NCBI RefSeq assembly: GCF_009831625.1
Contig: NZ_WUUS01000002.1
Location: 1 to 64,000 of the forward strand
From: Halobaculum saliterrae
Lineage (GTDB): Archaea > Halobacteriota > Halobacteria > Halobacteriales > Haloferacaceae
Reading direction: 5' to 3'
DNA: 64,000 nucleotides
Shown one piece after another: positions 1-64,000 of this stretch. Positions within the stretch are counted from its first letter, which is position 1. Every line of letters begins with the position of its first letter. A program made the position numbers and the translations under genes. The notes beneath the pieces are model-generated. The model was not told the DNA's origin. It saw nothing but the letters and a program-made list of their open reading frames with translations, and did not search any database.

Positions 1-1
1 C

Positions 2-127
2 GCCCCGGGCGGCCCGCCGACAGACTCCGGGCGCGGGCCGTCGGGGCCGCAAGGCGGCCTCGGCGGCGGGCCGAACGGGCCACCGAGCCGCCCCGACGAC
101 CGACCGGGCGGCGGCAAACGGAGGTGA
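2..127 (+). CDS. Possible C-terminal tail of an upstream gene (partial)
   Basis: Frame 2 is open from the window edge to a TGA at 125-127 and reads as a Gly/Pro-rich tail ending GGGKRR. The stop lies inside the GGAGGTGA ribosome-binding site of the next gene, which is the layout of coupled genes in this window. The low-complexity sequence carries no recognisable domain, so this may be non-coding. Confidence 0.2.
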   Translation, partial: APGGPPTDSGRGPSGPQGGLGGGPNGPPSRPDDRPGGGKRR

Positions 128-133
128 CACCCC

Positions 134-817
134 ATGAGCGACTACCAACTCGACGCGACCGGCGGTGAATCGAGCGGCGAGAGAGTCGAGGACGCGACAG
201 AGGGACGCGACCCCTCGGCCGATCGAGAGTCCACTGAGCAGTCCGGGGGTCCGGCCGGGTCGGCCGGCGACGCGACCCCCGGGGCGGGCGAACGGTTGGG
301 GATCGAGGTGCCCGACGAGCACGTCGCGGCGTTCGTCGCCGAGGCGTTCGAGGACCCGGAGCGGGACGCGACGTGGGAGGACGTCGTCGACGAGTTCGTT
401 CCCGCGGACGCCCGAGAGCGCTGGCGCGAGCTCTCGATGCGCGACCGCGTCGAGGAGGTGCTCGCGGCGGCGGACGACTTCGACGACCGCGCGATCGACC
501 GACTCGACGACGTCCCACTCGACCGCTCGGAGCCGACCGACGGGATCGAGGCGGCCTTCGACGAGGCGATGCGCCTGCGGCGCAACGCGGACACGTTCCG
601 TTCGGGCATCGCCGACGCCCACGCCGCCGGGCGGATCGACGACGACGGCCTCGTCGCGGCCGTCGAGGGGTACGGCTTCGAGACGGACGCCATCGCCGAG
701 CGCGAGGACCTCGTCGAGGCGGTCGCCGAGCGGTACGAACTCGGCTTCCGCCCGTATGGCGGCACGCTGATGGACACCGACGACCCCGAGGACCGGGAGA
801 CCGGGGAGGTGTGGTGA
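134..817 (+). CDS. Hypothetical acidic protein, first gene of the pre-nar operon
   Basis: Encodes a soluble 227-aa protein of unknown function. The first 55 residues are acidic and disordered-looking; residues 58-225 are predicted mostly helical, rich in Asp/Glu/Arg, with no signal peptide, membrane segment or Cys. The ATG is preceded by a strong Shine-Dalgarno sequence (GGAGGTGA at 120-127, 6 nt spacing). Its stop overlaps the ATG of the next gene (TGATG at 815-819), so it is co-translated with the Mrp-type ATPase and the SUOX-fold protein, just upstream of the nar operon. By context it may act in nitrate reductase biogenesis, but I recognise no family. Confidence 0.8.
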   Translation: MSDYQLDATGGESSGERVEDATEGRDPSADRESTEQSGGPAGSAGDATPGAGERLGIEVPDEHVAAFVAEAFEDPERDATWEDVVDEFVPADARERWRELSMRDRVEEVLAAADDFDDRAIDRLDDVPLDRSEPTDGIEAAFDEAMRLRRNADTFRSGIADAHAAGRIDDDGLVAAVEGYGFETDAIAEREDLVEAVAERYELGFRPYGGTLMDTDDPEDRETGEVW

Positions 818-2418
818 TGGCCGACGACTCCGCGCCCCGCTGCGGCTCCCACGGAGGCGACCCCGCAGACGAGGACACGGCGCTGGTCGAACGCGCGGCC
901 GACGCCCTCGCCGGGGTGTCGCTCCCCGACGGCCTCGGCGATGACCCGTTCACCGCGGGTGTCGTCACGGACGTCCGCGCGGACACCGGGACGGTCACCA
1001 TCGCCGTCTCCCTCGATCCCGCCGGGACGACCGGGGATCTCGATCCCGAGACCGCGGACACCGCGGTTGAACGACTCCGGAGCGCGGTCTTCGAGGTCCC
1101 GGGGGTCGAGGAGGTGCACGTCGAGGAGGCGGACGCCGGCGACGACTCCGGCCCGGACGGCACGGCGGCGAACGATGCCGCCGCAGGCGGCGAACCGCAC
1201 GGACACGGCGAGGGTGACCACAACGTGCACGAGCATCCCGAGCCGGCGGCCGAGCGGACGCTCGACGGCGTCGACCACGTCGTCGCCGTCGCCAGCGCCA
1301 AGGGCGGCGTCGGCAAGACGACCGTCTCGGTCGCGCTCGCACGCGGACTGGCGGCCGCCGGCCTCGACGTGGGGCTGTTCGACGCCGACGTGTACGGCCC
1401 CAACGTGCCCGAACTGCTCGACGTGGAGGGGCCGGTCCGCGCGACAGAGGACGGCGCCGCCGCGCCCGTCGAGCGCGCCGGGGTCGAGACGATGAGCGTC
1501 GGCCTGCTCTCGGACGGCGGCCCGCTCGCCTGGCGCGGGTCGATGGCCCACGAGGCGTTGTCCGAACTGCTGTTCGACACCGCGTGGGGCCACACGGTCG
1601 AGGGCGACGGTGACGGCGGAGAGCGTGGCGGCGACGACGCCGCCCTCGACGTGCTCGTGCTCGACGTGCCGCCGGGAACCGGCGACATCCCGCTCACGAT
1701 CACCCAGTCGGTTCCGGTGGACGGGACGGTGCTGGTGTCGACGCCGGCGGCGACGGCGCTGTCGGACACCGCGCGCTTCCGCGATCTGCTCGACGAGAAC
1801 GGGGTGCCGGCGCTGGGCGTCGTCCGCAACATGGACGGCTTCACGTGCCCGACCTGCGGCGACACGCACGACCTGTTCGACGCGGACGCGGACCCCGGCG
1901 AGACCCTCGACACCGCCGTCCTCGCGAGTCTCCAGTTCGACGCCTCCCTCCGCGAACGGCTCGCCGTCGACGCGGACGGGGACCGGACCACGGACGCGAC
2001 AGGGGAGGCGGAGCTTCCGGACGCGGCCCGCGAACTGGCGAGTGCCGTCGGCGACCGCCTCGCACTCGATGACGACGCCCCGGTCCCGGAGGCGGCGGTC
2101 GACGTGCGCGGGATGCCCGAACGTCCCCGCCGCGAACACGTCCGCGCGGAGGCGGCCGACACCGCGCCCGGCGGGACGCTCTCCGTCGTCGACGCCGCGC
2201 CCCCCGACTCGCTGCTGTCGACGGTCGCCGACGGGTTCGGCTGCGCGATCGACCGGCTCGACCCGCGGGTGCGCCGCCACGACGACGACCGGTGGTCGCT
2301 GACGGTCGAACGCCCGCCCGCCGGGGCGGACCCCGGACCGGACGCGACGACCGCGGACCGGGACGGACGGAACTCCGACGGCGGCGACGCCGACCGACCC
2401 GAGGTGACTGGACCGTGA
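817..2418 (+). CDS. Mrp/ApbC-type P-loop ATPase (Fe-S cluster carrier family), copy 1
   Basis: Encodes a 533-aa Mrp/Nbp35-family ATPase, a family that binds and transfers Fe-S clusters. A DUF59/MIP18-like domain occupies about residues 1-105, a His/Asp-rich linker (120-145) follows, and the P-loop domain starts with a deviant Walker A (SAKGGVGKTT, about 159-168). A CxxC pair (C344, C347) is in the position where family members bridge a cluster between subunits. The C-terminal 100 residues form a small domain also present in the copy at 13658. The start ATG overlaps the upstream stop, and the stop overlaps the next GTG. It lies on the opposite side of the nar operon from its paralogue, suggesting a role in loading cofactors of nitrate reductase; that role is inference. 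Confidence 0.88.
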   Translation: MADDSAPRCGSHGGDPADEDTALVERAADALAGVSLPDGLGDDPFTAGVVTDVRADTGTVTIAVSLDPAGTTGDLDPETADTAVERLRSAVFEVPGVEEVHVEEADAGDDSGPDGTAANDAAAGGEPHGHGEGDHNVHEHPEPAAERTLDGVDHVVAVASAKGGVGKTTVSVALARGLAAAGLDVGLFDADVYGPNVPELLDVEGPVRATEDGAAAPVERAGVETMSVGLLSDGGPLAWRGSMAHEALSELLFDTAWGHTVEGDGDGGERGGDDAALDVLVLDVPPGTGDIPLTITQSVPVDGTVLVSTPAATALSDTARFRDLLDENGVPALGVVRNMDGFTCPTCGDTHDLFDADADPGETLDTAVLASLQFDASLRERLAVDADGDRTTDATGEAELPDAARELASAVGDRLALDDDAPVPEAAVDVRGMPERPRREHVRAEAADTAPGGTLSVVDAAPPDSLLSTVADGFGCAIDRLDPRVRRHDDDRWSLTVERPPAGADPGPDATTADRDGRNSDGGDADRPEVTGP

Positions 2419-2924
2419 GCGTGCCCGACTCGCGAGGATCGTCGACGGGGGACGACGGCGAGTCCGTCGCGGGCGAGGCGGCACACGATGGCGGTGGGCT
2501 GCCGGCCGTGACAGTCCGCGACGGCGCCGAACGTGCGACCGTCGAGGGTCGCCGGCTGCGCGAGATGGACCGTGAGCGGATCGAACGCGAGTACCTGTGT
2601 GCCAGTGGCGAACGCTGGGGCGGCGTCTGGCGGGGCGTCCCCGTCGCCGCGGTGCTGGAGGAGGTCGCCATCGGCGAGGACGGCGGGGCGACACACCTGC
2701 GGGTGGCCGCCGCCGGCGACTACGCCGTCTGCGTCCCCGTGGCGACGGCCATGGAGGCACATCTCGCCGTCGAGCGCGACGGGGACGTGCTGCCGTCGGA
2801 GCGCGGCCCCCGGTTCCTCGCACGGGTCGACGCGGGGAAGACGGTGAAGGCCGTTCGCGAGCTCGAACTCCTGCGGCTCGACCCGAGCGAGGACCCCCAG
2901 GACTACGAGAACTTGGGGTACTAA
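2415..2924 (+). CDS. Small SUOX-fold (molybdopterin oxidoreductase-like) protein
   Basis: Encodes a 169-aa soluble protein. Residues about 60-165 resemble the core of the sulfite-oxidase/YedY molybdopterin domain: a Cys followed by W-G-x-x-W-x-G-V-P and a leucine/valine-rich helix (LCASGERWGGVWRGVPV), the place where the family's Mo-ligating Cys sits. At this length it lacks the dimerisation domain and any Tat signal. The GTG start overlaps the stop of the Mrp ATPase by four bases. It could bind or hand over the molybdopterin cofactor for NarG, or be a degenerate relative; the sequence does not decide. A 130-bp promoter region separates it from the nar transcript. Confidence 0.72.
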   Translation: MSVPDSRGSSTGDDGESVAGEAAHDGGGLPAVTVRDGAERATVEGRRLREMDRERIEREYLCASGERWGGVWRGVPVAAVLEEVAIGEDGGATHLRVAAAGDYAVCVPVATAMEAHLAVERDGDVLPSERGPRFLARVDAGKTVKAVRELELLRLDPSEDPQDYENLGY

Positions 2925-2960
2925 CCGCCTAACTCCCTCGGGTCAGTCACAGCCGATATC

Positions 2961-3033
2961 CTGGTACTGCGGCCGGATACCATCGTTCCCACTCGTTCCC
3001 AGCTTCTCGGATCCCGATCCTAGGTTTTTCAAG
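2961..3033 (+). promoter_or_regulatory. nar operon promoter with two upstream elements
   Basis: CTGGTAC (2961-2967) and GCCGGATAC (2972-2980) form an element, with TGGTA-N11-TACCA symmetry, that recurs with identical spacing upstream of nirK. A tandem CGTTCCCA (2984-2991 and 2994-3001) follows; the second copy forms GTTCCCAG, shared with the halocyanin and (inverted) nirK promoters. A TATA-like TTTTTC lies at 3024-3029, predicting transcription start at about 3055. The spacing suggests an activator site such as that of the haloarchaeal NarO regulator. Confidence 0.6.
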
Positions 3034-3054
3034 GTGGGCTGGGTAGCGCCGTTC

Positions 3055-3096
3055 ATGTCGAACAGGACGGAGATAGCGGATCGAACCAAGGGGTGA
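3055..3096 (+). other. Leaderless 13-codon mini-ORF at the nar transcript start
   Basis: ATG at 3055 lies about 28 bp after the TATA-like box and opens a 13-codon reading frame (MSNRTEIADRTKG) ending at 3096. A second mini-ORF (3118-3153, 11 codons) ends 6 nt before narA. Both could be chance, but they occupy the exact place where a leaderless ribosome would start. narA has its own ribosome-binding site, so these may be leader peptides. Confidence 0.35.
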
Positions 3097-3159
3097 ACAG
3101 GGCGTGCATATCACTCCATGGACGAACACCGGTCGGGACACACGACGGGGTGATCGCTG

Positions 3160-3798
3160 ATGGACCGTCGAGCGATCGCCGTCGTGCTCGTCGTGCTCGC
3201 CGTGCTCGCGCCGACGTGGTTCGTCGCGATGCACGGGGAGCCCCCGTCCGAGGAGATCCGGATCGACCAGAGCGTCAGCGAGATCAGGCCGCTCGACGGG
3301 TTCGTGGACACGCCGAACAAGCTGTCGCCGGCCCAAGTCGGCGTCGTCGTCTGGGTGGCGCTGTTGGCCCTGCTCGGCGCGATGGCGTTTTTCCACCGGT
3401 TCATGAACAGGGCCGCGCGGCCGGACCCGGGCGAGGGCGCGTCCGGCGGCGGGGGGGCCGAGGCGACCGCGACGGACGGCGGCCACGCGACCGGGAGTGC
3501 CGAGGTCGCCGACGCCGACGGATGGACCACGTTCCCGTGGATCGAGACGGACTACCGCTGGGTCGTCGAGTACCACGACGCGAGCGACGCTGTCGAGGGG
3601 CTCGTCGCGATGGGCGGACTCACGGTGCTCACGATCACGTTCGCGGCGCTGTTCACCGCCGAGTACCTCACGCTCGCGCGGACCCAGTACTTCGGGATCT
3701 ACACCTTCGGGATGTTCATGTCGCTGACCGGGCTGACGGTGTCGTACTACGCCTGGTTCATGCCCCACGTCGAGGTCGCCGAACGGAGGGATCACTGA
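3160..3798 (+). CDS. narA: NarA-like membrane protein of the haloarchaeal nar operon
   Basis: Encodes a 212-aa membrane protein: membrane segments at about 5-27, 58-80, 147-168 and 175-197, with a Gly/Ala-rich loop at 87-120. It carries no haem or metal motif. Position and topology match NarA, the first product of the Haloferax narABCGHJ operons, presumed to belong to the membrane part of the nitrate reductase/bc1-like complex. The ATG is preceded by GGGGTGATC (3147-3155), a near-perfect complement of the 16S rRNA end, so it is translated from a leader of about 100 nt rather than leaderless. The stop overlaps the narB ATG (TGATG). Function is assigned from context only. Confidence 0.75.
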   Translation: MDRRAIAVVLVVLAVLAPTWFVAMHGEPPSEEIRIDQSVSEIRPLDGFVDTPNKLSPAQVGVVVWVALLALLGAMAFFHRFMNRAARPDPGEGASGGGGAEATATDGGHATGSAEVADADGWTTFPWIETDYRWVVEYHDASDAVEGLVAMGGLTVLTITFAALFTAEYLTLARTQYFGIYTFGMFMSLTGLTVSYYAWFMPHVEVAERRDH

Positions 3799-4517
3799 TG
3801 ACCGGAGACCCCACGGACCACGACCACGATCACCACGAGCACGACGAACCGGACTGCCACGACGGCCCGCCGGGCGACGGGACGACCTGTGACGCCTGTC
3901 CGAACGACGACGGCGGTCTCTCCGTCGAGCCGAGCATCTACGAGCCTTTCTGGCGGGACAACCGCGCGGCGCTGGGCCGACGCGGCTACGCGAAGTTGCT
4001 CGCCACGGTCGGCGGCCTCACGGCGCTCGGGAGCCTCATCGCCCCGGTCGCCGGGCTCACGCAGGTGTTCGAGCGAAAGTACCGCGGCCCGGTGTACTCC
4101 GACGGCGTCCCGCTCGTGGACGCCGACGGAGAGCGGATCGCGGAGGGCCGCCTCGCCCCCGGCGAACAGCTCACCGTCTTCCCCGAGCCACGGCCCGGGA
4201 TCGAGGACGCGCCGACGCTGCTCGTGCGCTTTGAGGAGTCGGCCTACAGCGAGGACATCCGCGGGGAGTACACGATCGGCGGGTACGCCGCGTTCTCGAA
4301 GGTGTGCACCCACGCCGGCTGCATGGTCGCCGACCGCGACGGCGACGTGCTCGTGTGTCCGTGTCACTCCGGCCGCTTCGACCCGGTCCGCGGCGCGCAG
4401 GTCGTCGGCGGTCCGCCGCCGCGGTCGCTTCCGCAGCTGCCGATCACCGTCTCCAGCGACGGCTACCTCATCGCCACCGCCGACTTCCAGGGGCCGGTCG
4501 GGCCCGGGGGTGAGTGA
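3798..4517 (+). CDS. narB: Rieske iron-sulfur protein of the nitrate-reductase bc1-like complex
   Basis: Encodes a 239-aa membrane-anchored Rieske protein that passes electrons between quinol and nitrate reductase via NarC. Residues 8-35 are His/Asp/Cys-rich and probably disordered; one membrane segment lies at about 66-88; the Rieske domain covers 140-225. Box I is CTHAGC (C170, H172, C175) and box II is CPCH (C187, C189, H190), so C170, H172, C187 and H190 should hold the [2Fe-2S] cluster and C175-C189 the disulfide. The start overlaps the narA stop, and narC follows within 3 nt. All key residues are present, and the family call is firm. Confidence 0.92.
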
Positions 4518-4519
4518 CG

Positions 4520-5962
4520 ATGGCGTCGCGCCTCGAGGCGGTCTACGACTGGTTCGACGATCGGCTGGACGTCGACGACGCCAGCGACTTCGCCGGGAAG
4601 GCGTTCCCCGCGGAGGACTCGTACCTGTTGGGCGAGGTCGCGCTGTTCTGCTTCGTCGTGCTCGTCTCCACGGGCGTGTTCCTCGCGTTCTTCTACGAGC
4701 CGAGTACGACCGCCGTCGAGTACGAGGGCAGCGTCGCGCGCTACCAGGGACAGGAGATGCCGGCGGCGTTCACGAGCGTCCTCAACATCACCTACGACGT
4801 CCCGTTCGGAATGCTCCTGCGGCGGATGCACCACTGGGCGGCGCACCTGTTCGTCGCCTCCATCGCGCTGCACATGCTCCGGGTGTTCTTCACCGGCGCC
4901 TACCGCAACCCGCGCGAGCCGAACTGGGTGGTCGGGACCGGCCTCGCCGGGCTGTCGATGTTCGCGGCGTACACCGGCTACGCGCTCCCGTACGACGAGT
5001 TCGCCAGCACCGCGGTCGGCATCGGCTACAACGTCGCGGGGTCGATCCCGCTGGTCGGCGACCCGCTTGCGGCCATCGTCTTCGGGGGGTCGTTCCCGAC
5101 GAGCGCGACGATCCCGAGGTTCTTTTTCATGCACGTGTTCCTCATCCCGGCGGCCATCGCGGGGCTGATAGCCGTTCACATGGCCATCCTCATCCGTCAG
5201 AAGCACACCGAGGCCGAACGCGACGGGGACGTCGTGCCGCCGGGTTCGTCTCGACCGGCGGCCGACGGTGCGGGCGTCGACGCCGCGGGGACGGGAACGG
5301 AGGTCGCCGACGGGGGGCGCGCCGGGATCGCCCGCGACGACGACAGCATCGTGATCGGCCTGCCGGCGTTCCCGAACCAGGCGGCCGTGAGCGCGGTCGT
5401 GTTCTTCCTCACGATGGCCGTCCTCTCGCTGTTGGCTGGCTTCCTCCCCGTCCACAACATCGCGGCGTACGGCCCCAACGACCCGGCGTCGACGCCGTCG
5501 CTCATCATGCCGGACTGGTTCCTCATGTGGGGGTACGGCTTCCTGAAGGTTGTCCCGTCGTGGATGAGCGTCGACGTGCTCGGCGTCCACATCAGCTCCG
5601 AGTTCATCGGCGGCCTCCTGCTGCCGGGGCTGGTGTTCGCGGGCGTCGCCGTGTGGCCGTTCATCGACCGCGCGGAGGAGCCCGAACACTTCAGTCTGAA
5701 CCCCCTCGACCGGCCGCCACAGACGGCGGTCGGCATCGCGGCCATGACGTTCGTCATGGTCGCGTCGATCGCCGGCATGGACGTGCTCGTCGCCGAGATA
5801 CTCCACACGTCGACCGCGGAGCTCAGACCGTATCTGACCGCCGCACTCGTGGTCGTCCCCGTCGCGGCCGGCACGATCACCTACGCCGTGCTCGGCGGGT
5901 TCGGGGACGACGACAGCGACGACGCGTCGCGATCGGACGGCGGGGAGGGAGACCATGACTGA
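4520..5962 (+). CDS. narC: Cytochrome b subunit of the nitrate-reductase bc1-like complex
   Basis: Encodes a 480-aa polytopic cytochrome b. The N-terminal half is cytochrome b6-like: helix B has RRMHHWAAH...HM and helix D has MHVF...VHM, giving the paired His ligands of two b haems. A charged linker (about 240-285) leads to a subunit-IV-like half with the Q-site motif PDWF, the counterpart of PEWY. ATG at 4520 follows GGGGGTGA (4506-4513); GTG at 4514 is an alternative two codons earlier. It overlaps the next gene by 8 nt. With NarB it should form the quinol-oxidising module feeding the exported-side NarGH. Confidence 0.9.
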
Positions 5963-6161
5963 CACCGACAGCGGGCCGGGGCGGCTCACGCTGTCGCCGC
6001 GGGGATACCGTTGGGCGGATCGTGCGACGAAACTGGCCGGCGTGGCGTTGATCGCCGTCGGACTCGACGTCGGCGGCGACACGCTCGCCGGCGTGGCGCT
6101 GGCGGCGCTGGGCGTGGCGCTCGGCCTCGCGACCGTGGTTCTCGACATCGACAACCAATGA
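5955..6161 (+). CDS. Small two-helix membrane protein between narC and narG
   Basis: Encodes a 68-aa protein with two Gly/Ala/Val/Leu-rich membrane segments (about 25-42 and 44-62) and a short charged N-terminus. It corresponds by position to 'orf1' of Haloferax nar operons. It overlaps narC by 8 nt and its stop overlaps the narG ATG, so it is tightly coupled to both. It may be an accessory subunit of the cytochrome b module; no motif supports a more exact role. Confidence 0.7.
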
Positions 6162-7348
6162 CCGGATCCGAACCTACTGACACGGCTGACGAACAGGCGG
6201 GCGACGACCTCACGGCTGCACGCCGCGACTTCCTCAAGGGGGTCGGGGCGGCCGCGGCCGTCGGCGCGAGCGGCGTCGGCGTCGCCGACCAACTCGGCGA
6301 GATGAACGCGCTGGAGGTCGTCGACGACCCCATCGGGAGCTACCAGTACCGCGACTGGGAGGACCTCTACCGCGAGGAGTGGGACTGGGACGACAAGGCC
6401 CGGTCGACCCACAGCGTGAACTGCACGGGCTCGTGCTCGTGGCAGGTGTACACCCGGAACGGCCAGGTGTGGCGCGAGGAGCAGGCGGGCGACTACCCCC
6501 GATTCGACGACTCGGTGCCGGATCCGAACCCGCGCGGCTGTCAGAAGGGGGCGTGCTTCTCGGACTACGTGAACGCCGACCAGCGTGTCACCCACCCGCT
6601 TCGCCGGGTCGGCGAGCGCGGCGAGGGGAAGTGGAAGCGCGTCTCGTGGGACGAGGCGCTCACGGAGATCGCAGAGGAGGTCGTCGACACCGTCCAAGCC
6701 GAGGAGTACGACGCGATCAGCGGGTTCACGCCGATCCCGGCGATGAGCCCGGTGTCGTTCGCGTCGGGGAGCCGGCTGATCAACCTCCTCGGCGGCGTGA
6801 GTCACTCCTTCTACGACTGGTACTCGGACCTGCCGCCGGGCCAGCCGATCACGTGGGGAACCCAGACCGAGAACGCCGAGAGCGCCGACTGGTACAACGC
6901 CGACTACATCATCGCGTGGGGGTCGAACATCAACGTCACCCGGATCCCGGACGCGAAGTACTTCCTCGAGGCCGGCTACGACGGGGCGAAACGGGTCGGG
7001 ATCTTCACCGACTACAGCCAGACCGCGATCCACTGCGACGAGTGGATCGGCCCGGAGCCGGGCAGCGACACCGCGCTGGCGCTCGGGATGGCCCGCACCA
7101 TCGTCGACGAGGGACTGTACGACGAGGAGCACCTCAAGGAGCAGACGGACATGCCGCTGCTCGTTCGCGAGGACACCGGGAAGTTCCTCCGGGCGAGCGA
7201 GGTCCCCGGGCTGGACGCCGACGCCGACCGCCCGGAGAAGGTGTTCGTCATGGTCGACGCCGACGGCGACCTCCGGACCGCGCCCGGGTCGCTGGGCGAG
7301 CGCGACGGCCAGCACGACGACTCGGTGAGCATCGAGCTCGACTTCGAC

Positions 7349-7803
7349 TACTTCAACCAGGCGAAGGGGAACATCGCCGTCGAGGAGGAACTGTGGCCGA
7401 AGCTCGACCTCGTCGTGGACATCAACTTCCGGATGGACTCGACGGCGCTCAACAGCGACATCGTGCTCCCGACGGCGAGCCACTACGAGAAACACGACCT
7501 CTCGGTGACGGACATGCACACGTACGTGCACCCGTTCACGCCGGCGGTCGAGCCGCTCGGCGAGTCGAAGACGGACTGGCAGATCTTCCGCGAGCTCGCG
7601 GCGAAGATCCAGGAGGTCGCCGAGGAGCGCGGCGTCGAGCCGGTCGAGGACCGGAAGTTCGACCGCGAGATCGACCTCCAGTCCGTCCACGACGACTACA
7701 CGCGCGACTGGCTCGACGACGAGCCCGGCGCGCTCGCGGAGGACAAGGCGGCCGCGGAGTTCATCCTCGAGCACTCCGAGGAGTCCAACCCGGAGGGAAG
7801 CGA
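7349..7803 (+). other. narG block B, displaced upstream of its native place
   Basis: This 455-bp block (151 codons plus 2 nt) encodes the GKGN/KLDLVVDINFR/SDIVLPTASHYEK part of NarG that should follow block A. It joins the preceding segment in frame (LDFD then YFNQ). Its 3' edge is ...AAGCGA; it should be followed by the C that now begins 8356. Confidence 0.85.
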
Positions 7804-8355
7804 CCGCGACTCGACGCCGAGACGGCGGTCGAGACCGACGAGGGCGCGGTGTCGACGCGAACCGTCTGGCTGAACCTCCGCGACGAGCTCTCGGAGTACA
7901 CGCCCGAGCGCGTCAACGAGATCACCGGCGTCGGCGAGCAGACCCACCAGGAGATCGCGAGGGAGTTCGCTGGCGTCGAGCGCGCGAAGATCATCCACGG
8001 CAAGGGCGTCAACGACTGGTACCACAACGACCTCGGCAACCGCGCGATCCAGCTGCTGGTCACGCTGACGGGCAACCTCGGCCGGCAGGGGACCGGGCTC
8101 GACCACTACGTCGGCCAGGAGAAGATCTGGACGTACAAGGGGTGGCAGAACCTCTCGTTCCCGACCGGGAGCGTCCGCGGCGTCCCGACGACGCTGTGGA
8201 CGTACTACCACGCCGGGATCATGGAGAACACCGACCCCGAGACGGCCGAACGCATCCAGGAGTCGGTCGACAAGGGGTGGATGCCTCTGTACCCCAGCGA
8301 GCGCGACGACGGAAACCGGCCGGACCCCAGCGTCATGTTCTGCTGGCGCGGGAAC
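7804..8355 (+). other. narG block A, displaced downstream of its native place
   Basis: This 552-bp block (184 codons) starts PRLDAETAV and ends FCWRGN. It contains the WYHNDLGNRA and HYVGQEKIW motifs. It should directly follow LDFD at 7348. In its present position it is read in frame 1, while both neighbours are in frame 2, so the displacement creates two apparent frameshifts. Confidence 0.85.
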
Positions 8356-9126
8356 CGAGCAGCTGACGTTCGACGACATCGAGGAGCAGCCACGACGCAT
8401 TCTCGATACGGGCGACCACTGGACGTCGGACGTCGAGGACGGGGAGGCGTACACGCCGTGGAAGGACTACGTGCAGGAGAAGAACCCGTGGCCGACGTTC
8501 ACGGGTCGCCAGCAGTACTACATCGACCACGACTGGTTCCTCGAACTCGACGAGGCGCTCCCGACCCACAAGGAGGCCCCCGTGCTCCAAGAGAAGTCGG
8601 AGTACCCCCTCGGCTACAACACGCCTCACAGCCGCTGGTCGATCCACTCCACGTGGCGCGACAGTTCGAAGATGCTGCGGCTGCAGCGGGGGGAGCCGAC
8701 CGTCTATCTCAACCCCGACGATGCCGCGGAGCGCGGCATCGAGGACGGCGACACCGTTCGCGTGTACAACGACCTCGACTCCGTCGAGGTGCAGGCGAAG
8801 ATCTACCCGAGCGGCGAGCCCGGGACCGCCCGGCACTACTTCAGCTGGGAGCGGTTCCAGTACCCCGACCGGAACAACTTCAACTCGCTCGTGCCGATGT
8901 ACATGAAGCCGACCCAACTCGTCCAGTACCCCGAGGACACGGGCGAGCACCTTCGGTTCATTCCCAACTACTGGGGGCCGACCGGCGTCAACAGCGACGT
9001 TCGCGTCGAGGTGGAGCTCGTCGAGTCCGCGGCCGACGACGCGGACGACGAGACCGACGGCGAGAGCGGCTCGGTGTCGGGCGGAGCGCTCGGACGCCTC
9101 TCCGGGGTTCTCGGAGGTGACGACTG

Positions 9127-10179
9127 ATGAGCCAGAGCGACGACTCCACGGTCGACCTCGCGGAGGGCATCGACCATCAGGTCGCGATGGTGATGGACCT
9201 GAACAAGTGCATCGGCTGCCAGACGTGTACGATCGCGTGCAAGACGAACTGGACGGAGTCGGGCGGCCGCGAGTACATGTACTGGAACAACGTGGAGACG
9301 AAGCCCGGGTCCGGCTACCCCCGCGACTGGGAGGAGATGGGCGGCGGCTGGGACGAGAGCGGCGAGGAGCGCACCCCCGGCGACCTCCCCGATCGCGAGG
9401 ACTACGGCCGCGCCTGGGACTTCAACCACGAGGCGATCATGTATGAGGGGAGCGACGAGCCGCTGCGCCCCTTGGAGAACGCCGACTGGGGTCCCAACTG
9501 GGACGAGGACGAGGGCGCCGGCGAGTACCCCAACTCCTACTACTTCTACCTCCCGCGCATCTGCAATCACTGCACGCACCCCTCCTGCGTCGAGGCGTGC
9601 CCGCGCTCGGCCATCTACAAGCGCGAGGAGGACGGCATCGTCCTCGTCGACCAGGACCGCTGTCGCGGCTACCGCTACTGCGTCGAGGGCTGTCCGTACA
9701 AGAAGGTGTTCTACAACGCCGAGACGAAGACCAGCGAGAAGTGCATCTTCTGTTACCCGCGGATCGAGGGCGAGGGTCCCGAGGGGGAGGTCCGGCCGCC
9801 CTCCTGCGCGGAGGACTGTCCGCCACAGCTCCGGCACGTCGGCTTCCTCGACGACGAGGACGGCCCCATCCACAAGCTGGTCAACGAGTATGAGGTGGCG
9901 GTCCGGCTCCACCCCGAGTACCGGACAGAGCCGAACGTCTACTACATCCCGCCGTACGCACCCCCGCAGACGTCGGAGGGCGGGGAGACCCTCGACGCCG
10001 AGCGCATCCCCCGGGACTACCTCGAGGAGCTGTTCGGCCCGAAGGTCAACGAGGCGCTCAACACGATCAGCCGCGAGCGTGACCGCGTTCGCCGCGGCGA
10101 GGAGAGCGAACTCATGGAGATCCTCTCGACCGTGAACAACGACGACCAGTACCGGCTGGAGGTGTTCGACGATGCGTGA
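9127..10179 (+). CDS. narH: Respiratory nitrate reductase beta subunit (Fe-S)
   Basis: Encodes the 350-aa electron-transfer subunit that carries electrons from the membrane module to NarG. Cys clusters: C28, C31, C34, C38; C146, C149, C154, C158; C179, C185, C189; C206, C209, C227, C231. At 182 a Tyr takes the place of the fourth Cys of one cluster (CRGYRYC), where E. coli NarH has Trp, so that site should be [3Fe-4S] and the other three [4Fe-4S]. There is no Tat signal; it should be exported with NarG. The ATG overlaps the narG stop, and its stop overlaps the next ATG by 8 nt. The gene is intact, in contrast to narG. Confidence 0.95.
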   Translation: MSQSDDSTVDLAEGIDHQVAMVMDLNKCIGCQTCTIACKTNWTESGGREYMYWNNVETKPGSGYPRDWEEMGGGWDESGEERTPGDLPDREDYGRAWDFNHEAIMYEGSDEPLRPLENADWGPNWDEDEGAGEYPNSYYFYLPRICNHCTHPSCVEACPRSAIYKREEDGIVLVDQDRCRGYRYCVEGCPYKKVFYNAETKTSEKCIFCYPRIEGEGPEGEVRPPSCAEDCPPQLRHVGFLDDEDGPIHKLVNEYEVAVRLHPEYRTEPNVYYIPPYAPPQTSEGGETLDAERIPRDYLEELFGPKVNEALNTISRERDRVRRGEESELMEILSTVNNDDQYRLEVFDDA

Positions 10180-11047
10180 GGACGACGGGAGCGTTCCCGA
10201 CCGCACCCCCGAGTCCACGCTCGGGTCGAAACTCTCCCGCGAGCACGTCGCCGCGCTCGCGCTCGTGGTGACGGTCGTGGCGTCGGCTGCGCTGCTCCCG
10301 ACGCTGGCGGACGCCCGTCCGGCCTACGAGATCCCGGTGGACTACCAGCAGTCGTCGGCCGATCTGTCCGAGCCGTCGGGCGAGGCGTGGGACTCGGTGC
10401 CCGCGGCGAGCGTTCCCCTGAGCAGCGCGGGCGCGTCCGTGCCGGCGGCCGACGAGACGAGCGTCGAGTCCGTCCGCGTCGAGGTCGCCCGGACGAACGA
10501 GCGTCTGTACCTCAGGCTCTCGTGGGCGGACGCGACGACGGACACGTCGACCGACGAGATCAGCGGGTTCGCCGACGCCGTCGCCGTGCAGCTTCCGGCG
10601 AACCAGAGCGAGCGCCCGCCGATCGCGATGGGGTCGACGAGCAACCGCGTGAACGTGTGGTACTGGAGCGGAACCGGCGAGCACGAGGCGCTGTTGGCGG
10701 GCGGTCCCGGCACGACGACCGAGATCGACGAGCCGACGCTGCGGGCGAACGCGACCCACGAGGACGGCCGCTGGACGGTCGTGTTCTCGCGGTCGATGGC
10801 GTCCGACCGAGCGAACGTGACGGACGTGTCCCCGAACCGGGACATGGACGTGGCGTTGGCGGTGTGGAACGGGTCGAACATGGAGCGCTCGGGCCGGAAG
10901 GCCACGAGCGAGTGGTACTACCTCGCGCTTGGGCCGGACACCGGCGGGCCGCCCTACGAGGCGATCCTCTGGTCGGTCGCCGGCCTCGCCATCGTGTTCA
11001 CGACGCTCGTGACAATCGAGGGGATCCGCCGAACGAGGGGTGAGTGA
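10172..11047 (+). CDS. Ethylbenzene-dehydrogenase-gamma-like haem-b anchor protein of the nar operon
   Basis: Encodes a 291-aa protein with an N-terminal membrane segment or signal (27-47), a beta-rich exported domain and a C-terminal membrane helix (about 262-282). The domain resembles the gamma subunits of ethylbenzene dehydrogenase/DMSO-reductase-type enzymes, which bind one haem b by Met and Lys/His side chains; residues such as ...YLRLSWADATTD and WTVVFSR fit that fold. It sits where bacterial operons have narI but is not homologous to the four-helix NarI. It overlaps narH by 8 nt and narJ by 4 nt or abuts it. The likely role is electron transfer or anchoring of NarGH on the outer face. 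Confidence 0.72.
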   Translation: MREDDGSVPDRTPESTLGSKLSREHVAALALVVTVVASAALLPTLADARPAYEIPVDYQQSSADLSEPSGEAWDSVPAASVPLSSAGASVPAADETSVESVRVEVARTNERLYLRLSWADATTDTSTDEISGFADAVAVQLPANQSERPPIAMGSTSNRVNVWYWSGTGEHEALLAGGPGTTTEIDEPTLRANATHEDGRWTVVFSRSMASDRANVTDVSPNRDMDVALAVWNGSNMERSGRKATSEWYYLALGPDTGGPPYEAILWSVAGLAIVFTTLVTIEGIRRTRGE

Positions 11048-11049
11048 TC

Positions 11050-11856
11050 GTGGCCGACGGACCCGCCTCCCCGCCGAACGATCGACGTGGCACGTCGGAC
11101 GCCCTCGGAGCGGTCGACAGCGAGGCGGCCGCCCGGGGCGCGGTGTACGCGCTCGCGGCGCGGACGTTCACGGAGCCGGACGAGGAGCTGTACGACGCGC
11201 TCTCGGACGGCTCGCTCGACGCGGAGTTCGCCACGCTCGTCGAGCGGACCGGGCTCGACGTCGACCCCCCGGACCTCGGGGTGGACGACGACCGCGACAC
11301 CCTCGCGGCCCGGTACAACGACCTGTTCGTCATCGGCTACTCCGAGGTGATCGACGGAACCGACGGGACGATCGACAGCCAGGGGCCGCCGGTGTCGCTG
11401 TACGAGTCCCGCTACCGCTCGGGGGCCTCCTGGAACGACGTGAACCTGGACCTCGCCCGCGCCTACGAGCACTTCGGGTGCGAGATCGACGACGACGAGC
11501 GCCGCCACCACGACCACCTCCGGCTCGAACTCGAGTTCGCGGGCTACCTCTGCCGGCTCGCGGCCGCGGACGCCCGAGCGACCGGGGGTACGACCCAAGG
11601 CAACGGCGAGGCCGACGCGGACGTGCGCCGCGCCCGCCTCGACTTCCACGACCGCCACCTCTCGCCGTTCGTCTCGGGGCTGCACGAGGCGCTCGACGAG
11701 GAGCCCGGGACGGACCTGTACGGCCGCCTCGGGCGGTTCCTGGCGGAGTTCGTCGCCGCCGACGTGGACGACCTCGCGTCGCGAACCGGGGCGGGCCCCG
11801 GGGCCGAACGCGAACACGCCCGGACCGAGGGAACGACCGAGGTGGACCCCTCGTGA
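11050..11856 (+). CDS. narJ: NarJ/TorD-type chaperone for nitrate reductase
   Basis: Encodes a 268-aa soluble, mostly helical protein of the NarJ/TorD/DmsD family, which binds the Tat signal and apo-form of the Mo subunit and holds back export until the cofactor is inserted. Visible family features: the N-terminal helix ARGAVYALAARTFTEPDEELYDAL, the Y-x-x-L-F pattern around RYNDLF, and PPVSLYESRYR. The start could be GTG 11050 (SD GGGGTGA at 11037-11043) or GTG 11044 overlapping the previous stop. The C-terminal 35 residues are low-complexity. The stop overlaps the GTG of the next gene. Confidence 0.85.
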   Translation: MADGPASPPNDRRGTSDALGAVDSEAAARGAVYALAARTFTEPDEELYDALSDGSLDAEFATLVERTGLDVDPPDLGVDDDRDTLAARYNDLFVIGYSEVIDGTDGTIDSQGPPVSLYESRYRSGASWNDVNLDLARAYEHFGCEIDDDERRHHDHLRLELEFAGYLCRLAAADARATGGTTQGNGEADADVRRARLDFHDRHLSPFVSGLHEALDEEPGTDLYGRLGRFLAEFVAADVDDLASRTGAGPGAEREHARTEGTTEVDPS

Positions 11857-12803
11857 GCTCCCCGACCACCGACGCGACGCGTGTCGGCTCGACTCCGAGT
11901 CTCGATCGACAGTCGGGCGCGTCCGTCGCGGGCGGCCTCGCGATGGCGGCCGTCGCGGGGTCGACGCTCCTGCGGGTGCTGTACAACGCCCCCCTCGCCC
12001 CGATCGAGGTCCCGGAGGGCGCCGTCACGGCCGCGGGGACGCTCGCGACGGTCGTCGTCGTCGCGGCGCTGGCGGCGCTCGCGCTCGCGTCGGATCGGCC
12101 CGCGGTCCGCGTCGGGCTTCTCACCGTGGGCGTGTTCGGCGCGCTGGCGACCGTGGCGGACGCCGCGGCGGTCCCGGCGGTCGTCGCCGTCCCGGGCGGA
12201 ACGGCGCTGGCGATGGGCGCCGCGCTCGGCGCACCGTCGTCGTATCGGGGGCTGCGTCGCCGCGTCGTCGCGCTGGCGTTCCCCGCGGCCGTCGCCGTCG
12301 CGCTCGCGGCCGCGACGGGCGTGGTCGATCCGGGGCTTCGAGGAACCGGAACCGTCGGCGTGCTGGCGGCGACGACGCTGCTCTCGCTCAGAGTCGAGGG
12401 CGACCGGACCGCGCTCGTCGCCGGCGGCGTCGGCTTCGCCGCCGTCGCCGTCGTGTCGTCCGCGGCGCCGTTCCTCACGGGGAGCGCGCTGCTCGTCGGC
12501 CTCGGGGTCGTCGACGCGCCGGTCCTCCTCGTCGCGACCGCGGTCTTCGGCGCGGTCGCGGCCGCGGTCGCCGGGGCCCGTCGCGGGGAGTACGTCCTCG
12601 TGTTCGGCGTCGGAGTCCTGTTGTCGGCCGGCGCCCCCACGGCGCCGCCGTCCGCGACGGCGGTCTGTCTCGGTGCGACGCTCGCCTGTGTCGACCTCGA
12701 CGAGCTCCTCGGACCCGGAGGCGGTGACGGAGCCGGACGGGGGTCCGAGAACGGAAACGGTGACGGGGATCGAGCCCCGACCACGGGGGTGAGCACGCGA
12801 TGA
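11853..12803 (+). CDS. Polytopic membrane protein of the nar operon, unknown function
   Basis: Encodes a 316-aa protein with about nine Ala/Val/Leu/Gly-rich hydrophobic segments between residues 20 and 285 and a Gly/Asp/Asn-rich C-terminal tail. It has no haem-ligand His pattern, transporter signature or Cys motif that I recognise. It is not a NarK-type nitrate transporter (no such motifs, too short). It is coupled by 4-nt overlaps to narJ upstream and the HEAT-repeat gene downstream, so it belongs to the same transcript. Confidence 0.7.
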   Translation: MSSPTTDATRVGSTPSLDRQSGASVAGGLAMAAVAGSTLLRVLYNAPLAPIEVPEGAVTAAGTLATVVVVAALAALALASDRPAVRVGLLTVGVFGALATVADAAAVPAVVAVPGGTALAMGAALGAPSSYRGLRRRVVALAFPAAVAVALAAATGVVDPGLRGTGTVGVLAATTLLSLRVEGDRTALVAGGVGFAAVAVVSSAAPFLTGSALLVGLGVVDAPVLLVATAVFGAVAAAVAGARRGEYVLVFGVGVLLSAGAPTAPPSATAVCLGATLACVDLDELLGPGGGDGAGRGSENGNGDGDRAPTTGVSTR

Positions 12804-13636
12804 GGGACCCCGACGAGGCGACCGACGGGCCGACCGACCCGCGCGTTCACCCCGAGGAGAGCCCCGGCTTCGGCGAGGAGCCCGAGGGGCTGGAGGACAT
12901 CGAGGTGAGCCGCGACGTGACGATCGGCGAGGCGACGCCCCGGGAGCTCGCGGCGACCGACACCGTGCCCGTCGCGGGCGAGGCCGCCGAATCGAAGGTC
13001 GAGTCGCTCCGCGAGGGCGACGCCGTCGAACGTCGTCGCGCCGCCCTCGCGCTGGGCGAGGAACGCGCGACGGAGGGGATCGTCGACGCGCTCGTCGCAC
13101 ACGGACTGTCCGATTCCGACGAGGACGTGCGCCAGTTCTCCGTGGAGTCCCTGGGGCAACTCGGGGGGGAACGCGCGGCCGTCGCCGCCGCCGCGACGCT
13201 CACGGACGACGACCCGTGGGTGCGCGCCGAGGCGGTCGTCGCGCTCGACCGGCTCGACCGCGCCGGCCACGCCGAGGAGATCGAGCGCGCGCTCGACGAC
13301 GACCACCACGCGGTCGTTCGCAACGCGATGGTGTCGCTGTTCAAGCTCCGCGGCGAGGCGATGCTCCCGGTGTTGCTGGAGCGGTCGCACGCGGACAGCG
13401 AGCGCCTCCGCGAGTGGGCGGTCCACCTCCTCGCCGGGGTCGACGACGACCGGGCCGACGAGCGACTTGAGGCGGTCGCCGGCGACGCCGACGAGCCGCA
13501 GATCGTCCGCAACACCGCCGTCCGCGCGCTCGACGCCGACCCCGGGCGGTTCCGCCGGCAGTTCTCCGGGGGGACGGAGAACGACGCCGCCGACCTCCCC
13601 GGCGAGAGCACGCTGAACAGGCGACCCGACCTCTGA
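12800..13636 (+). CDS. HEAT-repeat protein of the nar operon
   Basis: Encodes a 278-aa soluble protein. Residues about 70-250 contain five or six HEAT/PBS-lyase-type repeats, seen as recurring pairs such as R-x-x-A-L-A-L-G-E, VRQFSVESLGQLG, VRAEAVVALDRL, VRNAMVSLFKL and LREWAVHLLAG. Such repeats bind other proteins or, in PBS-lyase relatives, cofactors. It is coupled to the membrane protein upstream (ATGA overlap) and 21 nt before the second Mrp ATPase. An assembly scaffold for the nitrate reductase complex is a reasonable guess from context only. Confidence 0.82.
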   Translation: MRDPDEATDGPTDPRVHPEESPGFGEEPEGLEDIEVSRDVTIGEATPRELAATDTVPVAGEAAESKVESLREGDAVERRRAALALGEERATEGIVDALVAHGLSDSDEDVRQFSVESLGQLGGERAAVAAAATLTDDDPWVRAEAVVALDRLDRAGHAEEIERALDDDHHAVVRNAMVSLFKLRGEAMLPVLLERSHADSERLREWAVHLLAGVDDDRADERLEAVAGDADEPQIVRNTAVRALDADPGRFRRQFSGGTENDAADLPGESTLNRRPDL

Positions 13637-13657
13637 CGTGACCGACGACCCACATCC

Positions 13658-15073
13658 ATGACCGACGGACACCAGCGATCGACCGACGACCGCGCACAGC
13701 CACCCGACGACGGGGACCACGACGCCGAGGCACACCGGGACCCGGAGGACCCGCCCGAGGGACCCTCGCCCTCGCCCACTGCCGAGGAGGTCGAGGCCGC
13801 GCTGCGTCGCGTCCGCGACCCCGAGGCCGACACCACCGTGTTCGACGCCGGCGTCGTCGAGGGCGTCGCGGTCGACGACGGCGCCGTGACGATCGAGGCC
13901 GACCTCCGCGAGTTCCCTCGGGAGTCGGCCGAGGCCGTCTCGAAGACGATGGTACGGGCCGTCTCCGACGTCCCGGGCGTCTCCGGCGCCCACGTCGAGC
14001 AGGTCGACCCGAGTCCGGACACTGAGGGCCGGTCGGCCGGGATCGAGACGGCGGACCGCGTCATCGCCGTCGCCAGCGCGAAGGGCGGCGTCGGCAAGAC
14101 GACGGTCGCGACGACGCTGGCGTGCGCGCTCGCAGCCGACGGCGACGCGAACGCCGGCGGTTCGGACGACCCGAACGCCGCCGGCGACTCCGAGGGGTCG
14201 GACGACCCCTCCGTCGGCCTGTTCGACGCCGACATCTACGGCCCGAACGTGCCGGAGGTGCTCGACCTCGCGGGCCCGGTGTACAGCGACAACGACGGGA
14301 ACCCCGTCCCCGCCGAGACGGACGGCCTGGAGGTGATGAGCGTGGGACTGCTCTCGGAGGGCGGCCCGCTCGCGTGGCGGGGCGCGATGGCCCACGACGC
14401 GCTCTCAGACCTGTTCGAGGAGACCGCCTGGGACGACCCCGACACGGTCGTCGTCGACATGCCGCCGGGCACCGGCGACGTGGCGCTGACGACGCTGCAG
14501 GAGGTGCCCGTCGACGGGGTCGTCCTCGTCACGACGCCGTTCCATGCGGCCGTCTCAGACACCGGCCGCGCGCTCGAACTGTTCGAGGAGAACGACGTCC
14601 CGGTACTCGGCGTCGTCTCGAACATGGGCGAGTTCGTCTGCGACGACTGCGGGAAGGTACACGACCTCTTCGGCGGCGAGGACCCCCTCGAGGCGCTCGA
14701 CGTGCCGGTGCTCGCGGAGCTCCCGTTCACGCCCGAGATGCAGGAGACGCCGGCGCCCTCGGCGTCGTCGCTCCCGGACCGGGCCGCCGACCTCGCCGCG
14801 GCGGTCGAGGACCGATACGATGAGATCTGGCGGGTCGACCCGCCGGAGGACGCGGTCGACATCCGCGGCCTCGACCCGGAGACGCGCGAGGAGCGGGTTC
14901 GGGAGGGCTTCCTCAGGACCGAACGCGGGGATGAGTGTTTCGTCGTGAGCGACCGCGACCCGACGCCGGTCCGGTCGTTCCTCCTCGATCTGGTCGAGGC
15001 CGACGAGCTCCCGAGCTTCCGCGTCAAACGGCAGAACCCGGAGACGTGGTACGCACGGGCGACCCGTCCCTGA
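13658..15073 (+). CDS. Mrp/ApbC-type P-loop ATPase (Fe-S cluster carrier family), copy 2
   Basis: Encodes a 471-aa paralogue of the ATPase at 817. The architecture is the same: acidic N-terminus, DUF59/MIP18-like domain (about 45-115), P-loop domain with SAKGGVGKTT starting near residue 140, CxxC pair C328/C331, and a similar C-terminal domain (about 400-471). A loop of about 25 residues rich in Asn/Gly/Ser/Asp is inserted after the Walker A helix, as judged against copy 1. It starts 21 nt after the HEAT gene and probably ends the nar transcript, about 130 bp before norB. Confidence 0.88.
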   Translation: MTDGHQRSTDDRAQPPDDGDHDAEAHRDPEDPPEGPSPSPTAEEVEAALRRVRDPEADTTVFDAGVVEGVAVDDGAVTIEADLREFPRESAEAVSKTMVRAVSDVPGVSGAHVEQVDPSPDTEGRSAGIETADRVIAVASAKGGVGKTTVATTLACALAADGDANAGGSDDPNAAGDSEGSDDPSVGLFDADIYGPNVPEVLDLAGPVYSDNDGNPVPAETDGLEVMSVGLLSEGGPLAWRGAMAHDALSDLFEETAWDDPDTVVVDMPPGTGDVALTTLQEVPVDGVVLVTTPFHAAVSDTGRALELFEENDVPVLGVVSNMGEFVCDDCGKVHDLFGGEDPLEALDVPVLAELPFTPEMQETPAPSASSLPDRAADLAAAVEDRYDEIWRVDPPEDAVDIRGLDPETREERVREGFLRTERGDECFVVSDRDPTPVRSFLLDLVEADELPSFRVKRQNPETWYARATRP

Positions 15074-15095
15074 CCGATCGACGACGGCCGACCCC

Positions 15096-15180
15096 GAACG
15101 AGTTCTCGAATTTCCAACCGATCGGCCGAACATGTTCTCCCCGGGCGTCGCGCCCTCGAAACGACGAACCCTTCTCAAGG
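15096..15180 (+). promoter_or_regulatory. norB promoter with two GAAC-N2-GTTC dyads
   Basis: GAACGAGTTC (15096-15105) and the perfect palindrome GAACATGTTC (15128-15137) lie upstream of a TATA-like CTTCTCAAGG (15171-15180), which is 30 bp before the norB ATG and resembles the nar box TTTTTCAAGG. Leaderless transcription is expected. The GAACGA half-site recurs in the nar and halocyanin operators. Confidence 0.55.
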
Positions 15181-15205
15181 GTGGCCGGAGTGAAGGGCCG
15201 ACCGC

Positions 15206-17500
15206 ATGAGAGTCACGAGACGGACGTTGGCGAAGGCGCTCGTCGTTGCCTTCGTGGTCAACCTCGTCGTAATGGGCGCTGGCGCCGCGTTGGCGTACGA
15301 GAAGGCGCCGCCCATCCCCGACCGCGTCGTCGGCCCCGACGGCGAGACGATCGCTACCGGCGACGACGTGCAGGCTGGAAAGGTCGCCTTCCAGCAGGAC
15401 GGGTTGATGAACCACGGCTCGATCCTCGGCAACGGGGCGTACTTCGGTCCCGACTACACCGCCGACGCGCTCGACCGCAAGACAGAGGCGATGCGCGAGT
15501 ACTACGCGGAGGAGCGATACGGCGACGCCTACGACGACCTCCCCGAGGAGGAACGGGCCGCCGTCGACTCGGTCGTGAAGTCGGATCTCGAGGACGGGAC
15601 TCCCGGCGACGGCGTCATCGAGTACTCCGCGGCCGAGGCGTACGCCCACGAGCAGGTCAGGGAGGAGTACGTCGAGCGGTACCACGAGGGATCCAACGCC
15701 CGCGGCGTCCCGGTCGACATGATCGACTCCGAGGAGGACGCGCGGCGCTTCGCCGACTTCGCGCTGTGGACCGCGTGGTTCTCACACACCGACCGTCCGG
15801 GCGCCGACCACAGCTACACGAACGACTGGCCGCCCGCGCCGGCCGCCGGCAACACGCCCGGCGCGTCCGCGATGACATGGAGCGTCATCGCGATGGTGCT
15901 GCTCGTCGCCGGCGCGGGCGTCGGGATCTGGCTGTACTCGTCGATCGACCTCCCGGAGCCCTCCGCGGAGGGGGTCAACGTGCCCCATCCCGACGACATC
16001 GATCTGCTCCCGAGCCAGTCGGCCGCGCTGTGGTTCGTCCCGGTCGCGGCGTTGCTGTTCCTCGTGCAGACGCTGCTCGGTGGACTGCTCGCCCACTACT
16101 ACATCGAGCGACACGCGTTCTTCGGGCTGGAAACGATCCCGGGCCTGGGCGTCGACGTGCTCCAGGTGCTGCCGTTCGCGATCGCGAAGACGTGGCACAT
16201 CGACCTGGGGATCCTCTGGATCGCCACGCTGTGGCTCGGGGCGGGGCTGTTCCTCCCGCCGCTGTTGACGGGCTACGAGCCCGACAACCAGGCGCGGTAC
16301 GTGAAGGGCCTCCTCGTCGCGCTCGTCGTCGTCGTGACGGGCGGGCTCACCGGCATCTGGCTCGGCGCCCACGGCCACTTCGACGGCCAGCTCTGGTGGA
16401 TCCTCGGCAACGAGGGGCTGGAGTACCTCGAGGTCGGCAAGCTTTGGCAGGCCGGGCTGCTCGTCGGGTTCATCGCGTGGGCCGCCCTCGCCGCACGCGG
16501 GCTGAAGCCGCTATTGAACCGCGAGGAGCCGTACGGGCTCGCGCACATGATCCTCTACGCCGGCGGCTCGATCGCGCTGCTGTTCACCGCCGGGTTCCTG
16601 TTCACCCCCAAGACGAACATCGCGGTGACGGAGTTCTGGCGCTGGTGGGTCGTCCACATGTGGGTCGAGGGCGCCTTCGAGTTCTTCATCGTCGCCGTCG
16701 TCGCGATGACGCTGGTGTCGATGAACCTTCTCCGGCGTCGCTCGGCCGAGAAGGCCGTCCTGCTTGAGGCGCTGCTCGTGATGGGCACCGGCGTCATCGG
16801 CGTCAGCCACCACTACTGGTGGATCGGGATGCCCGACATCTGGATCCCGTTGGGGAGCGTCTTCTCCACGCTTGAGCTGATCCCGCTTGTGTTCATCCTC
16901 TTCGAGGCGCTCAACGAGTACCGCGCGCTCGTCGACAGCGGCGAGGCGTTCCCGTACACGCTCCCGTTCATGTTCATCATCGCCTCCGGCGTGTGGAACT
17001 TCGTCGGCGCGGGCGTGCTCGGGTTCTTCATCAACCTCCCGTTGATCAACTACTACGAGCACGGCACCTACCTCACGGTGGGTCACGCCCACGCCGCCAT
17101 GTTCGGCGCGTTCGGGTTCCTCGCCATCGGCATGGCCATCTACGTGCTCCGGTTCACCGTCTCGAACTGGACGGGACGGCGCCTCCGGTGGGCGTTCTGG
17201 CTGTGGAACGTCGGCCTCGCGCTGATGGTGTTCGTCAGCGTCCTCCCGGTCGGGTTCATCCAGTTGGAGGTGTCGTTCACGCAGGGGTACGACGCCGCGC
17301 GCTCGCTGGCGTTCTACAACCGGCCGCTCATCCAGTCGCTGTTCTGGGCGCGGCTCCCCGGCGACACGCTCATCATCCTCGGGACGGCGCTGTTCACCTA
17401 CGACGTGGCCGCGAAGCTGACCGCCCGTCGCGTCGCCGACGACCCCGACCGCGTCCCGACGGGCGGCGCGGTTCGGCCGTTCCTCGAGGACGACGACTGA
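15206..17500 (+). CDS. norB: Quinol-dependent nitric oxide reductase (qNor)
   Basis: Encodes a 764-aa single-subunit nitric oxide reductase that reduces two NO to N2O in the membrane, using quinol or a copper protein as donor. The N-terminal helix and the extracellular domain (about 30-215) are typical of qNor. The catalytic core has about 12 helices with the expected ligands: TWHIDLG (haem ligand), VHMWVEGAFEF (His and Glu of the Fe-B site), GVSHHYWW (two Fe-B His) and GHAHAAMFG (haem ligands). It is monocistronic: a leaderless promoter precedes it and a strong hairpin follows at 17511. It detoxifies NO made by NirK next door. Confidence 0.94.
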   Translation: MRVTRRTLAKALVVAFVVNLVVMGAGAALAYEKAPPIPDRVVGPDGETIATGDDVQAGKVAFQQDGLMNHGSILGNGAYFGPDYTADALDRKTEAMREYYAEERYGDAYDDLPEEERAAVDSVVKSDLEDGTPGDGVIEYSAAEAYAHEQVREEYVERYHEGSNARGVPVDMIDSEEDARRFADFALWTAWFSHTDRPGADHSYTNDWPPAPAAGNTPGASAMTWSVIAMVLLVAGAGVGIWLYSSIDLPEPSAEGVNVPHPDDIDLLPSQSAALWFVPVAALLFLVQTLLGGLLAHYYIERHAFFGLETIPGLGVDVLQVLPFAIAKTWHIDLGILWIATLWLGAGLFLPPLLTGYEPDNQARYVKGLLVALVVVVTGGLTGIWLGAHGHFDGQLWWILGNEGLEYLEVGKLWQAGLLVGFIAWAALAARGLKPLLNREEPYGLAHMILYAGGSIALLFTAGFLFTPKTNIAVTEFWRWWVVHMWVEGAFEFFIVAVVAMTLVSMNLLRRRSAEKAVLLEALLVMGTGVIGVSHHYWWIGMPDIWIPLGSVFSTLELIPLVFILFEALNEYRALVDSGEAFPYTLPFMFIIASGVWNFVGAGVLGFFINLPLINYYEHGTYLTVGHAHAAMFGAFGFLAIGMAIYVLRFTVSNWTGRRLRWAFWLWNVGLALMVFVSVLPVGFIQLEVSFTQGYDAARSLAFYNRPLIQSLFWARLPGDTLIILGTALFTYDVAAKLTARRVADDPDRVPTGGAVRPFLEDDD

Positions 17501-17510
17501 CGGCCATCGT

Positions 17511-17537
17511 CGGACGCCGGCGGTAGTCCGGCGTCCG
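17511..17537 (+). terminator. Hairpin after norB
   Basis: CGGACGCCGG (17511-17520) and CCGGCGTCCG (17528-17537) are perfect 10-bp arms around a 7-nt loop, 10 nt after the norB stop. There is no long T-tract. A terminator or 3'-end stabiliser is likely. Confidence 0.6.
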
Positions 17538-17616
17538 TTCCGGACGGTTCCCTTCCGGGCGATACTGTCCGCTGGTTTTTGGCCCTGACCTCCCGTCCGA
17601 CTCACGGTGAGGACTG

Positions 17617-17745
17617 CTGGTACGAGAGCCGGATACGTTTATCAGTGAACCCCGAACTCGTTCGCCGTCACCCCCTGCCCGTAGGAACGTGTCTCCGCGA
17701 CTGGGAACCACGAACTCGGTTGATGGGGTGTCCACCCATACATAC
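17617..17745 (+). promoter_or_regulatory. nirK promoter region: operator, TATA box and distal nar-like element
   Basis: CGACTGGGAACCACGAAC (17698-17715) matches the halocyanin operator at 16 of 18 positions. A TATA-like CATACATAC lies at 17737-17745, about 25 bp before the nirK ATG, so the transcript should be leaderless. Further upstream CTGGTAC (17617-17623) and GCCGGATAC (17628-17636) repeat the nar element with the same spacing and are followed by TTTATC (17638-17643), possibly a second promoter. Confidence 0.55.
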
Positions 17746-17764
17746 AACTGCGAGGTGCCCACTG

Positions 17765-18832
17765 ATGCCCACGACGCGACGCACGACGCTGAAGGCGCTC
17801 GGAACCGGCGCGGGCGGGGCCGCCCTCGCCGGCTGTGCGGCCGACGCGCCGACCGACGAACAGACTGAGACTGCGCGGCAGACCACCGAGAAGACGAGTG
17901 GCAAGCCGACGAGGAGCCGCGTCGCGGCCGACCCGACCGACGTACCGGAACCGATCGATCGCGACACCTCGGAGACCGTCGAGGTCGACCTGACCGCGAG
18001 GGAGGTGCGGGCCGAGGTCGAGGAGGGCGTCGTCTACGACTACATGACGTTCGACGGGCAGATTCCGGGCCCGATGGTCCGCGTCCGTCGCGGCGACACC
18101 GTCCGGGTGACCCTGACGAACGCCGAGGAGAACGCGATGCCGCACAACGTCGACTTCCACGCCTGCTACGGTCCCGGCGGCGGCGCCGAGGACACGACTG
18201 TCGCGCCCGGGGAGTCGGCGACCATCCAGTTCCGGGCGGAGTACCCCGGCGCCTTCATCTACCACTGCGCCGTCGCGAACATGGACTACCACATCGCCTC
18301 GGGGATGTTCGGAATGATCCTCGTCGAACCGGAGGACGGGCTCCCCGAGGTCGACCGCGAGTTCTACGTCGGCCAACACGAGATCTACACCGACAAGCCC
18401 GCCGGTGAGAAGGGACGTCACAGGTTCGATCTCGAGTCGATGAAGGCCGAGGACCCGACCTACGTCGTGCTCAACGGGCAGAAGTACGGACTCACGCCGA
18501 ACCGCTTCGGCGCGATGAGCGCCGAGACCGGCGAGACCGCCCGGGTGTTCATGGTCGCGGGCGGACCCAACCTGAACAGCAACTTCCACCCGATCGGCAA
18601 CGTCTGGACCGACGCCTACCGCGACGGCGCGCTCGCGAGCGCTCCCGAACGCTTCGTCCAGACGATGAACGTCCCGCCGGGAAGCTGCATGGTCGGCACC
18701 ATGGACTTCCCGGTGCCCGAGGACATCAAGCTCGTCGACCACGCGCTCTCGCGGGTCGCGCGCAAGGGGATGCTCGGCATCGTCTCGGTCGACGGCGAGG
18801 AGAACCCCGACGTGTTCGACCCGGACCCATAG
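17765..18832 (+). CDS. nirK: Copper-containing nitrite reductase, Tat lipoprotein
   Basis: Encodes a 355-aa two-cupredoxin-domain enzyme that reduces nitrite to NO outside the cell. The Tat motif RRTTLKALG and a lipobox LAGC (C24) predict a lipid-anchored protein. Type-1 copper ligands are H127, C168, H176 and M181; type-2 ligands are H132, H167 and H326; the catalytic Asp and His are D130 and H275. All are present. ATG 17765 is chosen because it begins directly at the Tat signal and lies about 25 bp after a TATA box. The likely electron donor is the halocyanin encoded at 20883-21659. Confidence 0.95.
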   Translation: MPTTRRTTLKALGTGAGGAALAGCAADAPTDEQTETARQTTEKTSGKPTRSRVAADPTDVPEPIDRDTSETVEVDLTAREVRAEVEEGVVYDYMTFDGQIPGPMVRVRRGDTVRVTLTNAEENAMPHNVDFHACYGPGGGAEDTTVAPGESATIQFRAEYPGAFIYHCAVANMDYHIASGMFGMILVEPEDGLPEVDREFYVGQHEIYTDKPAGEKGRHRFDLESMKAEDPTYVVLNGQKYGLTPNRFGAMSAETGETARVFMVAGGPNLNSNFHPIGNVWTDAYRDGALASAPERFVQTMNVPPGSCMVGTMDFPVPEDIKLVDHALSRVARKGMLGIVSVDGEENPDVFDPDP

Positions 18833-18850
18833 AATCGGGCGGTTCGAACC

Positions 18851-19978
18851 CTATGAGGCGGTCGCGGCCGGCAGCCTGACCGTCGCCTCGCTGTCTCCGC
18901 TTTCGTCTGTCCCGATCGTCAACGAGCCCTCGTAGAACTCGATCACCCACTTCGAGAGCCACAGCCCCATGCCGCTACTGTGGCGAAGTTGCGTCTCCAC
19001 TTCGTCGTCGTTGATCAGCGTGCGCTCGTCCTCCGGGAACCCGTCTCCGTCGTCGATGACGCGGATCTCGACCTCGTCGCCGACCCGGCGTTCCCGGACC
19101 CGAACCTCCGCCCGGTCGTCGCCGTGCTCCAACGCGTTCTCGACCAGCTCGACGACCGCGGTCACGACGTGATCCCCACCGCGGGCCGCCGGTCCGCCGT
19201 CCGATTCGATCCGGAGGGATGCGTCCGGGTAGCCGTCGGTCAGCGATGCGCGGCGCCGTTCGACCGCCTCGCTCACGACGACGGATCCCTTGGTCTCCGC
19301 GCCGCCGTCGAGCAGTTCGTCGATGACCGTGACGCGCGACTGCGTCTCGCTCAAGCGACGGGCGATCGACACGATCTGTGCAGCCACGTCGACGTCCGTG
19401 GCGTCGGTCGCGTCGTCACCGCCGTCATCGGCGCCAGCGCCGTCGTTCATGCCGTCGCCGGCGTCGCCGTCAGAACCTCCTCGAATCCGGTCGCTGTACC
19501 CGATCAGCAGTTGCGCGGCGTGACTGAGGTCGTGGCGGACGAACCGGTTCACCACGGCGGCTTTCCGCCGCTGATCGGCGACCGTCCGAGCGCGGATCCG
19601 CCTGACGTCGTTGACGCCGATCAACACGTGAGCGAAGGCGCTGACGCCGACGATCACCGCCCCCGAGAGCAACGGCGCGGCGACACGGCCGCCGTCAGCC
19701 GTCTGGAACGTCCCGACGAGCGCGAGAACGGCGACCGTCACGACGACCCCGAGCGCGTTCCACCCTGCGACCCGGAGGAGGTGTTCGGACGTGACGGAAC
19801 TCCGATACAGCGCCGGCCCGGCGATCGCGAACGCCCCGCCGAGTGCGAGCACGGCGCCGACGACGATCCACCCCGGGAGCCCCGGAACGCCGGTCGATAC
19901 GTACGACCCGCCGACGGCGGCCAGCCCCAGTCCGGTGGCACTGACGACTGCTGCCGCTGTCCCCCGCTGCAGATCCAT
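18851..19978 (-). CDS. Membrane sensor histidine kinase
   Basis: Encodes a 375-aa kinase with four hydrophobic segments in residues 1-120, an H-box in RFVRHDLSHAAQ, and a HATPase domain with the N-box ELVENALEHGD, the G1 motif DDGDGFP and the G2 motif SSGMGLWLSKW. There is no PAS or receiver domain. ATG at 19978 is preferred to the TTG at 20005 because a TATA-like GTTTTTGA lies 28 bp upstream. No response-regulator gene is adjacent, as is common for haloarchaeal orphan kinases. It is convergent with nirK (18 nt between stops) and downstream of the Bat-type regulator. A role in denitrification control is inferred from location. Confidence 0.85.
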   Translation of the reverse strand: MDLQRGTAAAVVSATGLGLAAVGGSYVSTGVPGLPGWIVVGAVLALGGAFAIAGPALYRSSVTSEHLLRVAGWNALGVVVTVAVLALVGTFQTADGGRVAAPLLSGAVIVGVSAFAHVLIGVNDVRRIRARTVADQRRKAAVVNRFVRHDLSHAAQLLIGYSDRIRGGSDGDAGDGMNDGAGADDGGDDATDATDVDVAAQIVSIARRLSETQSRVTVIDELLDGGAETKGSVVVSEAVERRRASLTDGYPDASLRIESDGGPAARGGDHVVTAVVELVENALEHGDDRAEVRVRERRVGDEVEIRVIDDGDGFPEDERTLINDDEVETQLRHSSGMGLWLSKWVIEFYEGSLTIGTDESGDSEATVRLPAATAS

Positions 19979-20112
19979 TGGGCGTGACTGTGGCGCGCGG
20001 CTCAAAAACGGCGTCGTTACGGGCTGTGTGGGGACGGCTGAAAGAACACGTCGAGCGGACGCCGGTCGGATCGACGTGACGCGTCACGGGCGAACCGTAT
20101 CGAGGCGGAAGC

Positions 20113-20128
20113 CGGGACCGTCGTCCCG
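20113..20128 (-). terminator. Hairpin downstream of the Bat-type regulator gene
   Basis: CGGGAC (20113-20118) and GTCCCG (20123-20128) form a perfect 6-bp stem with a 4-nt loop, 71 nt after the regulator stop (minus strand). The intergenic stretch 20006-20198 also holds the palindrome GTGACGCGTCAC (20075-20086), a possible operator, and the kinase TATA box. Confidence 0.4.
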
Positions 20129-20198
20129 TGAACGACAATGGATCCCTTGGGCGGCCTGCCTCCGCTACCCCGGTACGGGATGTGATGAGGAGACGCCG

Positions 20199-20876
20199 TT
20201 ACTCGGCCGTCGCCGCGAGGGGTGACCGGTCGGGGTCGATGTCGAGCGCGTCCTCGGCGAACCGCTTGATCACCTTCCCCTCGGCGCGATGGAGCCGCTC
20301 GCTCGCGGTCGATTTTGCGATCCCCTGACGGTCCGCCAGCTCGGTCAGCGTACTCTCGCGCGGGGTGTCGTAGTACCCCGCCCTGATCGCCGAGACGAGC
20401 AGTTCCCGCTGGCCGTCGGTGAGGAGGTCCTCGGCGTCGATCGCGTCGTGAACGTAGTCGACGACGTAGTCCATCCCCATCGTCTCCAGCGCGGTCGCGA
20501 ACGCCGAGAGCCGGTCGCGCGAGCCGGCGACCGTGATCCGGGCCGTCCCCTCGGTCACCTCCACCGGGTACTCCACTGGGAGCCTGGAGTCGCGCAGCGG
20601 CATCAACAGCCGCGGGTCGGTCGTCTCGACCCGGATGATCGCCTCGCGGACGTCCTCGGCGGCCCGCTGGAGTTCGACCTCCTCCACGCCGTCGGCGGCG
20701 TCGATGTCGCGGACCACCGTCGGCGCGTCGTCGTCACGCAGCGAGACGAGCGCGACCCCGCCGCCCTCGGTCGGCAGCACCGACAGCACCGACAGCGTCG
20801 CCTCCGGGTGCGACCGAGTCACCTGACCGACCCACACGTCGTCCGGGAGCGTCACCTCGAGTCTCGCGCGAGCCAC
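20199..20876 (-). CDS. HTH_10 (Bat-type) transcriptional regulator
   Basis: Encodes a 225-aa regulator with a C-terminal HTH_10 domain (about 155-215: LTDGQRELLVSAIRAGYYDTP...IAKSTASERLHRAEGK), the DNA-binding module of bacterio-opsin activator-like proteins. The N-terminal 150 residues form a beta-rich Bat-associated region. There is no Cys at all, so unlike NarO, which has an N-terminal cysteine cluster, it cannot hold a metal cluster by itself. It begins 6 nt after the halocyanin stop and so is expressed from the halocyanin promoter, which carries the shared operator. It may be a second regulator of denitrification. Confidence 0.85.
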   Translation of the reverse strand: MARARLEVTLPDDVWVGQVTRSHPEATLSVLSVLPTEGGGVALVSLRDDDAPTVVRDIDAADGVEEVELQRAAEDVREAIIRVETTDPRLLMPLRDSRLPVEYPVEVTEGTARITVAGSRDRLSAFATALETMGMDYVVDYVHDAIDAEDLLTDGQRELLVSAIRAGYYDTPRESTLTELADRQGIAKSTASERLHRAEGKVIKRFAEDALDIDPDRSPLAATAE

Positions 20877-20882
20877 GACCGA

Positions 20883-21659
20883 TCACCTCGCCCCGTCGTC
20901 CCGGCGTCCGCCGTCCGCCCTGTATCCGGGACTCGTGCCCCCGGTGTCCTCGTCGTCCCCGAACAGGAGGAGGAACAGGCCGAACACCAGCGGCGACAGG
21001 ACGGCCCCGATGCCGCCGCCGAGCAGCAACAGCGCCGGGGCGTCGCCGGCACCGCCGCCGCCGTCGCCACCCGACCCGCCGTCAGCGCCGCCGCCGGCCG
21101 AGCTCTCCGTCCCGCTGGCAGTCGCGGTGGACGTCTCGCCGCCTCCGTCGCCGCCCGATCCGCCGCCGTCGCTCGACCCGCCGACCTCGACGTCGCCGAC
21201 GACGACGGCGCCCTTCATCCCCAACGCCTTGTGCGGCGTGCAGACGTAGCGGTAGACGCCGGCCTCCTCGAACGTGTGCTCGAACGTGTGTCCGCCGTCG
21301 CCGACGAGTTCGGACTCGAATGAGGCGTCACCCTCCGCGGCGACGTTGTGCGAGCCGCCGTTCCCCGTCCACTCCCACGTGACGGTCGTCCCGGGGTCGA
21401 CACGGACCGCGGCGGGCCCGAAGCCGTACGCCCCGCCGTTGGCCTCGACGCCGACCTGAACGCTCACCGAGCCCGAGCCCGTCTCGTCGACGACCCCGTC
21501 GTAGTTGCTCACGCCCGAGAACCACTCCTCGAGCCCGCCCGACGACTGTGCGGCCGCCGGCGTCGCCGCGGCTCCGCCCGCGGCCGCCGCGACGCCGCCC
21601 GCCAGCGTCGTTCGAAGTACGGTACGCCGTGACACCGATGATGTTCCCGGGTCGCTCAT
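20883..21659 (-). CDS. Halocyanin-type blue copper protein, membrane-anchored
   Basis: Encodes a 258-aa extracellular electron carrier. The Tat signal is SRRTVLRTTLAGG (9-21). The plastocyanin-like domain (about 50-155) has type-1 copper ligands H104, C140, H143 and M148 (GSHNV; VCTPHKALGMKG). A Gly/Ser/Thr/Ala-rich linker (157-205), suited to O-glycosylation, leads to a C-terminal membrane helix (about 208-232), so the copper domain is tethered by a stalk rather than by a lipid. ATG 21659 is chosen because it abuts the Tat signal and lies 28 bp after a TATA box. It is the probable donor to NirK or NorB. Confidence 0.92.
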   Translation of the reverse strand: MSDPGTSSVSRRTVLRTTLAGGVAAAAGGAAATPAAAQSSGGLEEWFSGVSNYDGVVDETGSGSVSVQVGVEANGGAYGFGPAAVRVDPGTTVTWEWTGNGGSHNVAAEGDASFESELVGDGGHTFEHTFEEAGVYRYVCTPHKALGMKGAVVVGDVEVGGSSDGGGSGGDGGGETSTATASGTESSAGGGADGGSGGDGGGGAGDAPALLLLGGGIGAVLSPLVFGLFLLLFGDDEDTGGTSPGYRADGGRRDDGAR

Positions 21660-21682
21660 ACATGTTCGGCTTGCGGCCCGGT

Positions 21683-21722
21683 GGTAAAGGGGAGGTACGC
21701 TGGCTCCCAACGACTGGGAACG
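21683..21722 (-). promoter_or_regulatory. Halocyanin operon promoter and operator
   Basis: Read in gene direction the operator is CGTTCCCAGTCGTTGGGAGC (21722-21703), 16 of 20 identical to the nar tandem site. It contains TCCCA-N5-TGGGA symmetry. The TATA-like CCTTTACC is centred at 21687, 28 bp before the start codon, so the operator sits about 30 bp above the TATA box, as in nar and nirK. Confidence 0.6.
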
Positions 21723-21853
21723 ACGGACAGCGCGCGTCTCGAGCCAATGAATCCGGATCGCCGTTCGTCTCCGCGTACTCCCCGGCGTCGAACGACCGCA
21801 CGGATCGGCCTACGGACAGGCGAGTTTATCCCCCTCCAGCCACCAGCACCGGT

Positions 21854-21943
21854 ATGCGTGGACACGATCCCGAGCGACGGGGCCGAGCGGTGGGGTGTGG
21901 AGGGCTGTGCGGTGAACTCGTGGGCTGGGGAGGCGACCTGTGA
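21854..21943 (+). CDS. Leaderless 29-aa ORF coupled to the repeat protein
   Basis: ATG 21854 lies 27 bp after a clear TATA box (TTTATC, 21825-21830), the leaderless distance. The 29-codon frame reads MRGHDPERRGRAVGCGG then LCGELVGWGGDL, with two Cys spaced four apart, and its TGA overlaps the GTG of the next gene. The promoter geometry and the overlap argue for translation; the peptide itself is of no recognised family. It may be a leader peptide or a real microprotein. Confidence 0.45.
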   Translation: MRGHDPERRGRAVGCGGLCGELVGWGGDL

Positions 21944-22770
21944 ACCCGAACCGCGTCGACTCCATCGTCGACCTGCTGTACGGGCTCCTGATCGCGTTGG
22001 CCGTGGGGCTGATACTCGTGGTGGGGACGTCGGTCGGCGTCGCGTTCGGCCTCGGCGTCATCGTCTCGTTCGTCATCCACATCGCTTGGAAGATGGCCCG
22101 GTTCGACCCCCAGTGGATGACCACCGAGGTCCAGCAGCAGGTCGAGGAGACCGTCGCCGAGTCCGTCGACGAGTCCGTCGGCGAGACGGTAGAGAAGACG
22201 GTCGCGGACACGGTGGACAAGACCGTCGAGGAGAAGGTGGGCGAGACGGTGGAGAAGACGGTCGCGGACACGGTAGACAAGACCGTCGGCGAGACGGTGG
22301 AGAAGACCGTCGGAGAGACGGTCGACGAGACGGTGGAGGAGAAGGTGGGTGAGACGGTAGAGAAGACGGTTGGGGAAACGATGGAGGAGGCGGTCGACGA
22401 GACGGTAGAGAAGACGGTCGACGAGACGGTGGAGAAGACAGTCGATGAGACGGTAGAGAAGACTGTCGGCGAGTCGGTGGAGGAGACAGTTGCAAAGACG
22501 GTGGACAAGACCGTCGAGGAGAAGGTGGGAGAGACGGTGGAGAAGGCAGTCGAGGAGAAGGTAGGCGAGACGGTGGAGAAGACGGTCGAGGAGACGGTCG
22601 AGGAAACAGTCGAGGAGACAGTCGAGGAAGCGGTCGAACGGTCCGTCGAGGACCAACTCGATGAGGACGACGATCCGGACGGGGACGACGGTGGCAGCCC
22701 GACGGGGGCCGATTCCGCCGGTGAATCAGACGGCTCCGACGACTCGGAGGACACCAAGGAAGATAGTTGA
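21940..22770 (+). CDS. Membrane protein with a long strict four-residue (x-T-V-x) repeat
   Basis: Encodes a 276-aa protein: two membrane helices (about 13-32 and 34-54), then from about residue 68 to 228 an uninterrupted run of tetrapeptides of the type E/D-T/K-V-E/D/G, with Val at every fourth position and acidic and Lys residues between, then an Asp/Ser/Gly tail. A strict period of four fits a helix with a slow right-handed drift of the Val stripe, not a canonical heptad coiled coil. It has no catalytic motif. The GTG start overlaps the 29-aa ORF stop. It could be a rod on the cytoplasmic side or a trimeric stalk outside; topology is undecided. The family is unknown to me. Confidence 0.8.
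   Translation: MNPNRVDSIVDLLYGLLIALAVGLILVVGTSVGVAFGLGVIVSFVIHIAWKMARFDPQWMTTEVQQQVEETVAESVDESVGETVEKTVADTVDKTVEEKVGETVEKTVADTVDKTVGETVEKTVGETVDETVEEKVGETVEKTVGETMEEAVDETVEKTVDETVEKTVDETVEKTVGESVEETVAKTVDKTVEEKVGETVEKAVEEKVGETVEKTVEETVEETVEETVEEAVERSVEDQLDEDDDPDGDDGGSPTGADSAGESDGSDDSEDTKEDS
22140..22640 (+). repeat. 12-bp coding microrepeat
   Basis: Variants of GAGACGGT(G/A/C)GAGAAGACGGTC recur every 12 bp for about 500 bp inside the repeat protein. Synonymous third bases differ between copies (GTG, GTC, GTA), so the array is old and held by selection on the protein rather than freshly duplicated. Confidence 0.85.
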
Positions 22771-22829
22771 CTGACACCGGAACATGAGAGAGCAAGGCCT
22801 TAGGGGACCCGTACATTAACACCGGTAAT

Positions 22830-23960
22830 ATGGTTGAGTTGCTCCTTCTAATCGGCGTGCTCGTCGCGATGTTCGTCGGCTACAACATCGGCGGATCGAC
22901 GACCGGTCCCGCGTTCGGTCCGGCCGTCGGCGCCGGCGCGGTGTCGAAGTCGACCGCGGCGGCGTTGATGACGACGTTCTTCTTCGTCGGCGCGTGGACG
23001 ATCGGCAGACGCGTCGTCGACACGCTCGGCTCGGATCTGGTCACGGCGTCGGGCGTGTTCACCCTGGAGACGAGTATCGGCGTCCTGTTCTTCATCGGAC
23101 TGGCCCTCTTCGTCGGCAACGTCTTCGGCGTGCCCGCGTCGACGTCGATGACCGCCGTCGGCGCCATCGCCGGGCTGGGCGTCGCGAACGACGCGCTCGA
23201 CTGGGCGATCATGGGTGGGATCGTGATCTGGTGGGTCGTCGCCCCGGTCATCGGCTTCTGGGTGTCGCTCATCATCGGTCGGTACTTCTACAGCCGACTC
23301 GACGGTCTCCTCGCGATGCAGGAGAGCGACGGCGCCGTGTTCGACATCGACCGGAGCGGAGGACTGCTGCCGAGCGTGTCGGTCCACGACGACGCGAGCA
23401 GGCGGGAGGCCGTCGGCGTCGTGGCCGTCGTCGCGATCGGCTGTCTGATGGCGTTCAGTTCCGGCACGTCCAACATCGCGAACGCCATCGCGCCGCTCGT
23501 CGGCGCGGGCGCGCTCGAGATGAACCCGGGCATCGCCATCGGGGGGCTCGCCGTCGGGATCGGCTCGTTCACCATCGCCCGCCGCACCCTGGAGACGATG
23601 GGGAGCGACATCACAGAGCTCCCGCTGACGGCCGCGATCGTCGTCGCGTCGATATCCGCCGCGCTCGTGGTGTTCCTCTCGTTCATCGGGATCCCCGCCA
23701 GCTTCGTCGTCATCGCCACGATGTCGATCGTCGGCCTCGGTTGGGGACGGGCGACCCGTCCGATCTCCGTCTCGGAGGCCGTTCGCGGCGAGACGGAGGA
23801 CCCGTCGGCCATCGACGAGGAGGCGCCGGACGACATTCCCACGCCCGGGGAACTGTTCGATCCCGCGACGACCGCCCGCGTCGTGGTGATGCAGAACGTC
23901 GTCCCGCTCATCTCGACGCTCGGGGCGTTCCTCACCTTCCGGTACGCTCCGTTCTTCTGA
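22830..23960 (+). CDS. PiT-family inorganic phosphate transporter
   Basis: Encodes a 376-aa membrane transporter of the PiT/PHO-4 family (Na+ or H+:phosphate symport). Two inverted half-repeats are visible: the N-terminal signature GYNIGGSTTGPAFGPAVGAGA and the second-half counterpart SSGTSNIANAIAPLVGAGALE. About ten membrane helices surround a hydrophilic loop at 165-195. No PhoU-like gene is adjacent. It is preceded by a 59-bp gap from the repeat protein, with a CCTTAGG TATA-like patch about 30 bp before the start. Phosphate itself is likely, sulfate less so. Confidence 0.9.
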   Translation: MVELLLLIGVLVAMFVGYNIGGSTTGPAFGPAVGAGAVSKSTAAALMTTFFFVGAWTIGRRVVDTLGSDLVTASGVFTLETSIGVLFFIGLALFVGNVFGVPASTSMTAVGAIAGLGVANDALDWAIMGGIVIWWVVAPVIGFWVSLIIGRYFYSRLDGLLAMQESDGAVFDIDRSGGLLPSVSVHDDASRREAVGVVAVVAIGCLMAFSSGTSNIANAIAPLVGAGALEMNPGIAIGGLAVGIGSFTIARRTLETMGSDITELPLTAAIVVASISAALVVFLSFIGIPASFVVIATMSIVGLGWGRATRPISVSEAVRGETEDPSAIDEEAPDDIPTPGELFDPATTARVVVMQNVVPLISTLGAFLTFRYAPFF

Positions 23961-24013
23961 CTGGAATCGGTCGTTTTCGGTAAGCCTAAACCCGTCCGAC
24001 GATAGCCAGCGGT

Positions 24014-24715
24014 ATGGACCAACGGTCGTACGATCTCGACGACGTGAGCGTCGTCATGGGTGCGTACAACGAGGCGGAGGCGATCGGACCGGTGCTCGAC
24101 GACATCGAGGCGGCGACGGACGGCCGCGCCGAGGTCGTCGTGGTCGACAGTTCCGACGACGGGACCGCAGAAATCGCCCGCGAGCGTGGCGCACGCGTCG
24201 TCGATCAGCCGCCCAGCGGCTACGGCGCGGCGGTTCGTCGGGCGCTGTACGAGGCGAGCAACCCCGTCCGGATCACCACCGACTGCGACGGCACCTACCC
24301 GATGGACCGGATCCCTGACTTCCTCGAACTGATCAACGACGGGTACGACGTGGTCAGCGGGGACCGCCTGTACCACGGCGCCGATACGATGCCGCCGATG
24401 AACCGACTCGGCAACCGTGCGTTCGCAGCCGTCGCGAGCGCCCTCGGCGGCCACACCCTCCACGACGTGACGACGGGGATGCGCGCGTACCACGAGGAGG
24501 TGATCGAGTCGATCCGGTGGACCGAGAACACCGGGCTGTCCGCGGAACTGCTCATTCGACCGGCGATGCGCGGCTACCGGATCCGCCAGGAGCCGATCGA
24601 GTACGACGAACGGCTCGGCGAGACGAAGCTCGATCCGTTCTCCGGCGGCGCGGAGATCGGCAAGTCGATCCTGAAGTGCTGTCTCGAGGAGCGAGTCAGA
24701 CAACTCCGCCCGTAG
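24014..24715 (+). CDS. Family 2 glycosyltransferase, DPM1-like
   Basis: Encodes a 233-aa soluble GT2 enzyme resembling dolichyl-phosphate mannose/glucose synthases. The nucleotide-sugar site is seen in SVVMGAYNEAEAIGPVL, VVVDSSDDGT and TTDCDGTYPMD (DxD-like metal site). HDVTTGMRAYHEEV and the ERLGETKLDPFSGG acceptor-loop motif follow. It has no C-terminal membrane helices, so it belongs to the short class, similar to AglJ/AglD catalytic domains. A TATA-like CCTAAA 27 bp before the ATG predicts a leaderless transcript. It probably makes a lipid-linked sugar for glycans, perhaps for the GT-C enzyme at 24887. Confidence 0.85.
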   Translation: MDQRSYDLDDVSVVMGAYNEAEAIGPVLDDIEAATDGRAEVVVVDSSDDGTAEIARERGARVVDQPPSGYGAAVRRALYEASNPVRITTDCDGTYPMDRIPDFLELINDGYDVVSGDRLYHGADTMPPMNRLGNRAFAAVASALGGHTLHDVTTGMRAYHEEVIESIRWTENTGLSAELLIRPAMRGYRIRQEPIEYDERLGETKLDPFSGGAEIGKSILKCCLEERVRQLRP

Positions 24716-24732
24716 CGTCCGCCGAACGGACG
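24716..24732 (+). terminator. Hairpin directly after the GT2 gene
   Basis: CGTCCG (24716-24721) and CGGACG (24727-24732) form a 6-bp stem with a 5-nt loop starting at the base after the stop codon. It lies between convergent genes and may serve the plus-strand transcript. Confidence 0.45.
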
Positions 24733-24886
24733 GTCGACACCCTCCAGTCGACCGGATACGGGCCGGTCTTCCAGCTGACGACGAACATGCGAGAGGTATC
24801 CGAGACCGATGTCGCTCGCGATCGGCGGGTGTCCTCGACGTTCGTCGCTGTCGGCGACACGACCCGCCATCGGTGACGACCGTCCG

Positions 24887-27136
24887 CTACGTTCCCGCGC
24901 TCGCGTTCGAGAACGTCACGTCGATCCCGCGGTCGGGCGGCGACTCCTCGACGCCGTCGGGAACGCATCGCGTCGGCACCGGACACCGCTCGGCGGTCGC
25001 CGTCAGCGCCCGGGCCGTCCCGTCGATCCGCTCGTACGGGAACGAGAGCCGGTAGCTGTACCCGCTTGCGGGGCCGGTCGAGACGAACACCTCCACCTCG
25101 ATCTCGTCCCCATCGTCCAGTGGGAGCCGACCTTCCTCCGCCTCTCCTTCCTCCCCGCCGCTGACGGCGAGGTCCTCACCGCTCACTCGGAGCTCGCCGT
25201 CCTCGACGACCATCGACAGCGACAGCGGACCGCCGTCGTCGGTCGCCACGAGATACGTCGACCCGCGATCGCCGGTGACGCGGACGGTCGTCGATTCGAC
25301 CGACTCCGGACGTCCGAGCGTCGCGTTCAGGTAGATCCGGTCGCCGGCGACGCGCTCGACCTCCCGGAGCCCGCCCCGAACGGTGGAGTCGTCGGTCGGC
25401 ACCCACGACCCCGCGTACACGTAGCGGTAGAGGTCGCGCTCGGGGTACGCGCGGGCGACCTCCAGTTCCCGCGTGTCGCCCAGCGCGTACACCCGGGGGC
25501 CGTCGTGACCGGGGTCGTTCCGAAGCGCCTGAAACGGGTGGTTCAGCCACGGGCCATACGGCGTCGGGAGGAACAGCACCGAGTTCTCGGGAACCGCTGC
25601 GCCGGGATCGCCATCGGCGACGAGCGACCCGTAGCCGGCGCGCAACTCCTCGGTCACCTCGGTGTTACGCTCGACGGTGTCGTCGACGGCGCCGGCGGCG
25701 ACGCCCCCCGCGGCCGCACCGGCGACGAGCAGCACGACCGTCGCCGCGACTCGGGCGTGTCGCGGGTCGACCCGGTCGCGCCGCGTCGCGAGACGCGTGG
25801 CCGCCGCACGCGTTCCGTCGGCGGCGGCGACGCACGCGACCGCGGCGAACACCGCCGTCGGGACGATCAGGTCGTAGTGGTAGTACGGCCCGAGATAGTA
25901 GATCAGCCCGTCGGTGCGCACCTCCAGCGCGCCGAGGACGTTGAAGTTGCCCCAGAAGGCGACGTTCCCGGCGGCGACGGTGGCGAACGTGGCCGCGAGC
26001 AGCCCTCGTCGGACGCGTCCGTCGAACGCTGACTCATCGCCGTCGCCCGGGATCCCTCTCCCGACGAGCACGAGCGCGACGCCGGCCGCGGCGACGCCCG
26101 CGCCCAGCGGGCCGGCGACGACCCAGTCGGTGAACAGCGTCTCCAGCACCAGCCGGTTCGCCTCGATCCCGAGTTCGGGCGTGTAGTCCACTACGTGCCC
26201 GAGGATCGCCCGCTCGCCGAACCCCACGCCGTCCTCCGGGGCGAACGCGAGGTACGGGAACAGCCATGGGTCGCCCGTCACGACGGCGTTGTATGCGAAC
26301 GTGACGAGCACCCCCACGGTGCCCAGCGCCGCGGTGACGGCGCGGCGGACGAACAGGCCGCGTGCGCGGTCGTCGTTGCCGCGGGCTCCCTCGCTGCCGA
26401 TTCCCGCGGCCGTGAGCGGGACTCGCCACGCGCCCGATCGGACGAGCGTGACGACGGCATGCGTGACGAACGGAAGCGCGAACAGCACCGCGGTGTACGG
26501 CCGCGCGAAGAAGGCGAGGCCGACGGCGACGCCCGCGAACGTCGCGTCACGACGGCTCTCCCGCCGTTCCCCGCGGAGATACGAGACCGCGAACGCGACG
26601 TTCAGGGCCGTCGTCAGCGCGTACGGGAGGAACAGGCCGCTGTGGACGACGAACAGCGGCGTCGCGATCAGGAGCACGCCGGCGAGCGCCCCGACGCGCG
26701 CGTCGAACAGCTCCCGCCCGAGCGCGACGGTGCCTGCGACGAGGCCGGCGGCGATCCCCGCGAGTGCGAGGGGGTATCCCCCGAGGAGCTTCCCGAGCGC
26801 GAAGACTGCCGCCGGAACGGGCGCGTACTTGGAGTAGAGGCCGCGCGCGCTCTCGACGAAGAACCACGGCCGGAACGCGTCCTCGACCGGCGGTCGGAGG
26901 AACAGCTGCCCGGACAGCAGCATGTCGGCCTGCTGCAGGTACACGCCCTCGTCGTGGTTGAGCGACCGGTACGGGAACACGTCCCCGGCCACGACGACAG
27001 CTACGGCCGCCCCGACGAGCGCGAGGACGGCCGCGGCGACGCGACCCCGGTCCAGATGGGTTCGGAGGGTCGTGACCAGCCGGTCAACGGATCTGGTACC
27101 GGTGCTCACATCGCTCTCGCCGGGCGAGCCCGTCAT
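24887..27136 (-). CDS. GT-C type membrane glycosyltransferase (ArnT/PMT-like)
   Basis: Encodes a 749-aa polytopic enzyme. The first extracellular loop holds NHDEGVYLQQADMLLSGQLF, with the acidic D-E pair that GT-C enzymes use for catalysis, followed by YSKYAPVPAAVFALG. About 11-13 membrane helices span 30-480, and the C-terminal 270 residues form an exported beta-rich domain. Such enzymes transfer a sugar from a lipid phosphate carrier to protein or lipid. Its ATG directly follows the stop of the ABC ATPase gene with no spacer, so it is the last gene of the iron-box operon. That pairing with an iron importer is unusual. Confidence 0.8.
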   Translation of the reverse strand: MTGSPGESDVSTGTRSVDRLVTTLRTHLDRGRVAAAVLALVGAAVAVVVAGDVFPYRSLNHDEGVYLQQADMLLSGQLFLRPPVEDAFRPWFFVESARGLYSKYAPVPAAVFALGKLLGGYPLALAGIAAGLVAGTVALGRELFDARVGALAGVLLIATPLFVVHSGLFLPYALTTALNVAFAVSYLRGERRESRRDATFAGVAVGLAFFARPYTAVLFALPFVTHAVVTLVRSGAWRVPLTAAGIGSEGARGNDDRARGLFVRRAVTAALGTVGVLVTFAYNAVVTGDPWLFPYLAFAPEDGVGFGERAILGHVVDYTPELGIEANRLVLETLFTDWVVAGPLGAGVAAAGVALVLVGRGIPGDGDESAFDGRVRRGLLAATFATVAAGNVAFWGNFNVLGALEVRTDGLIYYLGPYYHYDLIVPTAVFAAVACVAAADGTRAAATRLATRRDRVDPRHARVAATVVLLVAGAAAGGVAAGAVDDTVERNTEVTEELRAGYGSLVADGDPGAAVPENSVLFLPTPYGPWLNHPFQALRNDPGHDGPRVYALGDTRELEVARAYPERDLYRYVYAGSWVPTDDSTVRGGLREVERVAGDRIYLNATLGRPESVESTTVRVTGDRGSTYLVATDDGGPLSLSMVVEDGELRVSGEDLAVSGGEEGEAEEGRLPLDDGDEIEVEVFVSTGPASGYSYRLSFPYERIDGTARALTATAERCPVPTRCVPDGVEESPPDRGIDVTFSNASAGT

Positions 27137-28417
27137 CTACTGGGCGGGGTACCACGCGAGTTCGTGGTCGGCGACGAGCGTCACCGCCACCGGCTCGCCC
27201 ACGTCGAACTCCTCGGTGTGGTTATGCAGACACCGGAGGACGGTACCGTTGTCGAGCTTCACGTGGTACACGAAGGAGGGCCCGGTGTACTGCCGGCGGA
27301 TCACCTCGCCGTCGGCGTCGCCCTCGGCCACCGGCGTGGCGCGGAGGTCGTCGGGGCGAACCAACACGTCGACGTGGCTGCCGACGTAGCTGTCGCCCAA
27401 CCCCTTCAACAGGTCGCGGTCGTACGAGCCGACGCTCGTCTCGACCTCGCGCTCGCCGACCCTCGCGGGAAGGAAGCTCGCCTGTCCGAGGAAGGAGGCG
27501 ACGAACCGGGAGGTCGGGTGTTCGAACACCTCCCCGGGGTCGCCCACCTGCTCGACGGCGCCGTCGTTGACGACGGCGACGCGGTCGGACAGCGACAGCG
27601 CCTCCTCCTGGTCGTGGGTGACGGAGACCGCCGTCACGCCCGTCTCGTCGAGGATCCGCTTCACCTCCTCTCGCATCCGGACGCGGAGGCTCACGTCGAG
27701 GTTCGAGAACGGCTCGTCGAGGAGCAACACGTCCGGCTCCGGCGCCAGCGACCGCGCCAGCGCGACCCGCTGACGCTGGCCGCCCGACAGGTCCGTCACC
27801 GAGCGGTCGCCGTAGTCGGCGAGGCCGACCAGCTCGAGCAGCTCCGACACGCGGGCGTCCGCGGCGTCGGAGTCCGGGTCCTCCAGCCCGAACGAGACGT
27901 TCTCGGCGACGGAGAGGTGCGGGAACAGCGCGAACTCCTGAAACACCAATCCCACGTCGCGCTCCTCGGGCGGGGTGACCGCGCCGTCGCCCGCGACCAC
28001 CTCGTCGCCGACGGCGATGGTGCCCTCGGTCGGCGTCTCCAGTCCGGCGATCATCCGCAGCGTCGTCGTCTTCCCGCAGCCCGACGGGCCGAGGAGGGTG
28101 ACGAGCTCTCCCTCGTGGACGGTTAGGTCCAGCCCGGAGACCGCCGTCTCCGAGCCGTACTGCTTGACGATGCCCTCCAGTTCCAACACCGGGGCGGGGC
28201 GGGCCTCGGCTGTCCCGTCCGTCGCGCCGCCGCCGGCAGTCGCCGACGCTCCAGCGTCGACGGCTCGGTCGTCCGACCCCCCGACGTCCGCGCCCGTTCC
28301 GTCGGACGCGCCGACCGCCGCGCCGCCGTCCGTCGCCGGCGCGTCGCGGGCCGCGTCGGCCGCGGCTGGCTCGACGGGGGTCTCGTCGCGGTCCGTGTGG
28401 GGTGTGTCGTCAGGCAT
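27137..28417 (-). CDS. ABC transporter ATPase, Fe(III)/PotA-like
   Basis: Encodes a 426-aa ATPase. Walker A is GPSGCGKTT, the signature is LSGGQRQR, Walker B is VLLLDEPFSNLD, the H-loop is SVTHDQEEA, and the Q-loop is VFQEFALFPH; a C-terminal TOBE domain (about 335-425) matches the FbpC/PotA class. The first 75 residues are an Asp/Ala/Gly/Pro-rich tail that other members lack; a start nearer the domain (about residue 75) cannot be excluded. It overlaps the permease gene by 8 nt. Together with the permease and the lipoprotein it forms an importer, probably for ferric iron, given the iron box upstream. Confidence 0.9.
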   Translation of the reverse strand: MPDDTPHTDRDETPVEPAAADAARDAPATDGGAAVGASDGTGADVGGSDDRAVDAGASATAGGGATDGTAEARPAPVLELEGIVKQYGSETAVSGLDLTVHEGELVTLLGPSGCGKTTTLRMIAGLETPTEGTIAVGDEVVAGDGAVTPPEERDVGLVFQEFALFPHLSVAENVSFGLEDPDSDAADARVSELLELVGLADYGDRSVTDLSGGQRQRVALARSLAPEPDVLLLDEPFSNLDVSLRVRMREEVKRILDETGVTAVSVTHDQEEALSLSDRVAVVNDGAVEQVGDPGEVFEHPTSRFVASFLGQASFLPARVGEREVETSVGSYDRDLLKGLGDSYVGSHVDVLVRPDDLRATPVAEGDADGEVIRRQYTGPSFVYHVKLDNGTVLRCLHNHTEEFDVGEPVAVTLVADHELAWYPAQ

Positions 28418-30068
28418 CGTCGGATCCCTTGAGCAGCGGTATCATCGAGAGGCCGGAGACGGCCACCAACACGAGCGCCGGCAGGGCGGCGCGACCGTAG
28501 TACCCGGCCTCCTGAACACGCCAGATGTAGGTCACTATCGTTGTAAACCCTGTCGGATGGAGGATGAGCGTCGTGTCCAGTTCCTTCATCGTCGTGAGGA
28601 ACACGAGCGCCGCCCCCGCGAGCAGCCCCGGCGAGATGAGCGGCAGCGTCACCCGCCGGAACGCGGAACGCGGGTTCGCCCCGAGCAGACGGGCGGCGCC
28701 CACGAGGTCGCGGTCGACCCCGAGCACGGACGACCGCGTCGAGCCGACCGCCTGCGGGAGGAACCGGACGACGTACGCGAACACCAACAGCGGCAGGGAC
28801 TGGTACACCAGCTGGGCCGCCCCGGCGCCGAACGTCTCCAGCAGCCACTGACTGGAGAAGAACACGAGCGCCAGCCCCAGCACGACGCCCGGCATCGCGT
28901 ACCCGAGGTACGTCGCGCGGTCGACCGCCTTCGACAGAAGCGAGTTCGAGCGCCCGGCGTAGTAGGCGACCGGGAGCGCGAACAGCACCGTCGCGGCCGC
29001 GGTCAACACGGCGACGTACGCCGAGTTCGTCGCGAACTCCGGGCGGAACGCGAGCCCGCCGCCGCTGTACCCCGGCCCCGAGCGGACCAGCCACATCGTG
29101 AGAATCCCCACGGGCAGCGCCAGCGTGAACAGGCTCACGAACGCTGGGACCGCCGCCGCCAGCCAGCGGAGCCGCCCCAACGAGACCACACGCTTGGCCG
29201 ACGACGGCGTCCCGTACCCCGCGGCGGTGTCGCCGCTGACGCGCGATTCGAGCGCGAGGATCACCGCGGTGACCGCGAGCAACTGGATCGACAGCAGCGT
29301 CGCGTTCGCCCGTCCCACGCCGAAGCTGTTCAGCTCGACGTAGATGACGCGCGTGAACACGTCGAGACGCATGATCGCGGGCGTCCCGAAGTCCGAGAGC
29401 GTGTACAGCGCTACCAACAACGCGCCCGCGGTAACCCCCGGCGCGATCTGCGGGAGGATCACCCGGCGGAACGCCCGCGGGTAGCTGTGGTTGAGCGTTC
29501 GCGCCGCCTCCAGCTGCGTCGTGTCGAACGACAGCAGCGAGGCGCGGGTCGTGAGGAACACGTACGGATACGTGAACAGTGTCAACACGAGGGTCGTTCC
29601 GCCGAGTCCGTATACCGTCGGAAGATAGGGGTTCACGAATCCGAGCCCGTACTGGGCGAACAGGTCCGGGAGCGCGCCGCTGGGCCCGAACGCCGAGACG
29701 TACGCGAACGCGCCGATGTAGCTGGGGACCACCAAGGGAAGCGCCGCGAGCACGGTCCAGAACCGTCTGAACGGGAGGTCCGTTTGGACAGTCAACACCG
29801 CGAGCGGAACGCCGAGGGCGATCGACGCGCCGGTTACCAGCCCCACGAGCGTGAGGCTGTTGACGAGTACATCCGTCGTCGTCCCAGAGGTCAACAGCGA
29901 CATGGCGTCGCCGACGGCCAGCTCCGAGGCGCTGATGAACAGCCACAACAGCGGCGAGAGCACCGCGGCCGCGACGGCCGCCGCCAGCAGGACGACCGCC
30001 ACGCTCGGCTGGTCGTCGTCGCTGACGAGGAGTCCGCGGACCCGACCGACGCCCTCGCCGGGCGCCAT
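28410..30068 (-). CDS. ABC transporter permease, Fe(III)-type (fused double domain)
   Basis: Encodes a 552-aa permease with about 12 membrane helices made of two BPD_transp_1 halves, the architecture of FbpB-like ferric iron permeases. EAA loops are visible in each half: LEAARTLNHSYPRAFRRVILPQI and VGAARLLGANPRSAFRRVTLPLI, the contacts for the two ATPase subunits. It starts 18 nt after the lipoprotein stop and overlaps the ATPase start by 8 nt. Confidence 0.9.
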   Translation of the reverse strand: MAPGEGVGRVRGLLVSDDDQPSVAVVLLAAAVAAAVLSPLLWLFISASELAVGDAMSLLTSGTTTDVLVNSLTLVGLVTGASIALGVPLAVLTVQTDLPFRRFWTVLAALPLVVPSYIGAFAYVSAFGPSGALPDLFAQYGLGFVNPYLPTVYGLGGTTLVLTLFTYPYVFLTTRASLLSFDTTQLEAARTLNHSYPRAFRRVILPQIAPGVTAGALLVALYTLSDFGTPAIMRLDVFTRVIYVELNSFGVGRANATLLSIQLLAVTAVILALESRVSGDTAAGYGTPSSAKRVVSLGRLRWLAAAVPAFVSLFTLALPVGILTMWLVRSGPGYSGGGLAFRPEFATNSAYVAVLTAAATVLFALPVAYYAGRSNSLLSKAVDRATYLGYAMPGVVLGLALVFFSSQWLLETFGAGAAQLVYQSLPLLVFAYVVRFLPQAVGSTRSSVLGVDRDLVGAARLLGANPRSAFRRVTLPLISPGLLAGAALVFLTTMKELDTTLILHPTGFTTIVTYIWRVQEAGYYGRAALPALVLVAVSGLSMIPLLKGSDDA

Positions 30069-30086
30069 CTCAGACCGCCTCCGCCA

Positions 30087-31331
30087 TCACAGCACCCCGA
30101 CGTCGCGCATCAGCTCGAGGGTCGGCTGGATGTTCGCCAGCTCCCGCAGGTCGATGCTCGGCGGGTCCAGCTCAGACACCGGCGGCAGCCCGCCGACGGG
30201 CGGGATGTCGCCGACCATCGGGTAGCCGTACGTCCGGGTGGCGAAGAACTCCTGGGCCTCCGCCGACAGCAGGTGGCGCACGAAGTTGAACGCCAGTTCC
30301 TGGTTCTGGCTCGCCGACAGCACCGACGCGCCGGCGACGTTGATGAGTCCGCCGGCGTCGCCGCTCGTGAACGCGAGGTCGATCGGCGCGTCCGGTCGGG
30401 CGGCCACCACGCGCAGCGCGTAGTAGTGGTTCGCGAACCCGCCGTTGAGCGCGCCGTCGGCGACGGAGTTGGACACGAGGAACTCGTTGTTGTACTCGGT
30501 GACGCCCGCGTCGAGCATCCCCTGGAGCCACTCGCGGGTGGCGTCCTCGCCCTCGAGCAGCCGCATCGCGGTAACGAACGACTGGAAGGCGCCGTAGGTG
30601 GGCGCCCAGCCGATCGCGTCCTGGAAGCCCTCGAACTCAGGGAACTCCATCACGTCGTCGGGGATGTCGTCCCCGGACAGCTCCTCGGTGTTGTACGGGA
30701 CCGCACGGGCCCGTCCGGCGGTGCCGACCCAGGTGTCGTCGGGATGGAACTCCTCGGGAACCTGGTCGACGACCTCCGAGGGAAGCTCGGCGGAGAGCCC
30801 CTCGGCGGAGACGGCCGCCAGCGACCCGGCGTCGACGGACCAGAACACGTCAGCCGGGGTCGCCCCGCCCTCGTTGATGATGGTGTTCGCCGCGTCCGCG
30901 GTCCCCGACTCCCGCGGCGTCGCGCTGAAGTCGGGATAGATCTGCTCGAACTTCGCGAGCAGGTCGCGATAGAGGCCGCCCTCGCCGCCGCCGAGGTAGA
31001 TGGTCAGCTCCCCGCTGAGGTTCGGGAGGTCGGCGATGCGCGTGCCCCCGATGTCCGACCGCCCCTGCGCCAGCGGGCCGGAGCCGCGGAAGTCGTCGAA
31101 CGCGGCGCCGATCGCGTCGTCGCCCGACCCGCCGCCTCCGCCACCACCGCCACCGCCGCCATCACCGCCGCCGCCACCTCCTCCACCGTCGCCGCCGAGT
31201 CCGCCGCAGCCGGCGAGCCCCGCGGCGCCGGCCGCGCCGAGTCCCGCCAGCACCTTTCGCCGCCGATACGTCCGCCGTCCGTTCGCGCTGTCGTCGTCTG
31301 TCATGTCGTCGTGTGTCGTGTCGTCAGTCAT
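30087..31331 (-). CDS. Solute-binding Tat lipoprotein of the Fe(III)-type ABC importer
   Basis: Encodes a 414-aa binding protein of the class-2 (FbpA/spermidine-type) fold. It carries a Tat lipobox signal: RRRKVLAGLGAAGAAGLAGC. The mature N-terminus is a run of about 30 Gly/Asp residues, a flexible tether to the lipid anchor. The binding domain includes NLSGELTIYLGGGEGGLYRDLL and the late helix LAFNFVRHLLSAEAQEFF; VFWSVDAGSLAAVS and the Tyr in GTRTYGYP-like segment (TRTYGYPMVGD) fit ferric-binding relatives. ATG 31331 overlaps the GT75 stop by 8 nt; a second Met lies at 31304. Iron is the best substrate guess from the promoter. Confidence 0.85.
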   Translation of the reverse strand: MTDDTTHDDMTDDDSANGRRTYRRRKVLAGLGAAGAAGLAGCGGLGGDGGGGGGGGDGGGGGGGGGGGSGDDAIGAAFDDFRGSGPLAQGRSDIGGTRIADLPNLSGELTIYLGGGEGGLYRDLLAKFEQIYPDFSATPRESGTADAANTIINEGGATPADVFWSVDAGSLAAVSAEGLSAELPSEVVDQVPEEFHPDDTWVGTAGRARAVPYNTEELSGDDIPDDVMEFPEFEGFQDAIGWAPTYGAFQSFVTAMRLLEGEDATREWLQGMLDAGVTEYNNEFLVSNSVADGALNGGFANHYYALRVVAARPDAPIDLAFTSGDAGGLINVAGASVLSASQNQELAFNFVRHLLSAEAQEFFATRTYGYPMVGDIPPVGGLPPVSELDPPSIDLRELANIQPTLELMRDVGVL

Positions 31332-32505
31332 CTGCGGGCACCTCCGGAGCGTCCGCGGCCGCCGAACGCGTTCCCGCGCCCTCGACGCGGTCGAGGCAGT
31401 CGAGCCAGTCGCGCATGTACTCCCCGCAGTGGTTGAGGAACGCGCCGTTGTTCCACTCGTCGAAGTCGCCCTCCGCGAGCGCGTCGGCCATCTCGGCGAA
31501 CGCCGCCTCGAAGGAGTCGGCGTCGTCGGCGACGCCGTCGAGCACCTCCCAGACGTGCTCGTTCAGTTCGAGGCCGGCGACCTCGTTGGCGAGGTCGTCG
31601 AACGTCGAGCGCGGCGCCTTGTTGTGCTCGCACAGCGGGCCGCCGTTGTACACCTGTTTGCCGAGTTCGTCGGCAGCGCGCTTGAGGAACAGCCCCGACC
31701 AGATGTCGTCGAACCGGCCGACGTCCCACTCGTTGTCGTCCATCGGGAGCTGGTAGAACGCCGGGACGACCTCGCGGCGGAACGCGAGGTTCATCGAGCA
31801 GACGGTGAGGTACTGCCCCTCCGCGGCGACGAAGTCGCGCTCGAAGTCGCTCGCCTGGGTGAGCGTCTGCGCCTGTCCGTTCAGGTCGCCGTCCATGAGA
31901 ATTCGAACGGCGTCGAGGTCGGGGACGTTCGTCCACAGCCCCTGGGAGGCGACGACCTCGTCGACGCGTTCGGTGTCGGTCTCGACGGACTCGTCCATCG
32001 CCGCGTAGGGGTACCCCCGCGGGTACAGGTCGGTGTCCGACTGGTAGAGGACGTTCACCCACGACTCGTCGGAGCTGACGGACTCGATCTCGCCCTCGTA
32101 CGCGAGGTTGCGCATGTGGGTGCCGAAGAAGTCCTCCTCCCGGTGCGGGAGCGTGTCGTCGTCGATGAACACGCCGTACTCGAAGCGTTCGTGGGCCCAC
32201 AGATACAGTAGGCCGAAGGAGGTCTGTGCGTGGCTCGCCGCCGGGATCAGGTGTGAGAACTCGGCGGCGTCGTGCTCGGCGAACCACTCCTCGCGTGCGG
32301 TGCCGTCGAACACGGCGCCCTCGACGCCCTCCTCGTCGAGCATCGCCTCCATCGCGTCCGTGTCACAGAAGTCCTCGGTGACGAGGACGAAGAACAGCCG
32401 GTCGGTGTCGAAGCCGTGCTCGCGAGCGTTCGCGACGTACTCGCGGAGGCATTCGTACTCCCGGATCGTCGGGATGACGACGCAGATGTCCTGGGGTGAA
32501 CTCAT
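31324..32505 (-). CDS. GT75-like (reversibly glycosylated polypeptide) glycosyltransferase
   Basis: Encodes a 393-aa soluble protein resembling the reversibly glycosylated polypeptide/UDP-arabinopyranose mutase family, annotated in archaea as alpha-1,4-glucan-protein synthase. Visible features are CVVIPTIREYECLREYV at the N-terminus, VFIDDDTLPH (DDD metal/nucleotide site) and WDVGRFDDIWSG. ATG 32505 is chosen because the conserved region begins there and it lies 24 bp after the centre of an iron box overlapping the promoter; the reading frame extends upstream without a family match. It is the first gene of the iron-regulated operon. Its link to iron uptake is unexplained. Confidence 0.82.
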   Translation of the reverse strand: MSSPQDICVVIPTIREYECLREYVANAREHGFDTDRLFFVLVTEDFCDTDAMEAMLDEEGVEGAVFDGTAREEWFAEHDAAEFSHLIPAASHAQTSFGLLYLWAHERFEYGVFIDDDTLPHREEDFFGTHMRNLAYEGEIESVSSDESWVNVLYQSDTDLYPRGYPYAAMDESVETDTERVDEVVASQGLWTNVPDLDAVRILMDGDLNGQAQTLTQASDFERDFVAAEGQYLTVCSMNLAFRREVVPAFYQLPMDDNEWDVGRFDDIWSGLFLKRAADELGKQVYNGGPLCEHNKAPRSTFDDLANEVAGLELNEHVWEVLDGVADDADSFEAAFAEMADALAEGDFDEWNNGAFLNHCGEYMRDWLDCLDRVEGAGTRSAAADAPEVPADD

Positions 32506-32521
32506 TCGAATGGTCGATCGA

Positions 32522-32535
32522 TTAGGGTAGCCTAA
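32522..32535 (-). promoter_or_regulatory. DtxR-type iron box of the GT75-ABC operon
   Basis: TTAGG-GTAG-CCTAA is a perfect inverted repeat centred 24 bp before the GT75 ATG and overlapping the TATA-like TTTAGG, so a bound repressor would block TBP/TFB. It fits the TTAGG-N4-CCTAA pattern used by DtxR/Idr-type iron repressors of haloarchaea. Confidence 0.75.
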
Positions 32536-32623
32536 AGGGTGTCGATGTTTTGGGCGACCGAAACTGCGATCCGGTAACCGTGACCGACCGCCCTCGAGAT
32601 CGTCCCGTCCGCAGGCGTCCCCG

Positions 32624-35041
32624 CTACTCCGGCGTCCGCTGAACGGGTCGTTCGTCCAGGAGCGATTCGAGACGGGACGCCTCCTCGTGAAGCAACTGGT
32701 CACCCGCCCGGGTCGTGACGTATCCGGAGTTCGTGCTCTGGAGGTACTTAGTCCTCGTCAGTTCGTCGAGCGCCGGGTACAGCGAGCTGGTGTCGACCGA
32801 CTCGTCGTACAGGTTTCGGACCGCCTCCTGGATCTCGACCCCGGTGATCCCGTCGGCGTGTTCGACGCTGTACAGCAGGACGAGCTGGAAGTCCCCGAGC
32901 TCCTCGTCGGTACGCTCCGACGCCGAGGGACCGCTCGTTCGTGACTGGACGCTGGCTGACTCCGACCGGCTCGGGCCCGTCCGGTCCAGTTTCGCGGTTT
33001 CGACCGGTCGGTCGGCCCCGTCCGACCGGCCTCCCGCGATCGAGTCCCACGCGAGCACCGCAAGCGAGGCAGTCGACACCAGCACGGTCGCGCCGACCGC
33101 CGCGAGCGCCGTCGTAAAGCCGACGTACTGGAGCAGCAGATTGGTCGCGCCGACCTCGCCGACCGCGAGCAGCGTCACGAGCAGCACGTTCGGTCCCCAC
33201 GCGAGGAGGAACACCGCGGATCTGACGCGTCTGAGCGTCCCGATACTCGGCGTCGGCTCCGTCTCCGGGAGCAGCCGGTCGAGTCCGCGGGCCCGCAGCT
33301 CGGACGCGCGACCGTCGAGCTCGCCGTAGAGGAACTCTTCGCGCCTGTCGGTCCGGTGGCCGGCGCGCCTCGCCTCGAACATCACCCGTTCGGCGACGCG
33401 GTTCGCCCAGAAGGCTGCCGCCAGCGAGACCGCGAGCAGTTGTCCGGCCGGTCTCACCAGCGCGCCCGCGACGACACCGCCGGCCGCGACCCCGACCAGC
33501 GCGGGTGCGACGAGTCCCCCGCCGTTGGAGGCCGTCCGGATCGTCGTCCCGCTCGTCCCGGTCCTGTTGGCGTACCACAGCGCGGCGACGGCCGCTCCGC
33601 CCACGCCGACGGCGTCCTGGACCGCGTCGCCGATCGGGAGGAACGTCGTTGCGAACGCCAGCCCGATCAGGACCGCCCCGGTAACGGCGACGCCGGCGGC
33701 GATGTGGACCGCGTCGCCGAGGGCCGTCCGCGGCGCGCGGCGAACCGTCTCGCCCCACGACCCGCCGGAATCGTACTCGAAGAACCCGGAGTCGACCGCC
33801 GCCTCGACCTGTGCACGGAGGTTCTCGGCGGGCTGGGGTGCCTCGTCGTAGCGGAGCGCTCCGTCGACGGACGCCACCTCGTACTCGTTGTCGAGGTGGG
33901 CGTAGGTGACGGTTCGGACCGGGATCTCCTCGACCTCGACGACGCGCCGGTACACTCCCCCCTCGGTTTCCGGGTCCTCCCGGGTTCGCTCGGTGACCGT
34001 CCCGTCGTCCGTGTCGATCCAGTCGCGAGGGACCCGGTCGGTTTCGAGATCGACCGTCGTGCCGATCCCGAAGCTGAGTTCTCCCTCGACCGCGTGAACG
34101 ACCTCGCCGGCACCGCTGCAATAGCTACAGGTCACCTCCCCGTCGTCGCAGTTCGTACAGTCGACGATCCCCGATCCCTCACAGTTCGTGCACTCGGTTT
34201 CGCCGGTGCCGTCACACGAGGTACACTCGAGCGTCGTCGAACCGCGGCACGTGGAACACCGTTCGACGCCGGTCCCGTTGCAGTCGGTGCAGCCGACGGA
34301 CTCCCGCCCGCCGCAACGGGGGCAGTCGTGCCACGTCTCCTCGACGCCGTTACCCGAACAGCGGGGACAGTCGACCGAGTTGTCGCCGCCGCACTCGTCG
34401 CAGTCGTCGTCCTCGCCGTCGCACTCCGCACAGTGGATCCACCCGTCTCCCTCGCAGCGGGGGCACTGCCGTTCCTCGGAGTGGCCGCCCGTCCCACCGC
34501 ATTCGGGGCAGTTCTCGGACGCGCTGCCGCCGCAGGAACTGCACGGCTGCTCGCCCGTCCCGTCACAGGCGTCGCATTCGCGGGTCGGGTCCCCCTCGCA
34601 GACCGAACACTCGGACTCGCCGCTCCCGTGGCAGGTGCCGCAGTCGACCTCCAAGTCGCCGTGACAGTCGGGACAGGTCAGCCGCGTCGACCCGGAACAC
34701 TTCGGACAGGTCTCGACCGGCCGCCCCTGCTCGATGTACTCGATCCGCTTCGTCGAGAGGTTCTCGGGCGCCTGGTCGTATCGGTCGGCGTGGGCGACCC
34801 GGGACGAGCTTACCCGTCGGTACGTCCCCGGATCGATCGCGGACCGCGACGAGGACCCGTCGTCGGCCGTCAGCACGCGTTCCCTCCGTCGCCGAACTCG
34901 CTCCGTGTGCTCCTCGACGACCGTCGCGTCCGCCACGTCGGGGTCGACCGACGGGTCCGCGGCCAACTCCTCGAGGATCGCCTCGGCACTCGGCGGCGAC
35001 TCCGTCGATCCCTCGGCAGGGTGGCGCCGATCGCTACTCAC
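32624..35041 (-). CDS. Fusion of a multi-CxxC DnaJ-like zinc module, membrane helices and a PadR-like winged helix
   Basis: Encodes an 805-aa protein with an unusual order of parts. Residues 1-105 are charged and without Cys. Residues about 111-330 hold 18 CxxC motifs, many as CxxCxGxG or CxxCxGxT, a much extended version of the DnaJ central zinc domain (which has four), so up to nine zinc sites. A beta-rich segment (about 330-450) follows, then about six membrane helices (455-700). The last 80 residues (LGDFQLVLLYSVEHADGITG ... LYPALDELTRTKYLQ) form a PadR-type winged helix. The start is GTG 35041, overlapping the stop of a leaderless mini-ORF. No J-domain is present. Zinc-dependent protein binding or redox sensing linked to gene control from the membrane is a guess. 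Confidence 0.8.
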   Translation of the reverse strand: MSSDRRHPAEGSTESPPSAEAILEELAADPSVDPDVADATVVEEHTERVRRRRERVLTADDGSSSRSAIDPGTYRRVSSSRVAHADRYDQAPENLSTKRIEYIEQGRPVETCPKCSGSTRLTCPDCHGDLEVDCGTCHGSGESECSVCEGDPTRECDACDGTGEQPCSSCGGSASENCPECGGTGGHSEERQCPRCEGDGWIHCAECDGEDDDCDECGGDNSVDCPRCSGNGVEETWHDCPRCGGRESVGCTDCNGTGVERCSTCRGSTTLECTSCDGTGETECTNCEGSGIVDCTNCDDGEVTCSYCSGAGEVVHAVEGELSFGIGTTVDLETDRVPRDWIDTDDGTVTERTREDPETEGGVYRRVVEVEEIPVRTVTYAHLDNEYEVASVDGALRYDEAPQPAENLRAQVEAAVDSGFFEYDSGGSWGETVRRAPRTALGDAVHIAAGVAVTGAVLIGLAFATTFLPIGDAVQDAVGVGGAAVAALWYANRTGTSGTTIRTASNGGGLVAPALVGVAAGGVVAGALVRPAGQLLAVSLAAAFWANRVAERVMFEARRAGHRTDRREEFLYGELDGRASELRARGLDRLLPETEPTPSIGTLRRVRSAVFLLAWGPNVLLVTLLAVGEVGATNLLLQYVGFTTALAAVGATVLVSTASLAVLAWDSIAGGRSDGADRPVETAKLDRTGPSRSESASVQSRTSGPSASERTDEELGDFQLVLLYSVEHADGITGVEIQEAVRNLYDESVDTSSLYPALDELTRTKYLQSTNSGYVTTRAGDQLLHEEASRLESLLDERPVQRTPE

Positions 35042-35075
35042 GTAGCGTCACCCAGACGTATCGAAAGGAGTGCAT
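35034..35075 (-). other. Leaderless 13-codon mini-ORF overlapping the fusion-protein start
   Basis: ATG 35075 lies about 30 bp after ATTTATTTG (35109-35101) on the minus strand and opens MHSFRYVWVTLRE, ending in a TAG that overlaps the GTG start of the large protein. The arrangement parallels the mini-ORFs at 3055 and 21854. The short length means it could be chance. Confidence 0.3.
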
Positions 35076-35192
35076 TTCCGACTGCCAGTACCGATCGGTG
35101 ACAAATAAATGGTCGCTATCGTGTCGAGACGTGAACACGCCGTCGCCGTACTCGACCCTCCCTCGGCTCCCCCGGCTGCCGTTCTCGGTTCC

Positions 35193-36815
35193 CTACAGCC
35201 GCTCCGCGAGGTGGTCGGCCGCCTTCAGCGACAGCGCCGCGATCGTGAGCGTCGGGTTCATCGCGCCTCCCGTCACGAACACCGAACTCCCGGCCAGCGT
35301 GAGGTTCGACAGGTCGTGCGTCCGGAGTTGCGGGTCGACCACGCTCTCGTCCGGATCGGTTCCCATCCGGGTCGTCCCCATGTGGTGGTACGCGGGACCG
35401 GTGTTCTCGGGACCGACGGTCCATCCGATGTCCGCCCCCAACTCCTCCAGCACCGCACGTTGGATCTCGTTTGCGCGCTCGATGGTCCGCCGGGTCGTCT
35501 CGTCGAAGCCCCACACCACGTCCGGGACGGGGTTGCCGTGGTCGTCCGTCCGCGAGGGGTCCAGCCGGATCCGGTTCTCCTTCCGGGGGAGCTGCTCGAC
35601 TAGCGCGCCCATCGCGACGTGGGTCCCGTACCCGTCACGGATCTCCTCCAGGAGTTCGTCGCCGAAGCTGTCCGCGGTGAGAGCGATGTCCGCAGGCGCC
35701 GGGCCGGCGTAGTTGAGGAACTCCAGCTTGATCGCGGTGCGGGAGTCGTCCGGTCGGTCGTAGAACTGGTGGCTCTCGGTGGTGTTGAAGCCGACGTGCT
35801 TCTGGCGCGTGGGTTCGTCGAGCGTGCCTCCCATCCCCGCGAACAGGTGATCCATGAAGTAGCGGCCGACGAGCCCCGAGGAGTTCGCGAGGCCGTCCGG
35901 GTACGCCTCGCTCTCCGAGAGCAGGAGCAGGCGCGGCGTCTCGACGCCGCCGGCGGCGACCACGAACTCGCGGGCCTCCTGTCTGTGTTCCTCGCCGTCG
36001 GGCGTCGCGTACACCGCGGCGGTCACGCGGTCTCCGCCGTCGTCGTGTTCGAGTCGTTGGACGGGAACCCGGTCCACCACACGCGCACCCTCCGCCTCCG
36101 CGGCGTCGATGTGTCGGGTCGCGTCGTACTTTGCGCCGGACGGACAGACCGGCTTGCAGGTGCCGTAGCCGACGCACGCGCTCTCTCCGTCGGTCGGCTC
36201 GGAGTTGCGCGCGTTGGGCACCGAGTGGGTGGCGAGCCCCACCGCCTCGCACGCCTCGGCGAACAGCGAGTCCGAGTACGACGGCGGGAACGCGGGCAGC
36301 GGGTGGGGTCGCTCCCGCGGCGGCGCGAACGGGTTGTCGGCGGCGCCGGAGACCGACAGCTCCTCCTCGGCGGCGGCGTAGTACGGCCTGAGTTCGTCGT
36401 AGTCGATGGGCCAGTCCGCCCCCAGTCCGACCGACGAGCCGAGTTCGAAGTCCTGCTCGTGCATCCGCATCACCATCCCCTGCCAGTGGAGCGTGCTCCC
36501 GCCGATCCCCTTCACGCGGGCGGCGTTGAGGGGGTAGTGGCGGTCGCCGGTGCTGGTGTAGGCGTCGCGTTCGGGGTCGGTGTCCCACACCGGGGCGTCG
36601 GGTCCGGGCCGGAGGTGTCGCTCCATCCGCTCGGTCCGGTCGTCGGGGTCGAACCGCGGCCCCGCGTCCAACACGACGACCTCGTGGCCCGCCGCCGCCA
36701 GTTCGGCCGCGACGAGCGCGCCGGCGGGTCCGGCGCCGACGACGCAGACGTCCGCCCGCGGCGACGGTGTCCGATCGATCGCGTCCCCGCCGGCGGCGGA
36801 TCCGGTGCCGTTCAT
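35193..36815 (-). CDS. GMC-family FAD oxidoreductase (sugar/polyol dehydrogenase-like large subunit)
   Basis: Encodes a 540-aa flavoprotein. The N-terminal Rossmann motif is VGAGPAGALVAAELAAAG; the GMC hallmarks GGSTLHWQGMV and the C-terminal YHHMGTTRMG with the catalytic His and AMNPTLTIAALSLKAADHL are present. CVGYGTCKPVCPSGAKYDA carries a short Cys cluster seen in the gluconate/choline-dehydrogenase branch. It lacks a signal of its own. It overlaps the upstream small-subunit gene by 4 nt. A cytochrome subunit, normal in bacterial gluconate dehydrogenases, is not encoded nearby, so electrons may go to a halocyanin or another carrier. The substrate is unknown. Confidence 0.88.
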   Translation of the reverse strand: MNGTGSAAGGDAIDRTPSPRADVCVVGAGPAGALVAAELAAAGHEVVVLDAGPRFDPDDRTERMERHLRPGPDAPVWDTDPERDAYTSTGDRHYPLNAARVKGIGGSTLHWQGMVMRMHEQDFELGSSVGLGADWPIDYDELRPYYAAAEEELSVSGAADNPFAPPRERPHPLPAFPPSYSDSLFAEACEAVGLATHSVPNARNSEPTDGESACVGYGTCKPVCPSGAKYDATRHIDAAEAEGARVVDRVPVQRLEHDDGGDRVTAAVYATPDGEEHRQEAREFVVAAGGVETPRLLLLSESEAYPDGLANSSGLVGRYFMDHLFAGMGGTLDEPTRQKHVGFNTTESHQFYDRPDDSRTAIKLEFLNYAGPAPADIALTADSFGDELLEEIRDGYGTHVAMGALVEQLPRKENRIRLDPSRTDDHGNPVPDVVWGFDETTRRTIERANEIQRAVLEELGADIGWTVGPENTGPAYHHMGTTRMGTDPDESVVDPQLRTHDLSNLTLAGSSVFVTGGAMNPTLTIAALSLKAADHLAERL

Positions 36816-37393
36816 TCGTCGGGACCCTCCCGGTAGGACTGGACCCCGCCGGGATGCCCCGGCGGGTTCTCCAACCCCGCCAACGACGCGCCGGTCGGCG
36901 AGGCGTACAGCGCGAACAGCAGTTCGTTCACGAGGTAGTGGCGAACACGCTGGGGATCGGTGCCGTGTGGGTCGGGGTCGACGTCGTCGACGCTCATCAC
37001 CGCCAGCGCCTCCGCGCGTTCATCGCTCGACAGATCGACGTACTCCGCGCCGTACAGGCCCTCGGTGTACTCGTCGAGCGTCGTCACCGCCTCGGCGACT
37101 CCGCCCGCATTCGTGCCGTCGCCGTCGATCCGGCCGCCAACGTAGGTACGAACGAAGTCGTCGACGCCGTCGACGGACGACGGGTACACCGCGCTCGCGA
37201 CCGCGACCAACGTCGCGAGTTCGTGGCTCCCTACTGCGTCGTCGCTCCGATCGCTGTCCTCGGTGGAGACGGCGGTCTCGGCGGCGCCATCGCCGTCGGA
37301 GCCGCCGCTCGCGATCGGTGCACCGCACCCGGCGAGGGATCCGACGCCGGCTACCGACAGCGCCGCCAACGCGTCGCGACGGGAGAGCTGCAT
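36812..37393 (-). CDS. Gluconate 2-dehydrogenase subunit 3-like Tat lipoprotein
   Basis: Encodes a 193-aa small subunit. The N-terminus SRRDALAALSVAGVGSLAGC is a Tat signal with lipobox, so the pair is probably exported as a complex by this subunit and tethered to the membrane. The mature part has the subunit-3 pattern (ELATLVAVASAVYPSSVDGVDDFV...). It precedes the GMC subunit with a 4-nt overlap. An ATTAGG-N4-CCTAAT iron box sits 11-26 bp before the ATG. Confidence 0.83.
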   Translation of the reverse strand: MQLSRRDALAALSVAGVGSLAGCGAPIASGGSDGDGAAETAVSTEDSDRSDDAVGSHELATLVAVASAVYPSSVDGVDDFVRTYVGGRIDGDGTNAGGVAEAVTTLDEYTEGLYGAEYVDLSSDERAEALAVMSVDDVDPDPHGTDPQRVRHYLVNELLFALYASPTGASLAGLENPPGHPGGVQSYREGPDE

Positions 37394-37403
37394 TCGCCCA
37401 CCG

Positions 37404-37419
37404 ATTAGGCCGACCTAAT
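37404..37419 (-). promoter_or_regulatory. DtxR-type iron box of the GMC dehydrogenase operon
   Basis: ATTAGG-CCGA-CCTAAT is a perfect 16-bp inverted repeat centred 18 bp before the ATG at 37393. It covers the expected core promoter and is the same class of site as the one at 32522. The rest of the gap (37420-37693) shows only the promoter of the next plus-strand gene. Confidence 0.75.
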
Positions 37420-37655
37420 CAAGAGGGTTGCGCTCTCCGGCCGGGGCGACGGTCGACGCGTCCTCGGCGTCCGGACCGCCTGTGACCGACGAGGGCACAC
37501 GGACCGCTCCGTATGCTCGGCGTACTGGTTCGATCTGCGATTCTCGCGACGTCGCCCCCGTTCCGACGCCCGAGCGGCGCCCGGTAAGGTGCCCGTACGT
37601 GGCGGCGAGGATCCGGGGGGTTGCCGCGCGGATCCCCGAGACCCAGTAACCGACC

Positions 37656-37665
37656 TATAGCAAAA
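37656..37665 (+). promoter_or_regulatory. TATA box of the first FemAB-like gene
   Basis: TATAGCAAAA lies 34 bp (centre) before ATG 37694, a near-leaderless distance, and resembles the TATAACAA boxes of the polysaccharide cluster. Confidence 0.5.
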
Positions 37666-37693
37666 CTCCCGGACACCGAGGCTCACCTCACGC

Positions 37694-38797
37694 ATGTCTG
37701 ACGCCGTCACGGGCGGAACTTCCGGCGACAGTTCTCTCGAGGCCACCGTCTGCCGAAGCGTCGAGGAGCTCCCCGAGAACCAGTTGAACAACCTCGTGAG
37801 ACAGTCGGACCGCGGAACGCTGTTTCACCGATACGGCTGGCTGGCGGCCGTCGAGGACGGACACGTCGGCGAGCCACGCCACGTCCTCGTGACGCGAGAG
37901 GGCAACCCCGTCGGGTTCCTCCCCAACGTCGCTGTGGACCTCCCCCTCCCCGGCGCGGTCGGCGAACGGCTCGCGAACACCCTCCCGATCGAGACCGTGG
38001 AGCCGCCGCCTCCGGGCTACGGGGGGCCGATCGTGACGACCGAAGACCCCGACGTCCTCGCTCGTCTCTTCGACCAGACTGCGCTGACCGATCGACCGAG
38101 GACGGTGTCGCACTCCGTTCAGACGTTCGACACCGACGGGATCCGGTACGGTCGCTATCTCGAATCGCTGGGCTACACGGCCAAGGTGACGGAGTGTACG
38201 TTCCTGCTGGATCTGCGTGACGACTGGGAGACGATCCTGCGGGACATGGACAAGGGACGACGGCGCGGAATCCGGCGGGCGCTCGAACAGGACTACGAGG
38301 TCGAGATCCTCCCGCTTGGCGAGGAACTGCGTCGGACGTACGCCGACTACGTCTCGAACATCGAACGCGTGGGCGGGAACCGGTTGCCCGAGCGGTTCTT
38401 CGAGGCGATCCATGAACGGATCCCCGAGCGTGTCAGAGTGTTCAAGGCGACCGTCGACGGCGACGTGGTCGGACGGTACGTCTATCTCCTCGACGACGAG
38501 CGGTCGGTGTTGCATCACTGGCTGTCGGCCATCGGCGACAGCGACGAGTTCGATCGCTACCCATCGGAGCTACTGCACGCCCGGGCGATCCGATGGGGAA
38601 TCGAGGAGGGGTACGATCGGTACTCCTTCGGGCCGGTCTCCCCCCACTTCTCCAACTCCGTGTTCAAGTTCAAGGAGAAGTACGGCGGAACGCCGGTCCC
38701 GATCTGCCGCTGGGAGCGCGGCACGATCCCGGGGGCGTGGACGGTCTACGACTTCGCCCGTACGCGGTATCGACGGGCACAGATCGACGCCGGGTGA
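37694..38797 (+). CDS. FemAB/GNAT-fold peptidyl- or acyl-transferase-like protein, copy 1
   Basis: Encodes a 367-aa protein with the double-GNAT fold of FemA/FemB and BioF2-like proteins. Visible are the N-terminal F-H-x-x-x-W-L-A segment (LFHRYGWLAAV), the acceptor-binding MDKGRRRGIRRALEQDYEV and the terminal HARAIRWGIEEGYDRYSFGPVSP then KFKEKYGG. In bacteria the family adds amino acids from tRNA to peptidoglycan; haloarchaea have none, so the acceptor here is unknown. Related copies at 45448 and 56463 sit among glycan genes. It is a single-gene unit, convergent with the Lrp gene. Confidence 0.85.
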   Translation: MSDAVTGGTSGDSSLEATVCRSVEELPENQLNNLVRQSDRGTLFHRYGWLAAVEDGHVGEPRHVLVTREGNPVGFLPNVAVDLPLPGAVGERLANTLPIETVEPPPPGYGGPIVTTEDPDVLARLFDQTALTDRPRTVSHSVQTFDTDGIRYGRYLESLGYTAKVTECTFLLDLRDDWETILRDMDKGRRRGIRRALEQDYEVEILPLGEELRRTYADYVSNIERVGGNRLPERFFEAIHERIPERVRVFKATVDGDVVGRYVYLLDDERSVLHHWLSAIGDSDEFDRYPSELLHARAIRWGIEEGYDRYSFGPVSPHFSNSVFKFKEKYGGTPVPICRWERGTIPGAWTVYDFARTRYRRAQIDAG

Positions 38798-38888
38798 GCT
38801 CGCGGTGCCGCCACTCGCGCTCCGTTCGCCGGTCACCGGTCAGGCCGTCGGCGCGGTCGTCGTCTCACTAGCCGGTTCCGGCGTCGGT

Positions 38889-39374
38889 TCACTCGTCGAC
38901 GAGCGCGTCGACGAGTGACTCCGCCGAGTACGACGACAGCGCCCGCGCGTCGTCGTAGAGTGTCTCGACGACGTACGTCGAGTTCGTCCGCTCGACGGCG
39001 GGGATCCGCTCGAACTCCCGAAGCAGGCGGCCGACGGCGTCGTCGTCGGGCAGGTGGGCGACCGCGACGAAGTCGGTCTCGCCCATGGTCGACAACAGCG
39101 TCGTCACGCCCTCGATGTCGGCGATCGTCGACGCGACGTCCGCGTGTTCGCCCGCGTAGTCCGCGAGCACCTCGACGAGCACCGTCACGCCCAGTCCCAG
39201 CGCGTCGAGGTCGATGTCGTACAGGTCGTTCGTGATCACGCCGGCGTCCCGGAGATTGTTCAGTCGGTAATGGACGGTCGAGACGGGGATCTCGGTCTCC
39301 TCGCTGATCCGCTCCGGACTGCCGGTCTCTAGGTCGGCGATCGCCTTCAGAATGCGAACGTCGCGCTCGTCCAT
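38889..39374 (-). CDS. Lrp/AsnC-family transcriptional regulator
   Basis: Encodes a 161-aa regulator: N-terminal winged helix (RILKAIADLETGSPERISEETEIPVSTVHYRLNNL) and a C-terminal RAM-type ligand domain (about 65-140) with GVTTLLSTMGETDFVAV. A TATA-like CTATCA centred 28 bp upstream indicates a leaderless start. It is divergent from a DMT exporter across 167 bp, the usual layout when an Lrp protein controls its neighbour by an amino acid or similar ligand. Confidence 0.9.
   Translation of the reverse strand: MDERDVRILKAIADLETGSPERISEETEIPVSTVHYRLNNLRDAGVITNDLYDIDLDALGLGVTVLVEVLADYAGEHADVASTIADIEGVTTLLSTMGETDFVAVAHLPDDDAVGRLLREFERIPAVERTNSTYVVETLYDDARALSSYSAESLVDALVDE
38890..38917. terminator. 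28-bp perfect hairpin at the 3' end of the Lrp gene
   Basis: Twelve-bp arms (CACTCGTCGACG and CGTCGACGAGTG) flank AGCG. The hairpin lies within the last codons of the Lrp gene (encoding LVDALVDE) and between two convergent genes, so it could end transcripts from both sides. Confidence 0.5.
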
Positions 39375-39484
39375 ACCCTCACCCCCGCCGGCGAGCCTGA
39401 TAGTTCCATCCGCTCCGAACGTTCGAGGTCAAGTCGATCCTCATCCGACAGCGACGATCGTTCGTGAGAGATACTTCCGACAAT

Positions 39485-39510
39485 CTTCTCCTTAATTAGA
39501 AGTGCTTATC
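39485..39510 (+). promoter_or_regulatory. DMT exporter promoter with a small dyad
   Basis: CTTCT (39485-39489) and AGAAG (39498-39502) flank an AT-rich CCTTAATT, directly followed by TTATC (39506-39510), a TATA-like box about 35 bp before ATG 39542. The dyad is a candidate operator for the divergent Lrp protein. Confidence 0.4.
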
Positions 39511-39541
39511 AACACTCGCGCACTCAGCTGGATTAGAACCA

Positions 39542-40483
39542 ATGAATATGCGATCTGTTTGGAGTCGTGTGCCGACGACTGGCGTGCTGTTCGTTATCCT
39601 CGCGACGCTGTGGGGTGGGTCGTTCGTCGCCATCGAGGCCGGCGTGAAGGAGTGGCCGCCGTTGCTGTTCGCGGCGATCCGGTACGATCTCGCCGGGGCG
39701 CTCGTGCTCGCGGTCGCCGTCGTCCGCCGGGGACGTGTGCTTCCCCGAACCCGGGACGATCTCGTGGCCGTCGCGAGCGTCGCGGTGTTCGTGATCTTCG
39801 CCCATCACGCGCTGTTGTACGTCGGACAGGGCACGGTCCCGGGCCCCGTCGCCTCGGCGGTCGTCGCGCTCGCCCCGGTGGTGACGGCGCTGCTCGCGCC
39901 GTACGTGCTCGACGCCGGCAGGCTCGCCCCGGTCCAGTACGCGGGCGTCGCGCTCGGGTTCCTCGGCGTGGTCGCCGTGACCGATCCCGGATCCGCCGGC
40001 GGTATCCCGGTCGCCGGGACGCTGCTGGTGTTCGGGGCGACCGTCGCGTTCGCCGTCGGGACGATCCTCCTGCGCCGCGTCCGGCCGACCATCTCAGCGG
40101 CCGGCCTGCAGGGAATGGGGATGGTGACGGGCGCGGCCCTGCTCCATGGCGGGAGCCTCGCGCTCGGCGAGTCGCAGACGGTCGCCGCCTCGCCGACCGG
40201 GCTGGCGACGCTCGCGTTCCTTGTCGTCGGCCCGGGGGTGATCGCGTTCGTCCTGTACTTCCGACTGCTCGACTCCGTGGGCGCGACTCGGACGATGCTC
40301 GTCGGCTACCTCGAACCGATCGCCGCGGCCGGACTCTCGTTCGCGCTGTTCGGCTACGTCCCGACCGACGCCGCCGTGGTCGGCTTCCTCCTCGTGCTCG
40401 GCGGGTTTGCGCTCGTCGAGAGCCACGCCCTCCGCGACGCGGCCGGGGGCGCGGTCGGACGACTCCGAACGGCGATCCAGTGA
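39542..40483 (+). CDS. EamA/DMT-superfamily permease
   Basis: Encodes a 313-aa protein with ten predicted membrane helices in two EamA repeats; conserved patterns are ATLWGGSFVAIEAGV near the N-terminus and GATRTMLVGYLEPIAAAGLSFALFGY in the second half. Family members export amino acids, metabolites or drugs. The final 25 residues are charged and cytoplasmic. It is divergently placed from the Lrp regulator, which probably controls it. A second in-frame ATG lies two codons in. Confidence 0.88.
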   Translation: MNMRSVWSRVPTTGVLFVILATLWGGSFVAIEAGVKEWPPLLFAAIRYDLAGALVLAVAVVRRGRVLPRTRDDLVAVASVAVFVIFAHHALLYVGQGTVPGPVASAVVALAPVVTALLAPYVLDAGRLAPVQYAGVALGFLGVVAVTDPGSAGGIPVAGTLLVFGATVAFAVGTILLRRVRPTISAAGLQGMGMVTGAALLHGGSLALGESQTVAASPTGLATLAFLVVGPGVIAFVLYFRLLDSVGATRTMLVGYLEPIAAAGLSFALFGYVPTDAAVVGFLLVLGGFALVESHALRDAAGGAVGRLRTAIQ

Positions 40484-40582
40484 CACCCGGGTTCGCCCGA
40501 CGGCGCGGTAGGGTGAGCGGTGACTCGGGGTGGCGATTCGAAACGTGTCTATAACTTAGGAACCGGCTTCCGATGAACGGGC

Positions 40583-40789
40583 ATGGCACCCACTCACCGG
40601 GGCACCGAGTCCGACGACGACTCCGCGGGACTTCCGAGGCTGGAGGTGACACTCCGTCGCGCACTCGCGACCGCCGAGTCGTCCGAGACTCGGTATCACG
40701 TCCGGACCGCGCTCCAGTATCTCGAGGTGCTTCGCGCCGAACCGGGCGACGAGACCGATCCCCCTCGGCAGCCCGCCGAGGGACAGTAA
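40583..40789 (+). CDS. Small hypothetical protein
   Basis: Encodes a 68-aa soluble protein with a helical central part (LEVTLRRALATAESSETRYHVRTALQYLEVL) and polar ends. A clear TATA box (TATAACTTA, 40550-40558) lies 30 bp upstream, so it should be transcribed leaderless. A longer overlapping frame from ATG 40573 is Arg-rich and unlike haloarchaeal protein. I recognise no family; it may be paired with the HalOD1 protein 36 nt downstream. Confidence 0.6.
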   Translation: MAPTHRGTESDDDSAGLPRLEVTLRRALATAESSETRYHVRTALQYLEVLRAEPGDETDPPRQPAEGQ

Positions 40790-40825
40790 TCCGGTTTTCC
40801 ACCGACCGAGTCCCCGAGGTCGACC

Positions 40826-41131
40826 GTGCTGGTCCCGAGATTCCACGAACGGCCACCCGACGCCACCGACCCCCGTAGCCGGTGGCTCTCGGTGTCACAG
40901 CAACTGGCGTCCATGTTCGAACGACTCGACGTCGATCCGCAGAGCCAGTCGTCGGTCCTCCAGCAGTCTGTCGATCCCGACGCGCTGAACGCGATCACGG
41001 AGGCCGGCACCGCGACGGTCTCGTTCGAGTTGTGGGACCACTGGGTCCGGATCACTCCGGACGCGGTCGAGGTCTACGCGCCGGACGGGGAGCGTACCCC
41101 CGACGCGGACGTCGGGGGACCGCGTTCGTAG
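40826..41131 (+). CDS. HalOD1 output-domain protein, copy 1
   Basis: Encodes a 101-aa protein whose residues about 25-85 match the HalOD1 domain (LASMFERLDVDPQSQSSVLQQ...VDPDALNAI...ATVSFELWDHWVRI), a small haloarchaea-specific module often fused to sensor domains but also found alone, of unknown biochemical function. GTG 40826 is about 31 bp after GTTTTCC, fitting a leaderless start. Two hairpins follow the stop. Confidence 0.72.
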   Translation: MLVPRFHERPPDATDPRSRWLSVSQQLASMFERLDVDPQSQSSVLQQSVDPDALNAITEAGTATVSFELWDHWVRITPDAVEVYAPDGERTPDADVGGPRS

Positions 41132-41140
41132 CGACACGGA

Positions 41141-41156
41141 CGCCGCGAGCGCGGCG
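41141..41156 (+). terminator. Hairpin after the HalOD1 gene
   Basis: CGCCGC-GAGC-GCGGCG, a 6-bp GC stem with a 4-nt loop, starts 10 nt after the stop. Confidence 0.45.
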
Positions 41157-41232
41157 GCTCGATCGGAACCCGCTCGACGGTCGCGGATCGGGTACCGCGG
41201 ACGACGAGCGACTGCGAACGGAGAGTGCGCGT

Positions 41233-41250
41233 GGTCGTACGGGTACGACC
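41233..41250. terminator. Perfect 8-bp hairpin between convergent genes
   Basis: GGTCGTAC-GG-GTACGACC is a perfect stem of 8 bp with a 2-nt centre, midway between the HalOD1 gene (plus) and the 72-aa gene (minus). It may be a bidirectional terminator or a dyadic protein site. Confidence 0.4.
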
Positions 41251-41331
41251 CGGCTCGGAGGGCGTCACGTCAGCGTGTGGCCGCGGCGCCGGCAGCTCGG
41301 GGCGCCGGGGACCCGGTCGGTCCGTCGCCAG

Positions 41332-41550
41332 TCAGGCTCGATCAGTCAGATCTATCACGCTGTCGCGGTCGACGACCATGAACGCGTCCTCGCGGAGCAT
41401 GTCCTCGTCGGTCGGGAGCACGAGGACCTCCTCTCCCCCGCTCGTCGACGTGGGGATGAAGTCCAGCTCGACGAGATCGTAGTCCAGGTCCTCGTTCGGG
41501 TCCGGATTCGGGTGGATCTCCCGCCAGGCATCGGACATCGACTGGGGCAT
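41332..41550 (-). CDS. Small acidic hypothetical protein coupled to the beta-helix protein
   Basis: Encodes a 72-aa soluble acidic protein (MPQSMSDAWREIHPNPDPNE at the start, LREDAFMVVDRDSVIDLTD near the end). There is no Cys, signal or membrane segment. ATG 41550 overlaps the stop of the beta-helix gene by 4 nt, so it is co-translated with it. I do not recognise the family; being cytosolic it could regulate or chaperone the exported partner. Confidence 0.68.
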   Translation of the reverse strand: MPQSMSDAWREIHPNPDPNEDLDYDLVELDFIPTSTSGGEEVLVLPTDEDMLREDAFMVVDRDSVIDLTDRA

Positions 41551-43436
41551 CAGATCCCCCGCTCGATCGTGAGCTCCGCGTCGCCGTCGACGGAGACTCC
41601 CGTGAGGTTGCCGCTGAAGTAGTACGCGTCGACGCCGGAGCCGACGACCCCGATGACCTTCCCATCGCTCGCGAAGTCCTCGACGCGGTCCCAGTCGGTG
41701 CCGTCCTCCGTCCGGGTGCTCGTCTCGGTGTCCCGGACGACCTCGCCGGAGACGGTGAAGGTGTAGTTCGTCGGCCGGCCGTTGGGGTCGCCGTCGACCA
41801 CGACGCGGTTCGACAGGGTATCGTCGTACGTGCGGTCGCCGTCGGTAGTACTGTCCTCGGTGGTGGTGCTGTCCTCGGTGGTGGTGCTGTCCTCGGTGGT
41901 GGTGCTGTCCTCGGTGGTGGTGCTGTCCTCGGTGGTAGTACTGTCCTCGGTGGTGGTGCTGTCCTCGGTAGTGGTGGTGTCGTCGGCAGCCGGTCCCTCG
42001 CCGTTGACCAGTTCATCGAAGGTGGTCGTCGTCCCGTTCAGCGAGACGGAGTAGCCGTATCCGTCGTCGACGGCGTAATCGAGCACGTCGCCGTTGTATC
42101 GGAACGAGTCCAGTTCGTCGGGCTGGAGGTCCTGAACCTCGATCAGCGTGTTCCCATCGCTGGTCGTGCCGATGGTGTCGGAGCCGGGTTCGGCCTTGTC
42201 TCCGAAGTCCGCCTCCCCGCTCACCACGATGTCCATGTCGAGGTCCCCGGGTTCGGCGGTGTCCGAAAGCGGGTTGTCCGGGTCGGCGTGGATGACCAGC
42301 GTGTTGTCGTACTCGACGGGGTCCGATTCGACGGTCGTCGTGCCGTCGCCCCACGGGCCAACGCCCGATTCGATCCCCTTGATCTCGTCGGAGACCGCGT
42401 AGCCGGTGACGTCCGAGGGGAGCGGGAACGCCGGCGCCCCGTCGACGATGCCGTTCCCGTCGTAGGCGGGCTCGATCCTGTCGCTGCCTGAACCTTGGAA
42501 CGTACAGTTCTCGACAGTCACGTCCATCTCGCCGCCGGTCTTGTCGCGGATGATGTCGCCACTGGAGTCGTTGTAGAAGTGGCAGTTACGGACCGTGAGC
42601 GTCGACCCCGCGGCGCCGTCGTGCGCCACGATCGGGTTGCCGACGCCGTCGACGTCCATCGCGACGAAGTAACAGTTCTCGACGACGAAGTTGCCCGGAT
42701 GGCGCAGACGGAGCCCGCGGCCGTTCCGCACGTTGGTGTCGTCGGTGCGAACCGGATCGGTCACCGCGATCAGACAGTTACGCACGTACGTGGTCTCGCT
42801 GACGTCGGTGCCGCGCCGGTGACCGACCCGGATGTTCGAGATGTTGCTGTTGGCCGCAACACAGTTCTCGAAGGTCATCGGGAGCTTGTCGGTGTAGGCG
42901 CCGTTGTTGCCCATCCACGCCCACGAGGAGTTTCGGACGACCGCACGCTGTCCGCCCTCCGGATTGTACATCGCGCGGTCACGCGACTCGTCGCCGCCCT
43001 CGGGCCAGTGGAACCCGTCGATCTCACAGCCGGACACGACGTACAGCCCGGCACGAGCCTCAGTGTTGCGTCCGCGGACGACGATGTTCTCGAGCCGTCC
43101 CTCGATCCAGCCGTCCATCGTGCCTCCCTCGAGGTTCACGACGACGTCGCCGGGATTGCCCTCCCCGATCAGCGCGTCGCCCGGGCCGATGTCGAGGTCG
43201 TCGTCGTTCCAGGTGTACTCGCCGGCCGGGATCCTGACCTCGCCGCTGGGCGAGCTGTACTCGCCGAAGTCGCCGGCCGCGGTGGCCGCCTCACTCGCGA
43301 GCGCCCCGGCGCCGCCGACTGCCGCGAACGCGCCGATGCCCTTCAACAGCGTCCGGCGGCTCGCGTGGGTAGTCTCCGACTTCTGTTCGGTAGTTGATTC
43401 CTTCTCGGCTCCGTCCCCGGAATGGCTGTCTGCCAT
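41550..43436 (-). CDS. Tat-exported right-handed beta-helix surface protein
   Basis: Encodes a 628-aa protein. The Tat signal is SRRTLLKGIGAFAAVGGAGAL (about residues 26-46). Residues about 60-330 form a right-handed parallel beta-helix (pectate-lyase-like) with stacked Asn/Cys turns such as VVNLEGGTMDGWIEG, NIVVRGRNT, VENCYFVAMD and VRNCHFYNDSSGD. Then come a beta-rich spacer, a Thr/Ser/Glu/Asp repeat (seven TTTEDS units) and a C-terminal beta domain. Such folds bind or cleave polysaccharide or serve as surface proteins; no catalytic set is obvious. ATG 43436 directly precedes the Tat region. Confidence 0.85.
   Translation of the reverse strand: MADSHSGDGAEKESTTEQKSETTHASRRTLLKGIGAFAAVGGAGALASEAATAAGDFGEYSSPSGEVRIPAGEYTWNDDDLDIGPGDALIGEGNPGDVVVNLEGGTMDGWIEGRLENIVVRGRNTEARAGLYVVSGCEIDGFHWPEGGDESRDRAMYNPEGGQRAVVRNSSWAWMGNNGAYTDKLPMTFENCVAANSNISNIRVGHRRGTDVSETTYVRNCLIAVTDPVRTDDTNVRNGRGLRLRHPGNFVVENCYFVAMDVDGVGNPIVAHDGAAGSTLTVRNCHFYNDSSGDIIRDKTGGEMDVTVENCTFQGSGSDRIEPAYDGNGIVDGAPAFPLPSDVTGYAVSDEIKGIESGVGPWGDGTTTVESDPVEYDNTLVIHADPDNPLSDTAEPGDLDMDIVVSGEADFGDKAEPGSDTIGTTSDGNTLIEVQDLQPDELDSFRYNGDVLDYAVDDGYGYSVSLNGTTTTFDELVNGEGPAADDTTTTEDSTTTEDSTTTEDSTTTEDSTTTEDSTTTEDSTTTEDSTTDGDRTYDDTLSNRVVVDGDPNGRPTNYTFTVSGEVVRDTETSTRTEDGTDWDRVEDFASDGKVIGVVGSGVDAYYFSGNLTGVSVDGDAELTIERGI
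41853..41978 (-). repeat. 18-bp coding minisatellite (7 units)
   Basis: Seven tandem units of GTCCTCGGTGGTGGTGCT (plus-strand reading), with one or two base changes in the fifth and seventh, encode TTTEDS on the minus strand. The near identity of units at DNA level suggests recent or ongoing slippage, in contrast to the diverged array at 22140. Confidence 0.9.
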
Positions 43437-43445
43437 GGTCGGGAA

Positions 43446-43515
43446 GGGAGCGATTATACGTAAGTAGGATTTGACGATATCGCTCCCGATCGCCGGTACG
43501 ATAGCGCTACTTACG
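43446..43515 (-). promoter_or_regulatory. Interlocked inverted repeats in the beta-helix promoter
   Basis: GGGAGCGAT (43446-43454) pairs with ATCGCTCCC (43479-43487), and CGTAAGTAG (43459-43467) pairs with CTACTTACG (43507-43515). Both are perfect 9-bp dyads, and they are interleaved. The TATA-like element (ATTATA on plus, 43453-43458) lies between the first arms, just before ATG 43436. Confidence 0.6.
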
Positions 43516-43807
43516 GTCGAACGAGGGTACGTTCCCCATACACTGTCGTTCGTTCGATGATCGAATGCCTTCAGGATGGCTACGCGCTCGGCGGGCCCGC
43601 GTCGACGCGCCGGATCGGTCGGTACGTTCGTCCTTCGCCGCTGACAGCACATGTCGTGAGCCGGTAGGCACCGACAAACACGCCGTGAGAGGCGTTCAAC
43701 CGGCCGTTTCGTGCTCATCCGCAACGGGACGCAGGGTCGATGAGATCCTCCGTTAGGGAGTGCCGAACTCCGAGAGGCTCGGGATACCCACCGCGGTGGC
43801 GCTCACC
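43516..43807. other. Intergenic stretch without a supported gene
   Basis: Between the beta-helix promoter and the phosphodiesterase promoter I see only the palindrome TTCGAT-G-ATCGAA (43551-43563). A 63-codon frame at 43565 has Arg/Ser-rich composition and no promoter, so it is not called. Confidence 0.5.
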
Positions 43808-43814
43808 ATAACAA
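43808..43814 (+). promoter_or_regulatory. TATA box of the first phosphodiesterase operon
   Basis: ATAACAA is centred 30 bp before GTG 43841 and supports that start over the earlier GTG codons of the frame. Confidence 0.5.
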
Positions 43815-43840
43815 AGGCCGAACTCGCCGTGGCTCGCCCC

Positions 43841-45451
43841 GTGAGTGACCGAGATCAAACCGAGTTACGTACGCTTCTGGTCGGGATCGACGGAGCCTCG
43901 TGGTCCGTGCTCGACCCGTTACGCGAGGAAGGGGTGGTTCCGACGCTCGGCTCACTGTTCGCCCGTGGCGCCGTCGGCGACCTCGAGTCGCAGCTTCCCC
44001 CGTGGACGCCCAGCGCGTGGCCGTCGTTGTACACCGGAGTTAATCCCGGTAAGCACGGCGTATTCGACTTCCTCAAGTTCGACGGGTACGACTGGGACCT
44101 CGTTGATCGGGGCGACGTCCACGAGTACGCGCTGTGGGAGCTGCTGGATCAGCGCGGGCTTCGAAGCGTCGTCGTGAACGTCCCGGTGACCGCTCCCCCG
44201 AGGCCGTTCGACGGCGCACTCGTCCCCGGCTACATCGCCCCCGAGGACCCGACCTGCCACCCCGAGGGAACCATGGCGGACCTCCGGTCCGACATCGACG
44301 ACTACCGGGTCTACGCGCCGCCGGACGTCACCGGCGACGAACAGATCGACTGGTACGAGCGGCTTACTCGGATGCGCGGGGCCGCGTTCCGTCGCCTGGC
44401 CGACGAGTACGACCCCCACTTCGGATTCGTCCAGTTCCAACAGACCGACACCGTCTTTCACGAGCGACCGACGGACGAGCGCGCCGTCCGAACGGTGTTC
44501 TCGGCCGTCGACGACGAGATCGGACGGATCCTCGACGTCTGCGATCCCGACACGGTGATCGTCGCCAGTGACCACGGGATCGGGCCGTACGACGGGCCGG
44601 AGTTCCGCGTGAACTCCTTCCTTCGCGACGAGTCGTACGTGCACACGACGACTGGCGAGGGGGGAATGCCGTCGTGGGGCGAGATTGCACGCGACGACGG
44701 CGAGTCCCGGTCGATGGTCGGCCGACTTGTCAGGGCGGCCTCCAAGCTCGGGGTGACGAGCCAACGGATCAACAGGGTGCTGTCGGCGCTTCGGCTCGAC
44801 GGGTACGTCCTCGATCACGTCTCGCCCGAGACGGTGCGTGCGGCGGCCGAGCGGGTCGACTTCGCGGAGTCCACGGCGTACATGCGCTCACGGACGGAGC
44901 TCGGTGTCCGAATCAACAAGGCGGGCCGGGAGCCTGAGGGAGTGGTCCCCCCGAGCGAGTATTCCTCGGTTCGGGACGAACTGATGGACGCGCTCCGAGC
45001 CGTGCGGACGCCCGACGGCGAGCGGGTGTTCGAGGCGGTCGTTCCCAGCGAGGACGTGTACCACGGCCCTCACGTCGACGAGGCGGTCGACATCGTCACG
45101 GTCCCCCGCGCGTTCGACGTGTACCTCTCCGCGTCGGTCCGCGAGGAGCAGTTCGGTCCCCCCTCCGAACCGTGGAACCACAAGCCGACGGGCATCGTCT
45201 CGCTGACCGGGATGGGCGTCGACGCCGACGAACCGATCGTCGGCGCGCACCTGTTCGACGTCGCGCCGACGGTACTGTCGGCGCTCGGCGTCCCGCCGAA
45301 CGAACGTATGGACGGGGGGACGCTCCGGCCGATGTCGTCGGTTTCGCCCGCTGAGTACGCCCCGTTCACCCGGGGACGGACCGAACGCGCCGGCACCGAC
45401 GCCGTCGAGGCGCGTCTCTCGACGCTCGGGTATCTCGAGGGGGAGCGATGA
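43841..45451 (+). CDS. AlkP-superfamily phosphodiesterase/nucleotide pyrophosphatase-like protein, copy 1
   Basis: Encodes a 536-aa metal-dependent hydrolase of the type I phosphodiesterase family. Metal and nucleophile motifs: LLVGIDGASWS (first Asp), WPSLYTGVNPGKHGVFDF (nucleophile region), QQTDTVFH and VASDHGIGPYDG (Asp-His pair). There is no signal peptide, so it is cytosolic unless exported otherwise. GTG 43841 is chosen because it begins just before the conserved core and lies 30 bp after a TATA box; the frame extends 27 codons further upstream. It overlaps a FemAB-like gene by 4 nt. In glycan clusters such enzymes may process nucleotide or lipid phosphate sugars. Confidence 0.85.
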   Translation: MSDRDQTELRTLLVGIDGASWSVLDPLREEGVVPTLGSLFARGAVGDLESQLPPWTPSAWPSLYTGVNPGKHGVFDFLKFDGYDWDLVDRGDVHEYALWELLDQRGLRSVVVNVPVTAPPRPFDGALVPGYIAPEDPTCHPEGTMADLRSDIDDYRVYAPPDVTGDEQIDWYERLTRMRGAAFRRLADEYDPHFGFVQFQQTDTVFHERPTDERAVRTVFSAVDDEIGRILDVCDPDTVIVASDHGIGPYDGPEFRVNSFLRDESYVHTTTGEGGMPSWGEIARDDGESRSMVGRLVRAASKLGVTSQRINRVLSALRLDGYVLDHVSPETVRAAAERVDFAESTAYMRSRTELGVRINKAGREPEGVVPPSEYSSVRDELMDALRAVRTPDGERVFEAVVPSEDVYHGPHVDEAVDIVTVPRAFDVYLSASVREEQFGPPSEPWNHKPTGIVSLTGMGVDADEPIVGAHLFDVAPTVLSALGVPPNERMDGGTLRPMSSVSPAEYAPFTRGRTERAGTDAVEARLSTLGYLEGER

Positions 45452-46449
45452 GTATCGAGGTCCGTCGAGTCGACGACGACGAACGGTGGAACGGGTACCT
45501 CGAACACGCGACCACGCCGACCCCGTTTCACTCCGCGGCGGTGTTGGACGTGCTCGCGTCCGCGGCGGACGCGACGCTCCACCGCCTCGGGGGGTTCAAG
45601 GGGCAGGAGCCGGTGGGACTGTTCCCGCTGTTCGAGGTCGACCGCGGCCCCGTCACCGGGGTGTTCTCGCCGCCGCCGGACCTGAAGGTCCCGTACCTGG
45701 GCCCGACGCTCGTCGTGCGGGGCGGCGCACCGAAGCGTCGGCGGCTCGACCGTCAGCACCACGAGTTCGTCGAGCGGACGATCGACCGCATCTCGGAGTC
45801 GGTGAACCCCGCGTTCGTCCACGTTCGAACGGCTCCGGGCTACGACGACGTTCGCCCGTTCTCGTGGAACGGGTACGAGGCGAACCCGCGGTACACGTAC
45901 GTGATCGACCTCGAGCTGTCGGAGGACGACCTGCTCGACAGTTTCAGTTCGGACGCCAGACAGAACGTCACCGACGACTACGACGTGGACTACGAGATCT
46001 GCGAGGGCGACGCCGCAGACATCGAGCGGATCGTCGCCCAGACCGCGGACCGACACGCCGAACAGGGGGAGGCGTTCCCGATCGACTCCTCGTTCGTTGT
46101 CGACCTGTACGAGGCCGCGCCGGACGGGGCGGTCCGCCCCGTCGTCTGCCGAATCGACGGGGAGTTCGCCGCCGGGACCGTCTGTCTCGAGGCGCACGAC
46201 GTCGCGGTCCGATGGGTCGGATCCGCGAAACCCACGTGTGACATTCCGGCGAACGACCTGATCGACTGGGAGTACTGTCGTCGCTCGGCCGAACGAGGGG
46301 TCGACTCCTTCGACCTCGCGGGCGCGAACTCGCCGCGGATCGCCGAGTACAAGGCGAAGTTCGCGCCCGACCTCGTGCCGTACTACCGGGTGAAGAGCGC
46401 CTCGCGGACGATGGACGTGGCCGTGTCGTTGTACGATAAACTGCGGTGA
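45448..46449 (+). CDS. FemAB/GNAT-fold transferase-like protein, copy 2
   Basis: Encodes a 333-aa member of the FemAB-like group. Its features are TPFHSAAVLDVLA, GGFKGQEPVGLFPLF, a long GNAT core and the C-terminal signature DLAGANSPRIAEYKAKFAPDL, which is closely matched in copy 3 (DLMGANTERICQYKSKFGADL). It is translationally coupled (ATGA) to the phosphodiesterase upstream. Related proteins in archaeal glycan clusters are thought to transfer acyl or aminoacyl groups to sugars; the substrate is unknown. Confidence 0.85.
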   Translation: MSIEVRRVDDDERWNGYLEHATTPTPFHSAAVLDVLASAADATLHRLGGFKGQEPVGLFPLFEVDRGPVTGVFSPPPDLKVPYLGPTLVVRGGAPKRRRLDRQHHEFVERTIDRISESVNPAFVHVRTAPGYDDVRPFSWNGYEANPRYTYVIDLELSEDDLLDSFSSDARQNVTDDYDVDYEICEGDAADIERIVAQTADRHAEQGEAFPIDSSFVVDLYEAAPDGAVRPVVCRIDGEFAAGTVCLEAHDVAVRWVGSAKPTCDIPANDLIDWEYCRRSAERGVDSFDLAGANSPRIAEYKAKFAPDLVPYYRVKSASRTMDVAVSLYDKLR

Positions 46450-46491
46450 CGCGTCCGTCCCGGGTCGAACCGGGCTCCGTCGGAACTCGGA

Positions 46492-46779
46492 CTATTGGCG
46501 CGACTCGACGGCGAGTCGGCCGTCCGAGGACACGCGGACCTCGACGGCGTCGTAGGTGAACGAGAGGTCGACCTTTGAGTCGGGCTGTCGAAGAAGGGTG
46601 TCGAGTGCGTCCCCGTCGACGTACTCGTTGAGGACCGGAAGCTGGTCCTCCTCGACGTCGAGCGTCTCCGCGACGGTGACGACGACGGCGGTACTCGGGC
46701 TCTCGAACTCGGTCCAGTCGGTGCGGTGGGCCGGTGTCTCAACATCCATTTCCCCCGTGGCGCTGTTGTCAACCGTCAT
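46492..46779 (-). CDS. HalOD1 output-domain protein, copy 2
   Basis: Encodes a 95-aa protein; residues about 28-90 match HalOD1 (STAVVVTVAETLDVEEDQLPVLNEYVDGDALDTLL...KVDLSFTYDAVEVRV). It is convergent with the FemAB-like gene (42 nt between stops). A TAAACA box about 27 bp upstream supports a leaderless start at 46779. Confidence 0.78.
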   Translation of the reverse strand: MTVDNSATGEMDVETPAHRTDWTEFESPSTAVVVTVAETLDVEEDQLPVLNEYVDGDALDTLLRQPDSKVDLSFTYDAVEVRVSSDGRLAVESRQ

Positions 46780-47171
46780 ATATACTAACCGATCGAATGA
46801 TGTTTACGAGTTACCGCTGATAAGTGCTCCGATACGCTCGCAGGTAGTGTCAGATATCGGGGCGTTCCGGCACGACGAGTAGGCTGCCCGTTCCACCGTC
46901 CCACGCGCCCGATCCCCTACTGACGGTTTTCCGCCCGGGAGTTAATAACATATATCCTATACACCTTATCACGACGGCCCCGAGTATATAAGATACGCGG
47001 GACCCCGTTCCACCCGACCGATGGCGCGCTCCGCGATATCTTCGAACGCGAACAGATCCGTGTTCCGGTGCCCGGAGAGCCCGCACACATCGGTCCGTCG
47101 ATCCGACGGCTCAGCGGTCGACCACTCTACTTCCGGAGACTGAAACCGGCGAGCGACGGTTAGAACGCCGC
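46780..47171. other. AT-rich, gene-poor stretch with orphan TATA-like boxes
   Basis: This 392-bp stretch holds TTAATAACATATATCC (about 46931-46946) and GTATATAAG (about 46983-46991), far more AT-rich than the rest. Each could drive short frames: a 40-codon plus frame from ATG 47023 or a 34-codon minus frame from about 46953. Neither looks like protein of this organism. No gene is called. Confidence 0.5.
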
Positions 47172-47351
47172 TCAGCTCCACGTCCGCAGCTCCCGGTCCT
47201 CGAACGCGTCTCCCCCTTCCTGCCCGGGACTCTCGTCGAGGTCCGCCGCTCGCGAGCAGTCCATGCATCGGCGAACGACGTTCCTGTTGTCCCCGAACAC
47301 TCGTGCGAACCGTTCCGTGACGTGAGTTCCGCAGGTCACACACTCTGGCAT
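47172..47351 (-). CDS. DUF7563-type small zinc-ribbon protein
   Basis: Encodes a 59-aa protein, MPECVTCGTHVTERFARVFG at its start, then a second CxxC (CMDC) and an acidic tail. Two CxxC pairs (C4/C7 and C29/C32) make one zinc site. The N-terminal pattern matches the very small DUF7563 zinc proteins abundant in haloarchaea. TATAACAA in gene direction (47386-47379) is centred 32 bp before the ATG. Function is unknown. Confidence 0.8.
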   Translation of the reverse strand: MPECVTCGTHVTERFARVFGDNRNVVRRCMDCSRAADLDESPGQEGGDAFEDRELRTWS

Positions 47352-47378
47352 ACGTGGGCACCGGGGCGGGGACGTGTA

Positions 47379-47386
47379 TTGTTATA
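47379..47386 (-). promoter_or_regulatory. TATA box of the zinc-ribbon gene
   Basis: TATAACAA on the minus strand, within the dyad TGTAT-AACA-ATACA-like sequence, about 32 bp before ATG 47351. The rest of 47387-47598 shows nothing else. Confidence 0.5.
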
Positions 47387-47604
47387 CAGCCTCGAACGAC
47401 CGGCGGACCGACACCCGACGCCGTAACCCACTCATACTCACCGAGTTCCGGAGGGTCGTCGCGATCGCGGGACGCCATCGGCGACCGGATCCGCCGACCC
47501 TCGGAACGTCGCTTGCGGGCGTTCAGCCGTCGGATTCGTCCGCCGCCTGGTTCTCGCCCGTTCGGAGTCACAGGCCGGGTAACCTCGCAAACGCGCCCAT
47601 AACA

Positions 47605-47802
47605 ATGTGCGAAACCGGGGATGGAGAGACAACCGCCACCGGCGGAACACGAGACATGTCCCCACGAAGGAACGCAGCGACGAACGGAGCAACGCACCAC
47701 CCAGGATGTCCCGACGCGGAACGTCCGATCCGGAGCGATCCCGTGCGGATCGACGCCAGGGAACGGACGCACGAGGCGCTCGGGAGGGGTGACCATGACT
47801 GA
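47605..47802 (+). CDS. Possible 65-aa ORF upstream of the sugar N-acetyltransferase
   Basis: A frame from ATG 47605 (or 47656) ends at 47802 and overlaps the next gene by 8 nt, the overlap seen at narC and narH. ATAACAA (47599-47605) just before it is a TATA box too close for ATG 47605, but suits a transcript starting near 47630 and ATG 47656. The product is Thr/Gly/Arg-rich and of no known family. It may be only the leader of the acetyltransferase mRNA. Confidence 0.3.
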   Translation: MCETGDGETTATGGTRDMSPRRNAATNGATHHPGCPDAERPIRSDPVRIDARERTHEALGRGDHD

Positions 47803-48406
47803 CGCGTACGGACACGCCCGGGCCGACGGGGGAACCCCGGTCCCCGAGCGCGCCTCGGACGCGTCGGTCCATCCGGGCGCGACGATCAAACGCGATGCCG
47901 ACCGCGGGCCGACCTTCGGGACCGAACCCACGGTCCGTGAGGGAACCGTGATCTACGCGGACGTCGAGGTCGGCGACCGATTCACGACGGGCCATCACGC
48001 GGTCGTCCGCGAGGGGACGACCGTCGGCGACGACGTGCTCGTCGGCACGCAGTCGGTGCTGGACGGCGACTGCACCGTCGGCGACGACGTCAGCATCCAG
48101 ACCGGGGTCTACTGCCCCACCGGTACCACCATCGGCGACCGCGTGTTCCTCGGCCCGCACGCGGTGCTCACGAACGACCCGTACCCGATTCGAACCGATG
48201 CGGACCTGGAGGCCCCGACGCTCGAGGACGACGTCTCGGTCGGCGCGAACGCGACGGTCCTCCCGGGCGTCACCGTCGGCGAGGGCGCGTTCGTCGCCGC
48301 GGACGCGCTCGTGACCGAGGACGTCCCCCCCGGGACGCTCGCGGTCGGCTCGCCCGCCGAGTTCCGGCCGCTCCCCGAGGAGCTGGAGGGGGGGAACGAC
48401 CAGTGA
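47795..48406 (+). CDS. Left-handed beta-helix sugar N-acetyltransferase (WbpD-like)
   Basis: Encodes a 203-aa hexapeptide-repeat acyltransferase; the repeats run from about 50 to 180 (for example IYADVEVGDRFTTGHHAVVREGTTVGDDVLVGTQ in pieces, and VSVGANATVLPGVTVGEGAFVAADALV). H68 in TGHHAVVRE is the likely catalytic region. The start at ATG 47795 follows GGGAGGGGTGA, a good ribosome-binding site. It is coupled to the aminotransferase by a GTGA overlap. With the next three genes it forms a WbpD-E-B-A-like set, in which this enzyme would acetylate the new 3-amino group of a UDP-GlcNAcA derivative. Confidence 0.87.
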   Translation: MTDAYGHARADGGTPVPERASDASVHPGATIKRDADRGPTFGTEPTVREGTVIYADVEVGDRFTTGHHAVVREGTTVGDDVLVGTQSVLDGDCTVGDDVSIQTGVYCPTGTTIGDRVFLGPHAVLTNDPYPIRTDADLEAPTLEDDVSVGANATVLPGVTVGEGAFVAADALVTEDVPPGTLAVGSPAEFRPLPEELEGGNDQ

Positions 48407-49527
48407 TCCCCCTGGCAAGCCCCGACATCGGGGACGACGAGCGCGACGGGGTGGTCGACGTGCTCGACTCGGGACAGCTCGCGGACGGCGAGGAGGTCCG
48501 GGCGTTCGAACGCGAGTTCGCCCGCTACTGTGGCACGGACCACGCGGTGGCGACGACGAACGGGACGACCGCCCTCCACGCCGCCTTCGAGGCGCTCGGC
48601 GTCGGCGAGGGCGACGCGGTCGTCACGACGCCGTTCTCGTTCATCGCGAGCGCGAACGCGGTCGTCCACGCCGGCGCCGAGCCGGTGTTCGCCGACGTCG
48701 AGCCGACGACGCTCACGCTCGACCCGGACCGCGTCGCGGACGTGCTCGCCGAGCGGGACGACGTGGCGGCGATCCTCGCGGTGCACATCTACGGCATGCC
48801 CGCCGACATGGACCGACTGCGCGCGCTCGCCGACGAGCACGACGTGGCGCTCGTCGAGGACGCCGCGCAGGCGCACGGCGCGACCTACGAGGGCGAACCC
48901 GTCGGGAGCCTCGCCGACGCGGCCTGCTTCTCGTTCTACCCGACGAAGAACATGACCAGCGGCGAGGGCGGGATGATCACGACCGACGACGAGGCGCTCG
49001 CAGAGCGTGCCGCCCGTTTCTGTGACCACGGTCGCACGGTCGACTACCGGCACGGCGAGGTGGGACACAACTTCCGGATGACGAGCCTGTGTGCGGCTAT
49101 CGGCCGCGCGCAGTTGGAGAAGCTCCCCGAGTACAACCTCGCCCGCCGCGGCAACGCCGCCTACCTCACCGAGAACCTCGCCGACACGCCGGTCGAGACG
49201 CCCGTGGAGCCGGACGGACGAACGCCGGTGTACCACCAGTACACGGTCCGCTCGGACCACCGCGACCTGCTGGAATCACACCTCGCGGACCACGGCGTCT
49301 CCTCGGCGGTGTACTACCCGGTCCCGATCCACGAGCAGCCGGCGTATCCGGACGTGGAGGCGTCGCTTCCGGTCGCCGAGCGCGCCGCAGAGCGAGTCCT
49401 CTCGCTGCCGGTTCACCCCGACCTCTCGGTGTCCGACCTGCGGACGATAACCGACGCCGTCGCACGGTTCGAGCACAGCGAGCGGGTGCCCGATGCGCCC
49501 GCGACCGAGGAGCGGGTGGACTCGTGA
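48403..49527 (+). CDS. DegT/DnrJ/EryC1-type PLP sugar aminotransferase (WbpE-like)
   Basis: Encodes a 374-aa PLP enzyme. The PLP lysine is K182 in FYPTKNMTSGEGG; VEDAAQAHGA and TTNGTTALHAAFEALG are the cofactor-phosphate and Asp motifs; the C-terminus ends with the standard small domain. In the WbpABED pathway it would aminate a 3-keto-UDP-GlcNAcA made by the oxidoreductase downstream. Both ends overlap neighbours by 4 nt. Confidence 0.92.
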   Translation: MIPLASPDIGDDERDGVVDVLDSGQLADGEEVRAFEREFARYCGTDHAVATTNGTTALHAAFEALGVGEGDAVVTTPFSFIASANAVVHAGAEPVFADVEPTTLTLDPDRVADVLAERDDVAAILAVHIYGMPADMDRLRALADEHDVALVEDAAQAHGATYEGEPVGSLADAACFSFYPTKNMTSGEGGMITTDDEALAERAARFCDHGRTVDYRHGEVGHNFRMTSLCAAIGRAQLEKLPEYNLARRGNAAYLTENLADTPVETPVEPDGRTPVYHQYTVRSDHRDLLESHLADHGVSSAVYYPVPIHEQPAYPDVEASLPVAERAAERVLSLPVHPDLSVSDLRTITDAVARFEHSERVPDAPATEERVDS

Positions 49528-50543
49528 GCGTCGCCGACGATGCCGCCGAGGAGGCGGCCACGGACGGTCCCACCGCCGTCGGCGTCATCGGCGTCGGGAG
49601 CATGGGGCGCAACCACGCGCGCGTCTACCGCGAGCTCGCCGACGTCGAACTCGTCGGCGTCGCCGACATGGACACGGAGGCGGCCGAGCGCGTCGCCCGC
49701 GAGTACGGCACGGTCGCGTACGATACCGGCGACCTCCTCGGGGTCGCCGACGCGGTGAGCGTCGCGGTCCCGACGGGCGCGCACGCGCCGGTACTCGAAC
49801 AGTGCATCGACGCCGGCGTGCACGCGCTCGTCGAGAAACCGTTCGTCGACGACCTCGCCGTCGGACGCGAGCTGGCCGCCCGGGCCGAGGAGGCCGACGT
49901 TACCGTTCAGGTGGGTCACATCGAGCGCTTCAACCCGGCGGTGCGCACGCTGTTGCGTATCCTCCCGAACCTCGACGTGCTCGCGGTGGACGCACGCCGG
50001 CTGGGTCCGCCCACCGATCGGGACCTCGACGGCACCGTCGTCTCGGACCTGATGATCCACGACATCGACGTGATCAGCGCGATAACCGACGCCCGTCCCG
50101 GCACGCTCGGCGCCACGGGCGCGGTCGACGGCGACTACGCCACGGCGCAGTGCGTCTTCGAGGACGGCACGGTCGCGACGTTCACGGCCAGCCGGGTCAC
50201 CAGGCGGAAGGTCAGGCGGCTGGAGATCACCGCCCGCGAGTGCTTGGTCGTCGTCGACTACATCGCGCAGACGGTCGAGATCCACCGGAGCGAGGTGCCC
50301 GAGTACATCGAGTCCGGCGGCACCGTTCGGCACCGCACCGAGAGCGTCGTCGAGCGGCCGTTCGTCGAGACGGGCGAGCCGCTGAAGGCCGAGCTCGGGG
50401 CGTTCATCGAGGCGATACGCGAGGGCACCGAGCCGGAGGTCACGATGGAGGACGGCCTCGCCGCGGTCGAGTTCGTTCGACAGATCGAGGGCCTGATCGG
50501 GATGGAGGAGGAGATCTCTGCGCGCCAGGAGGTGACGCGATGA
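49524..50543 (+). CDS. Gfo/Idh/MocA oxidoreductase (WbpB-like)
   Basis: Encodes a 339-aa NAD(P)-dependent sugar oxidoreductase. The Rossmann motif is GVIGVGSMGRNHARVY; the family lysine is in EKPFVDD; the catalytic-helix pattern DLMIHDIDVI follows. It would oxidise C3 of the UDP-uronic acid before transamination. GTG 49524 overlaps the previous stop. It ends in AGGAGGTGA, the ribosome-binding site of the dehydrogenase gene. Confidence 0.92.
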   Translation: MSVADDAAEEAATDGPTAVGVIGVGSMGRNHARVYRELADVELVGVADMDTEAAERVAREYGTVAYDTGDLLGVADAVSVAVPTGAHAPVLEQCIDAGVHALVEKPFVDDLAVGRELAARAEEADVTVQVGHIERFNPAVRTLLRILPNLDVLAVDARRLGPPTDRDLDGTVVSDLMIHDIDVISAITDARPGTLGATGAVDGDYATAQCVFEDGTVATFTASRVTRRKVRRLEITARECLVVVDYIAQTVEIHRSEVPEYIESGGTVRHRTESVVERPFVETGEPLKAELGAFIEAIREGTEPEVTMEDGLAAVEFVRQIEGLIGMEEEISARQEVTR

Positions 50544-51904
50544 GCGAGCACGCCGAACGCTTCGCGCCGCTATACGGCAGCGACCGCCCCGAAGAGGCGC
50601 AGCGATCGTCGTTCCGCGACGGGGCGTTTCCCGTCGCCGTCTACGGCCTCGGCAAGATGGGGCTCCCCATCGCGGGCGTCTTCGGTGAGACGACCGGCGC
50701 GGTCACCGGCGTCGACATCGACGAGTCGGTCGTCGAGGGGATCAACGACGGTGAGTGCCACGTCCGTAACGAGCCAGGTCTCGACGACCTCGTCGCCGAC
50801 CTGGTCGATGACGGGTCGCTGCGGGCGACGACTGACGCCGTCGGGGCCGCCGAGGACGCCCGGATCCACGTCGTCATCGTCCCGACGCTGATCACCGAGG
50901 ACCACCAGCCCGACACCTCCGTCGTCACGAGCGTCGCCCGCGACATCGCGGAGGGCTTGGCCCCGGGCGATCTGGTCTGCGTCGAGTCGACGCTGCCGCC
51001 GGGGACCTGCCGCGACGTGCTCGCGCCGCTGTTGCGGTACGAGAGCGGCCTTGAGGCCGACGAGTTCGGGCTCGCCTTCTGTCCCGAGCGCACCTCCAGC
51101 GGCCGCGCGCTCGCGGACGTCCGCGGGGCCCACCCGAAGGTCGTCGGCGGCGACGACGCGGAGAGCACCCGCGCGGCGGCGCTGGTGTACGACGAGCTCA
51201 CCACGAACGAGGTGATCCCCGTCTCCGACACGACGACGGCGGAGGCGGTGAAGGTGTTCGAGGGGCTGTACCGCGACGTGAACATCGCGCTGGCGAACGA
51301 GCTGGCGCGGTTCACCGACGAGCTCGGGATCGACGTGCGCGAGGCGATCGACGTGGCGAACACGCAGCCGTACTGCGACATCCACGACCCCGGCCCGGGC
51401 GTGGGCGGCCATTGTATCCCGTATTACCCGTACTTCATGCTCAACTGGCTGGAGACGCCGGCGCCGCTGCTGGCGAGCGCCCGGAGCGTGAACGACGCCA
51501 CGCCCGTTCACGTGGTCGACCTCCTCGAGGCCAGACTGGAGGAGCGGGACGGGACTCTCGGGGGGTCGACCGTCGTCGTCCTCGGACTCACGTACCGCGC
51601 CGGCGTCGCCGAGACCCGCGCGAGCCCGGCGATCGACATCTGCCGCACGCTCGACGACCGCGGCGCGACGGTGTACGCGAGCGATCCGCTCGTCGACGCC
51701 GAGGGCGTCCCAGCGACGTGGGTCCACCCGGAGGAGGTGGGCGCCATCGATGCCGACGCGGTCGTGCTCGCGACCGATCACGACGAGTTCGACGCCATCG
51801 ACTGGCGCTCGTTCCCCTCGTCGACGGTGCTGATCGACACGCGGGACGTGCTCGACTCCGACCGACTCGGCCGCGACGTGTACGTCGTCGGGAGGGGAGC
51901 GTGA
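50540..51904 (+). CDS. Nucleotide-sugar 6-dehydrogenase (UDP-GlcNAc/ManNAc type, WbpA-like)
   Basis: Encodes a 454-aa enzyme of the UDP-glucose/GDP-mannose dehydrogenase family, oxidising C6 of a UDP-HexNAc to a carboxylate in two NAD-linked steps. The NAD motif is VYGLGKMGLPIAG, the catalytic Cys is C292 in GVGGHCIPYYPYF, and the C-terminal UDP-binding domain starts VVLGLTYRAGVAETR. The start has a textbook Shine-Dalgarno sequence (AGGAGGTGA, 50527-50535) and overlaps the previous stop. Whether GlcNAc or ManNAc is the substrate cannot be told. Confidence 0.93.
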   Translation: MSEHAERFAPLYGSDRPEEAQRSSFRDGAFPVAVYGLGKMGLPIAGVFGETTGAVTGVDIDESVVEGINDGECHVRNEPGLDDLVADLVDDGSLRATTDAVGAAEDARIHVVIVPTLITEDHQPDTSVVTSVARDIAEGLAPGDLVCVESTLPPGTCRDVLAPLLRYESGLEADEFGLAFCPERTSSGRALADVRGAHPKVVGGDDAESTRAAALVYDELTTNEVIPVSDTTTAEAVKVFEGLYRDVNIALANELARFTDELGIDVREAIDVANTQPYCDIHDPGPGVGGHCIPYYPYFMLNWLETPAPLLASARSVNDATPVHVVDLLEARLEERDGTLGGSTVVVLGLTYRAGVAETRASPAIDICRTLDDRGATVYASDPLVDAEGVPATWVHPEEVGAIDADAVVLATDHDEFDAIDWRSFPSSTVLIDTRDVLDSDRLGRDVYVVGRGA

Positions 51905-52710
51905 TCGCGGACGGGTTCACTACGGAGGCGTACCTCGACCTCCTCGACGCGGCCGACGAGGGCGGCTACGACTTCCTCACGGTCGCCGACTACCTCGCGA
52001 CGGCGCCCGAGGACCGTCCAGAGCGGTTCCTCGTCCTCCGACATGACGTCGACCGGAAGGTCGGTAACGCCGCGCGGATGGCCCGTCTCGAGGCTGACCG
52101 GGGCGTCGAGGCGACCTACTACGTCCGCACCGGAACGTTCGATCCGGAGTTCGTCCACACGCTCGAGGCGCTCGGCCACGAGGTCGGCTACCACTACGAG
52201 GACTACGTCCGCGCCGACGGCGACCTCGACGACGCTCACGACCGATTCGCACGACATCTCCGGCTGTTCCGGCGCCACTGCGACGTGGAGACCGTCTGCA
52301 TGCACGGCAATCCGCTGTCGCCCCACGACAACCGCGACATGTGGACCGTGCCGGGGGCGCCCGAGTTCGCCGGGTACGGCCTCCTCGGGGAGGCGTACCT
52401 CTCGATGGACTTCGTCGACGTGACGTACTTCTCCGACACCGGCCGCACCTGGCGCGACGGCGCGCTGAAGATCAAGGACCACACCGTCGGCGACAGCGCA
52501 AAGGCGGTCTCGGCGGGCGAGACGGCCGAACTCGCGGCGCTCCTCCGCGCGGGCGCCGTGGAGCGCGGCTGCCTGCTCGTTCACCCCGAACGCTGGGCCG
52601 ACTCGGTACCGGAACTGCTCGTCGAACGCTCGAAGGACGGCGCCATCAACGCCGTGAAACGCGGACTGCGGCTCGTCCGCACCCCATCACCCCCCTCATC
52701 CACATCATGA
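51901..52710 (+). CDS. Polysaccharide-deacetylase-fold protein, copy 1
   Basis: Encodes a 269-aa cytosolic protein with the NodB-like (PDA) barrel: FLVLRHDVDRK supplies the metal/catalytic Asp pair, GYHYEDYV and MHGNPLSPHDNRD the later motifs. No signal peptide is present, so it acts inside, on precursors. A GTGA overlap joins it to the dehydrogenase gene, and an ATGA overlap to the phosphodiesterase. Deacetylation of a GlcNAc-type sugar is likely; some such archaeal proteins may have lost activity. Confidence 0.82.
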   Translation: MIADGFTTEAYLDLLDAADEGGYDFLTVADYLATAPEDRPERFLVLRHDVDRKVGNAARMARLEADRGVEATYYVRTGTFDPEFVHTLEALGHEVGYHYEDYVRADGDLDDAHDRFARHLRLFRRHCDVETVCMHGNPLSPHDNRDMWTVPGAPEFAGYGLLGEAYLSMDFVDVTYFSDTGRTWRDGALKIKDHTVGDSAKAVSAGETAELAALLRAGAVERGCLLVHPERWADSVPELLVERSKDGAINAVKRGLRLVRTPSPPSSTS

Positions 52711-54275
52711 CGACGATCACGATCGGCCTCGACGGCGCGAACTGGGACCTGATCGGCGACTGGCTCGACGACGGCGACCTGCCGAACCTCCAACGTCTCA
52801 TCGACGACGGCGTTGGCGGCGTCTCCGAGAGTTGCCTGCCACCCATCACCGTTCCGAACTGGAAGTGTTACTCGACGGGGAAGAACCCCGGTAAGCTCGG
52901 CGTGTTCCGGTTCGACCGGATCGACACCGAGAACCGAACGCACGTCTTCCACGACGCGACGGACTTCAAGAGCGCGGAGCTGTGGGACTACCTCAACGAC
53001 GAGGGCCACACCGCCGGCGTCATCAACAAGCCGTCGACGTATCCGCCGAAGGACCTCGACGGCTTCGTCGTCGCCGGCGGTCCCGACGCCTCCGAGACGG
53101 AGTACCGCTCGCTGGAGCGCGGCTTCGCGACGCCCGACGACGTCGAGACGTTCCTCAGGGACGAACTCGACTATCGAGTCCACCCCAAACCGATGATCTC
53201 CCCCACGGAGAAGGGCGAGGAGGAGGTCGAGGCCGTCCTCGATCTGGTGGACCTCCGGTTCGAGGCCGCGAAGGCGCTCATGGAGCGCGAGGACCCCGAC
53301 TTCCTCCACCTGACGGTGTTCTACAGCATGGCGCTCCAGCACTACTTCTACGACGGCGAGCCGGTCAAGCGCGCGTGGCAGCGCATCGACGCGCACCTCG
53401 GCGACTTCCTCGACGAGGGCCACGACGTGCTCGTGATGTCGGACCACGGCACCTGCGACGTGGATGCCGTGTTCTACGTGAACGTCTGGCTCCAGCAGCA
53501 GGGATACCTCTCGGTCGAGAACAACATCGACGGCGTGCTCCGGAAGGCGGGGATCACTCGCGAGCGCGCGCTGTCGGTCGCCAAGCGGTTCGGAATGGTC
53601 GAGACCCTCAGCAGGATCGTTCCCGAGGGGATCCAGAAGGTGGTCCCGTGGGACGAGGGGGTCAAACGCGAGCGCGTGCTGTCGATCCTCGACTGGGACG
53701 AGACGGAGGCCGTCGCCAGCAACCAGGGACCGATCTACCTGACGCGGTCGCCCGACGACCCCGGCTACGAGGAGTTGCGGACGGAACTGATAGAGGGCTT
53801 GGAATCGCTGCGCCATCCAGAGACGGGGACGCCGCTGGTCCGGGCCGTCCACCGCGGCGAGGAGCACTACGAGGGCCCCTACGCCGACGACGCGCCGGAC
53901 CTGATCCTCGATCAGGGCGACGGCGTCCACACGAGCGACGCGATCGGTCCCGACGAGGCGATCGCCGACTCCGGCGTCTGGCGCGGCGGCAACATGCCAG
54001 ACGGGGTATTCCTGTTCTCCGGGCCCAGCTTCCGGTCGGATGGGCTCACCGAGCACGCGCGGATCGTCGACCTCGCGCCCACGCTGCTGCACGCGATGGG
54101 CGCGGCCGTCCCCGACGACCTCGACGGCGAGGTGCTGGACGTGTTCGCGCCCGGAAGCGACCCGGCGGAGCGCCCGGTACGAACGCGCGAGCCGCTCTCG
54201 GGGGACCGAATCGGGGAGGAGACGGACGACGCCGAGGTGGAGTCCCGACTCGCCGACCTGGGCTATCTGGAGTGA
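52707..54275 (+). CDS. AlkP-superfamily phosphodiesterase/nucleotide pyrophosphatase-like protein, copy 2
   Basis: Encodes a 522-aa relative of the protein at 43841: TIGLDGANWD (first Asp), PPITVPNWKCYSTGKNPGK (nucleophile region; Cys-Tyr precede the Ser/Thr), FYSMALQHYFYDGE and VLVMSDHGTCDVD (Asp-His). It has no signal peptide. The N-terminus starts directly at the catalytic fold. Its stop is 5 nt before the ATG of the DUF354 gene. Two such enzymes in one cluster suggest distinct phosphate or pyrophosphate substrates. Confidence 0.87.
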   Translation: MTTITIGLDGANWDLIGDWLDDGDLPNLQRLIDDGVGGVSESCLPPITVPNWKCYSTGKNPGKLGVFRFDRIDTENRTHVFHDATDFKSAELWDYLNDEGHTAGVINKPSTYPPKDLDGFVVAGGPDASETEYRSLERGFATPDDVETFLRDELDYRVHPKPMISPTEKGEEEVEAVLDLVDLRFEAAKALMEREDPDFLHLTVFYSMALQHYFYDGEPVKRAWQRIDAHLGDFLDEGHDVLVMSDHGTCDVDAVFYVNVWLQQQGYLSVENNIDGVLRKAGITRERALSVAKRFGMVETLSRIVPEGIQKVVPWDEGVKRERVLSILDWDETEAVASNQGPIYLTRSPDDPGYEELRTELIEGLESLRHPETGTPLVRAVHRGEEHYEGPYADDAPDLILDQGDGVHTSDAIGPDEAIADSGVWRGGNMPDGVFLFSGPSFRSDGLTEHARIVDLAPTLLHAMGAAVPDDLDGEVLDVFAPGSDPAERPVRTREPLSGDRIGEETDDAEVESRLADLGYLE

Positions 54276-54280
54276 CCGCG

Positions 54281-55315
54281 ATGCGCGTCCTCGTCGACGT
54301 GAGTCACCCGGCGCACGTCCACCTCTTCCGGAACGCGATCGCGGCGCTCGACGACCGGGGCCACGAGGTCCGCGTCGTCAGCCGCGAGAAGGACGTGACG
54401 ACCGACCTACTCGACGCCTACGGGATCGACCACGTCCCGCTGTCGACGAAGGGCGCCGGCGGCGCCGTCGAGACCGCCCGCGAGTGGACCGCTCGGGGCG
54501 CCCGACTCCTTCGCGTCGCTGCCGGCTTCCGCCCGCACGTCGTGCTCAGCAGGCTCAACCCGACCGCAGCGTACGCCTCGCGGCTGGTCGGTGCGCCGAA
54601 CGTCGTCTTCCACGACACCGAGCAGGCCGGGCTGCTCGACCGCGCGACGACGCCGTTCGCGTCGGTCGTGTGTACGCCCGCCGAGTTCGACCGCGACGTG
54701 GGCGACCACCAGGTCCGATACGAGGGGTACCACGAGCTCGCGTACCTCCATCCCGCCCGGTTCGACCCGGATCCGAGACGGCTCACTGACGCGGGCGTCG
54801 ACCCCGACGAGCCGTTCTCGGTCGTCAGACTCGTGGAGTGGACCGCGCACCACGACGCCGGCGCCGCCGGGTTCGGGCCGGACACCGTCCGCGAGTTGAT
54901 CGACAGGCTCGGGGAGTCGGGAGCGGTGTACCTCTCCAGCGAGGGCGACCTCCCGCCCGACTTGGCGGAGCACGAGGCGCCCGTCGCCTACGACGCCGTG
55001 CTCGACCTGCTCGCGTACGCCGACTGCTACGTCGGGGACTCGGGGACGATGGCGACGGAGGCGGCGCTGCTTGCGACCCCGTCGGTCCGGTACGACCCCT
55101 ACGACGACGACATGGGGAACTTCGAGACGCTCGCGGATCGGGGGCTCGTCGACTCTCGCGCCGACGAGCGTGCGGCCGTCGAGCGGGCGGTCTCGCTCGC
55201 GGCCGACCCGGAGGCTGGGGACCGCTGGCGTCGTCGCCGTCGCCGCCTGCTCGGCGAGAAGGTGGACGTGACGGCGTTCATGGTCGAACTCGTCGAGGAG
55301 GTGGGCGCGCCGTGA
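54281..55315 (+). CDS. DUF354-type, GT-B-like glycosyltransferase family protein
   Basis: Encodes a 344-aa protein with the DUF354 pattern: MRVLVDVSHPAHVHLFRNAI at the start, RLNPTAAYASRLVG, FHDTEQAGLLDRA, and the C-terminal nucleotide-binding segment DLLAYADCYVGDSGTMATEAALL. The family has a GT-B fold related to UDP-GlcNAc 2-epimerase and glycosyltransferases; the exact reaction is unproven. ATG 54281 is preferred; GTG 54272 overlapping the previous stop adds three codons. The C-terminus overlaps the next GTG. Confidence 0.84.
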   Translation: MRVLVDVSHPAHVHLFRNAIAALDDRGHEVRVVSREKDVTTDLLDAYGIDHVPLSTKGAGGAVETAREWTARGARLLRVAAGFRPHVVLSRLNPTAAYASRLVGAPNVVFHDTEQAGLLDRATTPFASVVCTPAEFDRDVGDHQVRYEGYHELAYLHPARFDPDPRRLTDAGVDPDEPFSVVRLVEWTAHHDAGAAGFGPDTVRELIDRLGESGAVYLSSEGDLPPDLAEHEAPVAYDAVLDLLAYADCYVGDSGTMATEAALLATPSVRYDPYDDDMGNFETLADRGLVDSRADERAAVERAVSLAADPEAGDRWRRRRRRLLGEKVDVTAFMVELVEEVGAP

Positions 55316-56391
55316 GCCGCCCCGACTTCCTCCCCGGCAACGACGACCTCACGTGGCCCGACGGCCGCGAGCCCCCGGAGGAGCGTCCCGTCCCCGACGG
55401 TCACGAGTTCACCCTCCTGCTCACCCACGACATCGATCGGCCGTACAAGACGTACCAGTCGATCTACTACGCGCTGACGCAGCCGGATCGCCGGGCGTAC
55501 CACCTCTCGACGCTGCGCCCCGGGGTGAACCCCTACTGGCGCTTCGAGGACCTCATGGCCCTCGAGGACGACCTCGGTGTTCGTTCGGCGTGCTACGTGC
55601 TCGACGAACAGCGGCTGTTCCGCGACCGCCCCGTCACGGAGTGGCTGACGATGGAGGGTTGGCAGCTGTTCGCCGGCAGGTACGACCCGACGGACCCCGA
55701 GGTCCGCGACGCGCTTCGCGCGCTCGACGACGGCGGCTGGGAGATCGGCCTGCACGGCTCATACGAGTCGTTCGACGACCCCGAACGACTCGCGAGCGAG
55801 AAGGAGACGGTCGAGTCGATCGTCGGCCACCCCGTCACCGGCGGTCGTCAGCACTACCTCAACCTCGTGACGCCCGACACCTGGGAACACCAGCGCGCGC
55901 TCGGCCTGCGCTACGACTGCAGCCTCGGAACGAGCGCCGAGCCGGGCTTCCACCACGGTCACGGGATCAGGCGCCCCTTCGGCGCCGACGACGGGTTCGT
56001 CGTGTTCCCGCTGACGATCATGGAGCAGTCGATCCCGGACCCTGGTGCGGAGTTCGACGCCGCGTGGGCGACCTGCGAGGACCTCCTGCGCGAGGCGCGC
56101 GAGGAGGGCGCCGTGATGAGCGTGCTGTGGCACCTGCGCCACCTGGCGCCCGCGGAGTTCCCCGGGCATCGACGGATCTACCGGAAGCTGATCCGTCGGG
56201 CACAGGAACTGGGCGCGTGGGTCGGCTCGCCCGGCGCGTTCTACGAGGAGATGGATCTCGGGGACACCGGCAACTCCGCCGGGGCGTCCACGGACAGATC
56301 GGCCACGGACGGGTCCGCCGCGGAGAGATCCGACGCGACGAGAGGGAGGACGACGCACCGGACGGCCCCCGACCCGTCGGAGGATCGGTAG
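55312..56391 (+). CDS. Polysaccharide-deacetylase-fold protein, copy 2
   Basis: Encodes a 359-aa protein. TLLLTHDIDRPYKTYQS gives the Asp pair of the NodB fold; GWEIGLHGSYESFDD and HPVTGGRQHYL the His motifs; VMSVLWHLRHLA the last. The C-terminal 45 residues are Ser/Thr/Arg/Asp-rich. It is longer than copy 1 and of the subgroup common in archaeal glycan clusters. It ends the first transcript block of the cluster; a new promoter follows at 56427. Confidence 0.82.
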   Translation: MSRPDFLPGNDDLTWPDGREPPEERPVPDGHEFTLLLTHDIDRPYKTYQSIYYALTQPDRRAYHLSTLRPGVNPYWRFEDLMALEDDLGVRSACYVLDEQRLFRDRPVTEWLTMEGWQLFAGRYDPTDPEVRDALRALDDGGWEIGLHGSYESFDDPERLASEKETVESIVGHPVTGGRQHYLNLVTPDTWEHQRALGLRYDCSLGTSAEPGFHHGHGIRRPFGADDGFVVFPLTIMEQSIPDPGAEFDAAWATCEDLLREAREEGAVMSVLWHLRHLAPAEFPGHRRIYRKLIRRAQELGAWVGSPGAFYEEMDLGDTGNSAGASTDRSATDGSAAERSDATRGRTTHRTAPDPSEDR

Positions 56392-56426
56392 CCACCGATC
56401 GCCGTCGTCTCCGTGGGTATCCTCCG

Positions 56427-56434
56427 TATAACAA
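56427..56434 (+). promoter_or_regulatory. TATA box of the FemAB-GT4 operon
   Basis: TATAACAA is centred 33 bp before ATG 56463, in the 71-bp gap after the previous stop. Confidence 0.5.
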
Positions 56435-56462
56435 TCCCCCGTTCGACCCCCCGTCCCCATAC

Positions 56463-57470
56463 ATGGAGATCCGACGGATTTCACTCGAGGAGTGGAAGGA
56501 GGCACTCCCGAACGACGGGTTCGAGGTGTTCCACACGCCCGAGGCGCTCGAGGCGCTCGAGGCTCACGCCAGGGGAGAGATGCGACTGTACGGCGGATAC
56601 AAGGGCGAGCAGCCGATCGGCCTCGCGCCGGTGTTCGTTCGCGAGCAGGCGTTCGGCACGGCGGCGCTGTCGCCGCCGCCGGGGTTCGGGATCCCCCGAC
56701 TGGGGCCGCTCGTCATGCCGACCAGCCCGAAGCAGCGCAAGCGCGAGCGGGTGAACGGCCGATTCACCGAGGGGCTGCTGGAGGAGATCGACGTCGACGC
56801 CTCGACGACGGTGTTCCGGATGGTGTGTCCGACCAGCTACGCGGACCCACGCCCCTTCCGTTGGTCGTCGCTGTCGGTCGAGCCGACGTTCACCTACCAC
56901 CTCCAGATCGACGAGGACACCGACGCGCTGTTGCGCTCGTTCTCGAAGAGCCTCCGACGCGAGATCCGGGACGCCGACGACGCGGACTGCTCGTTCGAGG
57001 TCGGGGACCGCGCCGATGTCCGCCGGATCTTCGAGCAGGCGCGCGACCGCTACGCCGAACAGGACCGAGACTTCTCGCTGACGTGGCCGTACGTGCGCGA
57101 CCTCACGGACGCGCTCTCGGCGGTCGACCGGTGTCGCCCCTACGTCGTCCGCGACGGCGACGGCGACTTCGTCAGCGGGATCGTCGTGTTGTACTCCGAC
57201 GACGCCGCGTACTTCTGGCTCGGCGGCGCGATCGCGACGCTCGACGGCACGACGGTCAACAGCGCCCTCCACTGGCGGATCGTCCGCGACATCGCCGCGG
57301 ACGAGCCACGGGCGTCGGTCGACACCTACGACCTGATGGGCGCCAACACCGAGCGGATATGTCAGTACAAGAGTAAGTTCGGCGCCGACCTCGTGCCGTA
57401 CTACACCGTCGAGTCCGCGGGCGCGGGGATGCGCGCGGCGAAGACCGCCTACCGGCTGATGGGCAGGTGA
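56463..57470 (+). CDS. FemAB/GNAT-fold transferase-like protein, copy 3
   Basis: Encodes a 335-aa protein closely related to copy 2: GFEVFHTPEALEALEAHA, GGYKGEQPIGLAPVFV, PPPGFGIPRLGPLV, the acceptor-site segment LRSFSKSLRREIRDADDA and the C-terminal DLMGANTERICQYKSKFGADL. The shared GANs/t-x-R-I-x-x-Y-K-x-K-F motif may mark a subfamily signature. It is followed after 3 nt by a glycosyltransferase gene. Confidence 0.85.
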   Translation: MEIRRISLEEWKEALPNDGFEVFHTPEALEALEAHARGEMRLYGGYKGEQPIGLAPVFVREQAFGTAALSPPPGFGIPRLGPLVMPTSPKQRKRERVNGRFTEGLLEEIDVDASTTVFRMVCPTSYADPRPFRWSSLSVEPTFTYHLQIDEDTDALLRSFSKSLRREIRDADDADCSFEVGDRADVRRIFEQARDRYAEQDRDFSLTWPYVRDLTDALSAVDRCRPYVVRDGDGDFVSGIVVLYSDDAAYFWLGGAIATLDGTTVNSALHWRIVRDIAADEPRASVDTYDLMGANTERICQYKSKFGADLVPYYTVESAGAGMRAAKTAYRLMGR

Positions 57471-57473
57471 TCG

Positions 57474-58406
57474 ATGCGGGTGCTCAACCTCGTCACGAAC
57501 GAACGGGCACGCTTCTTCGGCCAACAGCGGGCCACACTCCGCGCGCTGGGCGTCGACGAGACCACCCTGACCGTCCCCGGCGATCACACCTACGACAACG
57601 GATCCACGAACGAGCGGTCAGTGATCGACTACCTCGAGTTCCTCCCGCGAGTCGTTCGGCGCTCGTTCGGTGGGTTCGACATCGTCCACGCGAACTACGG
57701 TCTGACGGCGCCGCACGCGCTCGCGCAGGTTCGCCTTCCGGTGGTGCTCTCGCTGTGGGGGACAGACCTGATGGGCAGGTTCGGTCCGGTCGTGAAGGCG
57801 TGCGCCCGTCACGCTGACGCCGTCGTCGTAATGTCACGGCGCATGGCCGAAGAGCTCGACCAGCCGTGTCACGTCATCCCCCACGGCGTCGACCTCGACC
57901 TCTTCGAGCCGATGCCGACCGGTGACGCCCGCGCCGAGTTGGGATGGGGCGCCGACGCGAGCCACGTGCTGTTCCCGTACCCGCCGGGCCGCGGGGTGAA
58001 GGATTACCCGCGCGCCGAGCGGGTGGTCGAGCGCGTCCGCGACCGGATCGACGACGAGGTCGTGTTCCACACCGTCAACGGCGAGCCCCACGAGCGGATG
58101 CCGCTGTACATGAACGCCGCCGACGTGCTCCTGCTCACGTCCCGCCGCGAGGGGTCGCCCAACGCGGTGAAGGAGGCGCTCGCGTGCAACCTCCCCGTCG
58201 TCGCCACCGACGTCGGGGACGTGCCCGAACGGCTCGACGGGGTCTCCCACTCGCGAGTCGCTCGAAGCGACGCCGAGCTCGTCGACGGCGTCGTCGCGGC
58301 GCTTCGGGCGGGCGAGCGCTCGAACGGCCGCGGGGCCGCCGAGGAGGTGTCCGCCGAGGAGACCGGGGCTCGCCTGTTGGGCGTGTACGAGGAGGTGCTC
58401 TCGTGA
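57474..58406 (+). CDS. GT4-family glycosyltransferase
   Basis: Encodes a 310-aa GT-B enzyme. The acceptor domain has IVHANYGLTAPHALAQV; the donor site is in VIPHGVDLDLFEP and the E-x7-E pattern TSRREGSPNAVKEALACNLPVVATDVGDVPE. It is a retaining GT4 type using a nucleotide sugar. It lies 3 nt after the FemAB-like gene, suggesting joint action on one glycan unit. Confidence 0.9.
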   Translation: MRVLNLVTNERARFFGQQRATLRALGVDETTLTVPGDHTYDNGSTNERSVIDYLEFLPRVVRRSFGGFDIVHANYGLTAPHALAQVRLPVVLSLWGTDLMGRFGPVVKACARHADAVVVMSRRMAEELDQPCHVIPHGVDLDLFEPMPTGDARAELGWGADASHVLFPYPPGRGVKDYPRAERVVERVRDRIDDEVVFHTVNGEPHERMPLYMNAADVLLLTSRREGSPNAVKEALACNLPVVATDVGDVPERLDGVSHSRVARSDAELVDGVVAALRAGERSNGRGAAEEVSAEETGARLLGVYEEVLS

Positions 58407-58462
58407 GCGCGATGCCACCCGGAAACCGCCGGACGAACTGCCCCGTCGAACCGTACCCGGCC

Positions 58463-58485
58463 TATAACAATCACCGGAGGCTCCG
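58463..58485 (+). promoter_or_regulatory. TATA box and leader hairpin of the Wzy-like gene
   Basis: TATAACAA (58463-58470) is followed by CCGGAG-G-CTCCGG (58473-58485), a perfect 6-bp stem that would lie just upstream of or at the transcript start, 46 bp before ATG 58513. Confidence 0.45.
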
Positions 58486-58512
58486 GACCTCCGCCAATCG
58501 GTACCCCCATCA

Positions 58513-60408
58513 ATGAGACCTCTGCACCGCCGTTCCGTCGGGTTCGGACTGTTGATCGGCTACGTCGCGTTGCTCGTGGCCATCGTCATCGCCAACCGGT
58601 CGCCAGCCTCCGGCTACGAGCTATCGCTGTACGCCGCGACGCCTGCGGTGGTCTGGGCCGGCCTCGGTGTTGCCGCCCTGGCTGGGCTGCTGACCGCGCT
58701 GTCGACACGGCCGGCGACCCGGCTCCACCATGCCGGCCTCGGACTCGTCGGCATGTCGGCGATCATGCTCACCGCGATGCCGATCCTTCGTGGCTACCGC
58801 TTCTACGGCGCCGGGGACTCGCTCACACACCTCGGCTGGGCTCGGGAGATCGCCGCCGGGTCCCTCCCGGCGACGGACCTCCTGTATCCGGGAATCCACA
58901 CGTTCTCGGTCGCCGTTGCGACGTTGACCGGGATCCCGCTCGCACAGGCGATGCTGTACGTGACACTCGTGGTCTTCCCGCTGGTGTTCCTCGTCACCGT
59001 CCCGCTGATCGTGAGGCTGATCGCCGGTACGCCGTGGGCGTACACCTTCGGGCTCGCCGCAGCGGCGCTGTTCGTGCCGATCAACAACATCAGCGTCCAC
59101 CCGGTCGCGCATCCCACCAGCCAGGCGATCCTGCTCGTCCCGCTGTGGATCCTGGTCACGCTCACGTACACGTACGGGCTCAGTACCGACTCCGTCCCGT
59201 CCCCGTCGAGCGAGGGAACGCCGTCCCCGAAGCGCGCGATCCCGGACGGTGGCTGGCGGAGCGGCCCGACGGCGATCGGCGTCGTGATGGCTGTGGTCTC
59301 CGGGGCACTCGTGTTGTATCACCCTCAACAGGCGCTCAACGTCGCGCTGGTGCTGGCAGCGATCGCCGTGGTGCAATTGGCCCTCAGTTGGCTCCGTCCC
59401 GGCTTGGCAGTTACCGGTCATCGCTGGCTCGGCGTCCAGGCCGTGATCGTCGTCGTGATGTTCCTCCTGTGGGCGCCTCGATTCGAGCGCACGGTCGGAA
59501 CGATCACGTTCACGCTCGGCAGTTTCCTCACCGGCGAGACGGCCACCGGGACTGTGGTCGCGGCGAAGTCTGCCTCCCTGCTCTCGTTGGGTGGCAGCCT
59601 GCTTACGCTGTCAGTGAGACTGTTCCTCGCTGGGGCTGTCCTCTCGCTGATCGCCGGTTTGCTCGTGGTCGCTGTGCTCCTCGGACGGGTTGAGCGGGGC
59701 CTCACCGACACCTCGGTACGGTATCTGGCGGTGGCGCTGGTTCCACCGTTCCTCGTGTTCCTGCTCGTATTCACCATCGGTGCCGGCGACATGTACATGC
59801 GGTATCAGGGGTTCATCATGGTGTTCATCACCGTGCTGGGCGCCGCCGGGATCTCCCTCGCCGTCGACCGCCTCGACGCGTCGGTCAAACCGGGCACCGG
59901 ACGGGCACTCGCGCTCGTGTTGTTGTTGGTGGTGTCGCCCGTCGCCGCGATGGGGTACCACAGTTCGCCGTACATATTTCAGCCCACGTCCCACGTCACC
60001 GAGAGTCAACTCGACGGGTACGCGGCCTCGTTCGAGCATCGAGGTGAGGGGATCGAGTTCACGGGACTGCGAGGCGGCCCTGAACGGTACGTCGACTACT
60101 ACTACGGGTCCCAGAACGCCCGCACGACGCTGGAGTTCCCCGGGTACAGCGACAGAGTCACGCCGGAGGTGTTCAACGCGGGGGCGTACACGTCGACATA
60201 TGACGAGCCGCGGTACCTCGGTATCACCCAGTCGGAGTATGAGCGCGAGGTCCTCCTCTACGACGGACTCCGCTACACGCGGCAGGGGTTCGAACAGTTG
60301 GAGACCACACCGAGGGTCGGCCGCGTCCGCACGAGTTCGGGGTTCTCGTTGTACTACCTCTCGTCCGACGCGGCCGATCCGGCGGCCGACGTTGGAGGCA
60401 CGGACTGA
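58513..60408 (+). CDS. Polytopic membrane protein, Wzy/GT-C-like candidate polymerase
   Basis: Encodes a 631-aa protein with about 13 membrane helices up to residue 485 and a C-terminal exported domain (about 490-630). The first large loop contains FYGAGDSLTHLGWAREIAAG and DLLYPGIHTF, with an Asp placed as in GT-C enzymes and O-antigen polymerases. It has no recognised catalytic signature. Its position directly before a flippase gene (adjacent, no gap) suggests a role as polymerase or as a transferase on lipid-linked repeats. Confidence 0.72.
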   Translation: MRPLHRRSVGFGLLIGYVALLVAIVIANRSPASGYELSLYAATPAVVWAGLGVAALAGLLTALSTRPATRLHHAGLGLVGMSAIMLTAMPILRGYRFYGAGDSLTHLGWAREIAAGSLPATDLLYPGIHTFSVAVATLTGIPLAQAMLYVTLVVFPLVFLVTVPLIVRLIAGTPWAYTFGLAAAALFVPINNISVHPVAHPTSQAILLVPLWILVTLTYTYGLSTDSVPSPSSEGTPSPKRAIPDGGWRSGPTAIGVVMAVVSGALVLYHPQQALNVALVLAAIAVVQLALSWLRPGLAVTGHRWLGVQAVIVVVMFLLWAPRFERTVGTITFTLGSFLTGETATGTVVAAKSASLLSLGGSLLTLSVRLFLAGAVLSLIAGLLVVAVLLGRVERGLTDTSVRYLAVALVPPFLVFLLVFTIGAGDMYMRYQGFIMVFITVLGAAGISLAVDRLDASVKPGTGRALALVLLLVVSPVAAMGYHSSPYIFQPTSHVTESQLDGYAASFEHRGEGIEFTGLRGGPERYVDYYYGSQNARTTLEFPGYSDRVTPEVFNAGAYTSTYDEPRYLGITQSEYEREVLLYDGLRYTRQGFEQLETTPRVGRVRTSSGFSLYYLSSDAADPAADVGGTD

Positions 60409-61878
60409 ATGGACCTAGCGAGAAGACTGAGTCGCGGGATTCAGGCGATCTTCGCGGCCAACCTCGTCACGATGCTGGCGAAAGCCGGCCTACTCCTGCT
60501 GTTGACGCGTGTGCTGTTGACACCCGAGCAGTACGGCGAGTTGAACTTCGCGCTGTCGGTGCTCGGCGGCCTCGCGATCCTCGCGACGCTGGGGCTTCCG
60601 AAGTCGGCGGCCCGATACGTCACGGAGTTCGCCGAGCAGCGGCCGGGGATGGTGCCGCACGTCATCGTCAGGTCGCTCGGGTTCCTCCTGTTCTTCACAC
60701 TGCTCATCGCGGGGGGAACCGCCCTCTTCGGGGGCGAGGTGGCCGTGCGGTTCGGGGCCCCCTCGTTCGCGCCGGTGGTCGGGGTCGGCGCGCTGTTCAT
60801 CGCCGCCACCGCGCTGTCGGCGTACACTCGGCAGCTGTTTCAGGCGTTCAACAGCGTCGAGTGGAGCGGGGTCGTCGGAATCATCTCGGGTCTCTCCCGG
60901 CTACTGTTCGTCGCGTTGTTCGTCTGGCTGGGGTACGGCGTGGCGGGGGCGCTGTTCGGCTACGTCGTCGCACTGGCAGTAGGCGTTCTCGTCGGGGGCG
61001 TCGTCCTCTACCGGCGCTTCTACTCCGCGTACGAGCCCGACGTCAACCCGGACGCGTCCATCTCCCGTCGGATCCTGGAGTACAGCGTGCCGCTCACGGC
61101 GACCCGGAGCGCGAACGTCATCGACAAGAAGGTCGACACCGTGCTCGTCGGCGTCATCGTCGACATGACGGCCGTCGGGTTCTACACGATCGGGAAGGCC
61201 GTCTCCGACTTCGTGTCGATGCCGGCGTCCTCGCTCGGCTACACGATCTCGCCGGCCCTGAGCGAACAACGGTCCAAAGGGAGCGAGGACAGGGCTGCAC
61301 GGATCTACGAGACGACGCTCCACTACGTCCTGCTGGCGTACGTCCCTGCCGTTGCGGGACTGATCCTCGTGGCCGAACCGATGGTCCAGTACGTGTTCGG
61401 TTCGGGATACGACGGCGCCGCCCCTGTCGTCCAGATCTTCGGCCTGTTCGTCCTCGCAAACGCAGTCAACAAGGTGACGAGCGATGGACTCGACTATCTC
61501 GGACGAGCACGCTCCCGGGCGATCGTGAAGACGATCATGGCGCTGAGCAACGTCCTGCTCAACCTGTTACTCATCCCGACCATGGGCGTGGTCGGCGCCG
61601 CGGTGGCCACCGTGATCACGTTCAGCTTCTACACGCTCGCCAACCTCTATATCATCCATCAGGAACTCCCGCTGCACCCCCGCGATCTCGTCGGTGCCCT
61701 CGGGAACGCCGTGGCGGTCACGCTCGGCATGTCGATCGTCGTCTGGCTGACGCTCCCGTACGTGTCCGGAATACCGACGCTGATCGGGGCGGTCGTGCTC
61801 GGGGTGGTGACGTGGGCCGCGTTATCGATCGCCGGCGGCGTGCTTGATCCGAACGAAGTCGCCCGGCTGCTGGGGTAG
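60409..61878 (+). CDS. Polysaccharide/oligosaccharide flippase (Wzx/AglR-like, MOP superfamily)
   Basis: Encodes a 489-aa protein with 14 predicted membrane helices. The N-terminal pattern IQAIFAANLVTMLAKAGLLLLLTRVLLTPEQYGELNFALSVLG (read in parts) and the central TRSANVIDKKVDTVLVG are typical of polysaccharide_synt proteins. It moves lipid-linked glycan to the outer face. It starts directly after the stop of the Wzy-like gene. Confidence 0.92.
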   Translation: MDLARRLSRGIQAIFAANLVTMLAKAGLLLLLTRVLLTPEQYGELNFALSVLGGLAILATLGLPKSAARYVTEFAEQRPGMVPHVIVRSLGFLLFFTLLIAGGTALFGGEVAVRFGAPSFAPVVGVGALFIAATALSAYTRQLFQAFNSVEWSGVVGIISGLSRLLFVALFVWLGYGVAGALFGYVVALAVGVLVGGVVLYRRFYSAYEPDVNPDASISRRILEYSVPLTATRSANVIDKKVDTVLVGVIVDMTAVGFYTIGKAVSDFVSMPASSLGYTISPALSEQRSKGSEDRAARIYETTLHYVLLAYVPAVAGLILVAEPMVQYVFGSGYDGAAPVVQIFGLFVLANAVNKVTSDGLDYLGRARSRAIVKTIMALSNVLLNLLLIPTMGVVGAAVATVITFSFYTLANLYIIHQELPLHPRDLVGALGNAVAVTLGMSIVVWLTLPYVSGIPTLIGAVVLGVVTWAALSIAGGVLDPNEVARLLG

Positions 61879-61920
61879 TCGAGATCCCTGAACCGCCCTC
61901 CTCCGGCCCGTATGCCGATC

Positions 61921-61928
61921 CATAACAA
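61921..61928 (+). promoter_or_regulatory. TATA box of the epimerase gene
   Basis: CATAACAA is centred 30 bp before ATG 61955, in the 76-bp gap after the flippase stop. Confidence 0.5.
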
Positions 61929-61954
61929 ACCCCGCTGCAGGGTACCCTCCGACC

Positions 61955-62926
61955 ATGCGTACGGACTCCAGCCGGTCGACGAGGTCAGCGGCGATCGATG
62001 CCGACATCGCGGGAGAAACCGTTCTGGTCACCGGCGGCGCCGGCTTCGTGGGAAGCCACATCGCGCGGGCGCTCGTTCGAGACAACGAGGTGCGCGTGCT
62101 CGACGACCTCTCGACCGGCCAACCGCGCAACGTCCCGGACGGGGCGACGTTGTACGAGGGCGACCTGCTCGACGAGTCGGTGTTGCGCGAAGCGATCGAC
62201 GGCGTCGACATCGTGTTCCACCAGGCCGGGCTGGTCAGCGTGCCGAAGTCCGTCGAACGCCCGGCCGAGAGTAACCGGGTGAACGTCGCCGGCACGCTCG
62301 CGGTACTTGATGCCGCCCGCGCCGTCGACGCTCGGGTCGTGCTCGCCTCGAGCGTCGCCATCTACGGCGACCCGGAGGTGGTTCCGATCGACGAGTCGCA
62401 CCCGACGCGACCGACCTCCCCGTACGCGACCGATAAGCTCGCGATCGACCACTACGCACGCGTGTATCACGAACTGTACGGGCTGGAGACGGTCGCGCTC
62501 CGCTACTTCAACGTGTACGGCCCCGGTCAGTCGGCGGGCAATTACGCCGGCGTCGTGAGCACGTTCCTCGAACAGGCGCGCTCGGGGCAGGCGCTCACCG
62601 TCGACGGCGACGGCTCCCAGACGCGCGACTTCGTCCACGTCGCAGACGTGGTCCGGGCGAACCTAGCGGCCGCGACTACAGCGCACGTCGGGGAGGCGTT
62701 CAACATCGGCACCGGCGACAGCGTCACGATCCGTGAACTCGCGGAGCTGATCACCGACGTGGCAGGGACCACAGCAGGTATCGTCCACACCGACCCCCGA
62801 GTGGGCGATGTGGAGCGTAGCCGTGCCGACATCTCGAAGGCGCGCCGTCTGCTTGACTTCGAGCCGAGCGTCGAACTCACGACCGGACTCGGTGAGTTAG
62901 CGCGGCGTCGGAACCTCGCGCGATAA
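61955..62926 (+). CDS. NAD-dependent NDP-sugar 4-epimerase/dehydratase (extended SDR)
   Basis: Encodes a 323-aa SDR enzyme. The NAD motif is TGGAGFVGSHIA (residues about 25-36); the catalytic Ser/Tyr/Lys are in ASSVAIYGD and SPYATDK (Y157, K161); RYFNVYGPGQ and RDFVHVADVV are epimerase hallmarks. The first 20 residues are a polar extension. It resembles UDP-GlcNAc 4-epimerases of WbpP type. It overlaps the convergent next gene by 30 nt at the 3' ends. Confidence 0.92.
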   Translation: MRTDSSRSTRSAAIDADIAGETVLVTGGAGFVGSHIARALVRDNEVRVLDDLSTGQPRNVPDGATLYEGDLLDESVLREAIDGVDIVFHQAGLVSVPKSVERPAESNRVNVAGTLAVLDAARAVDARVVLASSVAIYGDPEVVPIDESHPTRPTSPYATDKLAIDHYARVYHELYGLETVALRYFNVYGPGQSAGNYAGVVSTFLEQARSGQALTVDGDGSQTRDFVHVADVVRANLAAATTAHVGEAFNIGTGDSVTIRELAELITDVAGTTAGIVHTDPRVGDVERSRADISKARRLLDFEPSVELTTGLGELARRRNLAR

Positions 62927-63913
62927 TGGCTCCTCAGGAACGCTGTCGAACTTGAGATAGCTGATATCGGGGTGATCGTCGTACGAGCGAGCCCAAGGCT
63001 CGCCTCGGACGTACGCGTCGCGCACCGTCTGCCAGTCCGCGTGGCGCTTGAGAACCCGCATCGGGACGGCCCCCGGGTCGAGCAGTTTGAGGATCGACAG
63101 TCGGTTGCGGCCGTCCGCGAACAGGACCTCGCCGTCTCCGCCGATGTGAACGGCGATCTCGTCCTTCATACGCTCGGTGAGCAGACGGGACCGCCTGTCG
63201 AGGTCGATGGGGTCGTTCTCCCCGTCGATCAGCTCCGCCTGTGTCCGGTAGCCGTCGTCCCTGATACGCTCGTACAGCTCGTCGATGCCCTCACACCGCC
63301 TTCGGAAGTCCGTCTCGCTGTGGCAGTTCCACAACTCCGCTCCGGCTTCGATCTCGTCGACGACCCGCCGGTAGAACGGCGTGTCGCTCCAGTCGACCCC
63401 CTCGCGGAAGTGCGCGCGGTAGGCCCGATACACATCCAGGTCCGTGAACTCGCACTGCGGAGTGTCCCAGTCGCCGTCCTCGATGACCGCCGCCTGGACG
63501 TACTTTGCCCGGTTGAACTGCCTGACGTGCGTGACCGCCGCCGGCTCGACATCGATCAGCCTGTACGGCTCCGGCGGTGCAGCGTACCGGCGCGAGTGCG
63601 CGAGCGTCCGAAGTCGGACGACTGCCCTCGCGTAGCGGTCCCGAGCGATCACGAGTGGCAGCTGGAGTGATGGTACGCGACGGAACAGCGAGGCGCCGAT
63701 CGCTCGAAACACGTCGCCGACCGCGCCGTCCGACGATGAGCCGCCCACTCGGGTCGGGTCCGACTCCGCGACCGGGTCGACGACCGACGCCGCGTCGTCC
63801 GATCCGTTTTCAGCTGTCGCCGCGGACTGTCTCAATTCCTCCTCCGAATGTTCCCATGGCCCCCTGTGTTCACACGAGCGCTCGCTTCGTGACTGTGTTT
63901 CGTCGTTATCCAC
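62897..63913 (-). CDS. ParB-fold-like protein of glycan clusters, unknown function
   Basis: Encodes a 338-aa soluble protein. The first 70 residues are acidic and disordered; a charged helical region follows (RDRYARAVVRLRTLA). Near the C-terminus ADGRNRLSILKLLDPGAVPMRVLKRH resembles the ParB/sulfiredoxin-like nucleotide site (G-R-x-R-L...G...V-P). The start is taken as GTG 63913, whose bases overlap the stop of the upstream partial gene (GTGGATAA); ATG 63949 would overlap that gene by 44 nt. No DNA-binding helix is seen. A kinase- or nuclease-like activity on a glycan or nucleotide is possible but unproven. Confidence 0.72.
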   Translation of the reverse strand: MDNDETQSRSERSCEHRGPWEHSEEELRQSAATAENGSDDAASVVDPVAESDPTRVGGSSSDGAVGDVFRAIGASLFRRVPSLQLPLVIARDRYARAVVRLRTLAHSRRYAAPPEPYRLIDVEPAAVTHVRQFNRAKYVQAAVIEDGDWDTPQCEFTDLDVYRAYRAHFREGVDWSDTPFYRRVVDEIEAGAELWNCHSETDFRRRCEGIDELYERIRDDGYRTQAELIDGENDPIDLDRRSRLLTERMKDEIAVHIGGDGEVLFADGRNRLSILKLLDPGAVPMRVLKRHADWQTVRDAYVRGEPWARSYDDHPDISYLKFDSVPEEPLSREVPTPR

Positions 63914-64000
63914 GGTCCTCGACGTCGAGCCAGATGTACAGGTGTTCATCAGCGTTGGAGCGCGACGGGAACTCCGGCGCCGCTTCCTCGTAGACGAACA
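63906..64000 (-). CDS. C-terminus of a gene running off the window
   Basis: The minus strand is open from the window end to a TAA at 63906-63908 and reads FVYEEAAPEFPSRSNAD then EHLYIWLDVEDRG. The composition is haloarchaeal and the stop overlaps the GTG of the next gene, so it is a real coding tail. The family cannot be named from 30 residues. Confidence 0.6.
   Translation of the reverse strand, partial: FVYEEAAPEFPSRSNADEHLYIWLDVEDRG

Follow-up and report, generated by a model that had tools for sequence, protein, structure and literature searches.

The nar operon and its recorded narG

The window analysed here comprises the first 64 kb of contig C2 (454,224 bp) of Halobaculum saliterrae, whose draft genome of 3.78 Mb is distributed over 21 contigs. 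It contains a nar operon on the forward strand, in which the gene for a cytochrome b subunit (4514–5962) lies upstream of narG (6158–9127). The latter is followed by narH, coding for the 4Fe-4S subunit (9127–10179), by the gene for an ethylbenzene-dehydrogenase-like haem subunit (Orf7-like; PF09459; 10172–11047), and by the gene for a narJ-type chaperone (PF02613; 11044–11856). These neighbours are intact, as the first-pass annotation of the window had already noted for narH and narJ. After narJ, a HEAT-repeat gene and a gene for a P-loop NTPase (NUBPL-like, with DUF2249) are found (12800–15073).

In the contig sequence, narG is made up of four blocks which stand in the order X-B-A-C. Block X (6158–7348, forward strand; 1191 bp, 397 codons) encodes the N-terminus and agrees with the relatives up to its last base. 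It is followed, in the same frame, by block B (7349–7803, forward strand; 455 bp; YFNQAKGN...SNPEGS), which is natively the third block, and then by block A (7804–8355, forward strand; 552 bp; PRLDAET...CWRGN, including YVGQEK), which is natively the second. Block C (8356–9127, forward strand; 772 bp) supplies the C-terminal part through the stop codon. The assembly contig agrees with the window letter for letter; the exchanged order is, thus, a property of the assembly itself.

As recorded, block A is out of frame with both B and C. The first-pass annotation had recognized the frame break at the B|A junction (7803–7804) but had counted only this one, while the frame is broken a second time at the A|C junction (8355–8356). 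The open reading frame that covers X and B continues into A out of frame and ends at a stop at 7873 after 571 residues, without A and C. Given these two frame breaks, the recorded gene cannot encode NarG. Taken literally, the recorded order implies a strain devoid of NarG despite an intact narH, haem subunit and narJ-type chaperone.

Several hallmarks of the NarG family are present at the locus. Genes for NarH and a narJ-type chaperone adjoin narG, and block X contains both the N-terminal Tat signal (RRxFLK, here RRDFLK) and the Mo-ligand Asp region (FYDWYSD), which have been described for haloarchaeal NarG (PMC8301774). The collinear molybdopterin oxidoreductase fold in a single open frame of ~900–1000 codons is missing from the recorded order and is obtained once the sequence is rejoined as X-A-B-C. 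No second narG was found in the assembly; the only near paralogue, a divergent type II molybdoenzyme with ~36% amino acid identity to block X, is encoded at 447613–449262 of C2, near the contig end. This enzyme is also present in some relatives within the genus, and accessory genes of the HEAT-repeat/NTPase type recur beside both type II molybdoenzyme operons.

Native block order and selection

Joined as X-A-B-C, the four blocks form a single open frame of 990 codons, the last being the stop (989 residues), just as the first-pass annotation had predicted. Exactly one triple of cuts (within ±6 bp) leads from this native order to the recorded arrangement, and no base is gained, lost or duplicated in doing so; the coordinates and lengths proposed earlier for an exact exchange of two narG blocks are right to the base.

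That A precedes B in this family, as had been claimed, is borne out by the haloarchaeal relatives and by a characterized fold. The order X-A-B-C was present in all 59 haloarchaeal narG loci examined—30 named haloarchaeal loci (L042–L071) and 29 from an order-wide search (L122–L150), some of which may come from the same species—and the exchange in none, which is the outcome of the comparison with relatives that had been set as a test. The order-wide DNA search yielded narG matches in 49 of 243 genomes, H. saliterrae counted among them; block order was taken from the 59 loci and not from each of these 49 matches. In close relatives, the blocks adjoin one another with no intervening or missing base. 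In Halorubrum yunnanense (L042), for instance, the base that follows X is the first of A, and the base that follows A is the first of B; block A aligns to positions 6158–6713 of that locus, directly after X, and block B to 6712–7162, directly before C. The residues at the native junctions (LDFD-P, WRGN-YFNQAKGN and NPEGxDE) likewise agree with those of the relatives. Compared with six Halorubrum loci, the exchange is the sole break of order in the nar operon (~3160–12,200).

The NarG proteins of Halorubrum, Haloarcula and Haloferax (type II DMSO reductase family) share all four blocks and the same operon neighbours with H. saliterrae, those of Halorubrum at ~78–97% amino acid identity per block, whereas the exchange of A and B and the two frame breaks occur in the H. 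saliterrae record only. The rejoined protein is, in addition, collinear with the perchlorate reductase PcrA (PDB 5e7o, 4ydd) over query residues 57–953 (E 5.6e-226 with 5e7o), which does not hold for the recorded order. Among 170 family genomes, only that of H. saliterrae contained the recorded X|B junction (≤3 mismatches); the other 169 lacked it. A search of viral contigs for the recorded junction patterns gave no hit, and in a plasmid collection no copy of the H. saliterrae narG was found, the best match being 80–90%. The literature on nitrate phenotypes of Halobaculum yielded nothing specific to H. saliterrae.

The suggestion that the gene is not decaying also stands. Stops or frameshifts are not found inside the blocks, all 989 codons being intact, and dN/dS against seven Halorubrum-type sequences is low in each block (X, 0.13–0.16; A, 0.21–0.27; B, 0.06–0.19; C, 0.10–0.16). 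Block A has the highest values, compared with 0.16–0.21 among the Halorubrum sequences themselves; since block X is also somewhat above its reference range of 0.07–0.09, the modest excess is not limited to the displaced blocks. Intact codons together with low dN/dS imply that no selection-free period is visible, though the gene as recorded would be dead. Hence, the exchange is either very recent or absent from the cell altogether.

Joins and origin of the recorded order

The three joins carry little that would point to a recombination mechanism. Microhomology amounts to 2 bp (AC) at X|B (7348–7349), 1 bp at B|A and 0 bp at A|C; the sum of 3 bp compares with a mean of 2.46 in a null of 20,000 random triples (P = 0.38). 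Common words in the 60-bp neighbourhoods of the joins are 5–7 bp long, inside the null range, and neither direct nor inverted repeats above chance were found at the three edges. The ends of A, B and AB do not form terminal inverted repeats (5, 7 and 8 of 20 matches, respectively), and the joins show no target duplication. The CGAC that had been reported at the edges turned out to be one base out of register, in that X ends in ...CGAC and B in ...GCGA|C.

Some specific routes were considered and rejected on these grounds. Movement of the IS200/IS605 type needs equal left-flank tetranucleotides; these are CGAC, GAAC and GCGA here, which argues against it. Cut-and-paste transposition, similarly, lacks terminal repeats and target duplication. 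Excision of an A-B circle via CGAC with subsequent reinsertion predicts a sequence different from the one observed. A tandem duplication with two subsequent deletions would require both deletions to share one interior point and is, by reasoning, less economical than a single three-cut event.

The first-pass annotation had left the choice between an assembly error and a real excision and reinsertion, even a reversible switch. The former is the most economical account, while the latter two are unsupported, given the missing repeats and the lack of any relative with the same order. We consider it highly probable that X-B-A-C is an order error of the sequence record, introduced during assembly or later handling of the 21-contig draft. 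The cell would then carry an ordinary, intact haloarchaeal narG of the order X-A-B-C, and the adjoining 552-bp and 455-bp pieces would have been misordered when the contig was built (assembly, gap closing, curation) or when the sequence was handled later. We infer the location of the error in the record, rather than in the cell, from the conservation of all bases, the seamless joins devoid of sequence logic, the occurrence in one record only, normal constraint and intact neighbours. The native order in every relative examined, the X|B junction confined to one genome of the family, the unique triple of lossless cuts with chance-level microhomology, and an otherwise intact and collinear operon without a visible selection-free period all favour this explanation.

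The state of the draft is a further point in favour of an error in the record. Isolated Ns occur inside contigs C1 and C4, and no other internally displaced gene was encountered among the flags read out from a scan for coding-frame jumps inside open genes that covered ~2.0 Mb (C1, C2, C3, C4, C10 and C14), weak flags having been inspected in part. In narG, both edges of A were flagged; the remaining flags that were read out corresponded to ordinary gene boundaries and to a Gly/Ser-rich linker at 69.3–69.5 kb of C2. The scan would not detect swapped blocks if their lengths were divisible by three.

Relocation-type misassemblies in draft genomes resemble the present case in their local change of order, conserved sequence and restriction to one record; the joins at narG, however, are unlike theirs in lacking repeats, N gaps, and duplicated or lost bases. 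Ordinary misassembly arises at repeats, and the absence of this classical cause from the block edges is the main weakness of an error in the record. Overlap-based assembly or the scaffolding of small contigs, moreover, usually leaves bases duplicated or missing where contigs end, but no base is lost or duplicated at these joins and C2 contains no N that marks a scaffold join. Finally, a single event fits a rare biological accident equally well as a rare artefact. If the record is indeed in error, annotation would label narG a pseudogene and the species would be scored as unable to respire nitrate, though every part of the gene is intact.

The best-surviving rival, which we regard as unlikely, is a real, recent and non-homologous rearrangement, in which three double-strand breaks within ~1 kb were rejoined without loss, creating a fresh narG null allele; as a variant, the 1007-bp A-B segment could have been excised as a circle and reopened at the A/B point. 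Every base is present, one three-cut event is formally enough, the order is found in the assembly contig, and no decay would be expected if the event is recent. Haloferax, a related haloarchaeon, is polyploid (PMC2700283), and polyploidy of this kind could let a null allele ride along with intact copies. Microhomology-mediated end joining of Haloferax, on the other hand, makes deletions (PMC7521656); three clean, lossless joins would, thus, not be its usual product. Microhomology at chance level and the lack of precedent in relatives also speak against a real rearrangement. Stated more specifically, as a lossless exchange of adjacent blocks by homology-free end joining or excision-reinsertion, possibly heterozygous on a polyploid megaplasmid and so amounting to a null allele of nitrate respiration that can revert, the proposal is slightly more doubtful still. 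If real, the event would be a rare case in which three cuts were rejoined without loss, and it would prompt the question of how such ends are joined in archaea.

A reversible switch driven by a recombinase or transposase, in which the exchange of A and B turns nitrate respiration on and off, is very improbable. The only point in its favour is that every base is retained, which is also the case in conservative site-specific recombination. Recombination-site repeats, as a site-specific inversion or shuffling system would carry at the block edges, are missing, as are the other signatures named above, from terminal inverted repeats and target duplication to equal left-flank tetranucleotides and the product of CGAC circle excision. 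Of the two states of such a system, relatives show the native one only.

That a divergent enzyme might function with its blocks ordered as recorded, the presumed native order being wrong for this lineage, found no supporting point and is, short of unknown recoding or splicing, refuted by the two frame breaks, with the native order collinear with PcrA and all relatives.

Genomic setting of the operon

The best plasmid matches of the first 25 kb of the window are Halobaculum megaplasmids. Positions 279–2922 and those from 15,198 onward match plasmids of H. roseum and H. magnesiiphilum. There, only ~125 bp separate the two stretches, compared with ~12.2 kb (2923–15197), including the nar operon, in H. 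saliterrae. Over its parts, the operon is 77–95% identical to Halorubrum loci, and a close narG was found in none of ten other genomes of the genus Halobaculum. From these comparisons, a Halobaculum megaplasmid appears to have acquired the nar operon horizontally, as an insert of ~12 kb from a Halorubrum-like donor. A second copy of the NTPase gene, of the Halobaculum type, lies upstream of the insert (~814–2418).

Elsewhere in the window, positions 22128–22652 match several overlapping positions in Halobaculum plasmids, a pattern which suggests a repetitive coding region with internal repeats. Outside the window, the ends of contig C14 (46184 bp) overlap by at least 298 bp and its GC content (0.567) is well below that of the remaining contigs; C14 is probably a circular plasmid.
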